Translations under genes and position numbers: made by a program
Assembly: GCF_001884735.1 (NCBI RefSeq)
Contig: NZ_MJAP01000034.1
Span: forward strand, 372,001-436,000
Origin: Natronohydrobacter thiooxidans
Lineage (GTDB): Bacteria > Pseudomonadota > Alphaproteobacteria > Rhodobacterales > Rhodobacteraceae
Direction of reading: 5' to 3'
Length of the DNA: 64,000 nt
Shown here: positions 1 to 64,000 of the stretch, in pieces
How positions within the stretch are numbered: the first letter of the stretch is position 1
Layout of the letters: each line of letters starts with the position of its first letter
The notes under the pieces: generated by a model
Seen by the model: the letters and a program-made list of their open reading frames with translations, nothing else
Databases searched by the model: none
What the model was told of the DNA's origin: nothing

Positions 1-234
1 GCCAAGGAAAATATCAATATCGCCATTGGCCATCGAGGTATAGGTCACAGGCACCGACAGCACCAGCGTATTGGTCTGATAGCCCATCGCCTGCAGAATG
101 GTCGAGGCGACAGCGGTCGTGGCGGTAATATCCGTCCAGCCCACATCCGAGAAAGTGACGGAGGTGCACTCGGCAAAAGCAGGCGCAGCAACAAGGCTTG
201 CAGCCAAGAGGGCAGGGGTCATGCGAAGGGTCAT
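1..234 (-). CDS. choX: Choline ABC transporter substrate-binding protein, N-terminal part (runs off the left edge)
   Basis: Only the first 78 codons lie in the window. The ATG at 234 is followed by a signal peptide (MTLRMTPALLAASLVAAPAFA) and then a mature start with ECTSVTFSDVGWTDITATTA, which is characteristic of ChoX-type periplasmic choline binders of the OpuAC fold. The protein would deliver choline to the ChoVW permease/ATPase. It is divergent from betI, with a BetI-type operator between them, so choline uptake and oxidation are probably co-regulated. The C-terminal ligand cage is out of view. A glycine-betaine or proline binder of the same family is the main alternative. Confidence 0.85.
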   Translation of the reverse strand, partial: MTLRMTPALLAASLVAAPAFAECTSVTFSDVGWTDITATTAVASTILQAMGYQTNTLVLSVPVTYTSMANGDIDIFLG

Positions 235-265
235 GTCGGGTCTCTCTCTGTTGCGGTCGTTTTTG

Positions 266-285
266 TTGATTGACCAATCAATAAA
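266..285. promoter_or_regulatory. Candidate BetI operator between choX and betI
   Basis: The site reads TTGATTGA-CCAA-TCAATAAA. The 8-nt arms are inverted repeats matching at 7 of 8 positions around a 4-nt centre. It lies in the 105-bp region between divergent choX and betI. Architecture and sequence resemble the TTGATTGR-N-TCAATMAA style BetI sites known from other proteobacteria. BetI normally represses both its own operon and choline uptake, and choline relieves the repression. That it is bound here is inference from sequence and position. Confidence 0.7.
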
Positions 286-339
286 CAATCGGCTAGGCAT
301 AAAGCAACGAAAATTCGTCTCTCATCTGCAGGAAATACC

Positions 340-921
340 ATGCCGAAGCTGGGAATGGAGCCTATCAGGCGTGACGCGCTGATCAAGGCCGCAATTATCG
401 AACTGGGGCAGGTCGGCTCGCTTGATGTGACGGTCAGCCGGATCGCCAAGCGCGCAGGCATGTCCTCGGCCTTGGCGCATCACTATTTCGGATCGAAAGA
501 GCAGATGTTCCTCGCCGCCATGCGCCATGTGCTCTCGGTCTATGGCGCCGAGGTGCGCGGCGCGCTGTCGGTGGCCGAAACCCCGCAGGCGCGGGTCAAG
601 GCGCTGGTGCACGTCTCCTTCACCGGCAGCAATTTCCGCCGCGATGTGGTCGCGGCATGGCTGAATTTCTACGTCATGGCCCAGCGCAGCCCAGAGGCCG
701 AGCGCCTCTTGCGCATCTATCAGGCGCGGCTGCGCAGCAACCTGCGCCATGCGCTGCGCCCGCTTGCAGGCGCGCGCGCCGCCAGCCTTGCCGATGGCGC
801 AGCGGCGATGATCGATGGCGTCTATCTGCACGAGGCGCTGGGCAGTGGCGAGCCGAATGGCAAACGCGCCGTGGCGCAGGTCATGGGCTGGCTCGATGCC
901 GCTCTGGTCGCACAGGAGTAG
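340..921 (+). CDS. betI: HTH-type transcriptional repressor BetI (TetR family)
   Basis: A 193-residue TetR-family regulator, the usual BetI length. The N-terminal helix-turn-helix covers roughly residues 10-55 (LDVTVSRIAKRAGMSSALAHHYFGS) with the typical YFGSKEQM turn. The C-terminal half has the BetI_C ligand-binding pattern, including FTGSNFRRDVVAAWLNFY. It should repress the bet genes until choline is present. The start ATG has AGGA about 7 nt upstream. betC follows after 6 nt with a ribosome site overlapping the betI stop, so it heads the betICBA operon. A palindrome suitable as its operator lies at 266-285. Confidence 0.92.
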   Translation: MPKLGMEPIRRDALIKAAIIELGQVGSLDVTVSRIAKRAGMSSALAHHYFGSKEQMFLAAMRHVLSVYGAEVRGALSVAETPQARVKALVHVSFTGSNFRRDVVAAWLNFYVMAQRSPEAERLLRIYQARLRSNLRHALRPLAGARAASLADGAAAMIDGVYLHEALGSGEPNGKRAVAQVMGWLDAALVAQE

Positions 922-927
922 AGACCG

Positions 928-2439
928 ATGACCAGCAAGCTCAATATCCTGATCCTGATGGTGGACCAGCTCAATGGCACGCTCTTCCCCGACGGGCCAG
1001 CCGATTGGCTGCACACACCCAATCTGCGCCGCCTCGCCGCGCGTTCAACCCGCTTCGCCAATGCCTATACCGCAAGCCCGCTCTGCGCGCCGGGGCGCGC
1101 CAGCTTCATGTCCGGGCAACTGCCCTCGCGCACGCGCGTCTATGACAATGCCGCCGAATTCGCCTCGGATATCCCCTGCTTCACCCATCACCTGCGCCGC
1201 GCGGGCTATCATACCTGCCTCTCGGGCAAGATGCATTTCGTGGGCCCCGACCAGCTTCACGGATTTGAACAGCGCCTGACGACGGATATCTACCCCGCCG
1301 ATTTCGGCTGGACCCCCGATTACCGCAAACCCGGCGAGCGGATTGACTGGTGGTATCACAATATGGGCTCGGTCACCGGCGCGGGCGTGGCCGAGATCAC
1401 CAATCAGATGGAATATGACGATGACGTCGCCCATCACGCCAAGGCCAAGCTCTATGATCTGGCGCGCGGCCATGATGCGCGGCCTTGGTGCCTGACCGTC
1501 AGCTTCACCCACCCGCATGACCCCTATGTCGCGCGGCGCAAATACTGGGATCTCTACGAAGATTGCGCGCATCTTGCCCCCAGCCAGCCCGATCCGGGTT
1601 ACGCTGCGCAGGATCCGCACAGCAAACGGCTGTTCGACGCCAATGACTGGCGCAAATTCGACATCACGCCCGAGGATGTCGCCCGCTCCCGCCGCGCCTA
1701 TTTCGCCAATATCAGCTATCTCGACGACAAGATCGGCGAGATCCTCGACGTGCTGGACACCACCCGTCAGGAAGCCGTGATCGTCTTTGTGTCAGACCAC
1801 GGCGATATGCTGGGCGAGCGCGGCCTCTGGTTCAAGATGAGCTTTTACGAAGGCTCCGCCCGCGTGCCGCTGATGATCGCCACGCCCGATGGGGCAGGGC
1901 GCTTCGTGGCCGATCCGGTCTCGACCATGGATCTGCTGCCGACGCTCGCGGATCTGGCGGGGATTGATCTGTCGGAAATCGCGCCATGGACGGATGGCGA
2001 AACCCTGCTGCCGCTGATGCAGGGCAGCCCCCGCACCAGCCCCGTGGCGATGGAATATGCCGCCGAAGGCTCGATCACGCCGCTGATATGCCTGCGCGCG
2101 GGGCGCTGGAAATACACTGCCTGCCGCGCCGACCCGGAACAGCTTTTCGATCTCGACGCCGACCCGCAAGAGCGCGTCAATCTGGCGACCGACCCCGCCC
2201 ATGCCGCGACGCTGGAAGACCTGCGCGCACAAGCACAGGCGCGCTGGGACCTCGACCGTTTTGACGCCGAGGTGCGCCAAAGTCAGGCCCGCCGCTGGGT
2301 CGTCTATGAAGCACTGCGCAACGGGGCCTATTTCCCATGGGATTTCCAGCCGCTGCAACAGGCCTCCGAGCGCTACATGCGCAACCACATGGATTTGAAC
2401 GTCGTCGAGGAAAACCAGCGTTTTCCAAGGGGGGAATGA
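928..2439 (+). CDS. betC: Choline-sulfatase
   Basis: This 503-residue alkaline-phosphatase-superfamily sulfatase hydrolyses choline-O-sulfate to choline and sulfate, feeding the Bet pathway. The N-terminal metal site (ILMVDQLN) is followed by the sulfatase signature [14 protein letters not shown]. Cys53 within C-x-P-x-R should be converted to formylglycine. The second signature region ([12 protein letters not shown]) and the metal site [12 protein letters not shown] are also present. The C-terminal extension is that of BetC enzymes. GGAG lies 9 nt before the ATG. Its 3' end overlaps the betB start by an ATGA junction. The protein should be cytoplasmic, since no signal peptide is visible. Confidence 0.93.
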
Positions 2440-3890
2440 TGCGCGCACAACCCAAAGCCAGCCATTTCATTGCCGGGGAATGGATCGAAGACACCGCAGG
2501 CGCGGTGATTGAGAGCATCTATTCCGCCACCGGCGAGGTGATCGCGCGGCTGCACGCCGCCACGCCTTCGGTGATCGACCGCGCCCTGAATGCCGCGCGC
2601 GACGCACAAGCCGATTGGGCCGCGCGCGCGCCGGTCGAGCGTGGCCGCATCCTGCGCCGCGCCGCCGAGATTCTGCGCGAACGTAACCGCGAATTGTCGG
2701 AACTCGAAACCCTCGACACCGGCAAACCGCTGCAGGAAACGCTGGTCGCGGATGCGGCCTCCGGCGCCGATGCGCTGGAATATTTCGCAGGCTTCGCCGC
2801 CACTGTCACCGGCCAGACCATCCCCTTGGGCCGCGACATGGCCTATACTTTGCGCGAACCCTTGGGCGTCTGCGCGGGCATCGGCGCGTGGAATTACCCG
2901 ATCCAGATCGCCTGCTGGAAAGCCGCCCCGGCGCTGGCTTTCGGCAATGCGATGGTGTTCAAACCCTCGGAAGTGACCCCGCTATCAGCCCTGGCACTGG
3001 CCGAGATCCTGATTGAGGCGGGCCTGCCTGCGGGCCTCTTCAACGTCCTGCAGGGGCGCGGCGAAGTGGGGGCGGCGCTCGCCTCCGACCCGCGCGTGGC
3101 CAAGGTCTCGCTCACCGGCTCTGTGCCGACAGGCCGCAAGGTCTATGGCGCCGCGGGCGAGGCGCTGAAAGCCGTGACGATGGAACTGGGCGGCAAATCC
3201 CCCCTGATCATTTTTGACGACGCCGATCTCGACGATGCTGTGGGCGCGGCCATGCTCGCGAATTTCTATTCCGCAGGGCAGATCTGCTCGAATGGCACGC
3301 GGGTTTTCGTCCATCGCAAGGTGAAAGACGCCTTCTTGGAAAAACTCGCCAGCCGCGCGGGCAAGATCACGCTGGGCGATCCGCTGGATGAAGCGACGCA
3401 GATGGGCCCGCTGGTGTCAGAGCCACAGATGGCGCGCGTCCTTGGCTATATCGACCAGGGCAAGGCGGAAGGCGCGCGGCTTGTCTGCGGCGGCGCCCGC
3501 GCGGGCGCGACCGGCTGTTTCATCCAGCCCACGGTCTTCGCCGATGTGAAAGACGGGATGACCATCGCGCGCGAAGAGATTTTCGGCCCGGTCATGGCAG
3601 TGCTGGATTTCGAGGAGGAGGCCGAGGTCATCGCGCGGGCCAATGCCACCGAATACGGGCTGGCGGCGGGGCTTTTCACCCGCGACATCACCCGCGCGCA
3701 TCGCGTGATCGCGCAATTGCAGGCCGGCACCTGCTGGATCAACGCCTATAACCTGACTCCGGTCGAGATGCCCTTTGGCGGCGTCAAAGCATCGGGCGTG
3801 GGCCGCGAGAACGGCCATGCGGCGCTGGAGCATTATACCCGTGTCAAATCGGTCTACCTTGGCCTCGGCCCGGTCGATGCGCCTTACTGA
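2436..3890 (+). CDS. betB: Betaine aldehyde dehydrogenase
   Basis: NAD(P)-dependent oxidation of betaine aldehyde to glycine betaine, the last step of osmoprotectant synthesis. From the ATG at 2436 it has 484 residues, normal for BetB. Visible motifs are the ALDH oxyanion Asn (GAWNYP, N153), the glutamate signature MELGGKSP (E250) and the catalytic cysteine in GQICSNGTR (C284). The start overlaps the betC stop as ATGA. A second ATG follows immediately, so the first residue is ambiguous by one. Genes of this family are easily confused by substrate, but the operon fixes the assignment. Confidence 0.93.
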
Positions 3891-3909
3891 CCCGGTTTGA
3901 TCCAGCGGA

Positions 3910-3960
3910 CGCGCCCCTTCGGGGCGCGAAGTGATTGTTTTTGGCATGGCTTTGCCATGC
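3910..3960 (+). promoter_or_regulatory. Two tandem hairpins between betB and betA
   Basis: CGCGCCCC-TTC-GGGGCGCG (3910-3928) forms an 8-bp stem. After a T-rich spacer, GCATGGC-TTT-GCCATGC (3944-3960) forms a 7-bp stem that ends about 18 nt before the betA ATG. The T-run after the first stem makes a partial terminator or an mRNA-processing/stability element plausible, setting betA expression relative to betCB. The second stem could affect betA translation. Confidence 0.45.
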
Positions 3961-3977
3961 GCGCGCGCAATGGATGG

Positions 3978-5627
3978 ATGATGATGACAGAGGCGGATTA
4001 TATCGTCGTGGGGGCCGGATCAGGCGGCTGTGCCGTAAGCTACCGGCTGGCTGAGGCTGGCCATTCCGTGCTGGTCGTGGAAGCAGGCGGCAGCGATTTC
4101 GGCCCTTTCATCCAGATGCCCGGCGCGCTGTCTTACCCGATGAACATGCGCCGCTATGACTGGGGCTTCCAGTCCGAGCCCGAGCCGCATCTGGGCGGTC
4201 GGGTGCTGGCCACCCCGCGCGGGCGTGTGATCGGCGGATCCTCCAGCATCAACGGTATGGTCTATGTGCGCGGCCATGCGCGCGATTTCGACCATTGGGC
4301 GGAAAGCGGCGCGCAGGGCTGGGGCTATGCCGATGTGCTGCCCTATTTCCAGCGCATGGAAGACTGGCATGGCGGCGAGTCCTCCGAATGGCGCGGCCAG
4401 GGCGGTCCCTTGCATGTCAGCCGCGGCAAGCGCGACAATCCGCTGTTTGACGCTTTCATCGAGGCCGGGCGTCAGGCAGGCTATCCGGTGACCCCGGATT
4501 ACAATGGCGCGCAGCAGGAAGGTTTCGGCGCGATGGAGGCGACGATCTGGCAGGGAAACCGCTGGTCCGCCGCCCGCGCTTACTTGCGCCCCGCACTCGC
4601 CACAGGCCGCGCGACGCTCCTGCGCGGCGAAGTGGCCGAGGTGACATTTGATGCCGCCAACCGCGCGACCGGGGTGCGCCTCACCGATGGCCGCACCCTC
4701 ACCGCCCGCGCCGAGGTGGTGCTTGCGGCGTCCAGCATCAACACACCCAAAATCCTGATGCTCTCCGGCATCGGCCCCGCCGCGCATCTGGCCGAGCATG
4801 GGGTATCCCTGCGCGCGGAGCGCGCGGGCGTCGGCCAGAACCTGCAGGACCATCTGGAACTCTATCTGCAATATGCCGCCCACCAGCCGATCACGCTTTA
4901 TAAATACTGGAACCTCTTCGGCAAAGCCTGGGTCGGCGCGCAATGGCTGTTCCTGCGCGCGGGGCCCGGGGCCTCGAACCAGTTCGAAGCCTGCGCCTTC
5001 ATCCGCTCAAAGGCGGGCATCGACTATCCCGATATCCAGTATCATTTCCTGCCCATCGCCGTGCGCTATGACGGGCAGGCCGTGGCCGAAGGTCATGGCT
5101 TCCAGACCCATGTCGGCCCGATGCGCTCGAAAAGCCGCGGCTGGGTGAAACTGCGCTCGCCCCATGCGCAGGACGCCCCGCGCATCCAGTTCAACTATAT
5201 GAGCCATGCGGATGACTGGAACGAATTCCGCTCCTGCATCCGGCTGACGCGCGAGATCATGGGGCAGGCGGCCTTTGCCCCGCATGTGAAGCATGAGATC
5301 CAGCCGGGCGCAGAGGTGCAATCGGATGCCGCACTCGATGATTTCATCCGTGCCCATGTCGAGAGCGCCTATCACCCCTGCGGCACCGCGAAAATGGGCA
5401 GGCGCGATGACCCGATGGCCGTGGTCGATCCCGAGGGAAAGGTGATCGGCGTCGAGGGCCTGCGCGTGGCCGACAGTTCGATCTTCCCGCGCATCACCAA
5501 TGGCAACCTGAACGCGCCCTCGATCATGGCGGGCGAGAAGATCGCCGATCATATCCTCGGTCGCCGCCTGCCGGGGGCCAATCTGCAACCCTGGATGCAC
5601 CCGAACTGGCAGGTCGCGCAGCGGTAG
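3978..5627 (+). CDS. betA: Choline dehydrogenase (GMC oxidoreductase)
   Basis: FAD-dependent, membrane-associated oxidation of choline to betaine aldehyde. The N-terminal FAD dinucleotide fold reads [21 protein letters not shown] with VVEAG after it. The first GMC signature ([18 protein letters not shown]) and second ([17 protein letters not shown]) are both present. The C-terminal catalytic region contains [13 protein letters not shown] with the active-site His, and a conserved Asn in NGNLNAPS. From the first of three consecutive ATGs (3978, 3981, 3984) it has 549 residues, typical of BetA. An open frame extends upstream but lacks family similarity. Last gene of the bet operon. Confidence 0.92.
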
Positions 5628-5705
5628 GGGAGACTGCCGCTTCCCGCTTGCGAGCGAGGGGGGAGACGGGGTGTCGGTTTTGCGGGGCAAGAGCTGCCGG
5701 TCAGG

Positions 5706-6506
5706 TTACCCCGCGTCTGGCAGGAAAATCGTAGCTTCCATGAATGTTATGGCATTGCCAGTCAGTAGCACGCGCTTTTCGGTCAGTTCACAGTCAAGCC
5801 ATCCACCGCGCGCCGAAGCCTGAAAAGCCATCAGCCTATTTCGGCCAAGCTTTTCAGCCCAGTATGGCACGAGTGTTGCGTGGATTGAACCGGTGACCGG
5901 ATCTTCGGGTATTCCTGCGCCGGGTGCGAAATAGCGGGATACGAAATCCGCCCGCGCGTCTCCGGTATCCGCCCCTGTCACCACAAGACCGTCAGAGCCG
6001 AACTTCGCGATAGCTGCGAGATCGGGTACGAAGCTGCGGACGGCCTCTGCGCTGCCAAGGTCCACGAAGTAATTCTCAAAGTTGCGAAAGATGCGAATGG
6101 GCGGCGTCAGAAAAATGCTCGCGATTTCCGGAGGCAGACTTTCGATGGCTTCTGGCGCCAAGCGGGGAATATCGAGCCGATATCCCTCCGCTTCCTTTGA
6201 GACTTTCAACTCACCGACGCGGGTATGAAAGACAAGATCAGAGTCCACTCCCTGCTTTGTGAACAAAATATGAGCCGTTGCCAGAGTGGCGTGCCCACAG
6301 AAATCCACCTCATGCGCAGGGGCGAACCAGCGCAAATCCCACTCACCATCCGGGCGAGGTTTGACAAAGGCCGTCTCGGCCAGGTTATTTTCCTGCGTGA
6401 TCGCCAGCATCAGGTCGTCAGGAAGCCAGTCCTCAAGTACCAAAACAGCGGCCGGATTGCCCGCGAAAAGCTGATCGGTAAAGGCATCGACTTGATACAT
6501 GCGCAT
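5706..6506 (-). CDS. PhzF-family isomerase/epimerase-like protein
   Basis: 266 residues of the PhzF (diaminopimelate-epimerase-like) fold. The N-terminus MYQVDAFTDQLFAGNPAAVLVL and the active-site segment QENNLAETAFV (general acid/base Glu44) are classic, as is DLRWFAPAHEVDFCGHATLATAH in the first half. The second half carries GIPEDPVTGSIHATLVPYW. Most members outside phenazine clusters have no known substrate. No phenazine genes are nearby, so a phenazine role is not implied. It is transcribed towards betA and appears to be a single-gene unit. Confidence 0.88.
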   Translation of the reverse strand: MRMYQVDAFTDQLFAGNPAAVLVLEDWLPDDLMLAITQENNLAETAFVKPRPDGEWDLRWFAPAHEVDFCGHATLATAHILFTKQGVDSDLVFHTRVGELKVSKEAEGYRLDIPRLAPEAIESLPPEIASIFLTPPIRIFRNFENYFVDLGSAEAVRSFVPDLAAIAKFGSDGLVVTGADTGDARADFVSRYFAPGAGIPEDPVTGSIHATLVPYWAEKLGRNRLMAFQASARGGWLDCELTEKRVLLTGNAITFMEATIFLPDAG

Positions 6507-7083
6507 GGAAAAACCTCACATTGGACGGCGTTTCCTCACTTTATAGCGAGAAACAACGACCATGCGCAAAGGGCTCCTACCCGCTTCAGTCCGTGCCATG
6601 CGCCCCCACCCCACCCCCACCCGGATCCGCCGCGCCCTCGCGCGCAGATAGAGCCGCAAGAGCGGCCCCGCGATCCGCGCGATCTTGTCCCGGGGGGAAC
6701 GCGCCGCGAAAGCCCGCGATCAGCGTCCAAGGCCCACCCGCGGCCAGGCGCGGCGCGGCTTTCTCCCAGCGTCAAGTTTACGCCGCGCTCCTCACCACTC
6801 ATGGCGACCCTTGCACCGGGTCAGGACGCCGGGAAAAAAGGCGCCCGCCGAAAAGGCAGATTTGCCCGGCCCGCACGACCATGACCGCGTAAGCAGGCAC
6901 CGCCCCGAGGCGCGTGGGTTCTGCTCCGGGGCCGGGATCCGCGCGGCAGATGCGCGGCGCGCAAGGCCGCTGAACCCGAGAGGGGGTCAGCTGCGGCAGT
7001 GCAGCGATTAAGGCTCGCCTGAGAGCTTAATCCTGTTTTAAGGTGGCGGGATTACGATCCAACAGGTTCATGGCAGAGGCCGC
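6507..7083. other. 577-bp region without a recognisable gene
   Basis: Six-frame reading shows only low-complexity Arg/Pro/Ala-rich frames with no family resemblance. There is a C-rich run near 6600-6630. A CCGCCGAAAAGGCAGATTTG stretch near 6847 resembles a hairpin-forming sequence at about 57870. An inverted repeat GATTAAG...CTTAATC lies at 7006-7032, about 50 nt before the histidine kinase start, and could be a regulatory site for that gene. No tRNA-like cloverleaf was found. Confidence 0.6.
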
Positions 7084-9045
7084 ATGACAAATTATGCGCA
7101 GATGGATACCATTCTGGTCGCGGCTGCTGTTGCGCTGCTGACGCTGGCCTGCCTGATTATCGCCTATAACATGCGCCGCGGCGCCACCGATCCCGATACC
7201 CATGCCGGGCTGGCCTATATCCTTGCGGCCAATGTCGCGATGATGATCGGCACCATCTCGCTGGTCCTGCATCAGCTTTTCTCCGACTCTTTCACCGCCC
7301 TGACCGTCGCCATCACCTTTCACGCGACCTTCATGCTGGGCGCGGCGGGCATCCTGCGGGGCATGGGGCGGGCGCCGCCGCATGCGGCTCTCGCGCTGGT
7401 CACGCTCCTGTTCATCGCCAGTCAGGGCATTGTCGCCCGGATCGACCCGGATATCCGCTGGGTCATCCTGACCTCGCTTCTGGTCAATGGTGTCATCTGC
7501 GCCGTCTTCGCCATCACTCTCAGGCGGGCGGCAGTCCGGCTGGGCAGGGGGGTGGATCTGCTGGTCGCGCTGCCCTTCGCCATCATGGCCGCCGTCTATG
7601 CGGTGCGGCTGCTGGGGATTGTGCTCGATCTCTCGGAACCGGTGCTCGCCTTTGGCGTGCTGATGACCAGCTTTGCGCTGACCTTCGCGCTGCTGGTCTG
7701 GTGCTTCACGCTGCAGACATTCGGCAATGTGCGACTGGCGCGCAAACTCGTGGTCGAGCGCGGCCGCGCCGAAGAGGCGAGCCGCATGAAATCGCGGTTT
7801 CTCGCCAATATGAGCCATGAAATCCGCACGCCGCTGAATGGCGTACTCGGAATGACGGAAATCCTGCGCGATCACGATCTCGGCCCCGAGGAACGCCGCA
7901 TCGTCGGCGTGATCCATGACAGCGGTCGTACGCTGCTGCACCTGCTCAACGATATTCTGGATCTCTCCAAGGTCGAGGCGGGGAAACTGGTGCTGGAAGA
8001 GACGGTGTTTTCACCCTTCGACATGATCACCTCCTGCGCCGAACTCTACCGCATCCCTGCGGCCGAAAAACAGATCGAGCTGGATCTCGACATCGCACCC
8101 GCGCTGCGCACAGGCTGCAAAGGCGATCCGCACCGGATCGTGCAGGTGCTCAATAACCTGCTGAACAACGCGATGAAATTCACCCAGAAGGGCAGGATCA
8201 CCCTGCGCGCCGATCTGGCGCGCGAGACCATGGCAGAGGATGCAAGCGCATGGCTTCTGGTCAGCGTCGCTGATACCGGCATCGGCATGACGGATGCGCA
8301 GGCCGCGCGCATTTTCGACGATTTCTCGCAGGCCGAGGACAGTATCGCGCGCAGATTCGGCGGCACCGGTCTGGGTCTGGCGATCAGCAAGCGGCTGATC
8401 GGGCTGATGGGCGGGCATATCTCGGTCACCACCGCCCCCGGCAAGGGCACGGAATTCCACCTGCGCCTGCCCCTGACCTGCGCCCCGCGCAGCGCGCTGC
8501 CGCCCGTCCCGCCTCTGCACGCTCCCGCCACGGATCCGAGCGGCAGCGCAGCCGCGACGCCCTCGCTCGCAGGGATGCGGATCCTGCTGGCCGAGGATAA
8601 CCGGACCAACCAGCTTGTGGTTCAGGGCATGCTGCGCAAGGAAGAGATCGCGCTGACCATCGTCGAGGACGGGCGCGACGCGGTGGCGCTGGACGAGGCG
8701 ATCGCGCGCGGCGAGATCGCCGATTTCGACCTTTTTCTCTTCGATATCCAGATGCCGGTCATGGACGGGCCCGAAGCTTTCGCGCTGATCCGCGCGCGCC
8801 GCGCGCAGGCCGGGCGCGCGCCCGCGCGCGCGGCGGTCCTGTCGGCCAATGCGTTGCCGCAACAGATGCAGGCCTATCTCGACATGGGCTTTCTCGAATG
8901 CCTGTCGAAACCGGTGCAGAAAGCCCGGCTGATCGCCATGCTTGGCCGCATCGCCCGCAGCATGGAAGACGAAGCCCGGAGCCGCGCCAGGGGCCGGGAG
9001 CAGGGTGCGGGCGAGGAAAGCCTGCCCTCCCCGGCGCTTCGCTAA
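7084..9045 (+). CDS. Membrane-bound hybrid sensor histidine kinase with C-terminal receiver domain
   Basis: 653 residues. Residues 1-215 contain about seven hydrophobic segments with almost no periplasmic domain, which suggests sensing within or at the membrane. A HisKA domain follows, with the H-box FLANMSHEIRTPLNG (phospho-acceptor His245). The HATPase domain has an N-box NNLLNNAMKFT (357-367), DTGIGM (397-402) and GGTGLGLAIS. A receiver domain starts near 499 with acidic E504/D505 and phospho-acceptor Asp554 in LFDIQMPVMDG. No HPt domain or response regulator is nearby, so the output partner is elsewhere. Signal unknown. Confidence 0.9.
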   Translation: MTNYAQMDTILVAAAVALLTLACLIIAYNMRRGATDPDTHAGLAYILAANVAMMIGTISLVLHQLFSDSFTALTVAITFHATFMLGAAGILRGMGRAPPHAALALVTLLFIASQGIVARIDPDIRWVILTSLLVNGVICAVFAITLRRAAVRLGRGVDLLVALPFAIMAAVYAVRLLGIVLDLSEPVLAFGVLMTSFALTFALLVWCFTLQTFGNVRLARKLVVERGRAEEASRMKSRFLANMSHEIRTPLNGVLGMTEILRDHDLGPEERRIVGVIHDSGRTLLHLLNDILDLSKVEAGKLVLEETVFSPFDMITSCAELYRIPAAEKQIELDLDIAPALRTGCKGDPHRIVQVLNNLLNNAMKFTQKGRITLRADLARETMAEDASAWLLVSVADTGIGMTDAQAARIFDDFSQAEDSIARRFGGTGLGLAISKRLIGLMGGHISVTTAPGKGTEFHLRLPLTCAPRSALPPVPPLHAPATDPSGSAAATPSLAGMRILLAEDNRTNQLVVQGMLRKEEIALTIVEDGRDAVALDEAIARGEIADFDLFLFDIQMPVMDGPEAFALIRARRAQAGRAPARAAVLSANALPQQMQAYLDMGFLECLSKPVQKARLIAMLGRIARSMEDEARSRARGREQGAGEESLPSPALR

Positions 9046-9092
9046 ATCGGCCTGCAAGCCAGCCCCGCGCATGCGCGCGCCAGCGGCTAGCC

Positions 9093-9121
9093 GTAGGGTG
9101 CGTGCTCAGCACGCACCCTAC
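9093..9121. repeat. Family A palindromic repeat, copy 1
   Basis: A perfect 29-nt palindrome with arms GTAGGGTGCGTGCT and AGCACGCACCCTAC around a single C. It lies between the convergent histidine kinase and rpsU genes, 47 nt past the kinase stop. No T-run follows on either strand, so it is not a standard intrinsic terminator. Identical to the copy at 56230. See the family A finding. Confidence 0.9.
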
Positions 9122-9173
9122 ACCGCGCGCTCGCGCGCAGGACGCACAGCCCCGCCGCCTCCGGCCCATGCGC

Positions 9174-9210
9174 AAAGAAAAACCCCCGCAGGCCCAGGCC
9201 TTCGGGGGTC
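9174..9210 (-). terminator. Rho-independent terminator of rpsU
   Basis: Read on the minus strand, a GACCCCCGAAGG...GCGGGGGT stem-loop is followed by TTTTTCTTT. It lies about 50 nt downstream of the rpsU stop codon. The GC-rich stem and U-tract meet the usual criteria. Confidence 0.85.
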
Positions 9211-9262
9211 GCTCTCTGGCCGCAGGGCGCGAATGCCCCGCAGACCGGATGGCCGCTGTCTC

Positions 9263-9469
9263 TCAGAGACCGCCTTCGCGCTGCGCCTTCTTGCGCGCAA
9301 GCTTGCGCGCACGGCGGATCGCTTCAGCTTTCTCACGGGCTTTCTTCTCAGAGGGCTTCTCGAAATGCTGCTTGAGCTTCATCTCGCGAAACACACCTTC
9401 ACGCTGGAGTTTTTTCTTCAGCGCCCGAAGAGCCTGATCGACATTATTGTCGCGAACCGATACCTGCAT
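9263..9469 (-). CDS. rpsU: 30S ribosomal protein bS21
   Basis: 68 residues, very basic, starting [20 protein letters not shown] and ending in an Arg/Lys-rich helix ([18 protein letters not shown]), which is the bS21 pattern. It is a small-subunit protein involved in initiation, near the anti-Shine-Dalgarno region. The ATG at 9469 is preceded by AAAGGTGG. The frame stays open far upstream (to about 11890) only because the opposite strand is GC-rich coding sequence; that extension is not real. A clear terminator follows. Confidence 0.95.
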
Positions 9470-9589
9470 GTGGTTTTCACCACCTTTCCAAGTTAGAGTT
9501 GCATCATTCAGCAGGAACCGCCCGCCTAGCAGAGCTTGCGGATTATGTCCAGCACCTCGCGCAACCTGGCCCAACACGGAGCACCAGAC

Positions 9590-10285
9590 ATGACCCGTAC
9601 CAAAGACCAGATCCTCGACGCAGCACTCCTGCATGTGCCCTTTGATGGCTGGAGCGCCGCTGCCCTGCGCGCCGCCGCCGCTGATTGCGGCATGGACGAG
9701 GCCGCGGTCCGCGCGCTCTTCCCGCGCGGCGGCGTCGATCTGGCGCTGGCCTTCCACCAGCGCGGCGATGCGCGCATGGCCGCGCGGCTGGCCGCCAGCG
9801 ATCTCAGCGCGCTGCGCTTTCGCGACCGCGTGGGCTTTGCCATCCGCGCCCGGATCGAGGCCGCAGAGGATCGCGAACTCGTGCGCCGCGGCAGCACGCT
9901 TTTCGCGCTGCCCCCCTATGCCGCAGATGGCGCGCGCGCGATCTGGGGCACCGCCGATCTGATCTGGACCAGCCTTGGCGACAGCGCCGAGGATTACAAC
10001 TGGTATACCAAGCGCCTGACCCTCTCGGGCGTCTATTCCGCAACGGTCCTGTTCTGGCTGGGCGACGAGAGCGCAGGCGCGCAGGAGACCTGGAATTTCC
10101 TCGACCGCCGCCTCGACGGGGTGATGCAATTCGAAGATCTCAAACGCGCGATCGAACGCAACCCGCTGGGCCGCGCGCTCAGCGCCGGGCCGCGCGCGCT
10201 CCTGTCGTGCATCCGCGCGCCCCGGCGCGATCCGGCGCGGGATCTGCCCGGCAGGCTGCGCCCGCAGGCATCGCAACAGGGTTGA
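9590..10285 (+). CDS. COQ9 family protein (ubiquinone biosynthesis accessory factor)
   Basis: 231 residues with a TetR-like helical N-terminus ([20 protein letters not shown]) and the COQ9 C-terminal region, including [20 protein letters not shown] and [17 protein letters not shown]9 binds lipid and helps present ubiquinone intermediates to COQ7-type hydroxylases. The ATG at 9590 was chosen because GGAG lies 8 nt upstream and homologous sequence begins there; an earlier in-frame ATG at 9536 lacks this. Divergent from rpsU, which is a common arrangement in this group. Confidence 0.9.
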
Positions 10286-10342
10286 CGCGGACCCGATTGC
10301 GCCGCAGTTTGCCCGCCACGGGAAACGGGCAGGACAGAAGAA

Positions 10343-11206
10343 ATGGCAGTCGGAACGGAAATCGTCACCTGGGTGGATGGCCAGTGGCACAGGGGCAGCG
10401 CGCCGATCATCGGGGCTGCGGATCACGCCGCATGGCTGGGCAGCCAGGTCTTTGACGGCGCGCGGCAATTCGAGGGCGTGCGCCCCGATCTCGACCTGCA
10501 TTCCGCGCGCATCATCCGCTCGGCCGAAGCCATGGGCATGATCGCGCCCGTGGACGCCGCAACGGTGCAGGGGCTGCTCGAAGAGGGCTGCAACCTCTTC
10601 GCCCCCGAGGCCGCGCTTTATCTGCGCCCGATGATGTGGTCGCGCGAATCGACCCCCGGCATCATCGACGCCGTACCCGAAGCGACGGGCTTTGCCATCT
10701 GCATCGAGGCGCTGCCCATGCCGGAACCGGGCGCCTTCACGCTCACCGTCTCGCCCTATTGCCGCCCGCGCCCGGACATGGCCCTGACCGAGGCCAAGGC
10801 CGGATCGCTCTATGCCAATAACGCGCGCATCATGGCGGACGCGCGAAAGCGCGGCTATTCCAACGCGCTCTCGCTCGATATCGACGGGCATGTGGCCGAA
10901 ACCGCCTCGACCAATGTCTTCATGGTCCGCGACGGGGTCGTGTTCACCCCGGTCCCCAATGGCACCTTCCTCAATGGCATCACCCGCCAGCGGGTGATCA
11001 CGCTCCTGCGCGCCGAGGGGATCGAGGTCATCGAGACCTCGCTGACACTCGCGGATTTTGACGAAGCGCAGGAGATTTTCGTCACCGGCAATATCGCCAA
11101 GGTCATGCCCGTCGCGCGCTATCTCGACCGCGATCTGGGCGCGCCGCGTCTGGGCGCAAGGGCGCGGGAACTCTACTGGGATTACGCGCTCTCTGCACGG
11201 AGGTAG
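10343..11206 (+). CDS. ilvE: Branched-chain amino acid aminotransferase (class IV, PLP)
   Basis: 287 residues of the fold-type IV aminotransferase family, transferring the amino group between Leu/Ile/Val and 2-oxoglutarate. The PLP lysine is in [15 protein letters not shown] (K152). [12 protein letters not shown] supplies the conserved Glu and phosphate contacts, and GITRQRVI the ring-stacking region. The N-terminus [17 protein letters not shown] fits this family. D-amino-acid transaminase and aminodeoxychorismate lyase share the fold, so substrate is likely rather than proven. Starts 57 nt after the COQ9 gene. Followed by a hairpin at 11226 and a family B repeat. Confidence 0.82.
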
Positions 11207-11225
11207 CAGGGGGCGCTGCCCCCTC

Positions 11226-11250
11226 ACCAGCCCCGCAAGGGGGCTGGTTT
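11226..11250 (+). terminator. Probable terminator after the aminotransferase gene
   Basis: ACCAGCCCC-GCAAG-GGGGCTGGT folds into a 9-bp stem followed by a short TT tract, 20 nt past the aminotransferase stop. The T-tract is weak, so efficiency is uncertain. Confidence 0.55.
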
Positions 11251-11258
11251 CACCCCCG

Positions 11259-11280
11259 GAGTATTTGGGGCAAGAAAATG
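11259..11280 (+). repeat. Family B intergenic repeat, copy 1
   Basis: Core GAGTATTTGGGGCAAGAA followed by AATG. It lies between the aminotransferase terminator and the quinone oxidoreductase start. Identical over 22 nt to the copy at 42001 and the reverse complement of the copy at 34649. Confidence 0.85.
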
Positions 11281-11293
11281 GAAAGGGATGGGG

Positions 11294-12286
11294 ATGGACC
11301 TGCCAAGCACCATGCGCGCGATCGAGATTTCCGAACCCGGCGGGCCCGAAGTGCTGCGCCTGACCGAACGGCCGGTGCCGGTGCCGGGGCCGGGCAAGCT
11401 GGTGGTGCGGCTGGCCTATGCCGGTGTGAACCGCCCCGATGCGCTGCAACGCGCGGGCGCCTATGATCCGCCCGCCGGTGCCAGCGATCTGCCGGGGCTG
11501 GAAGGGGCAGGGACCATTGCCGCCATCGGGGCAGGGGTGACGGGCTGGAAGATCGGCCAGCGCGTCTGCGCGCTCTTTCCCGGCGGCGCCTATGCCACCC
11601 ATGCCGCGACCGATGCGGGGCAGGTGCTGCCGGTGCCTGCGGGCATGGGGCTGCGCGAAGCCGCCTGCCTGCCCGAGACGTTTTTCACCGTCTGGTCCAA
11701 TGTCTTCATGCGCGGCGGCTTGCAGGCGGGCGAGCGCTTTCTGGTGCATGGCGGATCCTCCGGCATCGGCACCACCGCGATCCAGCTTGCGCATCTCTTC
11801 GGCGCGCGGGTCTTTGCCACGGCGGGATCGGACGCGAAATGCGCCGCCTGCACCGATCTGGGGGCCGAGCGCGCGATCAATTACCGCCATGAGGATTTTG
11901 TGAAAATCCTGCAGGCCGAGGGCGGGGCGAACCTGATCCTCGATATGGTGGGGGGCGAATATCTGCCGCGCAACCTGAAATCACTGGCCGAGGATGGGCG
12001 GCTGGTGCAGATCGCCTTTCTGCAAGGCCCCAAGGTTGCGGTGAATTTCGCGCCCCTGATGGTGCGCCGCCTGACCATCACCGGCTCGACCCTGCGCCCG
12101 CAATCGGATGCGACCAAGGCGCAGATCGCCCAAGCGCTCCTGCGCGAGGTCTGGCCGCATCTCGCCGCAGGCCGCCTGCGCCCCGTCATGGACAGCGAAT
12201 TTGCGCTGGAAGAGGCCGCACAGGCCCATGCCCGCATGGAAAGTTCGGCCCATATCGGCAAGATCGTGCTGCGCATCGAAGCCTGA
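11294..12286 (+). CDS. NAD(P)H:quinone oxidoreductase, zinc-free MDR family
   Basis: 330 residues of the medium-chain dehydrogenase/reductase superfamily, quinone oxidoreductase/PIG3 type. The N-terminal GroES-like half has [17 protein letters not shown]. The Rossmann half has the nucleotide motif [19 protein letters not shown]. The zinc ligands of alcohol dehydrogenases are absent. It probably reduces quinones or enones with NADPH. The start at 11294 is preferred because AAGGG sits 6 nt before it; the ATG at 11288 is too close to that site, and 11312 is a further candidate. Confidence 0.85.
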
Positions 12287-12317
12287 GCGGCGACTGTTTT
12301 TCCGACAGACTCGCATG

Positions 12318-12329
12318 ATTTGATCAAAT
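12318..12329. promoter_or_regulatory. Palindrome upstream of potF, candidate operator
   Basis: ATTTGATCAAAT is a perfect 12-nt palindrome about 120 nt upstream of the polyamine transporter operon and 32 nt past the previous stop. It could be a regulator site, but no cognate regulator is adjacent. Confidence 0.3.
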
Positions 12330-12446
12330 TTTGCGCTGCCGGGTGAATTGAGGCTTGCCAAGTCGCGTGGTTTTCCTGTCGTATGGTGGGGCAATGAGAG
12401 GCGAAGCCGTGCGACAGGCGGCGAACGCCCGCAATGGGAGAAAGAC

Positions 12447-13541
12447 ATGCAACACCTATTCAAACCGCTGATGATCGGTGCCGCCGCGCTTGGGCTTCAG
12501 GCAGGGATCGCTCAGGCCAATTCGATCAATGTGTTCAACTGGTCCGACTATATCGCGCCCGACACGATCGAGAAATTCACCGCCGCGACCGGGATTGCCG
12601 TCAATTACGATGTGTTCGATTCCAATGACACGCTTGAGGCCCGCATGCTCGCAGGCTCTTCGGGCTTCGATGTGGTGGTGCCGACCTCGGACTATATGCA
12701 GCGCCAGATCATGGCCGGGGTCTATCAGCCGCTGAACCGCGATCTGCTGCCCAACTGGGACAATATGGACCCCGATCTGATGGCGCTCGCCGCCGCCTTT
12801 GACGAGGGCAATGAGCATTCCGCCATCTATCTCTGGGGCACCACCGGCATCGGCTATAATGCGCAGGCCGTGGCTGAGCGGCTGGGCGAGGATTACGAGG
12901 TCAATAGCTGGTCCATTGTCTTCGACCCGGAAAAAGCCGCATTGTTTCAGGATTGCGGCATCGCATGGCTCGATACCGAAAAGGAAATGTTCCCCGCCGC
13001 CATGCGCTATCTGGGCCTCGATCCCACCTCGACCAGCGAGGATGATTTCAACGCCGCTGTAGACCTGCTGCTGGGCGTGCGCTCGACCGTGCGCTATTTC
13101 CACTCCTCGCAATATATCTCGGATCTGGCTAATGGCGAGATTTGCCTCGCGGTCGGCTGGTCGGGCGATGTGCTGCAGGCGGCAGAACGCGCCGATGACA
13201 CCGGTCAGCCGTTCGAAGTGGGCTATGCCATCCCCGATGAAGGCGCGCATCTGTGGTTCGACATGCTGGTGATCCCGGCAGACGCGCCCAATCCCGAAGG
13301 GGCGCATGCCTTCATCAACTTCCTGATGGAGCCGGAAATCGCCGCCGATATCACCAATTACGTGATGTTCCCCAATGCGAATTCCGCCTCGACCCCCTTC
13401 GTTGACGAGGAAGTGCTGAACGATCCCACCATCTACCCGTCAGCCGAGGCCAAGGCCGGGTTCTGGACGCTCCAGCCCTATGACAACCGCACCGAACGCA
13501 CCAGCACGCGGCTCTGGACGCGCGTGCGCACAGGTCAATAA
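12447..13541 (+). CDS. potF: Putrescine/polyamine ABC transporter substrate-binding protein (PotF family)
   Basis: 364 residues. A signal peptide ends near AGIAQA, and the mature protein begins NSINVFNWSDYIAPDTIEKF, the hallmark of PotD/PotF-type binders. Internal AIYLWGTTGIGYN and GEICLAVGWSGDV are also conserved in PotF. The length and the ABC genes behind it support putrescine or a related polyamine as ligand; spermidine cannot be excluded. The ATG at 12447 has GGAG 6 nt upstream. First gene of potFGHI. A hairpin with T-run separates it from potG, which commonly makes the binding protein more abundant than the membrane parts. Confidence 0.9.
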   Translation: MQHLFKPLMIGAAALGLQAGIAQANSINVFNWSDYIAPDTIEKFTAATGIAVNYDVFDSNDTLEARMLAGSSGFDVVVPTSDYMQRQIMAGVYQPLNRDLLPNWDNMDPDLMALAAAFDEGNEHSAIYLWGTTGIGYNAQAVAERLGEDYEVNSWSIVFDPEKAALFQDCGIAWLDTEKEMFPAAMRYLGLDPTSTSEDDFNAAVDLLLGVRSTVRYFHSSQYISDLANGEICLAVGWSGDVLQAAERADDTGQPFEVGYAIPDEGAHLWFDMLVIPADAPNPEGAHAFINFLMEPEIAADITNYVMFPNANSASTPFVDEEVLNDPTIYPSAEAKAGFWTLQPYDNRTERTSTRLWTRVRTGQ

Positions 13542-13549
13542 GCGATCTG

Positions 13550-13583
13550 CCCCCTGCCCGGTGCTCTGGGCGGGGGACTTTTT
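13550..13583 (+). terminator. Stem-loop with T-run between potF and potG (likely partial terminator)
   Basis: CCCCCTGCCC pairs with GGGCGGGGG around a short loop, and TTTTT follows. It lies 10 nt past the potF stop and just before the potG ribosome site. Such elements behind binding-protein genes usually attenuate read-through and stabilise the upstream message. Confidence 0.65.
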
Positions 13584-13598
13584 CATGGGGTGGGTGCC

Positions 13599-14756
13599 AT
13601 GCCGGACGCAGCGATGATTGACGCCAGACAACCCGCAATCGCGGCAGAGACGAAGCCGTGGCGCAGCGCGGGCACGCGCCCCTTCATCTCGGTGAAGAAT
13701 ATCGTCAAGCGTTTCGGCGATTTTACTGCCGTCTCGAATGTCGATCTCGATATCTACAAGGGGGAACTCTTCTGCCTCCTGGGCGAATCGGGCTGCGGAA
13801 AATCGACCCTGCTGCGCATGCTGGCAGGCTTCGAGCAACCGAGCTCGGGCACGATCACCATTGATGGCGAGGATATGGCCCGCGTCCCCCCGGACCGTCG
13901 CCCCACCAATATGATGTTCCAGTCCTATGCGCTGTTTCCCCATATGACGGTGGAAAAGAATGTGGCTTACGGCCTCTTGCGCGAAGGGCTGTCGCGCGCG
14001 GCAGCCTATGAGCGTGCGGGCGAGATGCTGCGCATGGTCAAGCTGGAAAAACAGGCGCGGCGCAAACCTGACCAACTCTCGGGCGGGCAGCGCCAGCGGG
14101 TGGCGCTGGCGCGCGCGCTGGTCAAGAAACCGAAACTCCTGCTTCTGGACGAACCTCTGGGCGCGCTCGACAAGAAACTGCGCGAGGAAACCCAGTTCGA
14201 GCTGATCAAGATTCAGGAAAGCCTTGGCGTCACTTTCATCGTCGTCACCCATGATCAGGACGAGGCGATGACGCTGGCCACCCGCATCGGTGTGATGAAG
14301 GACGGCATCATCGAACAGATCGGCGAGCCGCGCGAGATCTATGAGACCCCCAATTCGCGCTTTGTCGCCGATTTCATCGGCTCGGTGAATCTGGTCGAAG
14401 GCAGGATCGACGCGGTAGCCCCCGATCTCATGCGCATCCAGACCGAGGAACTTGGCCCCGTCCTGCTGCCCCCGCAAACCGGCTATACCCGCAATCAGCA
14501 GGTCTGGGGCGCGGTGCGGCCCGAACGCTGGGCGCTGTCGCGGGCCAAGCCCGAAGCCAACCCGAATGCGTGGCAAGGGGTGGTCGAGGAACTGGGCTAT
14601 ATCGGCCATATGTCGCATTACCGGATCCGGCTCGATAATGGCGTGCTGATCCGCGCCAGCCAGTCGAACCGCTTGCGCGATGAAGACCCGATTTCATGGG
14701 ATGAACGTGTCTGGATCTCGGTCCAACCCGCCGCCTTCCGGGTGCTCACAAGATGA
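13599..14756 (+). CDS. potG: Polyamine ABC transporter ATP-binding protein
   Basis: 385 residues from the ATG at 13599; a GTG at 13590 and an ATG at 13614 are possible alternatives. Walker A GESGCGKST (62-70), Q-loop FQSYALFPHMTV, signature LSGGQRQRVALARAL, Walker B LLLLDEPLGALD and switch His in VVTHDQDEAM are all intact. A C-terminal TOBE domain, normal for PotA/PotG, covers roughly residues 290-385. It energises import of polyamines through PotH/PotI. potH begins inside its stop codon (ATGA). Confidence 0.92.
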   Translation: MPDAAMIDARQPAIAAETKPWRSAGTRPFISVKNIVKRFGDFTAVSNVDLDIYKGELFCLLGESGCGKSTLLRMLAGFEQPSSGTITIDGEDMARVPPDRRPTNMMFQSYALFPHMTVEKNVAYGLLREGLSRAAAYERAGEMLRMVKLEKQARRKPDQLSGGQRQRVALARALVKKPKLLLLDEPLGALDKKLREETQFELIKIQESLGVTFIVVTHDQDEAMTLATRIGVMKDGIIEQIGEPREIYETPNSRFVADFIGSVNLVEGRIDAVAPDLMRIQTEELGPVLLPPQTGYTRNQQVWGAVRPERWALSRAKPEANPNAWQGVVEELGYIGHMSHYRIRLDNGVLIRASQSNRLRDEDPISWDERVWISVQPAAFRVLTR

Positions 14757-15691
14757 ACGCGCTGACCCGCTCTGCGCCATGGCGCGGCACTGCATGGATC
14801 ATGGGCAAGCTCGGCATCTCCGGGCGCACGCTGGTGATCGCCATCCCGATGCTCTGGTTGCTGATTTTCTTCCTCGCACCTTTCTTCGTGTTGGGCCGGA
14901 TTTCGCTGGCAGAGGCGATCATCGCCCGCCCGCCCTATACGCCGCTCTTTGAACGCGGCCCCGACGGCACGCTGGAAATCATCGCGAGCTTCGAGAATTA
15001 CCGCTTCCTGCTCGCGGATGCGCTCTACCGCAATGCCTATCTCTCCTCGATCCAGGTGGCGCTGATCTCGACCATCTTCGCGCTCCTGATCGGCTATCCC
15101 ATCGCCTATTACATCGCCCGCGCGCCGGAACCCAAACGCTCGATCCTGCTTTTGATGGTGATCCTGCCTTTCTGGACCAGCTTTCTGTTGCGCGTCTATG
15201 CATGGATGGGCTTTCTGCGCTCGAACGGCGTGATCAATAACACGCTGATCAGCCTTGGCCTGATCGACAGCCCGATCCAGATGATGCAGACCGATTTCGC
15301 CGTCTATATCGGCATCGTCTATACCTATCTGCCCTTCATGATCCTGCCGCTTTACGCCAATCTGACCAAGCTCGATGGCGCGCTGCTGGAAGCGGCGGGC
15401 GATCTCGGCGCCTCGCCCATGACCACCTTCTTCACCATCACGCTGCCCCTGTCACTTCCGGGCATCGTCGCAGGCTCGATGCTCGTTTTCATCCCGGCCA
15501 TCGGCGAATATGTCATCCCCGCACTCTTGGGCGGCCCCGACACGCTGATGATCGGGCGTGTGCTCTGGGATGAGTTCTTCTCCTCGCGCGACTGGCCCGT
15601 GGCCTCGGCCGTGGCGATTGTCATGCTGTTTCTGGTCGTGGCCCCGATCATGTGGCTGCAATCGGTGCAGAACCGGCGGGAGGAATCGTGA
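14753..15691 (+). CDS. potH: Polyamine ABC transporter permease PotH
   Basis: 312 residues with an N-terminal anchor (LVIAIPMLWLLIFFLAPFFVLGRISLA), five further membrane segments and the permease EAA loop EAAGDLGASPMTTFFTITLPLSLPG, which docks to the ATPase. It matches the PotB/PotH family. A hydrophilic segment after the first helix (about residues 60-85) would be periplasmic. The start overlaps the potG stop and the stop overlaps the potI start (TGATG), indicating tight translational coupling. Confidence 0.92.
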   Translation: MNALTRSAPWRGTAWIMGKLGISGRTLVIAIPMLWLLIFFLAPFFVLGRISLAEAIIARPPYTPLFERGPDGTLEIIASFENYRFLLADALYRNAYLSSIQVALISTIFALLIGYPIAYYIARAPEPKRSILLLMVILPFWTSFLLRVYAWMGFLRSNGVINNTLISLGLIDSPIQMMQTDFAVYIGIVYTYLPFMILPLYANLTKLDGALLEAAGDLGASPMTTFFTITLPLSLPGIVAGSMLVFIPAIGEYVIPALLGGPDTLMIGRVLWDEFFSSRDWPVASAVAIVMLFLVVAPIMWLQSVQNRREES

Positions 15692-16491
15692 TGCGCGGCT
15701 GGTTCCTGCCTCTCGCCGTCCTTTTCGGCTTCATCTTTCTCTACGCCCCGATCCTCTCGCTGATCGTGTTTTCCTTCAATGAAAGCCGCCTTGTCACCGT
15801 CTGGGGCGGCTTCTCGACCCGCTGGTATGGCGAACTCTTGCGCGACCGCCAGATCCTGAACGCCGCATGGATCAGCCTCAAGGTCGCCTTCTGGTCGGCC
15901 ACACTCGCCACGATCATCGGCACGCTCGGCGCCTTTGTCCTGACCCGCTTCAGCCGTTTCACCGGCAGGCTCCTGCTGACCGGCATGATCACCGCGCCCC
16001 TCGTCATGCCCGAGGTGATCACCGGCCTCTCGCTGCTTCTGTTGTTCGTGTCGATGGAACTCACCCTCGGCTGGCCCGCAGGCCGGGGCCTGACGACCAT
16101 CGTCATCGCCCATACCACCTTCTGCGCGGCCTTCGTCGCGGTGATCGCCCAATCCCGCCTGCGCCAGATGGACGAATCCCTCGAAGAAGCCGCGCGCGAT
16201 CTCGGCGCGGGCCCGGTGCGGGTGTTTTTCGACGTCACGCTCCCGGTAATCATGCCCGCGCTGGTCGCAGGCTGGCTTCTGGCCTTCACGCTCTCGCTCG
16301 ATGATCTGGTCATCGCCAGCTTCGTCTCCGGCCCCGGCGCCTCGACCCTGCCGATGGTGATCTTCTCCAAGGTCCGGCTCGGCGTCAGCCCCGATGTGAA
16401 CGCGCTGGCCACGATCATCATCGGCATCGTGCTGGTCGCAGTGCTGATCGCCGGATGGCTGATGCGCCGGGCGATGCGCAACCCGTTATAG
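15691..16491 (+). CDS. potI: Polyamine ABC transporter permease PotI
   Basis: 266 residues, six membrane segments, starting MRGWFLPLAVLFGFIFLYAP. It has the PotC/PotI N-terminal feature VFSFNESRLVTVWGGFSTRWY and the EAA loop EEAARDLGAGPVRVFFDVTLP. It forms the heterodimeric channel with PotH. The ATG at 15691 has a strong GGGAGGAAT ribosome site; upstream in-frame codons belong to potH. Last gene of the operon; no strong terminator follows, only the palindrome at 16494. Confidence 0.92.
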   Translation: MRGWFLPLAVLFGFIFLYAPILSLIVFSFNESRLVTVWGGFSTRWYGELLRDRQILNAAWISLKVAFWSATLATIIGTLGAFVLTRFSRFTGRLLLTGMITAPLVMPEVITGLSLLLLFVSMELTLGWPAGRGLTTIVIAHTTFCAAFVAVIAQSRLRQMDESLEEAARDLGAGPVRVFFDVTLPVIMPALVAGWLLAFTLSLDDLVIASFVSGPGASTLPMVIFSKVRLGVSPDVNALATIIIGIVLVAVLIAGWLMRRAMRNPL

Positions 16492-16493
16492 CG

Positions 16494-16508
16494 ATCAGAA
16501 TTTCTGAT
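16494..16508. promoter_or_regulatory. Perfect 15-nt palindrome upstream of katG
   Basis: ATCAGAA-T-TTCTGAT lies 3 nt after the potI stop and 81 nt before the katG ATG. A partly related GATCAGAGAATTC follows at about 16515. Position and symmetry suit an operator for a peroxide- or metal-responsive regulator of katG. It does not match the usual OxyR spacing or the Fur box, so the regulator is unknown. Confidence 0.35.
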
Positions 16509-16556
16509 GCAAATGATCAGAGAATTCAACTTAACCTGATCACGCGTCCCTGTTAG

Positions 16557-18755
<2,199 letters not shown>

Positions 18756-18774
18756 TCCGGTCTGACAATCTGCA

Positions 18775-18804
18775 AGCGGCGTGCCCTCGGGCGCGCCGCT
18801 TTTT
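18775..18804 (+). terminator. Rho-independent terminator of katG
   Basis: AGCGGCGTGCCC and GGGCGCGCCGCT pair over 12 positions with one G-U, followed by TTTT. It starts 20 nt after the katG stop codon. Confidence 0.85.
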
Positions 18805-19184
18805 CATGGCCCTGGGCCAGATGCATGACGTTTTGCGCCGGGTCCGATCAGCTCGCGCCACAGCCCGCTTGCAGCCCCCAACTTCATCTTGCCGAAAAAT
18901 ACTCTCACTGAGTGGCCACGGGCCGCCCTGTTAAAAGCGCGGGCGGCACAGCCTGCCCAAGCTGGTCGGAATGCACTCCAGCGTTCCGCACCCGACGAAA
19001 CGCGCCGCGACTGTCAGCAATGCGGACGGAGCTGCCGTTCGCTGCGGTTGCAGTATGGGCTGAACTGCGCGGCGGCAGTGCGCAAAAGCGCCCTTTGAAA
19101 AACCCGACTACCGGCCTGGTTCTGCCGGTGTCGAAAACTTCTCCGTTTGCCTGGCCCGACCTGAGGATGAATACGTTTATACGG
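18805..19184. other. 380-bp gene-free stretch at the left side of an island-like region
   Basis: No frame here shows family resemblance. It contains a family B repeat (18885) and then mixed sequence including a CTGCCGTTCGCTGCG phrase, which looks like decayed mobile-element or intergenic debris. Base composition falls noticeably towards the right, where the AIPR gene begins. Confidence 0.5.
18885..18904 (-). repeat. Family B intergenic repeat, copy 2
   Basis: CATCTTGCCGAAAAATACTC, the variant form with CATCTTGCC in place of CATTTTCTTGCC. It is 130 nt past katG, at the edge of the island-like region. Closest relative is the copy at 36582. Confidence 0.75.
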
Positions 19185-19213
19185 TTGCGAGCGGAACAGT
19201 TAGCTGTGATACT
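19185..19213 (+). promoter_or_regulatory. Sigma-70-type promoter for the AIPR gene
   Basis: TTGCGA (19185-19190) and GATACT (19208-19213) are separated by exactly 17 nt. The -10 box abuts the ATG at 19214. Transcription would therefore begin around 19220, which rules that ATG out and favours translation from 19247. Confidence 0.55.
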
Positions 19214-19246
19214 ATGTGGAACCTGTATAAAGGCAAAGACACTTTC

Positions 19247-20962
19247 ATGAACTTCACGGACGCGCTAAAAACCCGACAATCTCTAATCGCCAAAATTGGC
19301 CACGACGAAGCGTATCTTTGTCTTGCGGTCGCGCTCTTCATCGAGGAGCCAGACGTCGATTTGTTGGCGAGTGAAGGTCTTACCGAAGGCGGAAATGATA
19401 AGAAAATCGACTTCATTTATCACGATCCGAATTCAAAGCGTTTGGTTTTCGCCCAAGGCTATCTGGCGAAAAAGCCGAAAGACGAAGCCCCGAGCAACAA
19501 AGCCTCAGACCTCAATACGGCTTGTGCTTGGCTTCTGTCTGGAGACCTGACAACGGTACCAGAAAAGCTGCGGGAAATCATTATAGGCTTCCGCGCTGCA
19601 ATAGATGCAGGCGAAATCGAATCAATTGACCTTTTATACGTCCACAATTTACCGGAATCAGTGAACGTAACTCGCGAGCTTCAAACAGTCGAAAGCCATC
19701 TACGTACAACGCTCGCGGACGATAAAATTACGGTTCGTTCACATGAGCTCGGTAAGGCTAAGATTGAGCATCTGTTTACAGCTCAAGACTCCCACATTGA
19801 AGTGATTGACGACATTGATTTCCCTTGGGAAATTGGCATCACTCAAATAGGAGACAACTGGACAGCTGGTGTTGCCACAGTAGAGGCGAACTGGTTGCAT
19901 GGTCTCTACGAGAAATACGGCGACAAGTTATACAGTGCGAACTATCGTGGATTCCTCGGTGCCGACGGTCGAAAACGAGTCAACTCTGGAATCCGCGAAA
20001 CTGCTGAAAAGGAGCCCAAAGACTTTTGGGCCTACAACAACGGCATTACAGTGCTAACCCTTTCTATAGGCGATAAGAAAAAGGGTAAAAGAACTTTGCG
20101 GGGAGTTTCCATCATCAACGGAGCGCAAACTTCCGGAACTATTGGTTCAATTGATAAATCTAAAACGTCACTCGATGAAGTGAAGCTGCTTTGTCGGGTC
20201 ATTGAATGCTCTGATCAAGCAACCATCGACAAGATTGTTCGCTTCAATAATACTCAAAACGTTATCACCACGTGGGATCGATTCAGCAATGATGCTGACC
20301 AGAAGCGGCTGTCTGACGAGTTTGATGAACTCGGGTACGCTTACAATCGCAAGCGTGGCTTCAATGCCCACGGTGACCAGATTGGAATTGAGCAAGTACT
20401 GCAACCCTTGCTTGCATTCCACGGCCGTCCTACAGATGCGGTTCGAGGTAAGGCACAGCTTTTTGTTCAAGGGCACTTATACAGGAGCGCATTTGAAAAC
20501 AAGAAAGCCAGACATATTTTGCTCGTATACTCTCTCGCCCGCGCAATCGATAACAAAAGGCTTGAGTTAAAGGCTAAATCAAATGAGGGTGCTCTAATAT
20601 CGGTCGAGGCCAGGCAGTTGGCACTCCTGAGGAACCTCAATTTCAAACCGTTTCTCATTGCTGCAATAGCGAACAGTCTTGAAACCATTGTCGGCACCTA
20701 TTGCGACCCTCTGACGGTCAGCTTCAAACCCGCTGCCATCAAGGGCACAGTATTGACCGATCTCTCAGCAAGATGGCTGCCAATAGTAGAAGCTGTACTT
20801 CCACTTCTCACAGCCATTGTCCAACCAGATACATTTTTCAAGAAGCTTAGTTCGGAAGACGACTTTATGAGCCAAACAAAAGCTCAGTTAGACGCCATGC
20901 TCGTCGCGACCGGGCAACCCGAAAAATGTTCTGATTTTTCATCGATGGTGGCATCAACCTGA
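19247..20962 (+). CDS. AIPR (abortive infection phage resistance) family protein
   Basis: 571 residues from the ATG at 19247; an ATG at 19214 overlaps the predicted -10 box. The AIPR core is clear: YRGFLGADGRKRVNSGIRET (about 232-251), DFWAYNNGITVL (about 254-265) and VSIINGAQTSGTI (about 286-298). The N-terminus resembles a PD-(D/E)xK nuclease fold, with GGNDKKIDFIY (D55) and LVFAQGYLAKK (Q70), but the usual QxK reads QGY. Members are linked to phage defence by abortive infection. The gene is visibly AT-richer than its neighbours and stands alone, so horizontal acquisition is likely. Function is inferred from family only. Confidence 0.85.
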   Translation: MNFTDALKTRQSLIAKIGHDEAYLCLAVALFIEEPDVDLLASEGLTEGGNDKKIDFIYHDPNSKRLVFAQGYLAKKPKDEAPSNKASDLNTACAWLLSGDLTTVPEKLREIIIGFRAAIDAGEIESIDLLYVHNLPESVNVTRELQTVESHLRTTLADDKITVRSHELGKAKIEHLFTAQDSHIEVIDDIDFPWEIGITQIGDNWTAGVATVEANWLHGLYEKYGDKLYSANYRGFLGADGRKRVNSGIRETAEKEPKDFWAYNNGITVLTLSIGDKKKGKRTLRGVSIINGAQTSGTIGSIDKSKTSLDEVKLLCRVIECSDQATIDKIVRFNNTQNVITTWDRFSNDADQKRLSDEFDELGYAYNRKRGFNAHGDQIGIEQVLQPLLAFHGRPTDAVRGKAQLFVQGHLYRSAFENKKARHILLVYSLARAIDNKRLELKAKSNEGALISVEARQLALLRNLNFKPFLIAAIANSLETIVGTYCDPLTVSFKPAAIKGTVLTDLSARWLPIVEAVLPLLTAIVQPDTFFKKLSSEDDFMSQTKAQLDAMLVATGQPEKCSDFSSMVAST

Positions 20963-21320
20963 GCGGCGGCGATTGATGTTTTGTGTGACGCAGCTCCGAG
21001 TCCATCTTCTTCGTTGGCATCCCCGAAGTTTGAAATCGTTTCGGGTATCAGATTCTATCCGGCTTTCGTGCGAGATGAACGAGGATGATTGTGTCTGCTA
21101 TAGGCTGGCTGCGGCCCGATGCACCCGCAGAATTTTAAGCGGCCTGTGCGTCCGCTCAGGGCTCGAAGCCGTCATGGGGTATCTTGTGTCAGATGCAGAG
21201 TACTAGCGCCTGCCATTCCGGGGGCTTTCGCATTCGGGCCGCAATTATCCCCCCGGATCATTTCCGGACGCCCCTCATCACTGGCGCGACGCTCCCCCGT
21301 CATCCCGGCAGGCGCTGCCC
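20963..21320. other. 358-bp stretch without a gene downstream of the AIPR gene
   Basis: Only short, unconvincing frames are present. GC content rises again to the right. A GGGGGCTTTCGCATTCGGGCCGC segment near 21220 shows partial inverted symmetry with flanking CCCCCGGA sequence but no terminator T-run. I see no integrase, terminal repeat or tRNA that would mark an island end. Confidence 0.5.
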
Positions 21321-21640
21321 TCACCCGGGCTCCGAACCGGGTGATGCAGCCGTCGCGGGCCGCAATCTGTAGCGCGCCGGATGCGCGTAATGGGGCAGGG
21401 CCGCCTCGCTGATCCGGCGCAACTCGGGCGGCAGATCCGGCAGCGGCGCTTCCGCGCCCCCAAAGCCCGTGGAGCGATTACCAGACCGGCGCCCGGATCC
21501 CGTCATAGGGTTTCGGACCAGCAGACCGGCGCAGCATCCGGGCGCGATACTCCAGCCCCAATCCTTGACAGAGCGCAGGCATCATCCCCTCGGGATCGGC
21601 GCGGATATCGGCTCGGTCGAACACCAAGCGCGGATTTTTC
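21321..21640 (-). pseudogene. Frameshifted C-terminal remnant, sulfotransferase-like
   Basis: Two minus-strand frames make one protein tail: NPRLVFDRADIRADPEG...GLGLEYRARMLRR...GPKPYDGIRAPVW, then a stop, then NRSTGFGGAEAPLPDLPPEL...ALPHYAHPARYRLRP in another frame. The break is at about 21478-21480. The joined tail resembles sulfotransferase-like proteins of Rhodobacteraceae (SADIRADPEGM, AGPKPYDG, HRSTGF). Nothing recognisable precedes NPRLVF, so the N-terminal part is missing. The family call is from memory and tentative; the frameshifted state is seen directly. Confidence 0.5.
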
Positions 21641-21856
21641 GCCTGATGAAATCGATTTTCAGAATTTGCGGGTGTTTTGCCCGGACTCTCCGACCTGGCC
21701 CGTCCAGAATGAAAAACGCTTTCAAAAACCCCGGCTTGTTGCACAGAATCGATATTCTCCAGCGTCACCCCGGCATATTTCGCCCCGAAACTTGCCAAAA
21801 CCCGATCCGGGTGCCGGATCAGCCCAACGCCCCGCGAGCCTCTGAAAAGCCCTTGT

Positions 21857-22597
21857 TCATGCCCGCGCGATCAGCGCCCGCGTGGCCCGGATCGCGGCAT
21901 ATTCCGAGCGGGTCTTGCCGCGCAGACGGTGCAGCCAGACGCCCGGTTGCGCGAGATATTCCAGCCACCACAGGTTTCTGGACAGGCTTTGGGTCTTGCG
22001 CCAGACGGTCTCGGACCCCGCGGCGCGATAGCCTTGCAGGGCCAGTTCCGCGAGCTCTGTCTCGGTGCCAAGCGTGGCATAGACCGAATGCAGCAGCAGC
22101 GAGAGGTCACGCGCCTTGTCGCGCGTGCGGGCATGCAACCTGGCCCCGGCTTCGAGGTCGAGAAAGGTCAAGTCCTTGTCATTCCAGCAAATATCGCGCA
22201 GCGAAGGGCGCCCATGCGCCAACCCGCGCGCATGAAGTTCGGCCAGCGCCGCGCCCGTGCGCTGCATCAGGCTGGCATCGGCCTGCCCGCGATAGACCAG
22301 CGATTGCAGCGGTGTGCCATGATCGGCGAGCACGATCCTGTCGCTCTCCGCAGCCACAATCCGCGCGACCGCCGCCCCCTTTGCCGCGAAGCCCCGCAGC
22401 AATTCCACCTCGCGCGCGAAGGCGGCTTTCGGATCACCTTTCTGAAGCCGCCAGCGCAGCGACGCGTGCTGTTCGGGCATTTTCACGAAATAGGATTTCC
22501 CCTCATGCGTGATCGGGGTCAGACGGCGCGGGGGCAGAGCGCGCGCGATCTGCAACAGGCGCTCGGCCAGCGTGCTTTCCGTGTCAGTTGGCGGCAT
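21857..22597 (-). CDS. Kinase-like protein (Kdo/RIO-kinase fold, small)
   Basis: 246 residues from the ATG at 22597, which has GGGGA 6 nt upstream. The fold pattern is a small lipopolysaccharide-kinase/RIO-like kinase: candidate ATP lysine K39 in SYFVKMP, E64 in REVELLRGF, a loop LHARGLAHGRPSLRDICWND (119-140) and a DFG-like FLDLEA (D148). The loop has HGR where classical kinases have H-x-D, with D135 five residues later. No membrane segment. It is divergent from crcB. The substrate is unknown; a phosphotransferase acting on a lipid or sugar is an inference from the fold. Confidence 0.6.
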   Translation of the reverse strand: MPPTDTESTLAERLLQIARALPPRRLTPITHEGKSYFVKMPEQHASLRWRLQKGDPKAAFAREVELLRGFAAKGAAVARIVAAESDRIVLADHGTPLQSLVYRGQADASLMQRTGAALAELHARGLAHGRPSLRDICWNDKDLTFLDLEAGARLHARTRDKARDLSLLLHSVYATLGTETELAELALQGYRAAGSETVWRKTQSLSRNLWWLEYLAQPGVWLHRLRGKTRSEYAAIRATRALIARA

Positions 22598-22686
22598 GCA
22601 ATTCCCCGAAGCCCTGTGAATTGATTGACAGTCTTTGGGTGGTTGGCGCAAAACTCCGGCCACGGCAACCCGAATGTGACCTGCAA

Positions 22687-23085
22687 ATGACGATCACGCT
22701 TTCAGATTTTCTGCTGATCTGCCTTGCCGGGGGTTTGGGTAGCATGCTCAGGGCCAGCATGACCTCGCTTCTGTCGCATCGGCTGCACCCGGCGGGCACG
22801 ATATTTGTTATCAATGCCTTAGGCAGTCTTCTGATCGGCTTTGCCTTTGGCTTCGCGCTCGGTCTCGCCCCGTCCACAGGCGCGGCTGACCTGCCGAAAG
22901 CCTTTATCCTCTTCGGCATGGGGCTTTTGGGCGGGTTCACCACGGTCTCGACCTTCGCGCTGCAAGTGCATGAGCTGTGGTTGGCCGGGCGCGGGCGCGC
23001 GGCGCTGATCACGGCAGGCGGATCAGTGCTGTTATGCCCGCTGATGGCGGCGCTGGGGCTAATCCTGGCGCTGGGGGCCGGGTGA
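22687..23085 (+). CDS. crcB: Fluoride channel subunit CrcB/Fluc, first copy
   Basis: 132 residues, four membrane segments, CrcB signatures GGLGSMLRASMTSLL near the N-terminus and GLLGGFTTVSTFALQ (conserved Phe/Thr of the fluoride pore). It exports fluoride passively. The second crcB begins in its stop codon (TGATG), so the two are a dual-gene pair expected to form antiparallel heterodimers. The ATG at 22687 was chosen because the family N-terminus starts there; the ribosome site is weak. I see no fluoride riboswitch in the 89-nt leader. Confidence 0.9.
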   Translation: MTITLSDFLLICLAGGLGSMLRASMTSLLSHRLHPAGTIFVINALGSLLIGFAFGFALGLAPSTGAADLPKAFILFGMGLLGGFTTVSTFALQVHELWLAGRGRAALITAGGSVLLCPLMAALGLILALGAG

Positions 23086-23431
23086 TGGGGCTTTGGGCGG
23101 TCGGACTGGGGGGCGCTCTGGGCACGGGGCTGCGGGGCGCGCTCAGCCTGCTGGCGCTGCATCTGCTGGCCGAACACGCCTATCTGGCGACGCTGGTTGC
23201 CAATGTGCTGGGCGCGGGGCTGATCGGCTATCTGGCGACGCGCAGCCTGTCACTCGGGCGACGCGCCTTCTGGATGACCGGGTTCTGCGGCGGTTTCACC
23301 ACCTTCTCATTGTTTTCGCTGGAGATTGTGACTCTGCTGGAGCGATCCCTGACCGGGGCGCTCGCCTATGGCAGCGCCTCGCTGGTGCTGTGGATGCTCG
23401 CTGTCTGGGGCGGCTGGCGCTGGGGTCGGGG

Positions 23432-23435
<4 letters not shown>
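23085..23435 (+). CDS. crcB: Fluoride channel subunit CrcB/Fluc, second copy
   Basis: 116 residues, four membrane segments. It starts MGLWAVGLGGALGTGLRGALSLL and has the pore signature GFCGGFTTFSLFSLE and LVANVLGAGLIGYLATRS. It is distinct in sequence from the preceding copy, which fits heterodimeric Fluc channels in which the two subunits have opposite fixed topology. Translationally coupled to the first copy. Its 3' end overlaps the convergent fabI end by 4 nt, so there is no room for a terminator between them. Confidence 0.9.
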
Positions 23436-24220
<785 letters not shown>

Positions 24221-24230
24221 GATCCGCTCC

Positions 24231-25460
24231 TCAGTCGCGCCAGGCGCTCATGATGAGCGTGGCATTGGTGCCGCCAAAGCCGAAGCTGTTGGACAGGACC
24301 GAGTCGAGTTCAATGTTTTCAACGAGTTGCGTGGCGATCTCACCCTCGCGGATGGCGGGGTCAAGCTCGGTCACATTGGCGGAGGCTGCGATGAACCTGC
24401 CCTGCATCATCAGCAGGCTGTAGATCGCTTCCTGCACGCCGGTCGCGCCAAGCGAGTGGCCGGTCAGCGATTTGGTCGAGGAGATCGGGGGCACATTGCC
24501 TTCGCCCCAGATGCGGCGGATCGCCTCAACCTCCGTCACATCGCCTGCGGGGGTCGAGGTGCCATGGGCGTTGATATAGCTGACCTTGCGGTCCGAGGGC
24601 AGGGTGTCGAGGGCAAGGCGCATCGAGCGCTCACCGCCTTCGCCCGAGGGGGCGACCATATCATGCCCGTCCGAGGTCGCGCCATAGCCGGTCACTTCGG
24701 CATAGATTTTCGCACCGCGCGCCTTGGCGTGTTCAAGTTCTTCCAGAACCAGCACGCCGCCACCGCCGCCGATCACAAAGCCGTCGCGGGTCACGTCAAA
24801 GGCGCGGGCGGCGGTCTCTGGCGCGTCATTATATTTCGAGGACATCGCGCCCATCGCATCAAACAGGCAGGAGAGGGTCCAGTCCAGTTCTTCGCCGCCA
24901 CCGGCGAAGATGATATCCTGTTTGCCCATCTGGATCAGTTCGGCGGCATTGCCGATGCAATGTGCCGATGTCGAACAGGCCGAGGTGATCGAGTAATTCA
25001 CGCCCTTGATCCTGAAGGGCGTCGCCAGACAGGCCGAGTTGGTGGAGGACATGCAGCGCGTGACCATGAAGGGGCCCATGCGCTTGGGGCTGCCTTTCTC
25101 GATCACGATCTGATGGGCCTGAAACAGGTTCGAGGTGGAGGGCCCGCCCGAGCCCATGATCAGACCGGTGCGCGGGTTCGAGACATCGGCCGCGTCAAGC
25201 CCGGCATCGGCAATCGCCTGTTCCATCGACAGGAAATTATAGGCCGCGCCCGCGCCCATGAAGCGCAGGTTGCGCTTGTCGATATGGTCTTCGAGCACGA
25301 TCTGCGGTTTGCCATAGACCTGGCTGCGGAAACCGTGTTCGGCATGTTCCGGCGCGAAAACAATGCCCGAGCGGCCTGCGCGCAGGCTGTCCGACACTTC
25401 TGCGGCGGAATTTCCGATGGGGGAAATGATCCCCAGACCTGTGATGACGACGCGGCGCAT
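24231..25460 (-). CDS. fabB: 3-oxoacyl-[acyl-carrier-protein] synthase I
   Basis: 409 residues of the ketoacyl synthase family. Catalytic Cys162 lies in [13 protein letters not shown], the two His in [11 protein letters not shown] and [11 protein letters not shown], with a C-terminal [14 protein letters not shown]. Sequence features fit FabB, which elongates unsaturated intermediates, more than FabF. In many related genomes fabA lies directly upstream and fabI downstream. Here fabI is present, but fabA is not in the window; a family A palindrome and an unrelated operon lie upstream. GGGAGGGACC precedes the ATG. Confidence 0.92.
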
Positions 25461-25574
25461 GGTCCCTCCCGGTAAAACAGTCGTGCCTGTCTATGGCAGT
25501 GCGCGCGGCGGGGCAAGGGTCTTGGCGTGGTGGTTTTGACGGTCCGGGGGGATGCGGGCACTATCGGGGGTGGG

Positions 25575-25603
25575 GTAGGGTGCGTGCTGAGCACGCACCT
25601 TAC
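25575..25603. repeat. Family A palindromic repeat, copy 2
   Basis: 29 nt with arms GTAGGGTGCGTGCT and AGCACGCACCTTAC around a single G. One arm mismatch (T for C at 25600). It begins 1 nt after the stop codon of the GATase-like gene and lies about 115 nt upstream of fabB. Confidence 0.88.
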
Positions 25604-25604
25604 A

Positions 25605-27674
25605 TCAGCGCCCTTCGCGCAGCCATGCCCCCAGCGCCAGCCCGGCGGCCAGCAGAAGCCATGCCCAACCCGGCAGCAAAGCGCTGGTCCGCAGATCGCG
25701 GGTCAGATAGGCCTCGCGCGGGGTCAGGCCCAGCCAGCCGCGCCCGGCAGCGGCACGGCCCTCGCGCACAAGGCGCAGCTCGGGCAGACCCTCTTCCAGC
25801 CGCACGGAACCGCCGCGCGTGGCATTCACCAGCGGGCCCAGCTTCTCGGCCGTGGCGATGGTTTCCTCGAACTCGCGCGGGGCCTGGGGGCCAAGCGCGA
25901 TCACCGCCTTCAGATCGCCCTCGGTCAGACGGTAGAGGCCGGTTTCGGGCGCGTCAAATTCGGCGCGGAAACTGCCGGGGCTGTCCTCGGTCAGATCCAG
26001 CAGGGTCTCGGTCCCGTCGGGGCCGGTCACGGTCACCTCCCCCACCTCGTCGCGCAGGCTGCGGCGCAGGATCGTCACGCGGTTGCCTTCGGCGGTCGCG
26101 CTCAGGGTTTCCTCTTCCAGTTCCGGCTCGCCCATCATCCAATGCGCCAGCCGCCGCAAGAGTTCCAGTTGCGGCCCGCCGCCCTCGAACCCGCGATCCC
26201 AGAGCCATGTCTGATCCGAGGCCAGCAGCGCCATGCGCCCCGCGCCCACCCGGTCGAGCATCAGCAGCGGGCGGTCCCCCACGCCGCTCATCACGGTCTG
26301 GCCCCGCTCCGGCACCATCTCGATCTGGCGGAACCAGCGCCCCCAGCCGGGGCCGTCCTCTGCGGCGGGGGCCAGCGCTTCCAGCCCCGCAGTCACCGGA
26401 TGGCGCTGGCCAAGCTCGGTCACGCGCGGGGTAAAGCCTTCCTCAATCACGCGCGCGGTGGGCCGGGCCGGGAAGACCTCGCCCAGGGGCGAGCGCCAGA
26501 TGCTGTCGGCGCTGGCGAGTTCGGGGCCCCCCACCACCAGAAGCGCGCCGCCCTCTTCGACATAGCGGGCGATATTGGCGTAATAGCTGTTGGGCAGGAT
26601 GCCGCGACGGCGGTAGCGGTCGAAGATGATCAGGTCGAACTCGTCGATCTTCTCGACAAAGAGTTCGCGCGTCGGGAAGGCGATGAGCGAGAGTTCATTG
26701 ACCGGCACCCCGTCATGGCGGTCGGGCGGGCGCAGGATGGTGAAATGTACCAGATCCACCGCCGGGTCGGATTTCAAGAGGTTGCGCCATGTCCGCTGCC
26801 CGGCATTGGGCTCGCCCGAGACCAGAAGCACGCTGAGGCGGTCGCGCACCCCGTTGATCTGGACCACGGCGGCGTTGTTGCGGGTGGTTAACTCACCGGG
26901 CGCTTCGTCAAGCTCGAATTGCAGCACATTCATCCCGCCGCGTTCCAGCGTGACGGTGATTTCCATATCCTCGCCCACTGGCACCATGGCGCGCTGCATC
27001 TCGCCGCCATTGATCGCGTAATTCAGCGCCGCATAGCTGCTTTCGCCGCGGGGCACCGCGCCCTGATCCTCGATTCGCAGCCCGAGTGTGATCGGCTCGC
27101 CCAGAATGGCGAAAGCGGGGGCGTTGCGCAGGATCAGGCGGCGATCCCAGTCGCTGGCCTTGCCGGTCTTGAGCAGGTGGAAAGGGGCGGGCAGGGTCAG
27201 GCCGGGGGCTTCGTCATGGGTCTGGCCGTCAGAGATGGCGAAGACGCCCGCCAGCCGGTCGCGCGGCAGATCCGAGAGCGCTTCGGCCAGTGCGGTGTTG
27301 ATCTCGGTGCCCTGATTGCGCGGCCCGTCGGGCAGGCGCACCACGCGCGTCTCGATCCCGCCCAGGCCTTCGATCGCGCCTTCAAGGTGGTCGAGCGCGG
27401 CTTCGGTCTGTTCGGCGCGGCTGCCCAGCCGGTTCGAGGCGGTGTCATCGACGACAATCAGCGCGATATCGTCGAGCGTGTCGCGATCCTCGGTCTGCAG
27501 CGAGGGGTTGGTGAGCGCCGCGATCAGCGCCAGTGCCGCAAGCCCGCGCAGCCACCAGCCGCGAAGGCCCCGCCATAGGGCGATCCCGACCATGAGCGCG
27601 GCAATCCCCGTCACGGCCCAGATCAGCGCCCAGTCGAGCAGGGGTGCGAAGATGATCTCCTGCGCGCCGGTCAT
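25605..27674 (-). CDS. Membrane protein with glutamine-amidotransferase-like and VWA-like regions
   Basis: 689 residues. Two N-terminal membrane segments (about 15-33 and 40-56) precede a VWA-like strand ALIVVDDTASNR with D76-x-T78-x-S80 at the metal-site position. A central GATase-like fold includes VLLVSGEPNAGQRTWRNLL and GGALLVVGGPELASADS, but no clear Cys-His-Glu triad. A C-terminal membrane segment follows (SALLPGWAWLLLAAGLALGAWL). It is the last gene of the MoxR/DUF58/BatA operon, overlapping the preceding gene by 4 nt. Likely part of an envelope complex with those proteins; exact role unknown. Confidence 0.75.
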   Translation of the reverse strand: MTGAQEIIFAPLLDWALIWAVTGIAALMVGIALWRGLRGWWLRGLAALALIAALTNPSLQTEDRDTLDDIALIVVDDTASNRLGSRAEQTEAALDHLEGAIEGLGGIETRVVRLPDGPRNQGTEINTALAEALSDLPRDRLAGVFAISDGQTHDEAPGLTLPAPFHLLKTGKASDWDRRLILRNAPAFAILGEPITLGLRIEDQGAVPRGESSYAALNYAINGGEMQRAMVPVGEDMEITVTLERGGMNVLQFELDEAPGELTTRNNAAVVQINGVRDRLSVLLVSGEPNAGQRTWRNLLKSDPAVDLVHFTILRPPDRHDGVPVNELSLIAFPTRELFVEKIDEFDLIIFDRYRRRGILPNSYYANIARYVEEGGALLVVGGPELASADSIWRSPLGEVFPARPTARVIEEGFTPRVTELGQRHPVTAGLEALAPAAEDGPGWGRWFRQIEMVPERGQTVMSGVGDRPLLMLDRVGAGRMALLASDQTWLWDRGFEGGGPQLELLRRLAHWMMGEPELEEETLSATAEGNRVTILRRSLRDEVGEVTVTGPDGTETLLDLTEDSPGSFRAEFDAPETGLYRLTEGDLKAVIALGPQAPREFEETIATAEKLGPLVNATRGGSVRLEEGLPELRLVREGRAAAGRGWLGLTPREAYLTRDLRTSALLPGWAWLLLAAGLALGAWLREGR

Positions 27675-30421
27675 TGGCCCAGCCTTTCGAGCAGGGCGGG
27701 CACATGGACCTGATCGGATTTGTAATTGCCGGTCAGCACATGGGTGATCAGGTTGATCCCGAAGCGATAGGCCATTTCGCGCTGTTCCTCGCCCGAATAG
27801 CCCATGCCAAGGCGCACCATCGCGCGGCCCTGATCATCGACCGCCCAGGCCGAGGCCCAGTCATGCCCGCCGATGATCACCGGCGTCACCCCGTCATTGA
27901 GGTTGCGAAACGGCATGCCCTCGGCGCGCTCGGCATCGGGGGGCGCGGCTTCGACCCAGACATCGCGCCCGGTATGCCTGCCGGGAAAGTCCTGGATCAG
28001 ATAGAAGGTGCGGGTCAGGATATGGTCCTCGGGGATTGGCTCTAGCGGCGGAATATCGAGCGTGCGGGCAATCGCCTGCAACCGGCGCGCTTCCGGCGTC
28101 GTGCGGGTCAGCCCGGCCAGTTCGGCATCGCGCGTGTCGAACAGGATCATGCCGCCGCCGCGCAGATAGCGGTTCAGTTTGGCTGTGGCCGCATCCGAGG
28201 GGATCGGCGTGTCCTCGGTGATGGGCCAGTAGAGGAAGGGGAAGAAGGTGAGTTCATCCGCTTCGATATCGACGCCGATGGGCGGGCCGGGCTCGACCGA
28301 GGTGCGGGCGTAAAGCGTGCGGCTGAGGCCCAGCAGCCCCGCGCGCGCAAGCTGATCGACGCGGCTGTCCCCGGTCAGGACATGGCCCAGCACCATGTCA
28401 GAGGTGGCTTGCAGCGCAAGGCGGTCATCGGCCTGCGCGGGGCTGTGATGCAGGCCAAGGGTGAGAAGCGCCAGCGCGGCGGTCGCATGGCGCAGCCGCC
28501 CCGAGATCCAGAGCGCGGCCAGAATGTCGATCATGAGAAGGCCAAGGCCAAGGGTGAGGAAGAGCGCGGTCAGATCGCGTTCTTCGGCAATGGTGTCGCG
28601 CTCGACCACCACGCTTGCGGGCCAGACGGTCGGGCGCAGTTCCATCTCGGGCGCGCCTATGTTCAGCGCCAGCGATCCGGCGGCGCTGCGATAGATGCCG
28701 GGGGGCAGATCGGGGCCGAAACGGTGCTCGGTCATGCGCTCGCCGGGGACAACCGGGCGCTGGCTGGCGTCGAGCACCTGCCCGAAGCCATCGAGCGCGC
28801 GTTCGGGTTGCCAGACCGTGCCTGCCATCGCCGCTTCGGTCGGGGCGGCGGGGCGAGTCGAGACGGCGAGGCGTTCCAGCATCTGCACGAAAAGGCCCGA
28901 AAGCGGCAGCGAGGACCATTCGGCATTGGCGGTGGTGTGGATCAGCACGACCTGACCATCGCCCGAGAATTTGCGCGTCACCAGCGGCGTGCCATCGGCC
29001 AGCGCGGCAATCGTGCGTTCCGCCAGCGCCGGATCAGGCTGGGCCAGAACCTGCGCGCTGATGGTGACATCACTGGGGATGGAAAGCCCCGCAAAGGGCG
29101 AGTCATTGCTGAATTCGCGCAATTCGCGGGGCGCGCCCCAGCTCATCGCGCCGCCCACAGTGCGCCCGCCAATGCGCAGGCGGACGGGCAGAAGCGGGTC
29201 TTCCTCGGCACGGGCCACGTCGCTTGCCGCCAGACGCGGCCCGGCGAAGCGCAGGAGAAGCCCGCCATCATTCACGAAATCGAGCAACTGGGCGGATTCG
29301 ATCTCGGCCAGTTGCGCGATATCGACAAGGATCAGCACATCGGGCGCGGTCAGCAGCAGATCATCGATTGACGGGCTCTCGATCAGATCGGCGACCGGTT
29401 CCAGCGCCTGCCGCAGGTAGAAGAAGGGCGAGAGCAGATCGAGCCCTTCGCGCCCCTCGCGGCCTGTGAGCAGTGCCACCTTGCGCCGTTGCAGCGCGTC
29501 ATCGCTCAGCGCCACGGCACCGGCGCTGCGCTCGCCCGCGATCTGGAAGCGGGTGATGCGGTTGCGCAACTCGGGCTGCAGGGTCAGATCGACGCGGGCG
29601 GTGGTGGCGCCTGCGGCAAATTCGGTCTCGGCCCGGTGCAACAGCCGCTCGACCCCGGCGGGGTCGCGGCCGGTGGCGGTGATCTCGATGCTCTGCTCGG
29701 GCAGGCCAGCGGGGCGGTGGGCGGTCAGCGTGATGACCCCTTCGCGCAAGCTGGGTGGTGCCAGGGCCAGCGGGATGCGCGAGGTCTCATAGACCGTGAC
29801 CGCGCCACGCGCCTGCAGGGCGGATAACAGGTCAGCGCGGTAGGGGTGGTCGAGACCATCGGACAGCCAATAAGTGTCGAACCCGGCAGGCAGCGCGGCG
29901 AGCCAGCCGGTCAGGCGCTCGGGATCGGCGGTGAAGGGCGCAGGCGCCATGCCCGGCACGCGCTCGGCCCAGAAATCCGCCGCGCGGAAGGGGGTTTCAC
30001 CGGGGGGCGGGTCGGTCAGCGCCACGACCGCGACCGGGCGGCCCGCGCGCTGGGCTTCGGACAGAAGATCATTCACCCGGTCCATGCGACGCGACCAGTC
30101 GCGGGCGCTGGCCCAGCTTGCGTCGAGCGCGATCAGAAGCGGCCCGTCGCCATCGCGCGCGGCCTGCGGGTTCAGGACCGGGCCTGCGAAACCGAAGATC
30201 AGCGCGGCGACAGCCAGCGCGCGCAGCACCAAGAGCCAGAGCGGGGTCTTGTCGGTCTCGGTGGTCTCGTCGCGCAGCCCGATCAGCAGCGCCACACCGG
30301 GGAAGCGGCGGATGACGGGCGCAGGCGGGACCGCGCGCAACAGCCACCACAGAAGCGGCAGCGCGATGAGCGCGCCAAGCAGAAGCGGCGAGGCGAAACC
30401 GAGCGGGCCCAGCGTGACCAT
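27671..30421 (-). CDS. BatA-like N-terminal domain and DUF4159 domain membrane protein
   Basis: 916 residues. The N-terminus (LGFASPLLLGALIALPLLWWLLRAVPP) is the aerotolerance-regulator BatA membrane domain, with a second helix at about 62-80. A VWA-like strand LLIALDASWASARD follows, in which the DxSxS metal motif reads D100-x-S102-x-x-S. Membrane segments recur near residue 640. The C-terminal third is DUF4159, with FFPFLYWPITEDTP and GGGMILFDTRD. It overlaps both neighbours by 1-4 nt. Members of this operon type are proposed to act in envelope stress, but no biochemical role is established. Confidence 0.85.
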   Translation of the reverse strand: MVTLGPLGFASPLLLGALIALPLLWWLLRAVPPAPVIRRFPGVALLIGLRDETTETDKTPLWLLVLRALAVAALIFGFAGPVLNPQAARDGDGPLLIALDASWASARDWSRRMDRVNDLLSEAQRAGRPVAVVALTDPPPGETPFRAADFWAERVPGMAPAPFTADPERLTGWLAALPAGFDTYWLSDGLDHPYRADLLSALQARGAVTVYETSRIPLALAPPSLREGVITLTAHRPAGLPEQSIEITATGRDPAGVERLLHRAETEFAAGATTARVDLTLQPELRNRITRFQIAGERSAGAVALSDDALQRRKVALLTGREGREGLDLLSPFFYLRQALEPVADLIESPSIDDLLLTAPDVLILVDIAQLAEIESAQLLDFVNDGGLLLRFAGPRLAASDVARAEEDPLLPVRLRIGGRTVGGAMSWGAPRELREFSNDSPFAGLSIPSDVTISAQVLAQPDPALAERTIAALADGTPLVTRKFSGDGQVVLIHTTANAEWSSLPLSGLFVQMLERLAVSTRPAAPTEAAMAGTVWQPERALDGFGQVLDASQRPVVPGERMTEHRFGPDLPPGIYRSAAGSLALNIGAPEMELRPTVWPASVVVERDTIAEERDLTALFLTLGLGLLMIDILAALWISGRLRHATAALALLTLGLHHSPAQADDRLALQATSDMVLGHVLTGDSRVDQLARAGLLGLSRTLYARTSVEPGPPIGVDIEADELTFFPFLYWPITEDTPIPSDAATAKLNRYLRGGGMILFDTRDAELAGLTRTTPEARRLQAIARTLDIPPLEPIPEDHILTRTFYLIQDFPGRHTGRDVWVEAAPPDAERAEGMPFRNLNDGVTPVIIGGHDWASAWAVDDQGRAMVRLGMGYSGEEQREMAYRFGINLITHVLTGNYKSDQVHVPALLERLGQ

Positions 30422-31299
30422 CAGCGCCCCCGGCTTGCATCAACCTGCTGCCAGAGCCACATCAATGCGGCGCTTGCAGGCTGGTCGGTGTGATGGGAGA
30501 GCAATTGCCAGCCGGTGACGCGGGCAAGATTTGCCAGCATGTCGCGCCGCTCGGCCAGCCGGTCCCGGTAGCGGGTTTGCAGGTCATTCGCGCGCAATGT
30601 CTCATGGCGCAGGGCACCGGTCATGGATTCAAAGATCGAGCGGCCCTGATAGGGAAATTCCTCTTCCACCGGATCAAGGATCTGCACCAGAGCCCCGCCA
30701 ATGCCGCGATCTGCGGCGCGGCCCACGGCATCCTGCACCGGCTTCGGATCGCCCAGAAAATCGGACAGGAACACCGCCTGCGAATGCGCGGGCAGCGCCA
30801 TATCCGGGGGGGTGCCATAGTCCTGATCCGTCGTCTCTGCGACCAGCGCCAGCGCCAAGGGATCAAGCTGCGCGCGGCCTGCGCGCGGGGGCAGGTCGGG
30901 CATCAGCCCCACACGCTCGCCGCCCTTCAGCAGCAGGACTGAGAGCGCCAGCCCCAGAAGCCGCGCGCGGTCGGATTTCGGTGCGCGGGTTTTGTGGCCG
31001 GTGAATTGCATCGCCTGCGCGCGGTCCACCCAGAGCGTGACCGCCTGCGCCGCCTGCCATTCGGTTTCGCGCACGAAATGCACATCGGCGCGGGCCGAGC
31101 GGCGCCAGTCGATCCGCGCGCCCCAGTCCGAGGATGTGGCCTGCCGGTATTGCCAGAATTCATCGCCCGCGCCCGCGCGTCTGCGCCCATGCGCGCCGGG
31201 CAGGACCGAGGCCGCCAGCAAATGCGCCTGCGCCATGAGGGCGGGCAGGTTTGCGGCCAGTCCTTCGGCGCGGGAACGGAGCGGGGCGGACAGGTTCAC
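30421..31299 (-). CDS. DUF58 domain-containing protein
   Basis: 292 residues, mostly hydrophilic. The DUF58 signature region is visible as DWGARIDWRRSARADVHFVRETEWQ, followed by VTLWVDRAQAMQF, a VWA-type strand. DUF58 proteins regularly accompany MoxR AAA+ ATPases, which are thought to remodel or insert metal into their VWA-like partners. The start overlaps the moxR stop by 4 nt, and its stop overlaps the BatA/DUF4159 start by 1 nt, so the four genes are one transcript. Confidence 0.88.
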   Translation of the reverse strand: MNLSAPLRSRAEGLAANLPALMAQAHLLAASVLPGAHGRRRAGAGDEFWQYRQATSSDWGARIDWRRSARADVHFVRETEWQAAQAVTLWVDRAQAMQFTGHKTRAPKSDRARLLGLALSVLLLKGGERVGLMPDLPPRAGRAQLDPLALALVAETTDQDYGTPPDMALPAHSQAVFLSDFLGDPKPVQDAVGRAADRGIGGALVQILDPVEEEFPYQGRSIFESMTGALRHETLRANDLQTRYRDRLAERRDMLANLARVTGWQLLSHHTDQPASAALMWLWQQVDASRGR

Positions 31300-32303
31300 G
31301 CCGCGGCCTCCATCCGCGTGGCGGTGGCGGCCACACGGTCGATGATCTGGCCCAGATTGTCACCGCGCGCACGCGCAGCAAAACCCAGCGCCATGCGATG
31401 CGTCAGAACAGGACGCGCCATCGCTGCCACATCCTCGACCGAAGGGGCAAGGCGCCCGTCCAGAAGCGCGCGGGCGCGGACCGTGAGCATCAGCGCCTGC
31501 GCCGCGCGCGGGCCGGGGCCCCAGCTGACGGCATCCTGCACCGCCTCATGCGCCTCTGGCTCATCGGGGCGGCAGGCGCGGACCAGATCGAGGATCGCCT
31601 CGACCACCTTTTCACCCACGGGCATGCGCCGCAGCAGGCGTTGCGCGGCCATCAGTTCCGCGGCGGTGAAGACCTCATGCGCGGCATCCTCGCTCTCGCC
31701 GGTGGTGGCCAGCAGGATATCGCGTTCGGTCGCGCGGTCGGGATAATCGACATCGATCTGCACGAGGAACCGGTCAAGCTGCGCCTCGGGCAGGGGATAG
31801 GTGCCTTCCTGCTCGATCGGGTTCTGGGTCGCGAGCACATGAAAGGGCCTGTCCAGCGCATGATGCGCGCCCGCGACAGTGACTTCGCCCTCCTGCATCG
31901 CCTGCAAAAGCGCGGCCTGCGTGCGGGGCGAGGCGCGGTTGATCTCATCGGCCATCAGAAGCTGGCAGAAAATCGGCCCCGCGATGAAGCGGAAGGCGCG
32001 TTTGCCATCCTCGGCCACATCCAGCACTTCCGAGCCAAGGATATCGGCGGGCATCAGGTCGGGGGTGAACTGGATGCGGTTGCCCTTCAGCCCCATCACG
32101 GTCGAAAGCGTGTCCACCAGCCGCGTCTTGCCCAGACCCGGCAGGCCGATCAGCAGACCATGGCCGCCGCAGAGCATGGCGGTCAGCGTCAGATCGACGA
32201 CCCGGGTCTGGCCGATGAAGCGGCGGTTGATGCTGTCGCGCGCCTGCGCCAGTTTCTCGCCCAGGGTTTCGATCTCGGCGATCAGGTCACTCTCTTGGCT
32301 CAT
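31296..32303 (-). CDS. MoxR family AAA+ ATPase
   Basis: 335 residues from the ATG at 32303, which has AAGGAG 8 nt upstream; the longer open frame is not supported. Walker A GLPGLGKT (53-60), Walker B LLMADEINRA (D119, E120), sensor motif VLATQNPIEQEGTYPLPEAQLDRF and the C-terminal lid are all present. MoxR ATPases act as chaperones for VWA-domain partners. This is the first gene of the MoxR-DUF58-BatA/DUF4159-GATase operon and is divergent from the DUF1285 gene with about 80 bp between. Confidence 0.93.
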   Translation of the reverse strand: MSQESDLIAEIETLGEKLAQARDSINRRFIGQTRVVDLTLTAMLCGGHGLLIGLPGLGKTRLVDTLSTVMGLKGNRIQFTPDLMPADILGSEVLDVAEDGKRAFRFIAGPIFCQLLMADEINRASPRTQAALLQAMQEGEVTVAGAHHALDRPFHVLATQNPIEQEGTYPLPEAQLDRFLVQIDVDYPDRATERDILLATTGESEDAAHEVFTAAELMAAQRLLRRMPVGEKVVEAILDLVRACRPDEPEAHEAVQDAVSWGPGPRAAQALMLTVRARALLDGRLAPSVEDVAAMARPVLTHRMALGFAARARGDNLGQIIDRVAATATRMEAAA

Positions 32304-32383
32304 GCACAGGCTCCTTGGGTCGGGGGTGAGATTTGACCAAATCACCCGATCTGTTACTCTCAGACATATCGCATGAGGCGCCA

Positions 32384-32989
32384 ATGGCAAAAAGCAGTTC
32401 TGAACAAAATAGCGTGACCCCTTCGGCAGATACGCTGGCACAGGCGGCGCGTGCCGCGGCCAAGGGCAAGGGCCTGCCGCCGGTGCATCTATGGGATCCG
32501 CCCTTTTGCGGCGATCTGGACATGCGCATCGCGCGCGACGGGACATGGTTCTATCAGGGAACGCCGATCGGCCGCGCGCCGCTGGTGCGGCTCTTCTCGA
32601 CGATCCTGAAGCTGGAGGGGGGCAAATATTATCTAGTGACGCCGGTCGAAAAGGTCGGGATCACGGTCGAGGATGCGCCCTTTGTTGCGGTGGATTTCCA
32701 GACCGAGGGGCAGGGCGCGGCGCAGCGCCTGCATTTCACCACCAATGTGGGCGATAGCGCGCTGGCCGGGGCAGAGCATCCGATTCGCGTGATCCGCGAT
32801 CCCGAGACGGGCGAGCCCTCGCCCTATGTCATGATCCGCGCGGGGCTGGAGGCGCTGATCGACCGCAAGAGTTTCTACCGGCTGGTGGAGCTGGGTCGGC
32901 ATGCCGAGCATGAGGGCGCAAGCTGGTTCGGGCTGTGGTCGGGCGGCGTGTTCTTTCCGGTGATCCCGTCGGGGGAACTGCCGGACTAG
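32384..32989 (+). CDS. DUF1285 family protein
   Basis: 201 residues from the ATG at 32384 with GAGG 5 nt upstream; a TTG further upstream is less likely. It has the DUF1285 pattern: PPVHLWDPPFCGDLDMRIARDGTWFYQGTPIGR, LVRLFSTILKLEGGKYYLVTPVEKVGI and a later VAVDF. No membrane segment or signal peptide. The family is widespread in proteobacteria with no established activity. Its divergence from the MoxR operon is conserved in relatives, which suggests a functional tie. A family A palindrome begins 8 nt after the stop. Confidence 0.88.
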   Translation: MAKSSSEQNSVTPSADTLAQAARAAAKGKGLPPVHLWDPPFCGDLDMRIARDGTWFYQGTPIGRAPLVRLFSTILKLEGGKYYLVTPVEKVGITVEDAPFVAVDFQTEGQGAAQRLHFTTNVGDSALAGAEHPIRVIRDPETGEPSPYVMIRAGLEALIDRKSFYRLVELGRHAEHEGASWFGLWSGGVFFPVIPSGELPD

Positions 32990-32997
32990 GCTGGGGT

Positions 32998-33026
32998 GTA
33001 AGGTGCGTGCTCAGCACGCACCCTAC
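32998..33026. repeat. Family A palindromic repeat, copy 3
   Basis: 29 nt with arms GTAAGGTGCGTGCT and AGCACGCACCCTAC around C, one arm mismatch. It fills the 46-bp gap between the convergent DUF1285 and ilvC genes, 8 nt from one stop and 9 nt from the other. Confidence 0.88.
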
Positions 33027-33035
33027 TGTGATGCG

Positions 33036-34647
<1,612 letters not shown>

Positions 34648-34648
34648 T

Positions 34649-34670
34649 CATTTTCTTGCCCCAAATACTC
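34649..34670 (-). repeat. Family B intergenic repeat, copy 3
   Basis: Core TTCTTGCCCCAAATACTC preceded by CATT. It begins 1 nt past the stop of the first Lrp gene and ends 17 nt before the second. Exact reverse complement of the copies at 11259 and 42001. Confidence 0.85.
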
Positions 34671-34687
34671 AACAAGGCGGTGCGGCC

Positions 34688-35143
34688 ATGATCGAGATTG
34701 ACACCACTGACCGCGCCCTGCTGCGCGCGCTCTCCGAGGATGCCACGCAAAGCGCGGGTGCCTTGGGCCGCAAGCTGGGCCTCAGCCAGCCCGCGACATG
34801 GCGGCGATTGAAACGGTTGCGCGAGGGCGGCGCGATTGCGCGGCAGCGTGTCGATCTCGACCTTGCCGCGCTGGGTTTCGGTGTGACCGTGTTTTTGGGC
34901 GTGAGCCTTGCCGCCAAGGGCCGTGTCAGTCTGGCCGATTTCGAACGCGCCGTCGCGGCCATCCCCGAAGTGCAGACGGTGCAGCATGTGCTGGGGCTTT
35001 ATGATTACCGGCTGCGGGTCGTGGCGCGGGATCTGAGCGATTTCGAGCGTATCCTGCGCCGCCGCATCCTGACCCTGCCCGGCGTGGGCGCGGTGGATGC
35101 GAATGTGCTCCTGAGCGAGGAACGCCTTCCGGGGCCGCTCTGA
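34688..35143 (+). CDS. Lrp/AsnC family transcriptional regulator (second of a tandem pair)
   Basis: 151 residues, starting MIEIDTTDRALLRALSEDATQSAG with an HTH ending LSQPATWRRLKRLREGGAI. The C-terminal effector domain has IPEVQTVQHVLGLYDYRLRVVARD. The overall pattern matches the preceding gene (TWRRLKRLR versus [18 protein letters not shown] versus DRILTLPHI), so the two look like an old tandem duplication. They could form hetero-oligomers. Ligand unknown. Confidence 0.88.
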   Translation: MIEIDTTDRALLRALSEDATQSAGALGRKLGLSQPATWRRLKRLREGGAIARQRVDLDLAALGFGVTVFLGVSLAAKGRVSLADFERAVAAIPEVQTVQHVLGLYDYRLRVVARDLSDFERILRRRILTLPGVGAVDANVLLSEERLPGPL

Positions 35144-35183
35144 GTGATTGACCTGGGGCGCGGCTTTGGGCAGAAGGCTGCTC

Positions 35184-35522
35184 ATGCTGATCTACAAGAT
35201 TTTCCGCCGCGCCGAATGGGATGCGCTGGTCGCCGAGGGCGAGAGCCTTGGTGCGCCGGTCGATCTGGCGGATGGCTATATCCATTTCTCGACCGCCGCG
35301 CAGGTCATGGAGACAGCAGCGAAGCATTTCGCGCAGGAAAGCAATCTGGTGCTGGTGGCGGTCTCGGCTGATGCCTTGGGCGCGGATCTGAAATGGGAGC
35401 CCTCGCGCGGGGGGGCGCTGTTTCCGCATCTCTACCGGGCGCTGCGTCTGTCGGATGTCACATGGGACAAGGCGTTGCCCCTGGGCGCCACCGGCCATAT
35501 TTTCCCCGAGGGTCTGATATGA
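35184..35522 (+). CDS. DUF952 family protein
   Basis: 112 residues, a small soluble protein starting [15 protein letters not shown]. It has the DUF952 hallmarks [19 protein letters not shown] and, near the end, [13 protein letters not shown]. The family has a predicted ADP-ribosyltransferase-like fold in some analyses, but no confirmed activity. The start at 35184 is the family start; an upstream in-frame start would add 12 residues. pyrD begins in its stop codon (ATGA), which is a common pairing in Rhodobacteraceae. Confidence 0.85.
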
Positions 35523-36577
35523 GTCTGATCGAGCGCGCGGGCCTTGCCCTGTTGCAGCAAATGGATCCCGAACGCGCGCATGGGCTGGCCCTACGCGCGC
35601 TGCAATCGGGGCTGGTGCCGATGCCCGAGCCGGTCACGTCCGAGCGGCTGCGCGTGCATCTCGCGGGGCTTTCGCTGCCCAACCCGGTGGGGCTGGCGGC
35701 GGGGTTCGACAAGAACGCGACCGCGCTGCACGGGCTTGCCCGCGCAGGCTTCGGTTTTGTCGAAGTGGGGGCCGCCACGCCGCGCCCGCAACAGGGCAAT
35801 CCGCGCCCGCGCCTTTTCCGGCTGCGCGAGGATGCGGCAGTGATCAACCGCTTCGGCTTCAACAATGAGGGCGCGGAAGTGATTGCCGCGCGTCTGGCCA
35901 AACGCCCCGAGGGTATGGTGCTGGGCCTCAATCTGGGGGCGAACAAGGACAGCGCCGACCGCGCCGCCGATTTCGCGACCGTGCTTGCGCGCTGCGGGGC
36001 GCATCTCGATTTCGCCACGGTCAATGTGTCCTCGCCCAACACCGAATCGCTGCGCGATCTGCAAGGGGCCGAGGCGCTGGCGGCGCTGCTTGCGGGGGTG
36101 ATGGCGGCGCGCGACAGGTTGGCGCGCAGGATCCCGGTCTTTCTCAAGATCGCGCCGGATCTGAGTGAACAGGATCTGGCGGATATCGCGCGGGTGGCGC
36201 AGGCGGCGAATGTGGATGCGATCATCGCCACCAATACCACGATCACCCGCGACGGGCTGACCAGCCCGAATGCGTCCCAGACCGGTGGTCTGTCCGGCGC
36301 GCCGCTGTTTGACCTTTCGACCCGTGTGCTCGCGCGGCTTTCGCATCTGACCGAGGGCGCGCTGCCCCTGATCGGGGTGGGCGGGATTGCCTCTGCCGAG
36401 GATGCCTATGCGAAAATCCGCGCGGGCGCTTCGGCGGTGCAACTCTATTCCGCGCTGACCTATCAGGGCCTGTCGCTGGTGGGGCAGATCAATCGCGGGC
36501 TGATCGAGCTTCTCGACCGCGACGGCTTCGCGAGCCTGCAGGAGGCCGTCGGCACGGATCGCGCGCGCTGGCTCTGA
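35519..36577 (+). CDS. pyrD: Dihydroorotate dehydrogenase (quinone), class 2
   Basis: 352 residues. The N-terminal membrane-association helix ([27 protein letters not shown]) marks the quinone-linked class 2 enzyme. FMN and substrate motifs are [41 protein letters not shown] with the catalytic Ser, and [22 protein letters not shown]. It oxidises dihydroorotate to orotate in pyrimidine synthesis at the inner membrane. The ATG at 35519 overlaps the DUF952 stop. A family B repeat starts 4 nt past its stop. Confidence 0.94.
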
Positions 36578-36581
36578 TCTT

Positions 36582-36601
36582 CATCTTGCCCGAAAATACT
36601 C
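36582..36601 (-). repeat. Family B intergenic repeat, copy 4
   Basis: CATCTTGCCCGAAAATACTC, variant form. It sits between the convergent pyrD and MATE genes, 4 nt after the pyrD stop. Close to the copy at 18885. Confidence 0.78.
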
Positions 36602-36622
36602 TGGGGTGAGGGACAAAGCCCC

Positions 36623-37942
36623 TCAGATCCCGCGTGCGACCCGGCGTTCCAGTTGCGGATAAAGCGCCCCGAGCAATACCCCGCGCAGCACGTTCAGCAG
36701 CATCAGCCCCGACCAGAGCGCTGCATTGCCCCAGACCGGCACTGCAAGCCACAGAAACACCCCGTAGATCGCCACTGCCAGCAGCACGGTGTTGCGCATC
36801 TCGCGCGTGCCGGTGGCGCCGATGAAGATCCCGTCCAGCATATAGGCGCCCAAGCCCAGCAGGCAGAGCGCCACGACAAAGGGCAGGAACTTCCGCGCGG
36901 CCAGGCGCACCTCGGGCGCGGTGGTCATCACATCAATCGCCAGCGGCCCGAAGGCCCAGAAGCCAAGCGCCATGACCAGCGCCGCCCCCAGCGCCCAGAG
37001 CGAGGCCCGCAGGCTGGCCGCGCGCATGCCCGCGACCGAGGCCGCACCGACATAGCGCCCGACCAGCGCTTCGGCGGCGAAGGCAAAGCCATCCAGCGCA
37101 TGCGCCGTGAGCGCCATGAACTGCCACAGGATCTGATTGGCCGCCAATTCCACATCGCCAAAACCCGCCGAGACGAACAGAAACCCCGTCATCGCCGCCT
37201 GCAGGGCAATCGTGCGCAGCATGATATCGGAATTGACCACCCACATGCGTTTGAGCCGCAGCCGGTCAAAGACCCGCGCCCAGTTGCGCCATTGCGCGCC
37301 CGAGAATGCCGCGCGGCAGAGCCACAGGCCAAGCGCGAGCGCGCTCAGTTCCGCAATCAGCGTGGCAATGGCGACGCCTTGGACGCCCCAGCCCAGGCCC
37401 AGCACGAACCACAGATCGAGCGCGATATTCAGCCCGTTCATCCACAACTGCAAGGCCAGCACGCCGCGCGTGCGCTCGGTCGCGATCAGCCAGCCGGTGA
37501 CCGCGTAAAGCGCAATCGTTGCGGGCGCGCCCCAGATGCGGATGGCAAGATAGGCGCGGGCCAGCGCCTCGACCTCGGCGCTCGCAGGCGCGATGCGGAA
37601 GGCGGCGTAGCTGATCGCGGACTGACCCAGCACCATGACCGCCCCGGCGGCCAGCCCGATCATCACCCCGCGCGTCAGGATCGCGCCGCTTTCGGCCAGA
37701 TCGCCCGCGCCCGTGGCCTGCGCCACCAGCCCGGTGGTGCCCATGCGCAGGAAGCCGAAAATCCAGTAGATCGAGGCGAGGATGATCGCCCCCAGCCCCA
37801 CGGCGCCGATGGGGGCTGCTTCCCCCATCTGGCCCACCACGCCGGTATCGACCGCACCCAGAAGCGGGACCGAGATATTCGCCAGCACAATCGGCACGGC
37901 GATATTCAGGATGCGCCGATGGCTCGGGGCTGTCTCAGTCAT
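36623..37942 (-). CDS. MATE family efflux transporter
   Basis: 439 residues with about twelve membrane segments in two halves. The N-terminal motif RILNIAVPIVLANISVPLLGAVDTGVVGQMG is typical of the DinF-like branch of MATE exporters, with a second-half counterpart around FLFVSAGFGDVELAANQILWQ. It would exchange sodium or protons for organic cations or drugs. It is the third gene of a minus-strand set after two thioesterase genes and overlaps the one before by 8 nt. Confidence 0.88.
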   Translation of the reverse strand: MTETAPSHRRILNIAVPIVLANISVPLLGAVDTGVVGQMGEAAPIGAVGLGAIILASIYWIFGFLRMGTTGLVAQATGAGDLAESGAILTRGVMIGLAAGAVMVLGQSAISYAAFRIAPASAEVEALARAYLAIRIWGAPATIALYAVTGWLIATERTRGVLALQLWMNGLNIALDLWFVLGLGWGVQGVAIATLIAELSALALGLWLCRAAFSGAQWRNWARVFDRLRLKRMWVVNSDIMLRTIALQAAMTGFLFVSAGFGDVELAANQILWQFMALTAHALDGFAFAAEALVGRYVGAASVAGMRAASLRASLWALGAALVMALGFWAFGPLAIDVMTTAPEVRLAARKFLPFVVALCLLGLGAYMLDGIFIGATGTREMRNTVLLAVAIYGVFLWLAVPVWGNAALWSGLMLLNVLRGVLLGALYPQLERRVARGI

Positions 37943-38438
37943 CCTTGCGTTGCGGCATCAGGAAATGGCCGGTGGCCTGCGCGAAAAGCCGCGCGCGATT
38001 GTCCTGCCAGGCTTCGACATGCACTGAGGCATAGCGCCGCCCCGAGCGGTTGACGCGGGCGCGGGCATAAGCGTCGCGCGGCAGGCCGGTGCGCAGGTAA
38101 TCCACTGTGAAATCAATGGTTTTCGGCAGGCGGGGCAGGGTATCTGCCATCGCTTCCGGCGTCAGGCGGCCCGATTCCAGCTCGTCCCAGAGCATCGCCC
38201 AGCTCAGTTCGATGATCGCCGCCACTTCCAGAAAGGACGCGATCACGCCGCCATGAATCGCAGGCAGCATCGGATTGCCGATCAGCTTCTCGGAATAGGG
38301 CAGCACGGCGGTCAGCTCATCCCCATGGCGCTCGAACCGGATGCCGAGAAAGCCCGCATAGGGGACCGCGCCCACAAGCGTGGCCAGTGCCGAATCGCGG
38401 CGGTGTTTCAGCTTCTGGACGGGTTCGGGCGCTTTCAT
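37935..38438 (-). CDS. Hotdog-fold thioesterase, PaaI-like (longer paralogue)
   Basis: 167 residues. The hotdog signature is AIHGGVIASFLEVAAIIELSW with later TIDFTVDYLRTG and RYASVHVEAWQ, as in PaaI/YbgC-type acyl-CoA thioesterases. It overlaps the MATE gene at its 3' end and begins in the stop of the adjoining thioesterase. A partner of the shorter paralogue upstream; the pair may form a mixed complex. Substrate not deducible. Confidence 0.85.
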   Translation of the reverse strand: MKAPEPVQKLKHRRDSALATLVGAVPYAGFLGIRFERHGDELTAVLPYSEKLIGNPMLPAIHGGVIASFLEVAAIIELSWAMLWDELESGRLTPEAMADTLPRLPKTIDFTVDYLRTGLPRDAYARARVNRSGRRYASVHVEAWQDNRARLFAQATGHFLMPQRKDD

Positions 38439-38854
38439 GGCTGCTCCTTGCGCTCAAAGGTGAAGGCCCCGCTGGCGGTGGCGACCGGGTTGGCGCTGTC
38501 CTCGTCATGGGCGGTGGCCCGCACAAACGCCACGCGGCGGGTGACATGGTAGCATTCCGCCCGCGCGGTGATGCGCTGGCCCGGTGTGGCTGCGCGCATA
38601 TAGTCGATGCGCAGGTCAATCGTCGCCGTGCCCAGCGCACCGGGATAGGAGAGCACGGCGGCGCCCCCGCAAGTGTCCATCAGCGCCGAGACCGCGCCGC
38701 CATGGATGACACCGGTTGCCGGATCGCCGACAAACCGCGCATCCCAGTCCATCGAGATCTGCGCATGCCCTTCGCCGATCTGGTCCAGTCGCATGCCCAG
38801 CGCCCGCGCGAAGGGCAGGGCATTGATGAAATCCTGCGCGTCATGTTCCGGCAT
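38435..38854 (-). CDS. Hotdog-fold thioesterase, PaaI-like (shorter paralogue)
   Basis: 139 residues from the ATG at 38854, preceded by AAAGGG. The core is FVGDPATGVIHGGAVSALMDTCGGAAVLS, with the HGG helix, then TIDLRIDYMRAATPGQRI and CYHVTRRVAFVRATAHD. It is the first gene of the thioesterase-thioesterase-MATE unit, with an ATGA junction to the next. An open frame upstream to 38944 lacks family resemblance. It probably hydrolyses an acyl-CoA; the acyl chain is unknown. Confidence 0.87.
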   Translation of the reverse strand: MPEHDAQDFINALPFARALGMRLDQIGEGHAQISMDWDARFVGDPATGVIHGGAVSALMDTCGGAAVLSYPGALGTATIDLRIDYMRAATPGQRITARAECYHVTRRVAFVRATAHDEDSANPVATASGAFTFERKEQP

Positions 38855-38990
38855 GTCGGGGCCCTTTGCTGCTGATCGTGCCCTATCTGTGCCAGAAACG
38901 GATCGAATGACAAGGCGGCTTGCGTGAATTGCATCTGGCCGCACTGCGCATTAGCATGGCCCTGCGTTCACACCGGGGAGAGGCGCCGCC

Positions 38991-39365
38991 ATGAGCGATA
39001 ACCGTTTGAGTTTCAAGGAAATGTGCGCGAGGTTCGACGTCACGCCGCGCACCTTGCGTTACTATGAATATATCGAGCTTCTCAGCCCCGAGAAGGAAGG
39101 GCGCAATCGTTTCTACACGCCGCGCGAAGTGGCGCGGATGACGCTGATCATGCGCGGGCGCAGATTCGGGTTCAGCCTGGAAGAAATTCGCCAATGGCTT
39201 GAAATCTATCAGAAAGAAGGCACCGAGCCGCAATTGCAAGCCTGGCTCTCGATGGCCGACCGGCAGCTTGTCGCGCTGCGCGAACAGGCGCAGGATCTGG
39301 CGCATACCATTGACGATCTGGAAAAACTGCGCAGCGAGGCGGCAAAACTCTTGCCGGAACGCTGA
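38991..39365 (+). CDS. MerR family regulator, probably of acyl-CoA metabolism (first of a pair)
   Basis: 124 residues. The MerR winged helix reads FKEMCARFDVTPRTLRYYEYIELLSPEKEGRNRFYTPREVARM, followed by [17 protein letters not shown] and a C-terminal coiled coil. There is no C-terminal metal- or drug-binding domain. Such short MerR proteins control fatty-acid or leucine degradation in proteobacteria. GGGGAGAGG precedes the ATG. A terminator hairpin directly follows, so this gene is probably transcribed separately from the second MerR gene. Confidence 0.87.
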   Translation: MSDNRLSFKEMCARFDVTPRTLRYYEYIELLSPEKEGRNRFYTPREVARMTLIMRGRRFGFSLEEIRQWLEIYQKEGTEPQLQAWLSMADRQLVALREQAQDLAHTIDDLEKLRSEAAKLLPER

Positions 39366-39368
39366 GAA

Positions 39369-39403
39369 ACGCTGCGTCGCAGGGAATTCTGACGCAGCGT
39401 TTA
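39369..39403 (+). terminator. Terminator-like hairpin after the first MerR gene
   Basis: ACGCTGCGTC (39369-39378) pairs perfectly with GACGCAGCGT (39391-39400) across a 12-nt loop and is followed by TTAA. The T-tract is short, so it may be only partly effective. Confidence 0.55.
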
Positions 39404-39405
39404 AC

Positions 39406-39433
39406 TTTACCTTCACGTCAACATGCCTATCTT
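39406..39433 (+). promoter_or_regulatory. Candidate MerR operator/promoter before the second MerR gene
   Basis: TTTACCTTCACGTCAA (39406-39421) is an imperfect dyad (10 of 16 positions symmetric) and resembles TTTACGT...ACGTCAA sites in front of acyl-CoA genes in this group. It overlaps a possible promoter with TTTACC as -35 and TATCTT (39428-39433) as -10, spaced 16 nt. MerR proteins bind such sites between the boxes. Assignment is inference. Confidence 0.4.
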
Positions 39434-39487
39434 CGGGATCAAGACGCAGCGGCCCTGCCCCTGTGCCCCTGTTCGGAGGTATGCATC

Positions 39488-39886
39488 ATGCCACAAGACA
39501 CCAAGACCATCCGCGAGATGTGCGCCGAATTCGGCGTCACGCCCCGTACCCTGCGCTTCTATGAGGCCAAGGAATTGCTGTTCCCGCATCGTGACGGGCA
39601 GCACCGGCTGTTCACCCGCCGCGATCAGGCGCGGTTGAAACTGATCCTGCGCGGCAAGCGCTTCGGCTTCAGCCTGGAGGAAATCCGCCAGCTTCTGGAA
39701 ATGTATGACCGCGACGACAGCGAATTGAAGCAGTTGCGCAAGACCTATGACATTGCCCGCGCGCGTCTGGCCGATATGGAGCGCCAGCGCGATGAACTGA
39801 CCGAGGCGATTGCCGATCTGAAAAAGGAACTCGCCTGGGGGGAAGATGTGCTGCGCAATGCAGACCGCCCCAAGGCCGCAGAATAA
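39488..39886 (+). CDS. MerR family regulator, probably of acyl-CoA metabolism (second of a pair)
   Basis: 132 residues: winged helix [43 protein letters not shown], then [24 protein letters not shown] and a long coiled coil. The first 75 residues align closely with the preceding MerR (shared [18 protein letters not shown]), a clear paralogue. It lies 38 nt before the acyl-CoA dehydrogenase gene, so it likely regulates its own operon. GGAGG lies 9 nt before the ATG. Confidence 0.88.
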
Positions 39887-39924
39887 CAGCGCATCGCGCA
39901 AAGGGATTACGGGAGAGAGAGACC

Positions 39925-41700
39925 ATGCCAAGCTACACTGCCCCCACCAAGGATCTGCATTTCGTGCTGCATGATGTGCTTCAGGTCAGCGCGTCAGACG
40001 TGCCGGGATATGGCGATCTGGAGCCGGATTTCACATCTGCGGTGATCGAGGAAGCGGCGAAACTGGCGCAGGATGTGCTCGCGCCGCTGAATGCCGTGGG
40101 CGACAGCCAGGGCTGCCGGTTGGAAAATGGCGTGGTCTACACGCCCGATGGCTTCAAGGCGGCGTTTGATGAGATCAAGGCCGGTGGCTGGAACGGGCTG
40201 GATATTCCTGAAGAATTCGGCGGCCAGAACCTGCCCTATCTGATGGGCTCTGCGGTGGGCGAGATCTTTGTCTCGGCCAATATGGCGTTGAACATGTATC
40301 AGGGGCTGACCCATGGCGCGATCTCGGCCATCCTCGCGCATGGCTCGGAGGCGCAGAAGGCGAAGTTCCTGCCGAAAATGGTCGCACTCGACTGGACCGG
40401 CACGATGAACCTGACCGAGCCGCATTGCGGCACCGATCTGGGGATGATGCGCACCAAGGCAGAACCCTCGGACGATGGCAGCTACAAGATCACCGGCCAG
40501 AAGATCTTCATCTCGGCGGGCGATCACGACATGGCTGAGAATGTGATCCATCTGGTTCTGGCCAAGGCACCGGGCGGGGGCGAGGGCACCAAGGGGATCT
40601 CGCTCTTCATCGTGCCGAAATTTCTGGTGAATGAGGATGGCAGCCTTGGGCCGCGCAACCTGCTCTCGGTCGGCAAGATCGAAGAGAAGATGGGCATCCA
40701 TGGCAATTCGACCTGCGTGATGAATTATGATGGCGCGACCGGCTATCTGATCGGCGATCTGCACAAGGGCATGCGCGCCATGTTCACCATGATGAACGAA
40801 GCCCGTATCGGTGTCGGGCTGCAGGGCTATGCGCAGGCGGCGGTGGCCTATGAAAACGCGGTGGCCTATGCCATCGACCGGTTGCAGGGGCGTGATGTGA
40901 CCGGTGTGAAGAACCCTGCTGGTCCGGCGGATCCCTTGATCGTGCATCCCGATATCCGCCGTATGCTGATGGATCAGAAAAGCTTCGTCGAGGGCGCCCG
41001 CGCCTTCACCATGTGGGGGGCCAGCCTGATCGACCGCGCGCACCGGATGGGCGACAAGGAGGCGGATGGGCTGATCTCGCTCCTGACCCCGGTGATCAAG
41101 GGCTTCCTGACCGACAAGGGCTTCGAGATGTGTGTGCAGGCGCAGCAGGTCTATGGCGGGCATGGCTATATCGAGGAATGGGGCATGTCCCAGTTTGCCC
41201 GCGACGCGCGCATCGCCATGATCTATGAGGGCGCGAATGGCGTGCAGGCGCTCGATCTGGTGGGCCGCAAACTCGCGCAGGACGGTGGCAAACATGTCAT
41301 GGCCTTCTTCGCCATGGTCAAGGATTTCCTGAAGGAAAATGAAGGCGATGCGCGGCTGGAGGGCTTCCTTGGCCCGCTGAAATCCGCGTCCAAGGATTTG
41401 CAGGCGGCGGGGATGTTCTTCATGGAGCGCGGCATGAAATCGCCCAATGACGCGCTGGCCGGATCGAGCGATTTCATGCATCTCTTCGGCCATGTCTGCT
41501 TGGGGCTGATCTGGGCGCGGATGGCGAAAGCCGCCTATGCCGCGCTCGATGCGGGCGCGTCGGATCGCGATTTCTACGAGGCCAAGATCGCGACCGGGCG
41601 CTATTACATGGCCCGCCAGCTGCCCGCCACAGGGATGCATCTGGCGCGGATCCAGAGCGGGGCCGATCCGGTGATGGCGCTGGGCGCGGAGCAGTTCTGA
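39925..41700 (+). CDS. Acyl-CoA dehydrogenase, long C-terminally extended type
   Basis: 591 residues, longer than the usual 380-400, with the C-terminal extension seen in FadE5/DmdC-type enzymes. FAD and substrate motifs are [25 protein letters not shown] and the catalytic base region [17 protein letters not shown] (Glu435). It introduces a 2,3 double bond in an acyl-CoA, passing electrons to ETF. Neighbouring thiolase and FadB-like genes indicate beta-oxidation. The same subfamily includes methylmercaptopropionyl-CoA dehydrogenases, so DMSP breakdown is an alternative. GGGAGAGAGAG precedes the ATG. Confidence 0.87.
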
Positions 41701-41767
41701 GCCTAGGATCACGCTTGAGAATTCGGGGCCGGAATGACCCGGCCCCTGAACGTGACAAGGACTGACC

Positions 41768-41980
41768 ATGCCCAAACGCTTCCGCCTGACCCGCCGCTTC
41801 AATGCCGCCATGACCGAAGACGGATATCGCCGCCTGCGCCGTTTCGCGCAGGAGGCGGGGCTTGATGAGGGCGAGGCGCTGTCCTTCCTGTTCGAGAATT
41901 TCGACTCGGTCACGGATGCGGACAATCTCGGGCACCGGTTGCGGCTGTTCAATTCCGAGCTTGAGGCGCGCAAGAGATGA
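41768..41980 (+). CDS. Small conserved-type hypothetical protein
   Basis: 70 residues, no known family recognised by me. It is highly charged: MPKRFRLTRRFNAAMTEDGYRRLRRFAQEAGLDEGEALSFLFENF, predicted as helices. The ribosome site ACAAGGACTGACC precedes the ATG. It lies between the acyl-CoA dehydrogenase and thiolase genes after a GGGGCCGG...CCGGCCCC hairpin. Codon use and GC3 match neighbours, so it is likely a real gene. A helix-turn-helix-like regulator or an accessory of the beta-oxidation genes would be guesses. Confidence 0.65.
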   Translation: MPKRFRLTRRFNAAMTEDGYRRLRRFAQEAGLDEGEALSFLFENFDSVTDADNLGHRLRLFNSELEARKR

Positions 41981-42000
41981 GCGAAGGGTGCCTTCGGCGA

Positions 42001-42022
42001 GAGTATTTGGGGCAAGAAAATG
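42001..42022 (+). repeat. Family B intergenic repeat, copy 5
   Basis: Core GAGTATTTGGGGCAAGAA followed by AATG, 20 nt after the stop of the 70-residue gene. It forms an inverted pair with the copy at 42176 around 153 nt. Confidence 0.85.
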
Positions 42023-42175
42023 AAGCATAGCTTACCCCGCCTGACCGATGGCCACATGGAAGTCTGTTTCCGGGCGGGCGGCAGGCGGGGCATTTCCTTG
42101 CACGGTCATCGGCTCTCCAGCCTGTACCGTGCATTAACCTTAACGCGCGACTGTTAACAGAAAGTGAAGCTGGAT

Positions 42176-42197
42176 CATTTTCTTGCCAAAAATACTC
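42176..42197 (-). repeat. Family B intergenic repeat, copy 6
   Basis: Core TTCTTGCCAAAAATACTC preceded by CATT, differing from the consensus at two central bases. It lies 77 nt before the thiolase ATG and is inverted relative to the copy at 42001. Confidence 0.8.
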
Positions 42198-42274
42198 AAA
42201 CACCCCGGCTGCGGCACAGCGCGACGCTTGCGGCTGGGACACAGACAGACTGACCCCAACAGGGAGGGAATGAG

Positions 42275-43486
42275 ATGAGTGACGCCTATATCTATGACGC
42301 GATCCGCACGCCGCGCGGCAAGGGCCGCGCAGACGGAAGCCTGCATGAGGTCACCTCGGTGCGTCTCTCGGCGGGGGTGCTGAACGCCTTGAAATCGCGC
42401 AATGATCTGGACACGGCGGCGATCGAGGATGTGATCTGGGGCAATGTGACCCAGGTGGGTGAGCAGGGCGGGTGCCTTGCGCGCACGGCGGTGATGGCGT
42501 CTGATTTCGACGAGCAGGTGCCGGGGCTGGCGATCAACCGCTTCTGTGCCTCGGGCATGGAGGCGGTGAATATTGCCGCCAATCAGGTGCGCGGGGGCGC
42601 GGGCATGGCCTATGTCGCGGGCGGGGTCGAGATGATGAGCCGGGTGGCGATGGGCTCGGATGGGGCGGCGGTGGCCGTGGATCCATCCGTCGCGATGGAG
42701 CGCTATTTCGTGCCGCAGGGGATTGCGGCGGATATCATCGCCACCGAATACGGCTTCACCCGTGATATGGCCGATGCGCTGGCGGTCGAGAGCCAGAAGC
42801 GCGCGGTCACGGCCTGGGAAGAGGGGCGCTTCGCGCGCTCAGTGGTGCCGGTCACGGATATCAACGGGCTGACCATTCTGGAGCGCGACGAATATATCCG
42901 CCCCGGCACGGATATGCAGAGCCTTGGCGCGCTGAAACCTGCCTTCAAGGATATGGGCGAGGTGATGCCGGGTTTCGACAAGGTGGCGCTGATGAAATAT
43001 CCGCATCTGGAGCGGATCGAGCATATCCACCATGCGGGCAATTCCTCGGGGATCGTCGATGGCGCGGCGGGGGTGTTGATCGGCAGCAAGGAATTCGGCG
43101 AGAAATATGGCCTCAAGCCGCGTGCGCGTATCCGGGCCACGGCCAAGATCGGCACCGATCCCACGATCATGCTGACCGGCCCCGTGCCCGTGACCGAGAA
43201 GATCCTGCGCGATAGCGGCATGGCGATCTCGGATATTGATCTGTTTGAGGTCAACGAGGCTTTCGCCGCGGTCGTGCTGCGCTTCATGCAGGCTTTCGAT
43301 GTGGAGAGCGCGCGCGTGAACGTGAATGGCGGTGCGATTGCGATGGGCCATCCCTTGGGCGCCACCGGCGCGATGATCATCGGCACGCTTTTGGATGAGC
43401 TGGAACGCACGGGCAAGGGCACCGGGCTTGCGACGCTTTGTGTGGCGTCGGGCATGGGGGCCGCCACGATCATCGAGCGCGTCTGA
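42275..43486 (+). CDS. Acetyl-CoA C-acyltransferase (thiolase)
   Basis: 403 residues of the thiolase family. The nucleophile is Cys91 in NRFCASGMEAVNIAANQV. Active-site His359 is in AIAMGHPLGATGA and Cys389 in LCVASGMG. It cleaves 3-ketoacyl-CoA to acetyl-CoA and a shortened acyl-CoA; its position with a FadB-like enzyme indicates a FadA role. GGGAGGGAATGAG precedes the start. The cupin gene begins in its stop (TGATG). Some thiolases of this type act instead in acetoacetyl-CoA synthesis, but the operon argues for degradation. Confidence 0.9.
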   Translation: MSDAYIYDAIRTPRGKGRADGSLHEVTSVRLSAGVLNALKSRNDLDTAAIEDVIWGNVTQVGEQGGCLARTAVMASDFDEQVPGLAINRFCASGMEAVNIAANQVRGGAGMAYVAGGVEMMSRVAMGSDGAAVAVDPSVAMERYFVPQGIAADIIATEYGFTRDMADALAVESQKRAVTAWEEGRFARSVVPVTDINGLTILERDEYIRPGTDMQSLGALKPAFKDMGEVMPGFDKVALMKYPHLERIEHIHHAGNSSGIVDGAAGVLIGSKEFGEKYGLKPRARIRATAKIGTDPTIMLTGPVPVTEKILRDSGMAISDIDLFEVNEAFAAVVLRFMQAFDVESARVNVNGGAIAMGHPLGATGAMIIGTLLDELERTGKGTGLATLCVASGMGAATIIERV

Positions 43487-43977
43487 TGCCGAAGCTCGAT
43501 CTTTCAAAAGCGCCGGTTCAGACCGGATCGGGCTATCCGGCCCCCTATGCCGCGCAGATGGTCGGGCGGTCGTCGCAGCGGCTGGGCGATCTGGCCGGGT
43601 TGACCCAGTTCGGGGTCAATATCGTGACTTTGCAGCCCGGCGCGGTGGCGTCCTTGCGGCACTGGCATCTGCGCGAGGATGAATTCGCCATGGTGCTCGA
43701 CGGTGTTCTGACCCTGATCGAGGATGCAGGCGAGACCGAGATGCGCGCGGGCGAGTGTGCGGCCTGGAAAGCGGGGGTGGCGAACGGGCATCGTTTCGTC
43801 AACCGCACAGGTTCCGTGGCACGGTTTCTGGTCGTGGGCGGCAAGGTCGAAGAGGACATCTGCACCTATACCGATGTGGATATGAAGGTTCATATCTCGG
43901 CGGCGGGCGACAGATTCACATATCATGATGGCAGCGACTGGGCCGGGCCCCGCGATCTGCCAGGCGGAGGAAACTGA
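43486..43977 (+). CDS. Cupin domain protein
   Basis: 163 residues. One cupin barrel: GVNIVTLQPGAVASLRHWHLREDEFAMVLDGVLTLIED holds motif 1 with two His and one Glu as metal ligands; motif 2 is GVANGHRFVNRTGSVARFLVVGGK. No membrane segment. It sits between thiolase and fadB with a 1-nt overlap at the start and 1 nt before the next ATG, so it is co-expressed with beta-oxidation enzymes. Small cupins of this type are often sugar isomerase-like or sensors; no activity can be assigned here. Confidence 0.8.
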   Translation: MPKLDLSKAPVQTGSGYPAPYAAQMVGRSSQRLGDLAGLTQFGVNIVTLQPGAVASLRHWHLREDEFAMVLDGVLTLIEDAGETEMRAGECAAWKAGVANGHRFVNRTGSVARFLVVGGKVEEDICTYTDVDMKVHISAAGDRFTYHDGSDWAGPRDLPGGGN

Positions 43978-43978
43978 C

Positions 43979-46174
43979 ATGAGCGATTTTCACTATTCCA
44001 CCGATGCGGATGGCATCGCCACGATTTCCTGGGATATCGCGGGCAAGTCGATGAATGTGCTCTCAATGGAGGGGCTGGCCGAGCTGGAGGCGCATATCGA
44101 CACCGCGCTGGGCGACGGCGCGGTCAAGGGTGTGATCATCACCTCTGGCAAGCCCGATTTCGCGGGCGGCATGGATCTGAATGTCATCGCCAAGATGAAG
44201 GATATGGCAGGCGATCAGCCGGAAAAGGGCCTCTTCGACGGGATCATGTCGATGCATCGCTGCCTGCGCAAGATCGAGCGCGCGGGCATGGACCCCAAGA
44301 CGCTGAAAGGGGGCAAGCCGGTTGTGGCCGCACTTCCCGGCACCGCGCTGGGGATCGGGCTGGAGATTCCGCTGGCCTGCCATCGGATCATCGCCGCGGA
44401 TAATCCCAAGGCCAAGATCGGCCTGCCCGAGATCATGGTGGGCATCTTTCCCGGCGCGGGCGGCACCACGCGGCTGTCGCGCAAGCTGGGCGCGATGGGG
44501 GCGGCGCCCTTCCTGCTGGAAGGCAAGCTCTCGGAGCCGAAAAAGGCGAAATCCGCCGGGATCATTGATGAGGTGGTGCCGGGCGCGGAATTGCTGGCGC
44601 GGGCGAAAGAATGGGTGCTGGGCGCAAAAGACGCCGATCTGGTCAAGCCCTGGGATGCGAAGGGCTACAAGATGCCCGGTGGCGCGCCCTATCACCCGGC
44701 CGGGTTCATGACCTTTGTGGGCGCATCCGCCATGATCAACGGCAAGACGCAGGGCGTCTATCCGGCGGCCAAGGCGCTTTTGTCGGCGGTCTATGAGGGT
44801 GCGATGGTGCCTTTTGACGTGGCCTTGAAGATCGAGGCGCGCTGGTTCGTCAATGTGCTGATGAACCCGTCTTCCAGCGCCATGATCCGCTCGCTTTTCA
44901 TCAACAAGGAAGCGCTGGAGAAAGGCGCGAACCGGCCAGAGGTCGCGGATGAGAGAGTGCGCAAACTGGGCGTGCTGGGCGCGGGCATGATGGGCGCAGG
45001 CATTGCCTATGTCGCGGCCAATGCGGGTATCGAGGTGGTGCTGATCGACGCGGATCAGGCCGCTGCCGAGCGTGGCAAGGGCTATTCCGAGGGCCTGCTC
45101 GATAAAGGCATGAAGCGCGGCAAGGTGACGGAAGCGAAGAAAGCCGAAGTGCTGGGCCGGATCACGCCTACGACGGATTATGCCGCGCTGAGTGGCTGTG
45201 ATCTGGTGGTCGAAGCGGTGTTTGAAGACCCGAAGGTCAAGGCCGAGGTCACCGCGAAAGCCGAAGCCGCGATCCCGGAGACGGCGATCTTTGCCACCAA
45301 TACCTCGACCCTGCCGATTTCCGATCTGGCGAAAGCGTCGAGCCGCCCGGAACAGTTCATCGGCATTCATTTCTTCAGCCCTGTGGACAAGATGCTGCTG
45401 GTCGAGATCATTCGCGGGCGTGAGACCGGCGACCGCGCGGTGGCCAAGGCGCTGGATTTCGTCCGGCAAATCCGCAAGACGCCGATTGTGGTGAATGATG
45501 CGCGCTTCTTCTACGCCAATCGCTGCATTATCCCCTATATCAACGAAGGCATGCGCATGGTGCGCGAGGGCGTGGCACCTGCGCTGGTCGAGAATGCCGC
45601 GAAGCTCATGGGCATGCCGCTGGGGCCGCTGCAACTGGTGGATGAGACCTCGCTTGATCTGGGGGCGAAGATCGCCAAGGCCACGCGCGCCGCGATGGGT
45701 GAGGCTTATGCGGATGGCGATGTCGATGAGGTCGTGTTCTGGATGGTCGAAGAAGGGCGTCTGGGGCGCAAGACCAAGGCCGGGTTCTACGCCTATGACG
45801 AGGCGGGCAAGCGGCAGGGGCTGTGGACCGGACTGGGCGAGAAATTCGCCCCTGCCAGTGACCAGCCCGATCTGATCGAAGTGCAGCACCGGCTGATGTT
45901 CGCGCAGGCGCTGGAAGCGGTGCGCGCGCTGGAAGAGGGCGTGCTGACCGATATTCGCGAAGGTGATGTCGGTGCGATCCTTGGCTGGGGCTTCGCGCCA
46001 TGGTCGGGCGGACCGTTCTCATGGCTCGACATGCTGGGCGCGCCTTTTGCGGTGGCGGTCTGCGAGGATCTGGAAGCGCGTTTCGGCACACGTTTCAAGG
46101 CACCCGCCCTGCTGCAGGAAATGGCGCAGAGCGGGCGCAGTTTCTATGCCAGCCGTGCCTCGATGGCGGCATAA
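43979..46174 (+). CDS. Fatty acid oxidation complex alpha subunit: enoyl-CoA hydratase / 3-hydroxyacyl-CoA dehydrogenase
   Basis: 731 residues. An N-terminal crotonase domain (about 1-290) has SGKPDFAGGMDLN and GIGLEIPLACHRIIAADNPKAKIGLPE. The NAD-binding domain has LGVLGAGMMGAGIAYVAANAGIEVVLID at about 324-350, then FATNTSTLPISDLA and IGIHFFSPVDKM with the catalytic His. The dehydrogenase C-terminal domain ends near the stop. The ATG at 43979 has a strong GGCGGAGGAAAC site. Together with thiolase and acyl-CoA dehydrogenase it completes a beta-oxidation cycle. Its 3' end overlaps the convergent Hint-like gene by 31 nt. Confidence 0.92.
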   Translation: MSDFHYSTDADGIATISWDIAGKSMNVLSMEGLAELEAHIDTALGDGAVKGVIITSGKPDFAGGMDLNVIAKMKDMAGDQPEKGLFDGIMSMHRCLRKIERAGMDPKTLKGGKPVVAALPGTALGIGLEIPLACHRIIAADNPKAKIGLPEIMVGIFPGAGGTTRLSRKLGAMGAAPFLLEGKLSEPKKAKSAGIIDEVVPGAELLARAKEWVLGAKDADLVKPWDAKGYKMPGGAPYHPAGFMTFVGASAMINGKTQGVYPAAKALLSAVYEGAMVPFDVALKIEARWFVNVLMNPSSSAMIRSLFINKEALEKGANRPEVADERVRKLGVLGAGMMGAGIAYVAANAGIEVVLIDADQAAAERGKGYSEGLLDKGMKRGKVTEAKKAEVLGRITPTTDYAALSGCDLVVEAVFEDPKVKAEVTAKAEAAIPETAIFATNTSTLPISDLAKASSRPEQFIGIHFFSPVDKMLLVEIIRGRETGDRAVAKALDFVRQIRKTPIVVNDARFFYANRCIIPYINEGMRMVREGVAPALVENAAKLMGMPLGPLQLVDETSLDLGAKIAKATRAAMGEAYADGDVDEVVFWMVEEGRLGRKTKAGFYAYDEAGKRQGLWTGLGEKFAPASDQPDLIEVQHRLMFAQALEAVRALEEGVLTDIREGDVGAILGWGFAPWSGGPFSWLDMLGAPFAVAVCEDLEARFGTRFKAPALLQEMAQSGRSFYASRASMAA

Positions 46175-46878
46175 GTGTCGTCAATGCTGCTCTCGGCGAA
46201 AGCCGGGGGCAGCGGCCTGGATCCGATGCCGAGCAGGCGGCGAAGTTCGGCGGCGGGCAGGCGGGGATAGGTTCCCTCACTCTCCGAAAGCGCGGTGGCA
46301 ACGGGCGAGAGCGCGGCCTCTGTGACGGACAGGGCCAGAACGCCGCCGCTGCTCAGGACAATCTCTTCGCGCTCGAAGGCAAGCATGATCACCGTGATTG
46401 TGCTGTCGAAACGCGCCTTGTGAATGCCTTTGTAGCCGTCAAGCACATAGGCTGGGACCGGCACGAAGGGATCGCCGTAGCGCTCTTCGGCCTCGTCCAG
46501 TTCTACAACCACTTCCTGCATCGGCAGGATCTGCACATCAAGCGGGTTTCCAATCGTCCCGGCGGGCACATGCATGAGATGGCGCTTGCGGTCAGGAAGG
46601 ATCCGGGGGTCAATCTCGACCGTCTGCACGGCGCAGAGGGGCTGCGCGCCATGATCGAAGGTCAGGACCATATCGCCCGCAATCAGGCTTCCGGCGGGCC
46701 GCCAGCCATTCTGCGTGGCAACCTGAATGTCCGACAGCAAGCCGGTTTCGCGCAACCGCGCCATCGTGGCCCAGGGCAGGGCCTTGTCATAGCTATGTGT
46801 CTCGATCTGTTTCTTGACGCCATCAAAGCTGCAGGAACGCGCAGCGAACAAGTTTACTGAAGAAGCGATATCCAACAT
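46144..46878 (-). CDS. Hint-like (hedgehog/intein fold) domain protein lacking the catalytic cysteine
   Basis: 244 residues. The region LLSDIQVATQNGWRPAGSLIAGDMVLTFDHGAQPL (about 47-81) follows the Hint block-A pattern found in Rhodobacteraceae proteins, where Cys-F-x-x-G-T precedes the xVxT strand. Here no cysteine lies at the expected position, so autoprocessing is doubtful. Later segments (MHVPAGTIGNPLDVQILPMQEVVVE; PVPAYVLDGYKGIHK) resemble the second half of such domains. No signal peptide is obvious. AAAGGAAATACC precedes the ATG, and a TGAACGGC/GCCGTTCA hairpin lies in the leader. The last 31 nt overlap fadB antisense. Confidence 0.65.
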   Translation of the reverse strand: MLDIASSVNLFAARSCSFDGVKKQIETHSYDKALPWATMARLRETGLLSDIQVATQNGWRPAGSLIAGDMVLTFDHGAQPLCAVQTVEIDPRILPDRKRHLMHVPAGTIGNPLDVQILPMQEVVVELDEAEERYGDPFVPVPAYVLDGYKGIHKARFDSTITVIMLAFEREEIVLSSGGVLALSVTEAALSPVATALSESEGTYPRLPAAELRRLLGIGSRPLPPAFAESSIDDTYAAIEARLA

Positions 46879-47119
46879 GGTATTTCCTTTCTTCAGTGAA
46901 CGGCGGGTTTCTTTTCTTCTGCCGTTCAGGTTGCCTGTGACTCAACTTTAACAAGTCTTAAATGGCGCAATATCGAAACAATCTGGACATTTTAGAGGCG
47001 CGCAGCATTATGATGGAAACATGCATTTCCTGGTAATCTTGTGTCGATCATGGCCTTGATGTGGCAGGCAGCGCAGAGGTTCGGAAGAAATCAGAAGAAA
47101 TCAGTCGGGGAGGGCTGTG

Positions 47120-48748
47120 ATGGGGTGGCTGTCGGATGAGACCGGTCTGGAGAAATGCGCGGCCAATCATGTCGCGCTGACGCCGCTGTCGCATCTGCGG
47201 CGGGCGATGGATCTGTTTGGCCATCGCGAGGCCGTGGTGCATGGCCGGACCCGGCACAGCTATGCCGAATATGGCGCGCGGGTGACACGCCTCGCCTCGG
47301 CCCTGGCCGCGCGCGGGGTCGCGCCGGGGGATGTGGTGGCGACACTTCTGCCCAATATCCCGGCACAGGCCGAGGCGCATTTCGGCGTCCCCGCCTGCGG
47401 CGCGGTGCTGAACACGATCAACACGCGGCTGGATGTCGATACCATCGCCTATATTCTGGACCATGGCGGGGCGAAGATCCTGCTTGCGGATAGCGGCTTT
47501 CTGGATCTGGCGCGCGCGGCCTGCGAAGGCCTGGACCGCCCGCCCGAGATCATCGAGGTCGCGGATGGGGAAGCCGGGTTCACCGCGTCAGGCGCGCATG
47601 TCGAATACGAGGATTTTCTGGCCGGGGGCGATCCGTCCTTTGACTGGATCCTGCCGCAGGATGAATGGGAAAGCCTTGCGCTGAATTACACATCGGGCAC
47701 GACCGGGCGGCCCAAGGGCGTGGTCTATCATCATCGCGGCGCCTATCTGATGACCATGGGCACGGCCATTGCCTGGCAGATGGGGCTTTATCCGCGCTAC
47801 ATGACCATCGTGCCGCTGTTTCACTGCAATGGCTGGAATCACACCTGGATGCTGCCCATGCTGGGGGGTACGCTGATCTGCTGTCGCGATATCACAGCGA
47901 AAGCCATGTATGAGCTGATCGCGGATGAGAAGGTCAGCCATTTCGGCGGCGCGCCGATTGTGCTCAGCACTCTGATCAATGCCCGCGAGGAAGAACGCCG
48001 CGCCTTCGATCATGTCGTGCAGGTCTACACGGCGGGCGCACCGCCGCCCGCGGCGATTCTGGCGGCGATCGAGCCCCTGGGCTTTCATGTGACGCAGGTT
48101 TACGGGCTGACCGAGACCTATGGCCATGTCACCGAATGCCTGTGGCGGGCCGAGCATTGGGACGGGCTGGAAGATGAAGAGCGCTATGCCATCAAGGCGC
48201 GCACCGGCGTTGCCATGCCGATGATGGAAGAGATCACGGTTCTGGACCGTGATACCCTGCAGCAGGTGCCGCGCGACGGGGCATCTCTGGGCGAGGTGAT
48301 GCATCGCGGCAATTGCGTGATGAAGGGCTATCTCAGGAACCCCGAAGCCACGCGCGAGGCTTTCGCGGGGGGCTGGTTTCATTCCGGCGATATCGCCTAT
48401 CAGCACCCGGATGGTTATATCAAGATCGCCGACCGGGCGAAGGATATCATCATCTCGGGCGGCGAGAATGTCTCTTCGGTCGAGGTCGAGGGCGTGCTGA
48501 TGAAACACCCCGCCGTGGGGCTGGCGGCGGTGGTGGCCTTGCCGGATGAGAAATGGGGCGAAGTGCCCTGTGCCTGTATCGAGCTGAAATCCGGGGCCGA
48601 GGCGAGCGAGGCCGAGCTGATCGCCTTTTGCCGCGAACGTCTGGCCGGATTCAAGACGCCCAAGCGGGTGGTGTTTCTGGATCTGCCCAAGACCTCGACC
48701 GGAAAGATACAGAAGTTTGAATTGCGCGCACAGGTCCGGGCGATGTGA
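47120..48748 (+). CDS. Acyl-CoA synthetase (AMP-forming), medium-chain/DmdB-like
   Basis: 542 residues from the ATG at 47120; a GTG 3 nt earlier is equally read. ANL-superfamily motifs: P-loop LNYTSGTTGRPKGVVYHH, VYGLTETYGHV, GWFHSGDIAYQHPDGYIKIADRAKDIIISGGENVSS, and catalytic Lys in PKTSTGKIQK. It activates a fatty or methylthio-propionic acid to its CoA thioester. The proximity of a DmdC-type dehydrogenase and FadAB-like genes suggests feeding of acids into beta-oxidation. Substrate cannot be fixed from sequence. The ribosome site GGGGAGGG is strong. Confidence 0.9.
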   Translation: MGWLSDETGLEKCAANHVALTPLSHLRRAMDLFGHREAVVHGRTRHSYAEYGARVTRLASALAARGVAPGDVVATLLPNIPAQAEAHFGVPACGAVLNTINTRLDVDTIAYILDHGGAKILLADSGFLDLARAACEGLDRPPEIIEVADGEAGFTASGAHVEYEDFLAGGDPSFDWILPQDEWESLALNYTSGTTGRPKGVVYHHRGAYLMTMGTAIAWQMGLYPRYMTIVPLFHCNGWNHTWMLPMLGGTLICCRDITAKAMYELIADEKVSHFGGAPIVLSTLINAREEERRAFDHVVQVYTAGAPPPAAILAAIEPLGFHVTQVYGLTETYGHVTECLWRAEHWDGLEDEERYAIKARTGVAMPMMEEITVLDRDTLQQVPRDGASLGEVMHRGNCVMKGYLRNPEATREAFAGGWFHSGDIAYQHPDGYIKIADRAKDIIISGGENVSSVEVEGVLMKHPAVGLAAVVALPDEKWGEVPCACIELKSGAEASEAELIAFCRERLAGFKTPKRVVFLDLPKTSTGKIQKFELRAQVRAM

Positions 48749-48799
48749 CTGCTGGTCATGTCGCTCGGGCTGGGGTAGAGTTCGCTCAAGAATGATAAC

Positions 48800-49855
48800 A
48801 TGCAGGCAAGCGGCATGACCGCGCTCGACAAGTACAGCAAACTCGAAGGTCCGGGCCTCTGGGCGGCTGCGCGCGATGAACAGCGCCGCGAAGTGGTGGT
48901 CAGTTTCGGCGATGCCAGTCTGGTCATCATGGACAGCCGCAGCCTGCTGGTGCTGAGCCATTGGTCGCTGCCTGCGGTCGAGCGGCTCAATCCCGGCAAG
49001 CGGCCTGCGCTGTTCAGCCCCGAAGGCGATGGCGGCGAGATTCTCGAACTCGATGATGACTGGCTGATCGAGGCGCTGAAAGTGGTGCAGGGCGCGCTGC
49101 GCCCGCCGCGCAGTCTGCTGTCGCGGATGCGCAGGCCGATCATGGCGGCGCTGGGGCTGGGCATGCTGGTGGCGGTCAGTGTGATCGTGCCGCCCGCGCT
49201 GGTCTCGCATACGGCTTCGGTGGTGCCGATGGCCAAGCGCGTGGAACTGGGCGACCGGCTGCGCGGGGATCTGCGGCAACTGGGCGCGCGCGAATGTATC
49301 AGTTCCTATGGCGAGTCGGCGCTGGCCAGCCTGCAGCGCGCGCTGTTCCAGAGCCCGGCGCAGATTGTCGTGGTCAGGGGGCTGCCGGTGGAACAGCCGC
49401 GCGTGCAGCATGTGATGGGGCGCTATTTTCTGGTCGATGCAAGGCTGCTGGAAGAGGCCGAAAGCGCCGAGGCGCTGGCCGGTGCGATCCTGATGGCCGC
49501 GCAACGCGCGACAGATGACGACCCGCTGCGCTCGCTCTTGCGCCATGCAGGCGTGATCGCGACCTTCCGGCTGCTGACCTCGGCGGAATTGCCGGAACGC
49601 TCGACGCGGGGCTATGCCGCGGCGGTGATGCGCGCGACCCCGGCGCCGCCAGCGCTTGACCCGCTCTTGGAACGTTTCGCGCGGGTGGGGCTGTCGACCC
49701 GTCCGCTGGTGGATAATCCCACGCCGCTGGATCCTGCCGTGACCGCGCTGGGCGAGGCGATGCGCAGCAAGGATCCGATGGCGGGTGAACTGCCCGAAGC
49801 CGCGCTGCTGAGTGACGGGCAATGGGTCAGCCTGCAGAATATCTGCGACAGTTGA
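48800..49855 (+). CDS. Membrane protein with degenerate M48-peptidase-like C-terminal region
   Basis: 351 residues, not assigned to a named family. An N-terminal cytoplasmic part (1-110) contains EVVVSFGDASLVIMDSRSLLVLSHWSLP. One membrane segment spans about 113-135 (PIMAALGLGMLVAVSVIVPPAL). The C-terminal part (QIVVVRGLPVEQPRVQHVMGRYFLVDARLLEEAESAEALAGAILMAAQ) resembles the segment before and including HExxH in M48 peptidases, but the zinc motif reads LMAAQ. That reading is mine and not verified. The start could also be the Met at residue 6. Convergent with pdhC across a family A palindrome. Confidence 0.6.
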   Translation: MQASGMTALDKYSKLEGPGLWAAARDEQRREVVVSFGDASLVIMDSRSLLVLSHWSLPAVERLNPGKRPALFSPEGDGGEILELDDDWLIEALKVVQGALRPPRSLLSRMRRPIMAALGLGMLVAVSVIVPPALVSHTASVVPMAKRVELGDRLRGDLRQLGARECISSYGESALASLQRALFQSPAQIVVVRGLPVEQPRVQHVMGRYFLVDARLLEEAESAEALAGAILMAAQRATDDDPLRSLLRHAGVIATFRLLTSAELPERSTRGYAAAVMRATPAPPALDPLLERFARVGLSTRPLVDNPTPLDPAVTALGEAMRSKDPMAGELPEAALLSDGQWVSLQNICDS

Positions 49856-49863
49856 GAGCGCAT

Positions 49864-49893
49864 GTAGGGTGCGTGCTGTAGCACGCACCCTAC
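49864..49893. repeat. Family A palindromic repeat, copy 4
   Basis: 30 nt with perfect arms GTAGGGTGCGTGCT and AGCACGCACCCTAC around GT, one nucleotide longer at the centre than other copies. It sits between convergent genes, 8 nt after one stop and 9 nt from the pdhC stop. Confidence 0.9.
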
Positions 49894-49902
49894 GACAAGA
49901 CC

Positions 49903-51219
49903 TCAGGCCAGCATCGTGATCGGGTTTTCCAGCAGCGCCACGACCTGTTGCAGGAATTCGGCCCCGAGCGCGCCGTCAATCACCCGGTGATCGACCGAAA
50001 GTGTCATCGACATGACCGTGGCCACCGTCACCGCGCCATCCTTGCCGATGACCGGTTTCTTGATGCCCGCGCCCACAGCCAGGATCGAGCCATGCGGCGG
50101 GTTGATCACCGCATCGAAATTCTCGACCCCGAACATGCCGAGATTGGAAATCGCCATCGACCCGCCGACATATTCATGCGGCGCAAGTTTCTTGTTGCGC
50201 GCACGTCCCGCTAAGTCCTTCATCTCTGCCGAAAGTGCGGAGAGCGATTTCAGATGCGCGTCTTTCAGGACCGGGGTGAACAGCCCGCCCTCGACCGCCA
50301 CGGCAACCGCCACATCCGAGGGTTTGAGCCGCAGCATCCGGTCCCCGGACCAGACCGCATTGCAGCCGGGCACGGCCTGCAGCGCCATCGCACTGGCCTT
50401 GATGATGAAGTCATTGACCGAGAGCTTCACGCCACGGCTTTCGAGCTGCTTGTTCAGATCGGCGCGGAAGGCCATCAGCGCATCCAGCTGCACCTCGCGG
50501 CGCAGGTAGAAATGCGGGATGGTCTGCTTGGCCTCGGTCAGGCGTGCAGCGACGGTCTTGCGCATGCCATCGAGCGCCACTTCCTCATAGTCGCGGCCCT
50601 CATACATGCGCGCGACCTGATCGGCGCTTGGACCCGCAGCCAGCGCGGCTTTTGCGGGGGCGGCGGCAGCGGGGGCTGCTGCCGGGGCAGCGGCCTGCGC
50701 GGGCGCGGCAGCGGGTTTGGCATCCGCCACATCGGCCTTGACGATCCGGCCATGGGGCCCCGAGCCGCTGATCTGGCCGAGATCAAGGCCCTTTTCAGCG
50801 GCGATGCGGCGCGCAAGCGGTGAGGCGAATATGCGCGTGCCATCCGCGCGCGGCGCGCTGGCAGGGGCAGGGGAGACGGGCGCTTTGGTTTCCCCTGCGG
50901 GGGCCGCCTTCGCGCCCGTGTCGGCTTTCGCCTCCGTCGCTGGCGCAGCGGATGTGCCGATAGCGTCGGCGCTTTCGCCCTCTTCCAGGAGCACCGCGAT
51001 CGGGGTGTTGACCTTCACGCCATCGGTGCCCGCCTCGATCAGGATCTTGCCGACCACGCCCTCATCGACGGCTTCAAATTCCATCGTGGCCTTGTCGGTC
51101 TCGATCTCGGCGATCACATCGCCCGAGGCAACGCTGTCGCCTTCCTTGACCAGCCATTTCGCGAGTGTACCCTCTTCCATCGTGGGGGACAGGGCAGGCA
51201 TCAGGATTTCTGTTGGCAT
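49903..51219 (-). CDS. pdhC: Pyruvate dehydrogenase complex E2, dihydrolipoamide acetyltransferase
   Basis: 438 residues. One lipoyl domain (1-75) with ETDKATME (lipoyl Lys43). An Ala/Pro-rich linker (about 85-200) encloses a peripheral-subunit-binding domain, [34 protein letters not shown]. The catalytic domain (about 215-438) ends with [16 protein letters not shown] (His411, Asp415). It transfers acetyl groups from E1 to CoA. It is third in pdhA-pdhB-pdhC order and begins 15 nt after pdhB. No E3 gene (lpd) is in view. A family A palindrome lies just past the stop. Confidence 0.95.
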
Positions 51220-51234
51220 CGCTCTCGCCCTCCC

Positions 51235-52614
51235 TTAGCGATAGGTGACTTTGCGGGCGGCTTCGACCACTTCATCGGTCGTCACCAGCGCAAGTTTCTC
51301 AAGATTGGCCGCATAGGGCATCGGCACATCCTTGCCCGCCAGATTGATCACCGGCGCGTCGAGATAGTCGAAGGCCCGCTCCATCACGACCGAGGTGATG
51401 TAATTGCCGACAGAGCCTTGCGGGAAGCCTTCCTCGACCGTGATCAGACGGTTGGTCTTCATCACCGAGGCCAGAATCGCATCCGTATCCATGGGCCGGA
51501 TCGTGCGCAGGTCGATCACCTCGGCGCTGATCCCGTCCTTGGCCAGTCTCTCGGCGGCTTCCAGCGCATAGGTCATGCCGATGCCGAAGCTGACGATGGT
51601 GACATCCGTGCCTTCGCGCCAGATCTTGGCCTTGCCGAAGGGGATGGTGAAATCATCCAGCACCGGCACATCGAAACTGCGGCCATAGAGGATTTCATTC
51701 TCCAGAAAGATCACCGGATTCGGGTCGCGGATGGCTTGCTTGAGCAGGCCCTTCGCATCGGCTGCCGAATAGGGCATGACGACTTTCAGACCGGGGATCT
51801 GCGCATACCAGGCGGCATAGCACTGGCTATGCTGCGCGCCCACACGCGCCGCCGCGCCATTGGGGCCACGGAAGACGATGGGACAGCCCATCTGCCCGCC
51901 GGACATATAGAGCGTCTTGGCGGCAGAGTTGATGATATGGTCAATCGCCTGCATCGCGAAGTTGAAGGTCATGAATTCGACAATCGGGCGCAACCCGCCA
52001 AAGGCCGCACCGACCCCGATCCCGGCAAAACCATGCTCGGTGATCGGCGTGTCGATCACACGTTTCGCGCCGAATTCGTCGAGCAGCCCCTGGGTGATCT
52101 TATAGGCACCCTGATATTCGGCGACCTCTTCGCCCATGACGAACACATCGTCGCTGCTGCGCATTTCCTCGGCCATGGCGTCGCGAAGCGCCTCGCGCAC
52201 GGTCTGGGTTTTCATCGCCGTGCCTTCGGGCCAGTCGGGCGAGGTATCGGCCTTGGGGGCCGCCGGGGCGGGTGCGGCGCTGGCGGGGGCTGCGAGTTTG
52301 CCTTCGCTGTCATTCAGCGCGGCAGGTGCAGGCGCAGTTTCGGCCTTGGCGCCCTCTGCGGGCACGTCTTCGCCTTCGGCGACCAGAATCGCGATAGGGG
52401 TGTTGACCTTCACCCCCTCGGTGCCGGCTTCCACGAGGATCTTGCCGATCACGCCTTCATCCACCGCTTCAAATTCCATCGTCGCCTTGTCGGTCTCGAT
52501 CTCGGCGATGATATCGCCGGATGCGACGGTATCGCCTTCCTTGACGAGCCATTTGGCCAATGTGCCTTCTTCCATCGTCGGCGAGAGGGCGGGCATCAGT
52601 ATTTCGGTTGCCAT
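51235..52614 (-). CDS. pdhB: Pyruvate dehydrogenase E1 beta subunit with N-terminal lipoyl domain
   Basis: 459 residues. An N-terminal lipoyl domain (1-75, ETDKATME) almost identical to that of pdhC is joined through an Ala/Pro-rich linker to the transketolase-like E1-beta domain (from about 135: [17 protein letters not shown]; later [22 protein letters not shown]). A lipoyl domain on E1-beta is known in alphaproteobacteria and some other groups. With PdhA it decarboxylates pyruvate using thiamine diphosphate. It begins 21 nt after pdhA. The near-identity of the two lipoyl modules suggests duplication or gene conversion. Confidence 0.95.
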
Positions 52615-52635
52615 ATCTGTTCTCCTCCCAGAGCC

Positions 52636-53625
52636 TTACGCGTAAATATCCGTCCAGAGTTCCTCAAGCGCAGGCTCGGGGCTCTCTTTCGAGAATTCGG
52701 CGGCCTCGTTCACGATGGCCTTGATGTCCTTGTCGATATTCTTGAGATCATCCTCGGTCGCGTGCTTGCCCTGCAGCAGCAATTCGCGGACATGCTCGAT
52801 CGCGTCGCGTTCCTGGCGCATTTTCTGCACTTCGTCGCGGGTGCGGTACTTGGCCGGGTCCGACATGGAATGGCCGCGATAGCGATAGGTCATGACCTCA
52901 AGGATATACGGCCCCTTGCCCGCGCGGCAATGTGCGACAGCTTTCTCGCCCGCGGCCTTGACCGCCAGCACATCCATCCCGTCGACTTCCTCGCCCTTGA
53001 TCCCGTAGGCCGCGCCGCGTTCCCACAGCGAAGGGGATTTCGTCGCGCGCTGGACGCTCGTGCCCATGGCGTATTTGTTATTCTCGATGACGAAGATCAC
53101 CGGCAAATCCCAGAGCATCGCCATGTTATAGGTCTCATAGACCTGGCCCTGGTTCGCGGCCCCATCCCCGAAATAGGTGAAGGTCACGTTGTCATTGCCC
53201 TTGTATCTGTCCGAGAAGGCCAGCCCCGCCCCGAGCGGCACCTGCGCGCCGACAATGCCATGGCCGCCGTAGAAATGCTTCTCTTTCGAGAACATATGCA
53301 TCGAGCCGCCCTTGCCCTTGGAATAGCCACCCTCGCGGCCGGTCAACTCGGCCATCACGCCCTTGGGGTCCATGCCGCAGGCCAGCATATGCCCGTGATC
53401 GCGGTAAGAGGTGATGCGCTTGTCGCCTTCCTTGGCGGCGGCTTCCAGACCCACGACCACGGCTTCCTGACCGATATAGAGATGGCAGAAACCACCGATC
53501 AGACCCATGCCGTAAAGCTGACCGGCCTTTTCCTCGAATCGACGGATCAGCAGCATGTCACGGTAATAGCCAAGCAATTCCTCGGCTGAAACGTTTGATT
53601 TCGCTGCGGGTTTTTTCACGGCCAT
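52636..53625 (-). CDS. pdhA: Pyruvate dehydrogenase E1 alpha subunit
   Basis: 329 residues from the ATG at 53625, which has a GGAGG site. It has the thiamine diphosphate motif GDGAANQGQVYETYNMAMLWDLPVIFVIENN (GDG...NN), the conserved EEKAGQLYGMGLIGGFCHLYIGQEA and the phosphorylation-loop-like RYRGHSMSDPAKYRTRDE. It pairs with PdhB in an alpha2beta2 E1. First gene of pdhABC. The 110 bp upstream probably carry the promoter; I see no definite operator there. Confidence 0.95.
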   Translation of the reverse strand: MAVKKPAAKSNVSAEELLGYYRDMLLIRRFEEKAGQLYGMGLIGGFCHLYIGQEAVVVGLEAAAKEGDKRITSYRDHGHMLACGMDPKGVMAELTGREGGYSKGKGGSMHMFSKEKHFYGGHGIVGAQVPLGAGLAFSDRYKGNDNVTFTYFGDGAANQGQVYETYNMAMLWDLPVIFVIENNKYAMGTSVQRATKSPSLWERGAAYGIKGEEVDGMDVLAVKAAGEKAVAHCRAGKGPYILEVMTYRYRGHSMSDPAKYRTRDEVQKMRQERDAIEHVRELLLQGKHATEDDLKNIDKDIKAIVNEAAEFSKESPEPALEELWTDIYA

Positions 53626-53738
53626 GAGCGGCGCCTCCTCCCCTGAAAGCAATAGTTCAACATTAAACCATCTCTTAGCGCAAAAGAGATTATGTTGCGA
53701 GAGTTTTTGCGCATGGCCGCCATGCGTGACCCGCAACC

Positions 53739-54578
53739 CTATTCGGGCTTGGCCACCAGCATATCCGTGGGCGGCGCGCGCATCAGATCGCGGGCGTAAT
53801 TGCCCAGTTTGGTCGGGCTGCGACCGGAATGGCTGCCGATCACCACCAGATCGGGTTGCAGCTCTTCGATGCGGAAGCCCAGCACCTCATGCACGCCGCC
53901 CGGCACGATCTCGGGCGTGACCAGCCATGCGGGCAGGGACTCGAAATCAAGGAAAGCCTTGCGCAGCAATTCCGCCTCGGTCAGTTCGGGGCTGGTCATC
54001 AGATCGGCATTGGGCAGTTTCGCGCTCAGCGGCAGTTGCAGGGCATGGATGGCATGCATTTCCGCATCGGGCGCGATATGCGCCGCGACCCGCAGCGCCC
54101 GCGCAGAGGCAGGGCCGAAGGTGATCGCGCCCAGAACCTTGCGATAGGGCGCGCCAGAGCGGGACTGGGCGATCAGCACCGGGCAGTCCACCGATTGGGT
54201 GATGCGTTCCAGATTGGTCAGGCGCAGCGTGTCGAGCACCCGGCGCGGCAGATGCAGGCCCAGCACGATCAGATCGGCCTTATGCTCTGCCGCCAGCCGC
54301 TCGATCAGATCAGCGGGCGGTTCGGTCGCGATATGGGCCTCGATCTCGATATCGGGGAAGGCCGCGCGCAGTTTCGCGATTTCGGTTTCGGCCTTGGGCA
54401 GCGGGGTGTTGCTGACCGCCAGCCGGAAGCGCTTGACCGCCTGCACGCGCGGCTCGACCGCATGGGCCACGATCAGCCGCGCCTGATGCGCCCGCGCAAG
54501 CTGGGCCGCGCGCGGCAGCACCGCGGCCGAGCGGCGCGACAGATCTGTGGCGGCAAGGATGGTGCGCAGCGAATACAA
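53739..54578 (-). CDS. Universal stress protein, tandem-domain UspA type
   Basis: 279 residues, two Usp folds. The first begins MYSLRTILAATDLSRRSAAVLPRAAQLA, with DLIVLGLHLPR. The second ends PDLVVIGSHSGRSPTKLGNYARDLMRAPPTDMLVAKPE. The nucleotide motif G-x2-G-x9-G is only partly kept. Such proteins respond to starvation and envelope stress; binding partners vary. It is convergent with nothing close and lies 64 nt downstream of the Hint gene in the same direction, so co-transcription is possible. Confidence 0.85.
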   Translation of the reverse strand: MYSLRTILAATDLSRRSAAVLPRAAQLARAHQARLIVAHAVEPRVQAVKRFRLAVSNTPLPKAETEIAKLRAAFPDIEIEAHIATEPPADLIERLAAEHKADLIVLGLHLPRRVLDTLRLTNLERITQSVDCPVLIAQSRSGAPYRKVLGAITFGPASARALRVAAHIAPDAEMHAIHALQLPLSAKLPNADLMTSPELTEAELLRKAFLDFESLPAWLVTPEIVPGGVHEVLGFRIEELQPDLVVIGSHSGRSPTKLGNYARDLMRAPPTDMLVAKPE

Positions 54579-54642
54579 GGACAGACCTTCGATCAGGGGC
54601 AGCGGGGATCAACCAGAGGCATAGCAGATCAGAACCGGGTCG

Positions 54643-55626
54643 TCACTTTGCTTTGTCGCGCAGGATGGCGGCGCGTTGCGCCTCGGTGACTTTCTCGACC
54701 GGGATATCCTGTGCGAAATGCGCGTGCTGATTGAGTTGCGGAAAGCGCCCGGCCAGATCTTCGGCCAATGTCGCGGGCAGATGTTCGAGCGTGGCGCGCG
54801 AGACCAGCATGCTCTCGACCGGGATGCCTTCGACATAGATGATCTGGTGCTGGTCGAAAACAAGGCTGAAATATTCGACGAATCCCGCTTCGCGCTGCAG
54901 CACGCGCCGCCCGTCCACCAGATATTGCGCCTGCACCAGCACTTCCGCCCGGCTGCCCAGCCGTTCCTCGCCGCGCTGATAGAGGAAGATGCGTTGCAGG
55001 GGGCCGACGGTCAGCGCGCCCAGATTGCCCAGACTGCCCGCCGGAAAGGTGACCGGCGCAAAAGAGCCATGCGCGCGGGTTGTCACCCGCCCGATCCAGC
55101 GCAGCGGCTGGGGGCCGTGATCGCGGGTGCGCACCGTCTGGCCGATGGACAGCGCCTCGACCGGGCAGAGCCCGCCATCGCCCAGCGTCACCCGCGCGCC
55201 CGGCGCGAAACAGCCTGTGACCAGTTCCGCGATGCGCAGTTCCGTGGCCTCGGGATTGACCGCGATCAGCGTGTAGTCGGTCGCCAGCCGCATCGGGTTC
55301 AGCGGCAACAGGAGCAGCGCGGGCCCGGTCTGCAGCGCCAGCGCCGTGACCAATTCGCCATCGGTGGACATGAATTTCAACTCGCCCCGCACGAGTACGC
55401 GCGCGCCGGGCATCAGCATCGCCGAGGGCGTGCCCGCCACCTCGCCGAGACGGATCACCTCTCCGATCGAGAGTTTCAGCCGCAGCGCCCTGCTGCGCGG
55501 CTCCAGCGCGTAGCGGTCGCCCAGACATAATGAGGCAGGCGGTCCCAGACCGTCGCCTTCATTGATGCCCCAGGTCACGCGAAAGGCGCTGCCCTCGAAG
55601 ACCTCGCATTCATAGCTATAGGCCAA
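54643..55626 (-). CDS. Hint (hedgehog/intein) domain-containing protein
   Basis: 327 residues if started at the TTG at 55626, which has AGGGGGA 4 nt upstream; an ATG at 55722 would add 32 residues unlike the family. The Hint domain is clear: TGCFAPGARVTLGDGGLCPVEALSIGQTVRTRDHGPQPLRWIGR (from about residue 136), with block-A cysteine intact, then PAGSLGNLGALTVGPLQRIFL. The preceding 130 residues form a beta-rich N-terminal part. Proteins of this kind are numerous in Rhodobacteraceae. Function is unknown; self-processing is possible but not shown. Confidence 0.8.
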   Translation of the reverse strand: MAYSYECEVFEGSAFRVTWGINEGDGLGPPASLCLGDRYALEPRSRALRLKLSIGEVIRLGEVAGTPSAMLMPGARVLVRGELKFMSTDGELVTALALQTGPALLLLPLNPMRLATDYTLIAVNPEATELRIAELVTGCFAPGARVTLGDGGLCPVEALSIGQTVRTRDHGPQPLRWIGRVTTRAHGSFAPVTFPAGSLGNLGALTVGPLQRIFLYQRGEERLGSRAEVLVQAQYLVDGRRVLQREAGFVEYFSLVFDQHQIIYVEGIPVESMLVSRATLEHLPATLAEDLAGRFPQLNQHAHFAQDIPVEKVTEAQRAAILRDKAK

Positions 55627-55734
55627 GCGTCCCCCTGCATTGTCAAAGCCTGCCGATGTCGCCCGGCAGACTATAGCGGGGTTTCTGCGGCTGTCATCCT
55701 GTCTGCGGCGGCAGTGGTGCAATCGCGCGACAGG

Positions 55735-56127
55735 TCAGTTGACGCGCGTCCAGTCCGATTCGCGGCAGATGAAGGCCACGCAGCCCGAGACCCCCAGCGT
55801 ATTGCCGCGCAGGCTCATCTTGGCGTTATAGGTGTTGTCGCGGTCGGGCGCATAGACCTTGCCATTGCCATAAGCGCCATTGCCCTGCGGCACCATGTCC
55901 CAGACGATTGCACGGCCGATATTGGGGCTCTGGATCTGCTGGCCCGCGCCGTTGAAGGCCTTTTCCAGCCCGCCGCATATCTTGCCATTCGCGCAGGTCT
56001 GGATGCGGACATGGCCGTAATTGCCATTGTCGTCAGGCTTGGTTTTCCAAAGCCCGTGCACCGGATCGGCGAAAGCGGGCAGGGTGAAAGCGGACAGCAT
56101 GACAGCTGCCAGGGTCAGTTTGCGCAT
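55735..56127 (-). CDS. DUF2147 family exported protein
   Basis: 130 residues. A signal peptide (MRKLTLAAVMLSAFTLPAFA) precedes mature DPVHGLWKTKPDDNGNYGHVRIQTCANGKICG. DUF2147 proteins are small periplasmic beta-barrels with a conserved G-x-W start and two Cys that may pair (ICGGLE; GCVAFICRESDWTRV at the end). The ATG at 56127 has GGAGGAG upstream; the longer open frame to 56253 includes a family A palindrome and is not coding. No enzymatic role is established. Confidence 0.88.
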   Translation of the reverse strand: MRKLTLAAVMLSAFTLPAFADPVHGLWKTKPDDNGNYGHVRIQTCANGKICGGLEKAFNGAGQQIQSPNIGRAIVWDMVPQGNGAYGNGKVYAPDRDNTYNAKMSLRGNTLGVSGCVAFICRESDWTRVN

Positions 56128-56229
56128 GAGTGAACTCCTCCCAGAGAGGTTCAACTCTTGCACAAACCCGGCCCCGATCAAGCACGACCTCGCGTCAAGC
56201 TGCGGGTGATGCCGTTTCGCTGGTTTTCG

Positions 56230-56258
56230 GTAGGGTGCGTGCTCAGCACGCACCCTAC
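56230..56258. repeat. Family A palindromic repeat, copy 5
   Basis: A perfect 29-nt palindrome, identical to the copy at 9093. It begins 12 nt past the gatB stop and lies about 100 nt upstream of the DUF2147 gene in a tandem arrangement. Confidence 0.9.
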
Positions 56259-56270
56259 GGATCGCAGCCG

Positions 56271-57785
56271 CTAGAGCCCGAGTTTCGCCGTCACGATCTC
56301 ATTCACCGCCGCCGGGTTGGCCTTGCCGCCGGTGGCCTTCATGACCTGACCCACGAACCAGCCCGCAAGCTTGGGGTTCTGCTTGGCCTTTTCCACCTGC
56401 GCCGGATTGGCGGCGATGATCTCGTCGACCGCCTTCTCGATGGCACCAGTATCCGTGACCTGCTTCAGCCCGCGCGCTTCGACGATCTCGGCCGGATCGC
56501 CGCCTTCGGTATAGACGATCTCGAAGACATCCTTGGCGATCTTGCCCGAAATCTCGCCGGCGCGGATCAGCCGGATGATGCCGGCAAGCTGCGCGCTCGA
56601 GACCGGACTGTCGGCGATCTCGCGCGCGTCCTTCTTCAGCCGCCCGAACAATTCGTTGATCACCCAGTTTGCGGCCAGCTTGCCATCCCCGGCCTCGGCG
56701 GCCACCGCCTCGAAATAGGCGGCATTGGCTACATCCGCCGTCAGCACGGATGCGTCATAATCGGTCAGCCCGAAATCGGCCATGAAGCGCGCTTTCTTGG
56801 CATCCGGGAGTTCCGGCAGCGAGGCCGCGATCTCATCCACCCAGGCCTGTTCGATCTCCAAGGGCAGCAGGTCGGGGCAGGGGAAATAGCGGTAATCATG
56901 CGCCTCTTCTTTCGAGCGCATCGAGCGTGTCTCGCCGCGGTCGGGGTCAAACAGCCGCGTTTCCTGATCGACCTTGCCGCCATCTTCCACAATCGCGATC
57001 TGGCGGCGGGCCTCATATTCGATGGCCTGCTGAATGAAGCGCATCGAGTTCATGTTCTTGATCTCGCAGCGCGTACCGAGATGGCCGAAATCCTGAGTTG
57101 CCTGATAGCGTTCATAGGCACCGGGACGGCAGATCGAGACATTCACATCCGCCCGCAGATTGCCGTTCTGCATATTGCCGTCGCAGGTGCCAAGATAGCG
57201 CAGGATCTGGCGCAGCTTGCCGACATAGGCCGCCGCTTCCTCGGGCCCGCGAATATCGGGGCGCGAGACAATCTCCATCAGCGCGACACCGGTGCGGTTG
57301 AGATCCACGAAAGACATATTCGGATCCATGTCATGGATCGACTTGCCCGCATCCTGCTCGACATGGATACGCTCGATCCGCACCAGCCGCGCCACGCCCG
57401 CGCCCATCTCGACCAGCACTTCGCCTTCGCCCACCAGCGGATGGTAAAGCTGGCTGATCTGATAGCCCTGCGGCAGGTCGGGGTAGAAATAATTCTTGCG
57501 GTCAAAGGCCGAGCGCAGATTGATCGCGGCCTTCAGCCCCAGCCCGGTGCGCACCGCCTGTTCGATGCAATATTCATTCACCACCGGCAACATGCCGGGC
57601 ATGGCAGCATCGACAAAGGCGACATTCGAATTGGGTTCCGCCCCGAAGCGGGTCGAGGCGCCGGAAAACAGCTTGGCCTGACTGGAGACCTGCGCGTGGA
57701 TCTCCATCCCGATCACCAGTTCCCAATCGCCCGTCGCGCCGGAAATCACCTTGGGCTTGGGGGTCTCATATGTCAGATCGAGCAT
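56271..57785 (-). CDS. gatB: Aspartyl/glutamyl-tRNA(Asn/Gln) amidotransferase subunit B
   Basis: 504 residues, the usual GatB length. Signatures are [49 protein letters not shown]-type kinase loop, [18 protein letters not shown], and the C-terminal YqeY-like tail with [15 protein letters not shown]. In the GatCAB complex it phosphorylates and amidates Glu-tRNA(Gln) or Asp-tRNA(Asn). gatA and gatC are not in the window, so the subunits are unlinked, as is common in this group. Followed by a family A palindrome. Confidence 0.95.
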
Positions 57786-57854
57786 CTTGCGCGTCCTTTG
57801 GCCAATCGCATCGCGTGACTTCTAGCCAAGCCGTGCCAGCGCAGCAAGGGCCGG

Positions 57855-57905
57855 TTTCGGCGATTCCCCGCCGAAAAAGGGCAGATCCGCCGGGGCGGAT
57901 TTGCC
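57855..57905. other. Two adjacent hairpins upstream of gatB
   Basis: TTTCGGCG-ATTCCC-CGCCGAAA (57855-57876) is followed by GGCAGATCCGCC-GG-GGCGGATTTGCC (57880-57905), an 11 of 12 inverted repeat. They lie in the 190-bp region between divergent gatB and the lipoprotein gene. The CCGCCGAAAAAGGGCAGAT portion recurs near 6847. Possibly a third small repeat family; role unknown. Confidence 0.5.
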
Positions 57906-57975
57906 AACCCCCCCTGATTCGGCGCATTGCTGCACTGCAGCGCAATTTGGGCGCTGTGCCGCTTTCGGAAAACTG

Positions 57976-58593
57976 ATGAAACCTTCGCTGCCTGTCACGC
58001 CCTTGCTGGCCGCTGCCTTTGTCGCCATGACCGCCGGGTGCACCCTGTCGGCCCCCGAGCCGAAGGCCAAATCCTCCGATGCTATCGATGTTTCGACCCG
58101 CTGGGATCATCGGCCCGAAGCCGAGCTCTGGACCGCAGCGACATTCGACGCGCTCGACAATGGTGGCCGGGCTCTGGTGAAAACAGTGCCGCGCGATATC
58201 GACAGTTTCTGTCCGGGCTATGCCAAGGCCGATATTGACGGGCGCAAGGCGTTCTGGACGGCCCTTTTCTCTGGACTGGCCGGTTATGAAAGCACCTGGC
58301 GCCCAGAGGCCGCAGGCGCGGGCGGGCGCTACCGGGGATTGCTGCAGATCTGGCCCACTTCGGCGCGCAATTACGGCTGCGATGTCTCGCATCCCAACGG
58401 GCTTTATGACGGGCCGACCAATCTGCGCTGCGCTTCGCGCATTGCCGCGCAGGCCGTGGCGCGCGATCAGGTCGTGGCAGGCAGCCCCGGTCGCTGGGGC
58501 GGTGTGGCGCGCGACTGGCCGCCTTTGCGCAATGCCAGCAAGCGCGAGGATATCGCCGCGTTCACCCGTACCCTGCCGGTCTGTCAGGCCTGA
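57976..58593 (+). CDS. Lytic transglycosylase-like lipoprotein
   Basis: 205 residues. A lipoprotein signal ends AMTAGC, with Cys22 as probable lipid site. The SLT-type core is FWTALFSGLAGYESTWRPEAAGAGGRYRGLLQIWPTSARNYGC, with Glu105 the likely catalytic acid and GLLQIWPTSA the goose-lysozyme-like second motif. It would cleave peptidoglycan from the outer or inner membrane side. It is smaller than classic MltC/Slt enzymes. The ATG at 57976 was chosen for the signal peptide. Confidence 0.78.
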   Translation: MKPSLPVTPLLAAAFVAMTAGCTLSAPEPKAKSSDAIDVSTRWDHRPEAELWTAATFDALDNGGRALVKTVPRDIDSFCPGYAKADIDGRKAFWTALFSGLAGYESTWRPEAAGAGGRYRGLLQIWPTSARNYGCDVSHPNGLYDGPTNLRCASRIAAQAVARDQVVAGSPGRWGGVARDWPPLRNASKREDIAAFTRTLPVCQA

Positions 58594-58674
58594 GCCGGGC
58601 GGATTTTCTCGGCCAGCTTCAGTCTTTGCTAACCCTTTTGCGCCAGATTTGGCGGCAGGACGGGTGGCAAGCCA

Positions 58675-59739
58675 ATGACCAGGACCGCACAAAGCGCAGA
58701 GGAAACCGGACCGGCTGGCGAACAGGCGCGTGCTGATGCACTGCGCCTGATGGCGACGCGGCATCAACGCGCCGCCGCGCAGGACCGCGCCCAGCTCTGC
58801 GCCGCGCTGCGGGTGGCCTTTGGCCGGATGGCCTCTGACTGTCCGGGGCTGGATGCGATGGTGCAGCGCGTCGATATCCGGCAGGGCGCGCTGGCCGAGT
58901 GGCTGGATCTGATGGAAAGCGGCATGTTTCTGGCGCTGCTCGAAGGGCAGGGCGAGCGGATCGGCCTCATGACCGCCTGCCCGATGCTGATGGCCGGGAT
59001 GATCGAGGCGCAGACCACAGGCCGCGTCGATACCGCCATTCCCCCCCGCCGCAAACCCACGCGCACCGATGCCGGGCTGATCGCGCCGCTGATCGACGCA
59101 TTCCTGCGCCAGATCGACCAGCGCTGCGCCGATCTGGCGCAGGCGGATCTGGTCTCTGGCTATGTCTATGGCTCTTATCTCGACGATCCGCGCCCGCTCG
59201 GTATTCTGCTCGAAGACGGGATGTATCACATCCTGCATCTACGCATCAGTCTGGGCTTCGGCGCGAAAGAAGGCGATTTGCTCCTGATCCTGCCCGATCC
59301 CGCGCCCGCGCGCCCCGGACGCCGCGATGCGGCGACCGAGATGGAGGCCGAACGCGACTGGCAGGCGCGGATTGAAGCCGCGATCAGCAGCAGCGAAGTG
59401 GTGCTGAATGCGATGCTCGGACGGGTGCAGATCACGCTCACCGATGCGCTGCGCCTGCGCCCCGGCGATATTCTGCGCCTGCCCGAAAGCGCGCTGGAAA
59501 CCCTGACGCTGGAAACCCTCGATGACAATGCCATCGGCATCGGGCGTCTGGGGCAGGCGCGGGGGCAGCGGGCCATGCGCCTGACCGCTGATCCCGGCGT
59601 ACTGACGGATGCGACCGGCGCGAGCGTGCCGCGCGTCGCCCTGCCTGCGCAGATCACCCCCTTTGCCCCGCCGAAAGCCGCCTTCGTGCCGGACAGGCCG
59701 GGGGCGGGAGCGATTGCCGAGCCGCGCGACCCGGAGTGA
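58675..59739 (+). CDS. FliM/FliN (SpoA) domain protein, orphan flagellar-switch-like
   Basis: 354 residues. The C-terminal part (EVVLNAMLGRVQITLTDALRLRPGDILRLPESALETLTLE, about 242-281) is a SpoA domain as in FliM/FliN. The middle (about 100-210) resembles the FliM core only loosely: RKPTRTDAGLIAPLIDAFLRQID. The N-terminal CheY-binding motif of FliM is not evident. No other flagellar or secretion genes are in the window, so this is an orphan. It may serve the flagellar C-ring from a distant locus or a type III-like apparatus. Starts 81 nt after the lipoprotein gene. Confidence 0.78.
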   Translation: MTRTAQSAEETGPAGEQARADALRLMATRHQRAAAQDRAQLCAALRVAFGRMASDCPGLDAMVQRVDIRQGALAEWLDLMESGMFLALLEGQGERIGLMTACPMLMAGMIEAQTTGRVDTAIPPRRKPTRTDAGLIAPLIDAFLRQIDQRCADLAQADLVSGYVYGSYLDDPRPLGILLEDGMYHILHLRISLGFGAKEGDLLLILPDPAPARPGRRDAATEMEAERDWQARIEAAISSSEVVLNAMLGRVQITLTDALRLRPGDILRLPESALETLTLETLDDNAIGIGRLGQARGQRAMRLTADPGVLTDATGASVPRVALPAQITPFAPPKAAFVPDRPGAGAIAEPRDPE

Positions 59740-59851
59740 AGGCCGGGGCCTGCGCAGGGGAAGTGCCCGGCGATATGCGCCCGGCCCGTGAAAACGCTTG
59801 GCGGATGGGTGTTCCTGTTTTATCCTCGCGGCAGCATGCAGCGAGGGAAGA

Positions 59852-60244
59852 ATGTCCGTCATCAGCCATATCACGCTCGGGACGAATGACACGCGACGCG
59901 CCGGGCGCTTCTATGACGAGGTGCTCGGCGCGCTGGGTTTTGCGCGTCTGCCCAAACCTCCGGGCAAACCACCGGCCTATGAGAAGGGCGGAATGCCGAC
60001 GCTATATCTCTATCCGCCGGAAGATGGCCGCCCGGCGACATGGGGAAACGGGACGCATATCGCCTTTGTGGCGGAAACGCGGGACGCGGTGCGGAATTTC
60101 CACGACTGCGCCTTGCGTCTGGGCGGAAGCTGTGAGGGTCCACCGGGGCTGCGACCGCATTACGGGGAAAATTACTATGCCGCCTATGTGCGTGACCCGG
60201 ATGGCAACAAGCTGCAAGCGGTCTGCTACGCCGCAGCAGATTGA
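59852..60244 (+). CDS. VOC/glyoxalase-family protein
   Basis: 130 residues, two beta-alpha-beta-beta-beta modules. It starts MSVISHITLGTNDTRRAGRFYDEVLGALGF, with metal-ligand His6, and ends YYAAYVRDPDGNKLQAVCYA, with the Asp-Pro-Asp-Gly-Asn loop and a ligand near the end. GTHIAFVAETRDAVRNFH begins the second module. It probably binds a divalent metal; the reaction (glyoxalase, fosfomycin-type, dioxygenase) cannot be told. The ATG at 59852 has GAGGGA upstream. It ends about 70 nt before a minus-strand terminator. Confidence 0.85.
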   Translation: MSVISHITLGTNDTRRAGRFYDEVLGALGFARLPKPPGKPPAYEKGGMPTLYLYPPEDGRPATWGNGTHIAFVAETRDAVRNFHDCALRLGGSCEGPPGLRPHYGENYYAAYVRDPDGNKLQAVCYAAAD

Positions 60245-60313
60245 GTGTTTGTGACACAGGCCGCTGCAGGGCTGACGCGCAGGCTTTCGTGACTTCGGAA
60301 GCACTGGCGCAAC

Positions 60314-60343
60314 AAAAAAGCCCCCGGCGTGACGACCGGGGGC
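60314..60343 (-). terminator. Rho-independent terminator of the sulfur operon
   Basis: On the minus strand GCCCCCGG-N8-CCGGGGGC is followed by TTTTTTG. It starts 15 nt past the stop codon of the DUF442 gene, the last gene of the persulfide operon. Confidence 0.88.
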
Positions 60344-60357
60344 CGAAGCGCGCTGTC

Positions 60358-60783
60358 TCAGCCCTGCGCCAGCTGGTCGATCGTGCCCCGGAACGGCTCC
60401 AGCGCATAGCCATAGCGCGCGGGCGCTGCGACCAGCTCATCCGTCGGCCTCTGCCCGGCCTGCGACAGCGCCCAGACAATCGACGAGCGGTTGCCCGAGG
60501 CGCAATAGGCCAGCACCGGCCCGTCGCTGTCGCGCAGGGCAGCGCCCTGCGCCTCGACATTCTCCATCGTGATCGCGCCGCCGATTACCGGGTTCAGCAC
60601 GAAGCGAAGCCCCGCCGCCTCGACCGCCTTGCGGAGTTCCGCTGCCCGGATTTCGGGCGGGATTTCCCCGTCGGGGCGATTGCAGATCACTGTGGTGTAG
60701 CCCGCATCCGCAATCGCGGCCACATCTTCCGGCGCGATCTGGGGCGAGACTGCGTAACTGTCAGTCAGGGGTCGAATATCCAT
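60358..60783 (-). CDS. DUF442/TIGR01244 sulfur-transferase-like phosphatase-fold protein
   Basis: 141 residues. Pattern MDIRPLTDSYAVSPQIAPEDVAAIADAGYTTVICNRPD, with the active-site loop YCASGNRS (Cys94, Arg99; C-x4-R). In many genomes this domain is the N-terminal half of Blh persulfide hydrolases; here it is a separate gene in the same operon. It may transfer a sulfane sulfur through Cys94. CGGAG precedes the ATG. Last gene of the operon. Confidence 0.85.
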   Translation of the reverse strand: MDIRPLTDSYAVSPQIAPEDVAAIADAGYTTVICNRPDGEIPPEIRAAELRKAVEAAGLRFVLNPVIGGAITMENVEAQGAALRDSDGPVLAYCASGNRSSIVWALSQAGQRPTDELVAAPARYGYALEPFRGTIDQLAQG

Positions 60784-60795
60784 GCAAGGCTCCGC

Positions 60796-61230
60796 TCAGA
60801 TAGCTGCCAGACGGTCGATCTGCAGCCGGATAGGTCTGGCTATCAGCATACCGCCGATCATCGCAAGGATAAAGGCGATCCCGCCGGTGCCGCCCCAGCT
60901 GAGCGAGGCAATCGCCGGGCCGGGGCACAGCCCCACCAGCCCCCAGCCCGCCCCGAACAGCACCGAGCCGATCACCAGATTATGCCCCAGTCGCGGATCA
61001 GGCTTGGCCGGAAACGGTTCTCCCACCAGCGACATGGCGCGTTTGGTGGTCATGTGCCACGCGAGCAGCATGGGCAGGATCGCACCGCCCAGCACGAAAG
61101 CCAGCGTCGGATCCCAGGCGCCGAAAATATCCAGCCAGCCCTGCACCTTGGTCGTGTCGGTCATGCCCGAAACCAGAAGCCCCGCGCCGAATAACCCGCC
61201 CGAAAGCGCTGCAAGAACAATGCGTTGCAT
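60796..61230 (-). CDS. YeeE/YedE-type thiosulfate/sulfur transporter, short subunit (DUF6691)
   Basis: 144 residues with about four membrane segments, containing GWGLVGLCPGPAIASLSWGG, where Cys102 matches the conserved Cys of YeeE/YedE proteins. Together with the next gene upstream it makes a split version of the full-length transporter. It probably imports a sulfur compound for the operon's sulfur chemistry. Its start overlaps the stop of the upstream half by 1 nt (TGATG). Confidence 0.87.
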   Translation of the reverse strand: MQRIVLAALSGGLFGAGLLVSGMTDTTKVQGWLDIFGAWDPTLAFVLGGAILPMLLAWHMTTKRAMSLVGEPFPAKPDPRLGHNLVIGSVLFGAGWGLVGLCPGPAIASLSWGGTGGIAFILAMIGGMLIARPIRLQIDRLAAI

Positions 61231-61661
61231 CAGATCACCCCCAGAACATGCCGAAACAGCACCATCGCGATACCGCCCGCCAGCAGATAGAACACCGTCG
61301 CCACGATCCCGCGCAGCGAGAAGCGCGAAATCCCGCAGACCCCGTGCCCCGAGGTGCAGCCATTCGCCAGCCGCGTGCCGATCCCCACCAGCAACCCGCC
61401 CGCAATGATCACCGCCAGATTGGAGGTGATATTGGTCGACACCTCGACCGAATAGAGCGGCAGCATCAGCGCAGGCACCACGATGAGCGCGGCCAGAAAG
61501 GCCACCCGCTCGGCCCAGTTGCCCAGTCCGGTGCGGTCCACCAGCCCGCCGATAATCCCGCTCGCGCCCATGATCCGGCCATTGCCCAGCAGGAAAATCG
61601 CCGCCGCCATGCCGATCATCAGGCCCCCGATCAGGCCCCAGATCCAGTCTGTTTCAATCAT
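61230..61661 (-). CDS. YeeE/YedE-type thiosulfate/sulfur transporter, first half
   Basis: 143 residues from the ATG at 61661, which has AGGGTAAGAGA upstream. Four or five membrane segments with the signature TRLANGCTSGHGVCGISRFSLRG (Cys102, Cys109). This is the N-terminal half of a YeeE/YedE transporter, separated from its partner by a stop-start overlap. In thiosulfate-importing YeeE, conserved Cys residues relay the substrate. Linked to a persulfide dioxygenase-like enzyme, so sulfide or thiosulfate handling is the likely setting. Confidence 0.88.
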   Translation of the reverse strand: MIETDWIWGLIGGLMIGMAAAIFLLGNGRIMGASGIIGGLVDRTGLGNWAERVAFLAALIVVPALMLPLYSVEVSTNITSNLAVIIAGGLLVGIGTRLANGCTSGHGVCGISRFSLRGIVATVFYLLAGGIAMVLFRHVLGVI

Positions 61662-61735
61662 TCTCTTACCCTGCTCGCAGAAGCGGCGCGGCAAAGCCCT
61701 GCCGCGCGCGCCCCGTGTTGATGTTGTCGCCCGGA

Positions 61736-62599
61736 TCAGAGCGTGTTGACCGGCACTTTCAGATAGACTGTACCATTATCCTCGGGCTCGGGCATCTGGC
61801 CCGCGCGCATATTGACCTGCAATGACGGCACGATCAGTCGCGGCATGTCCAGTTCCGCATCGCGTGCTTTGCGGGCGGCGACGAAATCTTCCTTGGATTT
61901 GCCCATGCCCACATGCTTGTTCAGCCGCTTCTGTTCGCCCACCGTGGATTCCCAGGCATAGGTGTCGCGGCCTTCGGCCTTGTAATCATGGCCCACGAAA
62001 ATGCGCGTCGCATCGGGCAGGGCAAGGATTTTCTGCACCGAATCCCACATCGTATCGGCAGAACCACCGGGGAAATCGCAGCGCGCCGTGCCGAAATCGG
62101 GCATGAAGAGCGTATCGCCCACAAATGCCGCATCGCCGATCACATAGGTCAGGCAGGCTGGCGTATGGCCCGGCGTGTGCAGCACATCGCCGCGCATTTG
62201 GCCGATATGGAAACTGTCGCCATGCTTGAACAGCGCGTCGAATTGCGAGCCGTCGCGCTGGAACTCGGTGCCTTCATTGAACACCTTGCCGAAAGTGTCC
62301 TGCACGATGCGGATATTCTCGCCAATGGCGATCTTGCCGCCCAGCTCGGCCTGAATATAGGGCGCGGCGGACAGGTGGTCGGCATGGACATGGGTCTCCA
62401 GCAGCCATTCGACCTCATAGCCTTTGTCCTTCACGAAAGCGATGACCTGATCGGCCGAGCGCGTATCGGTGCGTCCCGAGGCATAGTCGAAATCCAGCAC
62501 CGAATCGACAATCGCGCATTTCAGGCTGTTCGGATCGCGCAGGACATAGGTGACGGTAAAGGTCTCTTCGTCGAAAAAGGCGGTAACTTCGGGCGTCAT
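61736..62599 (-). CDS. Persulfide dioxygenase-like metallo-beta-lactamase-fold hydrolase (Blh/ETHE1 group)
   Basis: 287 residues from the ATG at 62599 (GGAG 9 nt upstream). The metal-binding motif is THVHADHLSA (His70, His72, Asp74, His75), with later HTPGHTPACLTY, FVGDTLFMPDFGTARCDFPGG and a final VGHDY. This is the pattern of Blh, ETHE1 and related persulfide dioxygenases, which oxidise glutathione persulfide. The operon with YeeE halves and DUF442 matches the sulfide-detoxification cluster controlled by BigR/SqrR in relatives, but no ArsR-type regulator gene lies here. Confidence 0.9.
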   Translation of the reverse strand: MTPEVTAFFDEETFTVTYVLRDPNSLKCAIVDSVLDFDYASGRTDTRSADQVIAFVKDKGYEVEWLLETHVHADHLSAAPYIQAELGGKIAIGENIRIVQDTFGKVFNEGTEFQRDGSQFDALFKHGDSFHIGQMRGDVLHTPGHTPACLTYVIGDAAFVGDTLFMPDFGTARCDFPGGSADTMWDSVQKILALPDATRIFVGHDYKAEGRDTYAWESTVGEQKRLNKHVGMGKSKEDFVAARKARDAELDMPRLIVPSLQVNMRAGQMPEPEDNGTVYLKVPVNTL

Positions 62600-62628
62600 C
62601 TTGCGTCTCCATCTTTCAGTGTTGGAGG

Positions 62629-62654
62629 CAATATACGCTTTTGAATACATATTG
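62629..62654. promoter_or_regulatory. Candidate sulfide-responsive operator upstream of the persulfide operon
   Basis: CAATAT-N14-ATATTG is a 6-bp inverted repeat in an AT-rich window (62629-62670). On the minus strand ATTCAAA occurs twice, 20 nt apart. The surrounding sequence is far more AT-rich than the neighbourhood, as expected for promoter plus operator. BigR/SqrR-type ArsR repressors bind AT-rich dyads at this position in homologous operons. The exact SqrR consensus is not matched. Confidence 0.45.
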
Positions 62655-62680
62655 CAAGATTTGAATGTAATAAATCCCGC

Positions 62681-62715
62681 AAAGCCCCGCGCCGCCGGAA
62701 TGGGCAGCGCGGGGC
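62681..62715 (-). terminator. Terminator of ald
   Basis: On the minus strand GCCCCGCGC pairs with GCGCGGGGC (9 bp) and is followed by TTT. It lies just past the ald stop codon. Confidence 0.75.
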
Positions 62716-62722
62716 GCGCAGA

Positions 62723-63841
62723 TCAGATTTTCAGCGCTTTCGCGGGCGAGAGCACATCGATTTCCAATGCACGGCCCACGGCGTAATGGGTCAGGTGGCC
62801 GGCATGGGTGTTCAGCCCTTCCATCAGATGCGGGTCATCCTCGCAGGCTTTGCGCCAGCCCTTGTTGGCCAGCGCCAGCATGAAGGGCAGGGTCGCATTG
62901 CCCAGCGCGATGGTCGAGGTCCGCGCCACGGCCCCCGGCATATTCGCCACGCAATAATGCATCACGCCATCAACCTCATAGACCGGCTCGGCATGGGTGG
63001 TCGGGCGCGAGGTCTCGAAACAGCCGCCCTGATCGATCGCCACATCCACCAGCACCGCGCCGGGCTGCATGGTCGAAAGCTGCTCGCGCGTGATCAGTTT
63101 CGGGGCCGCAGCACCGGGGATCAGCACCGCGCCGATCACCATATCGGCCCGCGTGATCAGATCGGCAATCGCCGCAGCATCCGAAAACTGCGTCGTCAGC
63201 CGCCCGTGGAAGATATCATCAAGGTAAGACAGGCGCGGGACCGAGCGGTCCAGAATCGTCACATTCGCCCCCATGCCCACGGCCACCCGCGCCGCCGCCG
63301 TGCCGACCACGCCGCCACCGATGATGGTGACATTCGCAGGCCGCACGCCCGGCACACCGCCCATCAGCACTCCGCGCCCGCCATTGGCCTTTTGCAGCGA
63401 CCAGGCGCCCATTTGTGGCGCAAGCCGGCCCGCGACCTCGGACATCGGCGCCAGCAGCGGCAACCCGCCATGACGGTCGGTCACGGTTTCATAGGCAATC
63501 GCGGTCACGCCCGAATCCAGCAGATCGCGGGTCTGGCTGGGGTCGGGTGCCAGATGCAGATAGGTGAACAGCAGCTGGCCTTCGCGCAGCTGCCGCCGCT
63601 CGACCGCCTGCGGCTCCTTGACCTTGACGACCATCTCGGCGCGTGCAAAGATTTCCTCTGCAGTATCAACAATTTCCGCGCCGATCTTCGTGTAATCTTC
63701 ATCGGTGAAACCGGATCCTGCTCCGGCCCCCGTCTCGATGATCACCTGATGACCATGCGAGATGGCCTCCAGCGCGGCATTGGGCGTCAGGCCCACGCGA
63801 AATTCCTGTGGCTTGATTTCCTTGGGGCAACCGATCAGCAT
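62723..63841 (-). CDS. ald: Alanine dehydrogenase
   Basis: 372 residues, full length. It interconverts alanine and pyruvate with NAD and ammonia. Substrate-site residues appear in [20 protein letters not shown] and FTYLHLAPD (His96). The nucleotide fold is [22 protein letters not shown], and [19 protein letters not shown] holds the catalytic Asp. GGAGG lies 6 nt before the ATG. A divergent Lrp-type gene begins 136 nt away; such regulators commonly activate ald in response to alanine. Confidence 0.95.
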
Positions 63842-63977
63842 GATATCCTCCGTTATGCTTCCAGAAGAAGATATTGCAAAGCCTGCGCGAAATCTTTGAT
63901 ATTATGTGCAGGAATCGCAGATCGTGGCGAAGATTCTGCGCAAGATACCGGATTTCAGCAAGAAAGGTTGCGCCGCA

Positions 63978-64000
63978 ATGCAGCTAGACACGACAGATCG
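63978..64000 (+). CDS. Lrp/AsnC-type regulator, first codons only (runs off the right edge)
   Basis: ATG at 63978 begins MQLDTTD, the same start as Lrp/AsnC proteins (compare MIEIDTTDRALL at 34688). AAAGG lies about 10 nt upstream. It is divergent from ald, the usual place for the alanine-responsive Lrp-type activator. Only 23 nt are visible, so the call rests on this start and the context. Confidence 0.6.

Follow-up and report, generated by a model that had tools for sequence, protein, structure and literature searches.

We found that the analyzed DNA, a stretch of 64,000 nucleotides from Natronohydrobacter thiooxidans (hereafter, the window), carries a genuine, intact AIPR gene. We consider with moderate confidence that it was acquired horizontally as a self-contained gene for phage defence or superinfection exclusion, which travels alone and partly as the cargo of temperate phages, and that its product would be a nucleotide-gated nuclease with a relocated lysine. 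The gene is located as follows:

19247..20962 (+): AIPR-family gene, predicted single-gene anti-phage nuclease, 571 aa, with an in-frame alternative ATG at 19214

The frame is intact to 20962 (+) from either ATG, 19214 or 19247, and the residues of the 571-aa protein are counted here from 19247. Sequence comparison showed that the ATG at 19247 is common to the loci L021-L025, whereas L021 (Citreicella) and L022 (Roseibacterium) contain indels directly 5' of it (alignment, by eye); 19247 is therefore the better start, as an earlier reading of the letters alone (the sequence-only reading) had thought probable. The family assignment made in that reading, for which a search with the PF10592 HMM had been suggested, also held: PF10592 matches residues 241-486 of the 582-aa reading with E=1.1e-33 and 117.7 bits against a cut-off of 25. 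The match to phrog_1841 (‘Abi alpha-like’) is near-full-length (residues 32-556 of the 582-aa reading, E=1.3e-110), and the AIPR core motifs, N264 N265 G266 and N291 G292 A293 Q294 T295, are present in 47/47 rows of our alignment A5.

The gene is flanked by katG (PF00141) on one side and by a Kdo/WaaP-like kinase gene and crcB (PF02537) on the other, in agreement with its description as standing alone between katG and crcB. The features of the locus are:

18811..21357 (no strand): segment missing from the congeners G023, G035 and G022, an insertion of about 2.55 kb
18835..18989 (no strand): dispersed intergenic repeat at the left insert edge, matched at 12 or more other places in the own genome
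21149..21323 (no strand): short dispersed repeats at the right insert edge, matched in a number of congeners
21358..21822 (-): Sulfotransfer_5 gene remnant, of which an intact copy lies beside katG in G023

In G023, G035 and G022, window positions 18809-18810 are joined to 21358-21368 within 0-9 bases, giving an empty site. At 12 further congener loci, the match to the kinase (9) or to crcB (3) lies no more than about 290 bases from the katG match, a spacing that leaves no room for the AIPR gene, while at five other loci (L071, L077, L083, L084, and L085, only L077 being near a contig end) the right flank was not found; the inspected loci come from 20 of the 36 congeners. A query from the katG end (18300-19150) matched in 37/37 genomes of the genus, the own genome included. 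The protein search for an AIPR orthologue in the 36 congeners, several of which have incomplete assemblies, found none, the sole matches at E≤0.001 being partial and 31-37% identical, in 5/36 genomes. At E≤1e-40, two of the 390 genomes in the order sample matched, one of them the own genome, and in the class sample the own genome alone did so (1/385). The sequence-only reading had proposed to look for the katG-to-kinase interval in relatives and had named presence at the same locus in most of them as evidence against itself; no orthologue turned up in the 36 congeners, and three of them show a direct empty site.

The flanks had also been called decayed, and this is confirmed in part only, for the right flank, where PF19798 (Sulfotransfer_5) matches a 106-aa window fragment with E=2.7e-7 and the G023 copy with E=2e-73; the intact gene in G023 adjoins an Aminotran_4 gene. 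Because dispersed repeats lie at the insert edges, the insert was possibly built by repeat-mediated or stepwise assembly. We rejected an integrated element, since no long inverted repeat linking the insert ends was reported, no clear target-site duplication was seen by eye at the junctions, and a tRNA search of the whole window found none. A conserved RNA partner gained no support either: the Rfam scan gave no match at the gathering score (one at E=0.82 was far below the cut-off), and in a three-sequence fold of the upstream stretch 3/36 pairs showed two-sided change, too few for a structure.

The low GC content and A/T-ending codons that had first drawn attention to the gene were borne out by measurement. 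The gene has 47.6% GC and a GC3 of 0.49, the lowest among 51 window ORFs (≥150 aa, chosen by a heuristic script), while the remaining 50 have a mean GC3 of 0.756 (sd 0.066). The same bias is found in its relatives, 10/10 of those measured being AT-rich relative to their own loci (for example, a GC3 of 0.399 vs 0.603 in Nisaea and 0.447 vs 0.641 in the Maritalea record). Low GC is thus a trait of the AIPR family and no clock for its arrival, and since the date cannot be read from composition, we dropped the claim of recent acquisition that had been made from it. The proposed promoter fared less well:

19185..19213 (+): putative promoter-like TTGCGA-17-GATACT with 8/12 consensus matches (4/6 + 4/6)

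Its letters and spacing are exactly as reported (TTGCGA at 19185-19190, 17 nt, GATACT at 19208-19213), but its ‘consensus-like’ strength is within chance: of 500 dinucleotide shuffles of 19045-19244, 43% contained at least one equally good site on the same strand, and a consensus promoter scan with a threshold of 9/12 did not list it. We therefore rejected a consensus-like promoter. The -10 equivalent is GATGCT in both L021 and L022. L021 also has a different weak promoter-like site, CTGTGA-17-TATAAA.

A genome-contig scan located relatives in five other genera, with best-segment identities of 96% (Citreicella), 92% (Roseibacterium), 79% (Nisaea), 65% (Maritalea), and 51% (Mesorhizobium); the window protein is 97% identical to that of Citreicella L021. 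By name these relatives span four families, the genome of the Maritalea record (G114) being grouped in the window's own family. The DNA held in common with the two closest relatives is:

19080..21130 (no strand): common with Citreicella L021, 88% identity, AIPR gene only
19093..21030 (no strand): common with Roseibacterium L022, 85% identity, AIPR gene only

Within window positions 14001-26000, homology to these two loci comprises the gene and up to 0.17 kb per side and nothing more; a conserved partner, if there is one, might be a short ORF or small RNA within these flanks. The dN/dS values of 0.040-0.060 against Citreicella and 0.054-0.080 against Roseibacterium, on branches that include other hosts, show that the gene is maintained by purifying selection; together with the intact frame, this speaks against the decay that had been named as a possible refutation. 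At 5/6 cellular loci (the window and the five relatives; ORF lists, by eye) the gene is solitary among ordinary chromosomal genes, so the statement that the family mostly resides in larger islands is untrue of the closest relatives. The Roseibacterium copy has a tRNA-Ser about 0.5 kb away, and the Citreicella copy is part of a cluster of defence genes that includes AbiLi (7.7e-89), AbiLii (1.1e-26), and a type IV mREase (4.1e-84). Because the congeners have no orthologue and show empty junctions, near-identical genes occur in other genera, the shared DNA is a single gene, and selection is purifying, these comparisons support a lone, horizontally acquired AIPR gene, as had been supposed. Overall, the earlier observations are partly confirmed, being mostly right with the exception of the promoter, and their interpretation as a lone acquired defence gene is partly supported as far as sequence goes.

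Relatives are also carried by phages and plasmids. Protein searches identified 20 phage and 134 plasmid records with relatives, each at <60% identity, and scanning viral contigs with a profile yielded 62 loci under patterns that restricted residue 52 to K/N and residue 53 to K/G, where intermediates could escape, and left residue 72 free. Several viral members belong to the same clade as the window protein: one directly follows an integrase gene (L121, on the same contig as L130), one is about 1.75 kb from an integrase gene (L138), one is on a contig carrying terminase and tape-measure genes (L122), and one adjoins a P2-type portal gene (L140). In a Klebsiella P2-like Felsduovirus, the gene lies between the portal gene and the ORF after dinI, and Salmonella phage RE2010 has a distant relative of the Q-x-K type at a similar position, the record of which bears the note ‘prevents superinfection’. 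For 10 viral loci we scanned a single nearby protein each, not in every case the immediate neighbour of the gene, against PHROG at 1e-6; 4/10 gave a match (L136 baseplate, L138 integrase, L139 transposase, L140 portal) and six did not (L131, L132, L133, L134, L148, L156); the phage context therefore holds for part of the viral loci only. Anti-phage genes have been described in hotspots of P2-like phages (PMC9122126), where the legend to a P4-hotspot figure gives AIPR among its abbreviations. The clade relatives resemble these hotspot genes in lying between replication-side genes and the portal gene, whereas the window copy is chromosomal with katG, the kinase gene, and crcB as neighbours. The window gene is thus less an anomaly of its genome than a habit of a partly phage-borne AIPR subfamily. 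It is probably a mobile anti-phage gene passed singly among bacteria and viruses, and the phage contexts predict that it is likely a complete one-gene defence system.

Structure prediction divides the protein into three parts, of which the first is:

19247..19792 (+): predicted PD-(D/E)XK (restriction endonuclease-like) nuclease domain, residues 1-182 (AlphaFold2 model, VIA-align)

The full-length AlphaFold2 model, built with 42 sequences, has a mean pLDDT of 84.2 and a pTM of 0.46, and because of the latter the domains are more reliable than their arrangement. For residues 1-182, the six best VIA-align rows are all restriction or nicking endonucleases, led by FokI (Z 9.4, rmsd 4.0, 148 aligned), BspD6I (7.7), and MspJI (7.4), with HamA of Hachiman (6.2), Shedu (5.2), and LmuA (5.0) among further rows, and of these only FokI exceeds the range of Z <8 that is common among unrelated folds. 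We take most of the leading rows to be PD-(D/E)XK nucleases; RNA polymerase subunits and others appear lower in the list. Foldseek against the PDB returned no match at E≤0.001 for either model (full-length or residues 186-571), and the fold reading thus rests on the VIA-align rows and on viral models. The sequence search against the PDB gave nothing convincing, and one Fab match (E=0.65) and two TRPA1 matches (E=0.08) were taken as chance. The models suggest that the N-terminal domain has a restriction-endonuclease fold.

Three short segments of this domain bear on its active site:

19388..19411 (+): GGNDKKID, residues 48-55; D51 and D55 in 42/42 rows, K53 in 25/25 clade rows and Gly in 17/17 others
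19454..19462 (+): Q-G-Y, residues 70-72; Y72 where the catalytic Lys of Q-x-K is usual
19496..19516 (+): NKASDLN, residues 84-90, opening the helix that follows the Q-x-Y strand; K85 as a candidate relocated catalytic Lys

These counts come from alignment A4, a set of 42 rows from which we dropped near-copies among phages, the rows from plasmids and genome handles, and ORFs lacking the N-terminal motif. Q70 is present in 41/42 rows. The canonical catalytic Lys of (D/E/Q)-x-K is absent from the clade, Y72 taking its position in 25/25 clade rows, and K53, Y72, N84, and K85 are all present in each of these 25. Position 72 is Lys in 16 of the other 17 rows, the exception being L190, in which Q-x-K is shifted by a few residues. 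The clade thus appears from the alignment to have lost the Q-x-K Lys and gained invariant K53 and K85. The same association was found among 99 matched ORFs: 41/41 of the K-type have Q-x-Y and 28/28 of the G-type have Q-x-K (both counts include repeated records, such as L121/L130 and L025/L120/L128), six are copies of the window gene, and 24 show neither motif type, so that the nuclease part is not universal in AIPR proteins. In a tree of the C-terminal part only, which contains no nuclease motif, the K-type and G-type are split by one change, and 0/500 shuffles were as low, with branch support of 81/40, the single change kept in 75% of bootstrap trees, and long branches flagged.

The loss of the canonical lysine means that the clade nuclease could be dead or altered. 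Most likely, judging from the invariant residues, the catalytic role was taken over by a relocated lysine, K85 or K53. For DUF506, DUF790, and DUF1626 it has been proposed that the catalytic Lys migrated to the helix of motif IV (PMC1913061), and such migration is also discussed in PMC1189080. K85 is our first candidate because it lies in the helix immediately after the Q-x-Y strand (helix 83-98 in the AlphaFold2 model), and K53, which adjoins the Asp pair, comes next.

The remaining two parts are:

19850..20263 (+): AIPR signature core, predicted ParB/Srx-like nucleotide-binding module, residues 202-339 (VIA-align, viral models)
20387..20962 (+): C-terminal, mostly helical region, residues 381-571 (AlphaFold2 models)

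A second AlphaFold2 model, of residues 186-571, has a pLDDT of 86.7 and a pTM of 0.72. The first six VIA-align rows for residues 202-338 are ParB-N (Z 5.5 and 5.5), Caulobacter ParB (5.3), BrxU (3.9), and SspE (3.8 and 3.8), all with Z <8, and the AIPR domain resembles viral GmrSD-N and DndB-like models (prob 0.99-1.00, E 0.004-0.014); despite the low Z, the consistent row list and the viral models support a ParB-like reading. Two placements of DndB, seen in excerpts of their sources, agree with it: the protein is assigned to the ParB superfamily (PMC10853773) and its N-terminus to the AbiU1/AIPR family (PMC3506569). The models thus suggest that the AIPR core is a ParB/GmrS/SspE-like domain joined to an N-terminal nuclease fold.

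From these parts we propose the following mechanism. The ParB/Srx-like AIPR domain would sense a phage-linked trigger, which may be modified DNA, a replication intermediate, a protein, or the nucleotide pool, and would change state upon nucleotide binding or hydrolysis; this change may unlock DNA cleavage by the restriction-endonuclease fold at the N-terminus, directed at phage DNA only or, as abortive infection, at host DNA as well, and the lysine of Q-x-K would be replaced by a relocated one (K85, one helix further on, or K53, next to the metal-binding Asp). The gated one-chain nuclease is modelled on SspE, in which recognition triggers GTP hydrolysis that licenses an HNH nuclease (PMC13251355); the gating, the trigger, and the target are inferred. 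The nuclease activity, the anti-phage effect, and the identity of the lysine used are likewise predicted. Tentatively, and as somewhat less likely than not, we extend the proposal to the whole clade of AIPR proteins encoded by single genes on phages, plasmids, and chromosomes, which might represent a one-polypeptide ‘recognise-hydrolyse-cut’ immune enzyme whose ParB/GmrS-like nucleotide switch gates an N-terminal nuclease of the restriction-endonuclease type, with a catalytic lysine that moved once, from the Q-x-K strand to K85 in the helix after it or to K53 in the D-K-K-x-D turn. If this is true, the AIPR family would have a mechanism that can be tested directly.

The main challenge to a gated nuclease comes from the tyrosine that stands in place of the Q-x-K Lys in 25/25 clade rows, which is what would be expected if the N-terminal domain were catalytically dead and served only as a DNA- or metal-binding sensor, any protection then coming from the ParB-like domain (nucleotide depletion, DNA clamping) or from a steric block. 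ParB-superfamily proteins have been proposed as nucleotide-degrading or nuclease effectors (PMC10853773). We regard a dead nuclease as unlikely, though deserving of some weight, because D51 and D55 are invariant (42/42) and Q70 nearly so (41/42), new invariant lysines appear in the very clade that lost the old one, and purifying selection is strong. A HEPN-type RNase acting as an abortive-infection toxin, after a 2012 description that ascribes an N-terminal HEPN RNase domain to AIPR proteins (PMC3506569, in the part available), seems very improbable, and we rejected it: the R-x(4-6)-H matches of the protein are conserved in just 2/42 rows, its N-terminus is modelled as an alpha/beta fold that aligned to restriction-type nucleases, and a survey of HEPN proteins lists AbiU2 as HEPN without using the name AIPR in its accessible part (PMC3710099). 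This single HEPN assignment that we found for AIPR thus does not fit the window protein.

As to what the gene is for and how it arrived, its carriage by phages and plasmids, its solitary scattered insertions, and the repeats at both insert edges would also suit a selfish or rival-excluding gene that serves phages or mobile elements and is a stranded leftover in this chromosome. The gene is, however, intact and strongly constrained in comparisons between hosts, and the Citreicella copy is in a host-type defence cluster, which makes such a leftover improbable. An ancestral gene lost from all the sampled congeners, instead of one acquired here, is hardly credible: absence by itself fits loss or gain, but there is no orthologue in the 36 congeners, matches in the wider samples are confined to 2/390 genomes of the order and 1/385 of the class (the own genome included in both), three congeners have gene-free junctions, and the composition is AT-rich. 

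The name AIPR was in use for these genes by 2008 at the latest (PMC2292703), and our searches of the open-licence literature turned up no tested mechanism for them. Being compact, solitary, and naturally mobile, and having a clear empty site, this member offers experiments a good starting point, and because lysines were lost and gained in concert throughout the clade, predictions follow that are testable by a few point mutants. The interest of the gene lies in its predicted two-domain architecture and relocated-lysine active site.

Among known systems, the MZA component MzaE and AbiU are matched by PADLOC in the AIPR part of the protein only. The NCBIfam MzaE model covers some of the AIPR domain (220-360 in the numbering of the 582-aa reading), but its score is 66.9 bits, far under the cut-off of 1050, and we rejected an MZA component; AbiU (PADLOC PDLC02357) matches the AIPR domain at residues 236-443 (E=3.9e-30) and leaves the N-terminal nuclease part unmatched. 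With the effectors GmrSD, BrxU, and SspE, the protein would share, from the models, a ParB/Srx-like module and a nuclease in one chain, whereas its predicted nuclease is N-terminal and PD-(D/E)XK-like and theirs is C-terminal and HNH, and its gene neighbours are katG, the kinase gene, and crcB. GmrS has DGQQR (PMC4619093) where the window protein has NGAQT, an equivalence that we infer. Compared with the PD-(D/E)XK superfamily, the predicted model has the fold and the clade has Tyr for the canonical catalytic Lys; since a migrated Lys is accepted in the literature on the superfamily, we claim no more than that the protein would work like its members. Closest is the AIPR family PF10592, in particular its subfamily phrog_1841 ‘Abi alpha-like’, with which the protein shares the NNGIT and INGAQT core motifs and a near-full-length phrog_1841 cover, and from which its clade differs in having D-[KR]-K-[IC]-D, Q-x-Y, and NKASDLN vs D-x-G-[IL]-D and Q-x-K. 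What is new here, as the models suggest, is the predicted joining of a nuclease to a ParB/GmrS/SspE-like domain and the motif swap of the clade.

The edges of the insert that carries the window AIPR gene hold repeats. We noticed an intergenic dispersed repeat of about 150 bp in the window (18835-18989), with at least 12 further matches within the organism's own genome, and matches to it are also present in several congeners. Short repeats lie at 21149-21323 of the window, and various congeners share them at other sites. The sequence to the right of the insert contains a gene remnant:

21358-21822, minus strand: decayed Sulfotransfer_5 gene

Congener G023, one of those that lack the insert, has an intact Sulfotransfer_5 gene followed by an Aminotran_4 gene, and no Aminotran_4 gene was seen beside the remnant in the window.

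We also found a second AIPR gene in the N. thiooxidans genome (L099:6314-8041, on contig C24 of G000), of a type unlike the window gene. It matches PF10592 with E=1.5e-41, its motif reads Q-A-K by eye, and it has ordinary genes on both sides, being solitary as the window gene is.

Among the relatives of the window gene, the Mesorhizobium copy (L024:10001-11605) keeps its reading frame and is missing the FNNTQN stretch conserved in the AIPR core; it is possibly an inactive form. Another record (L025 / L128, G114:C2) bears the name Maritalea mobilis, which belongs to Devosiaceae, whereas its genome, G114, was grouped with the window's own family; this record may be misnamed. In Citreicella (L021:2345-10220), AbiL-like genes, a relative of the window AIPR gene and a GmrSD-type enzyme occur together, with phage-like genes close by (by eye), and this cluster is a small defence island.
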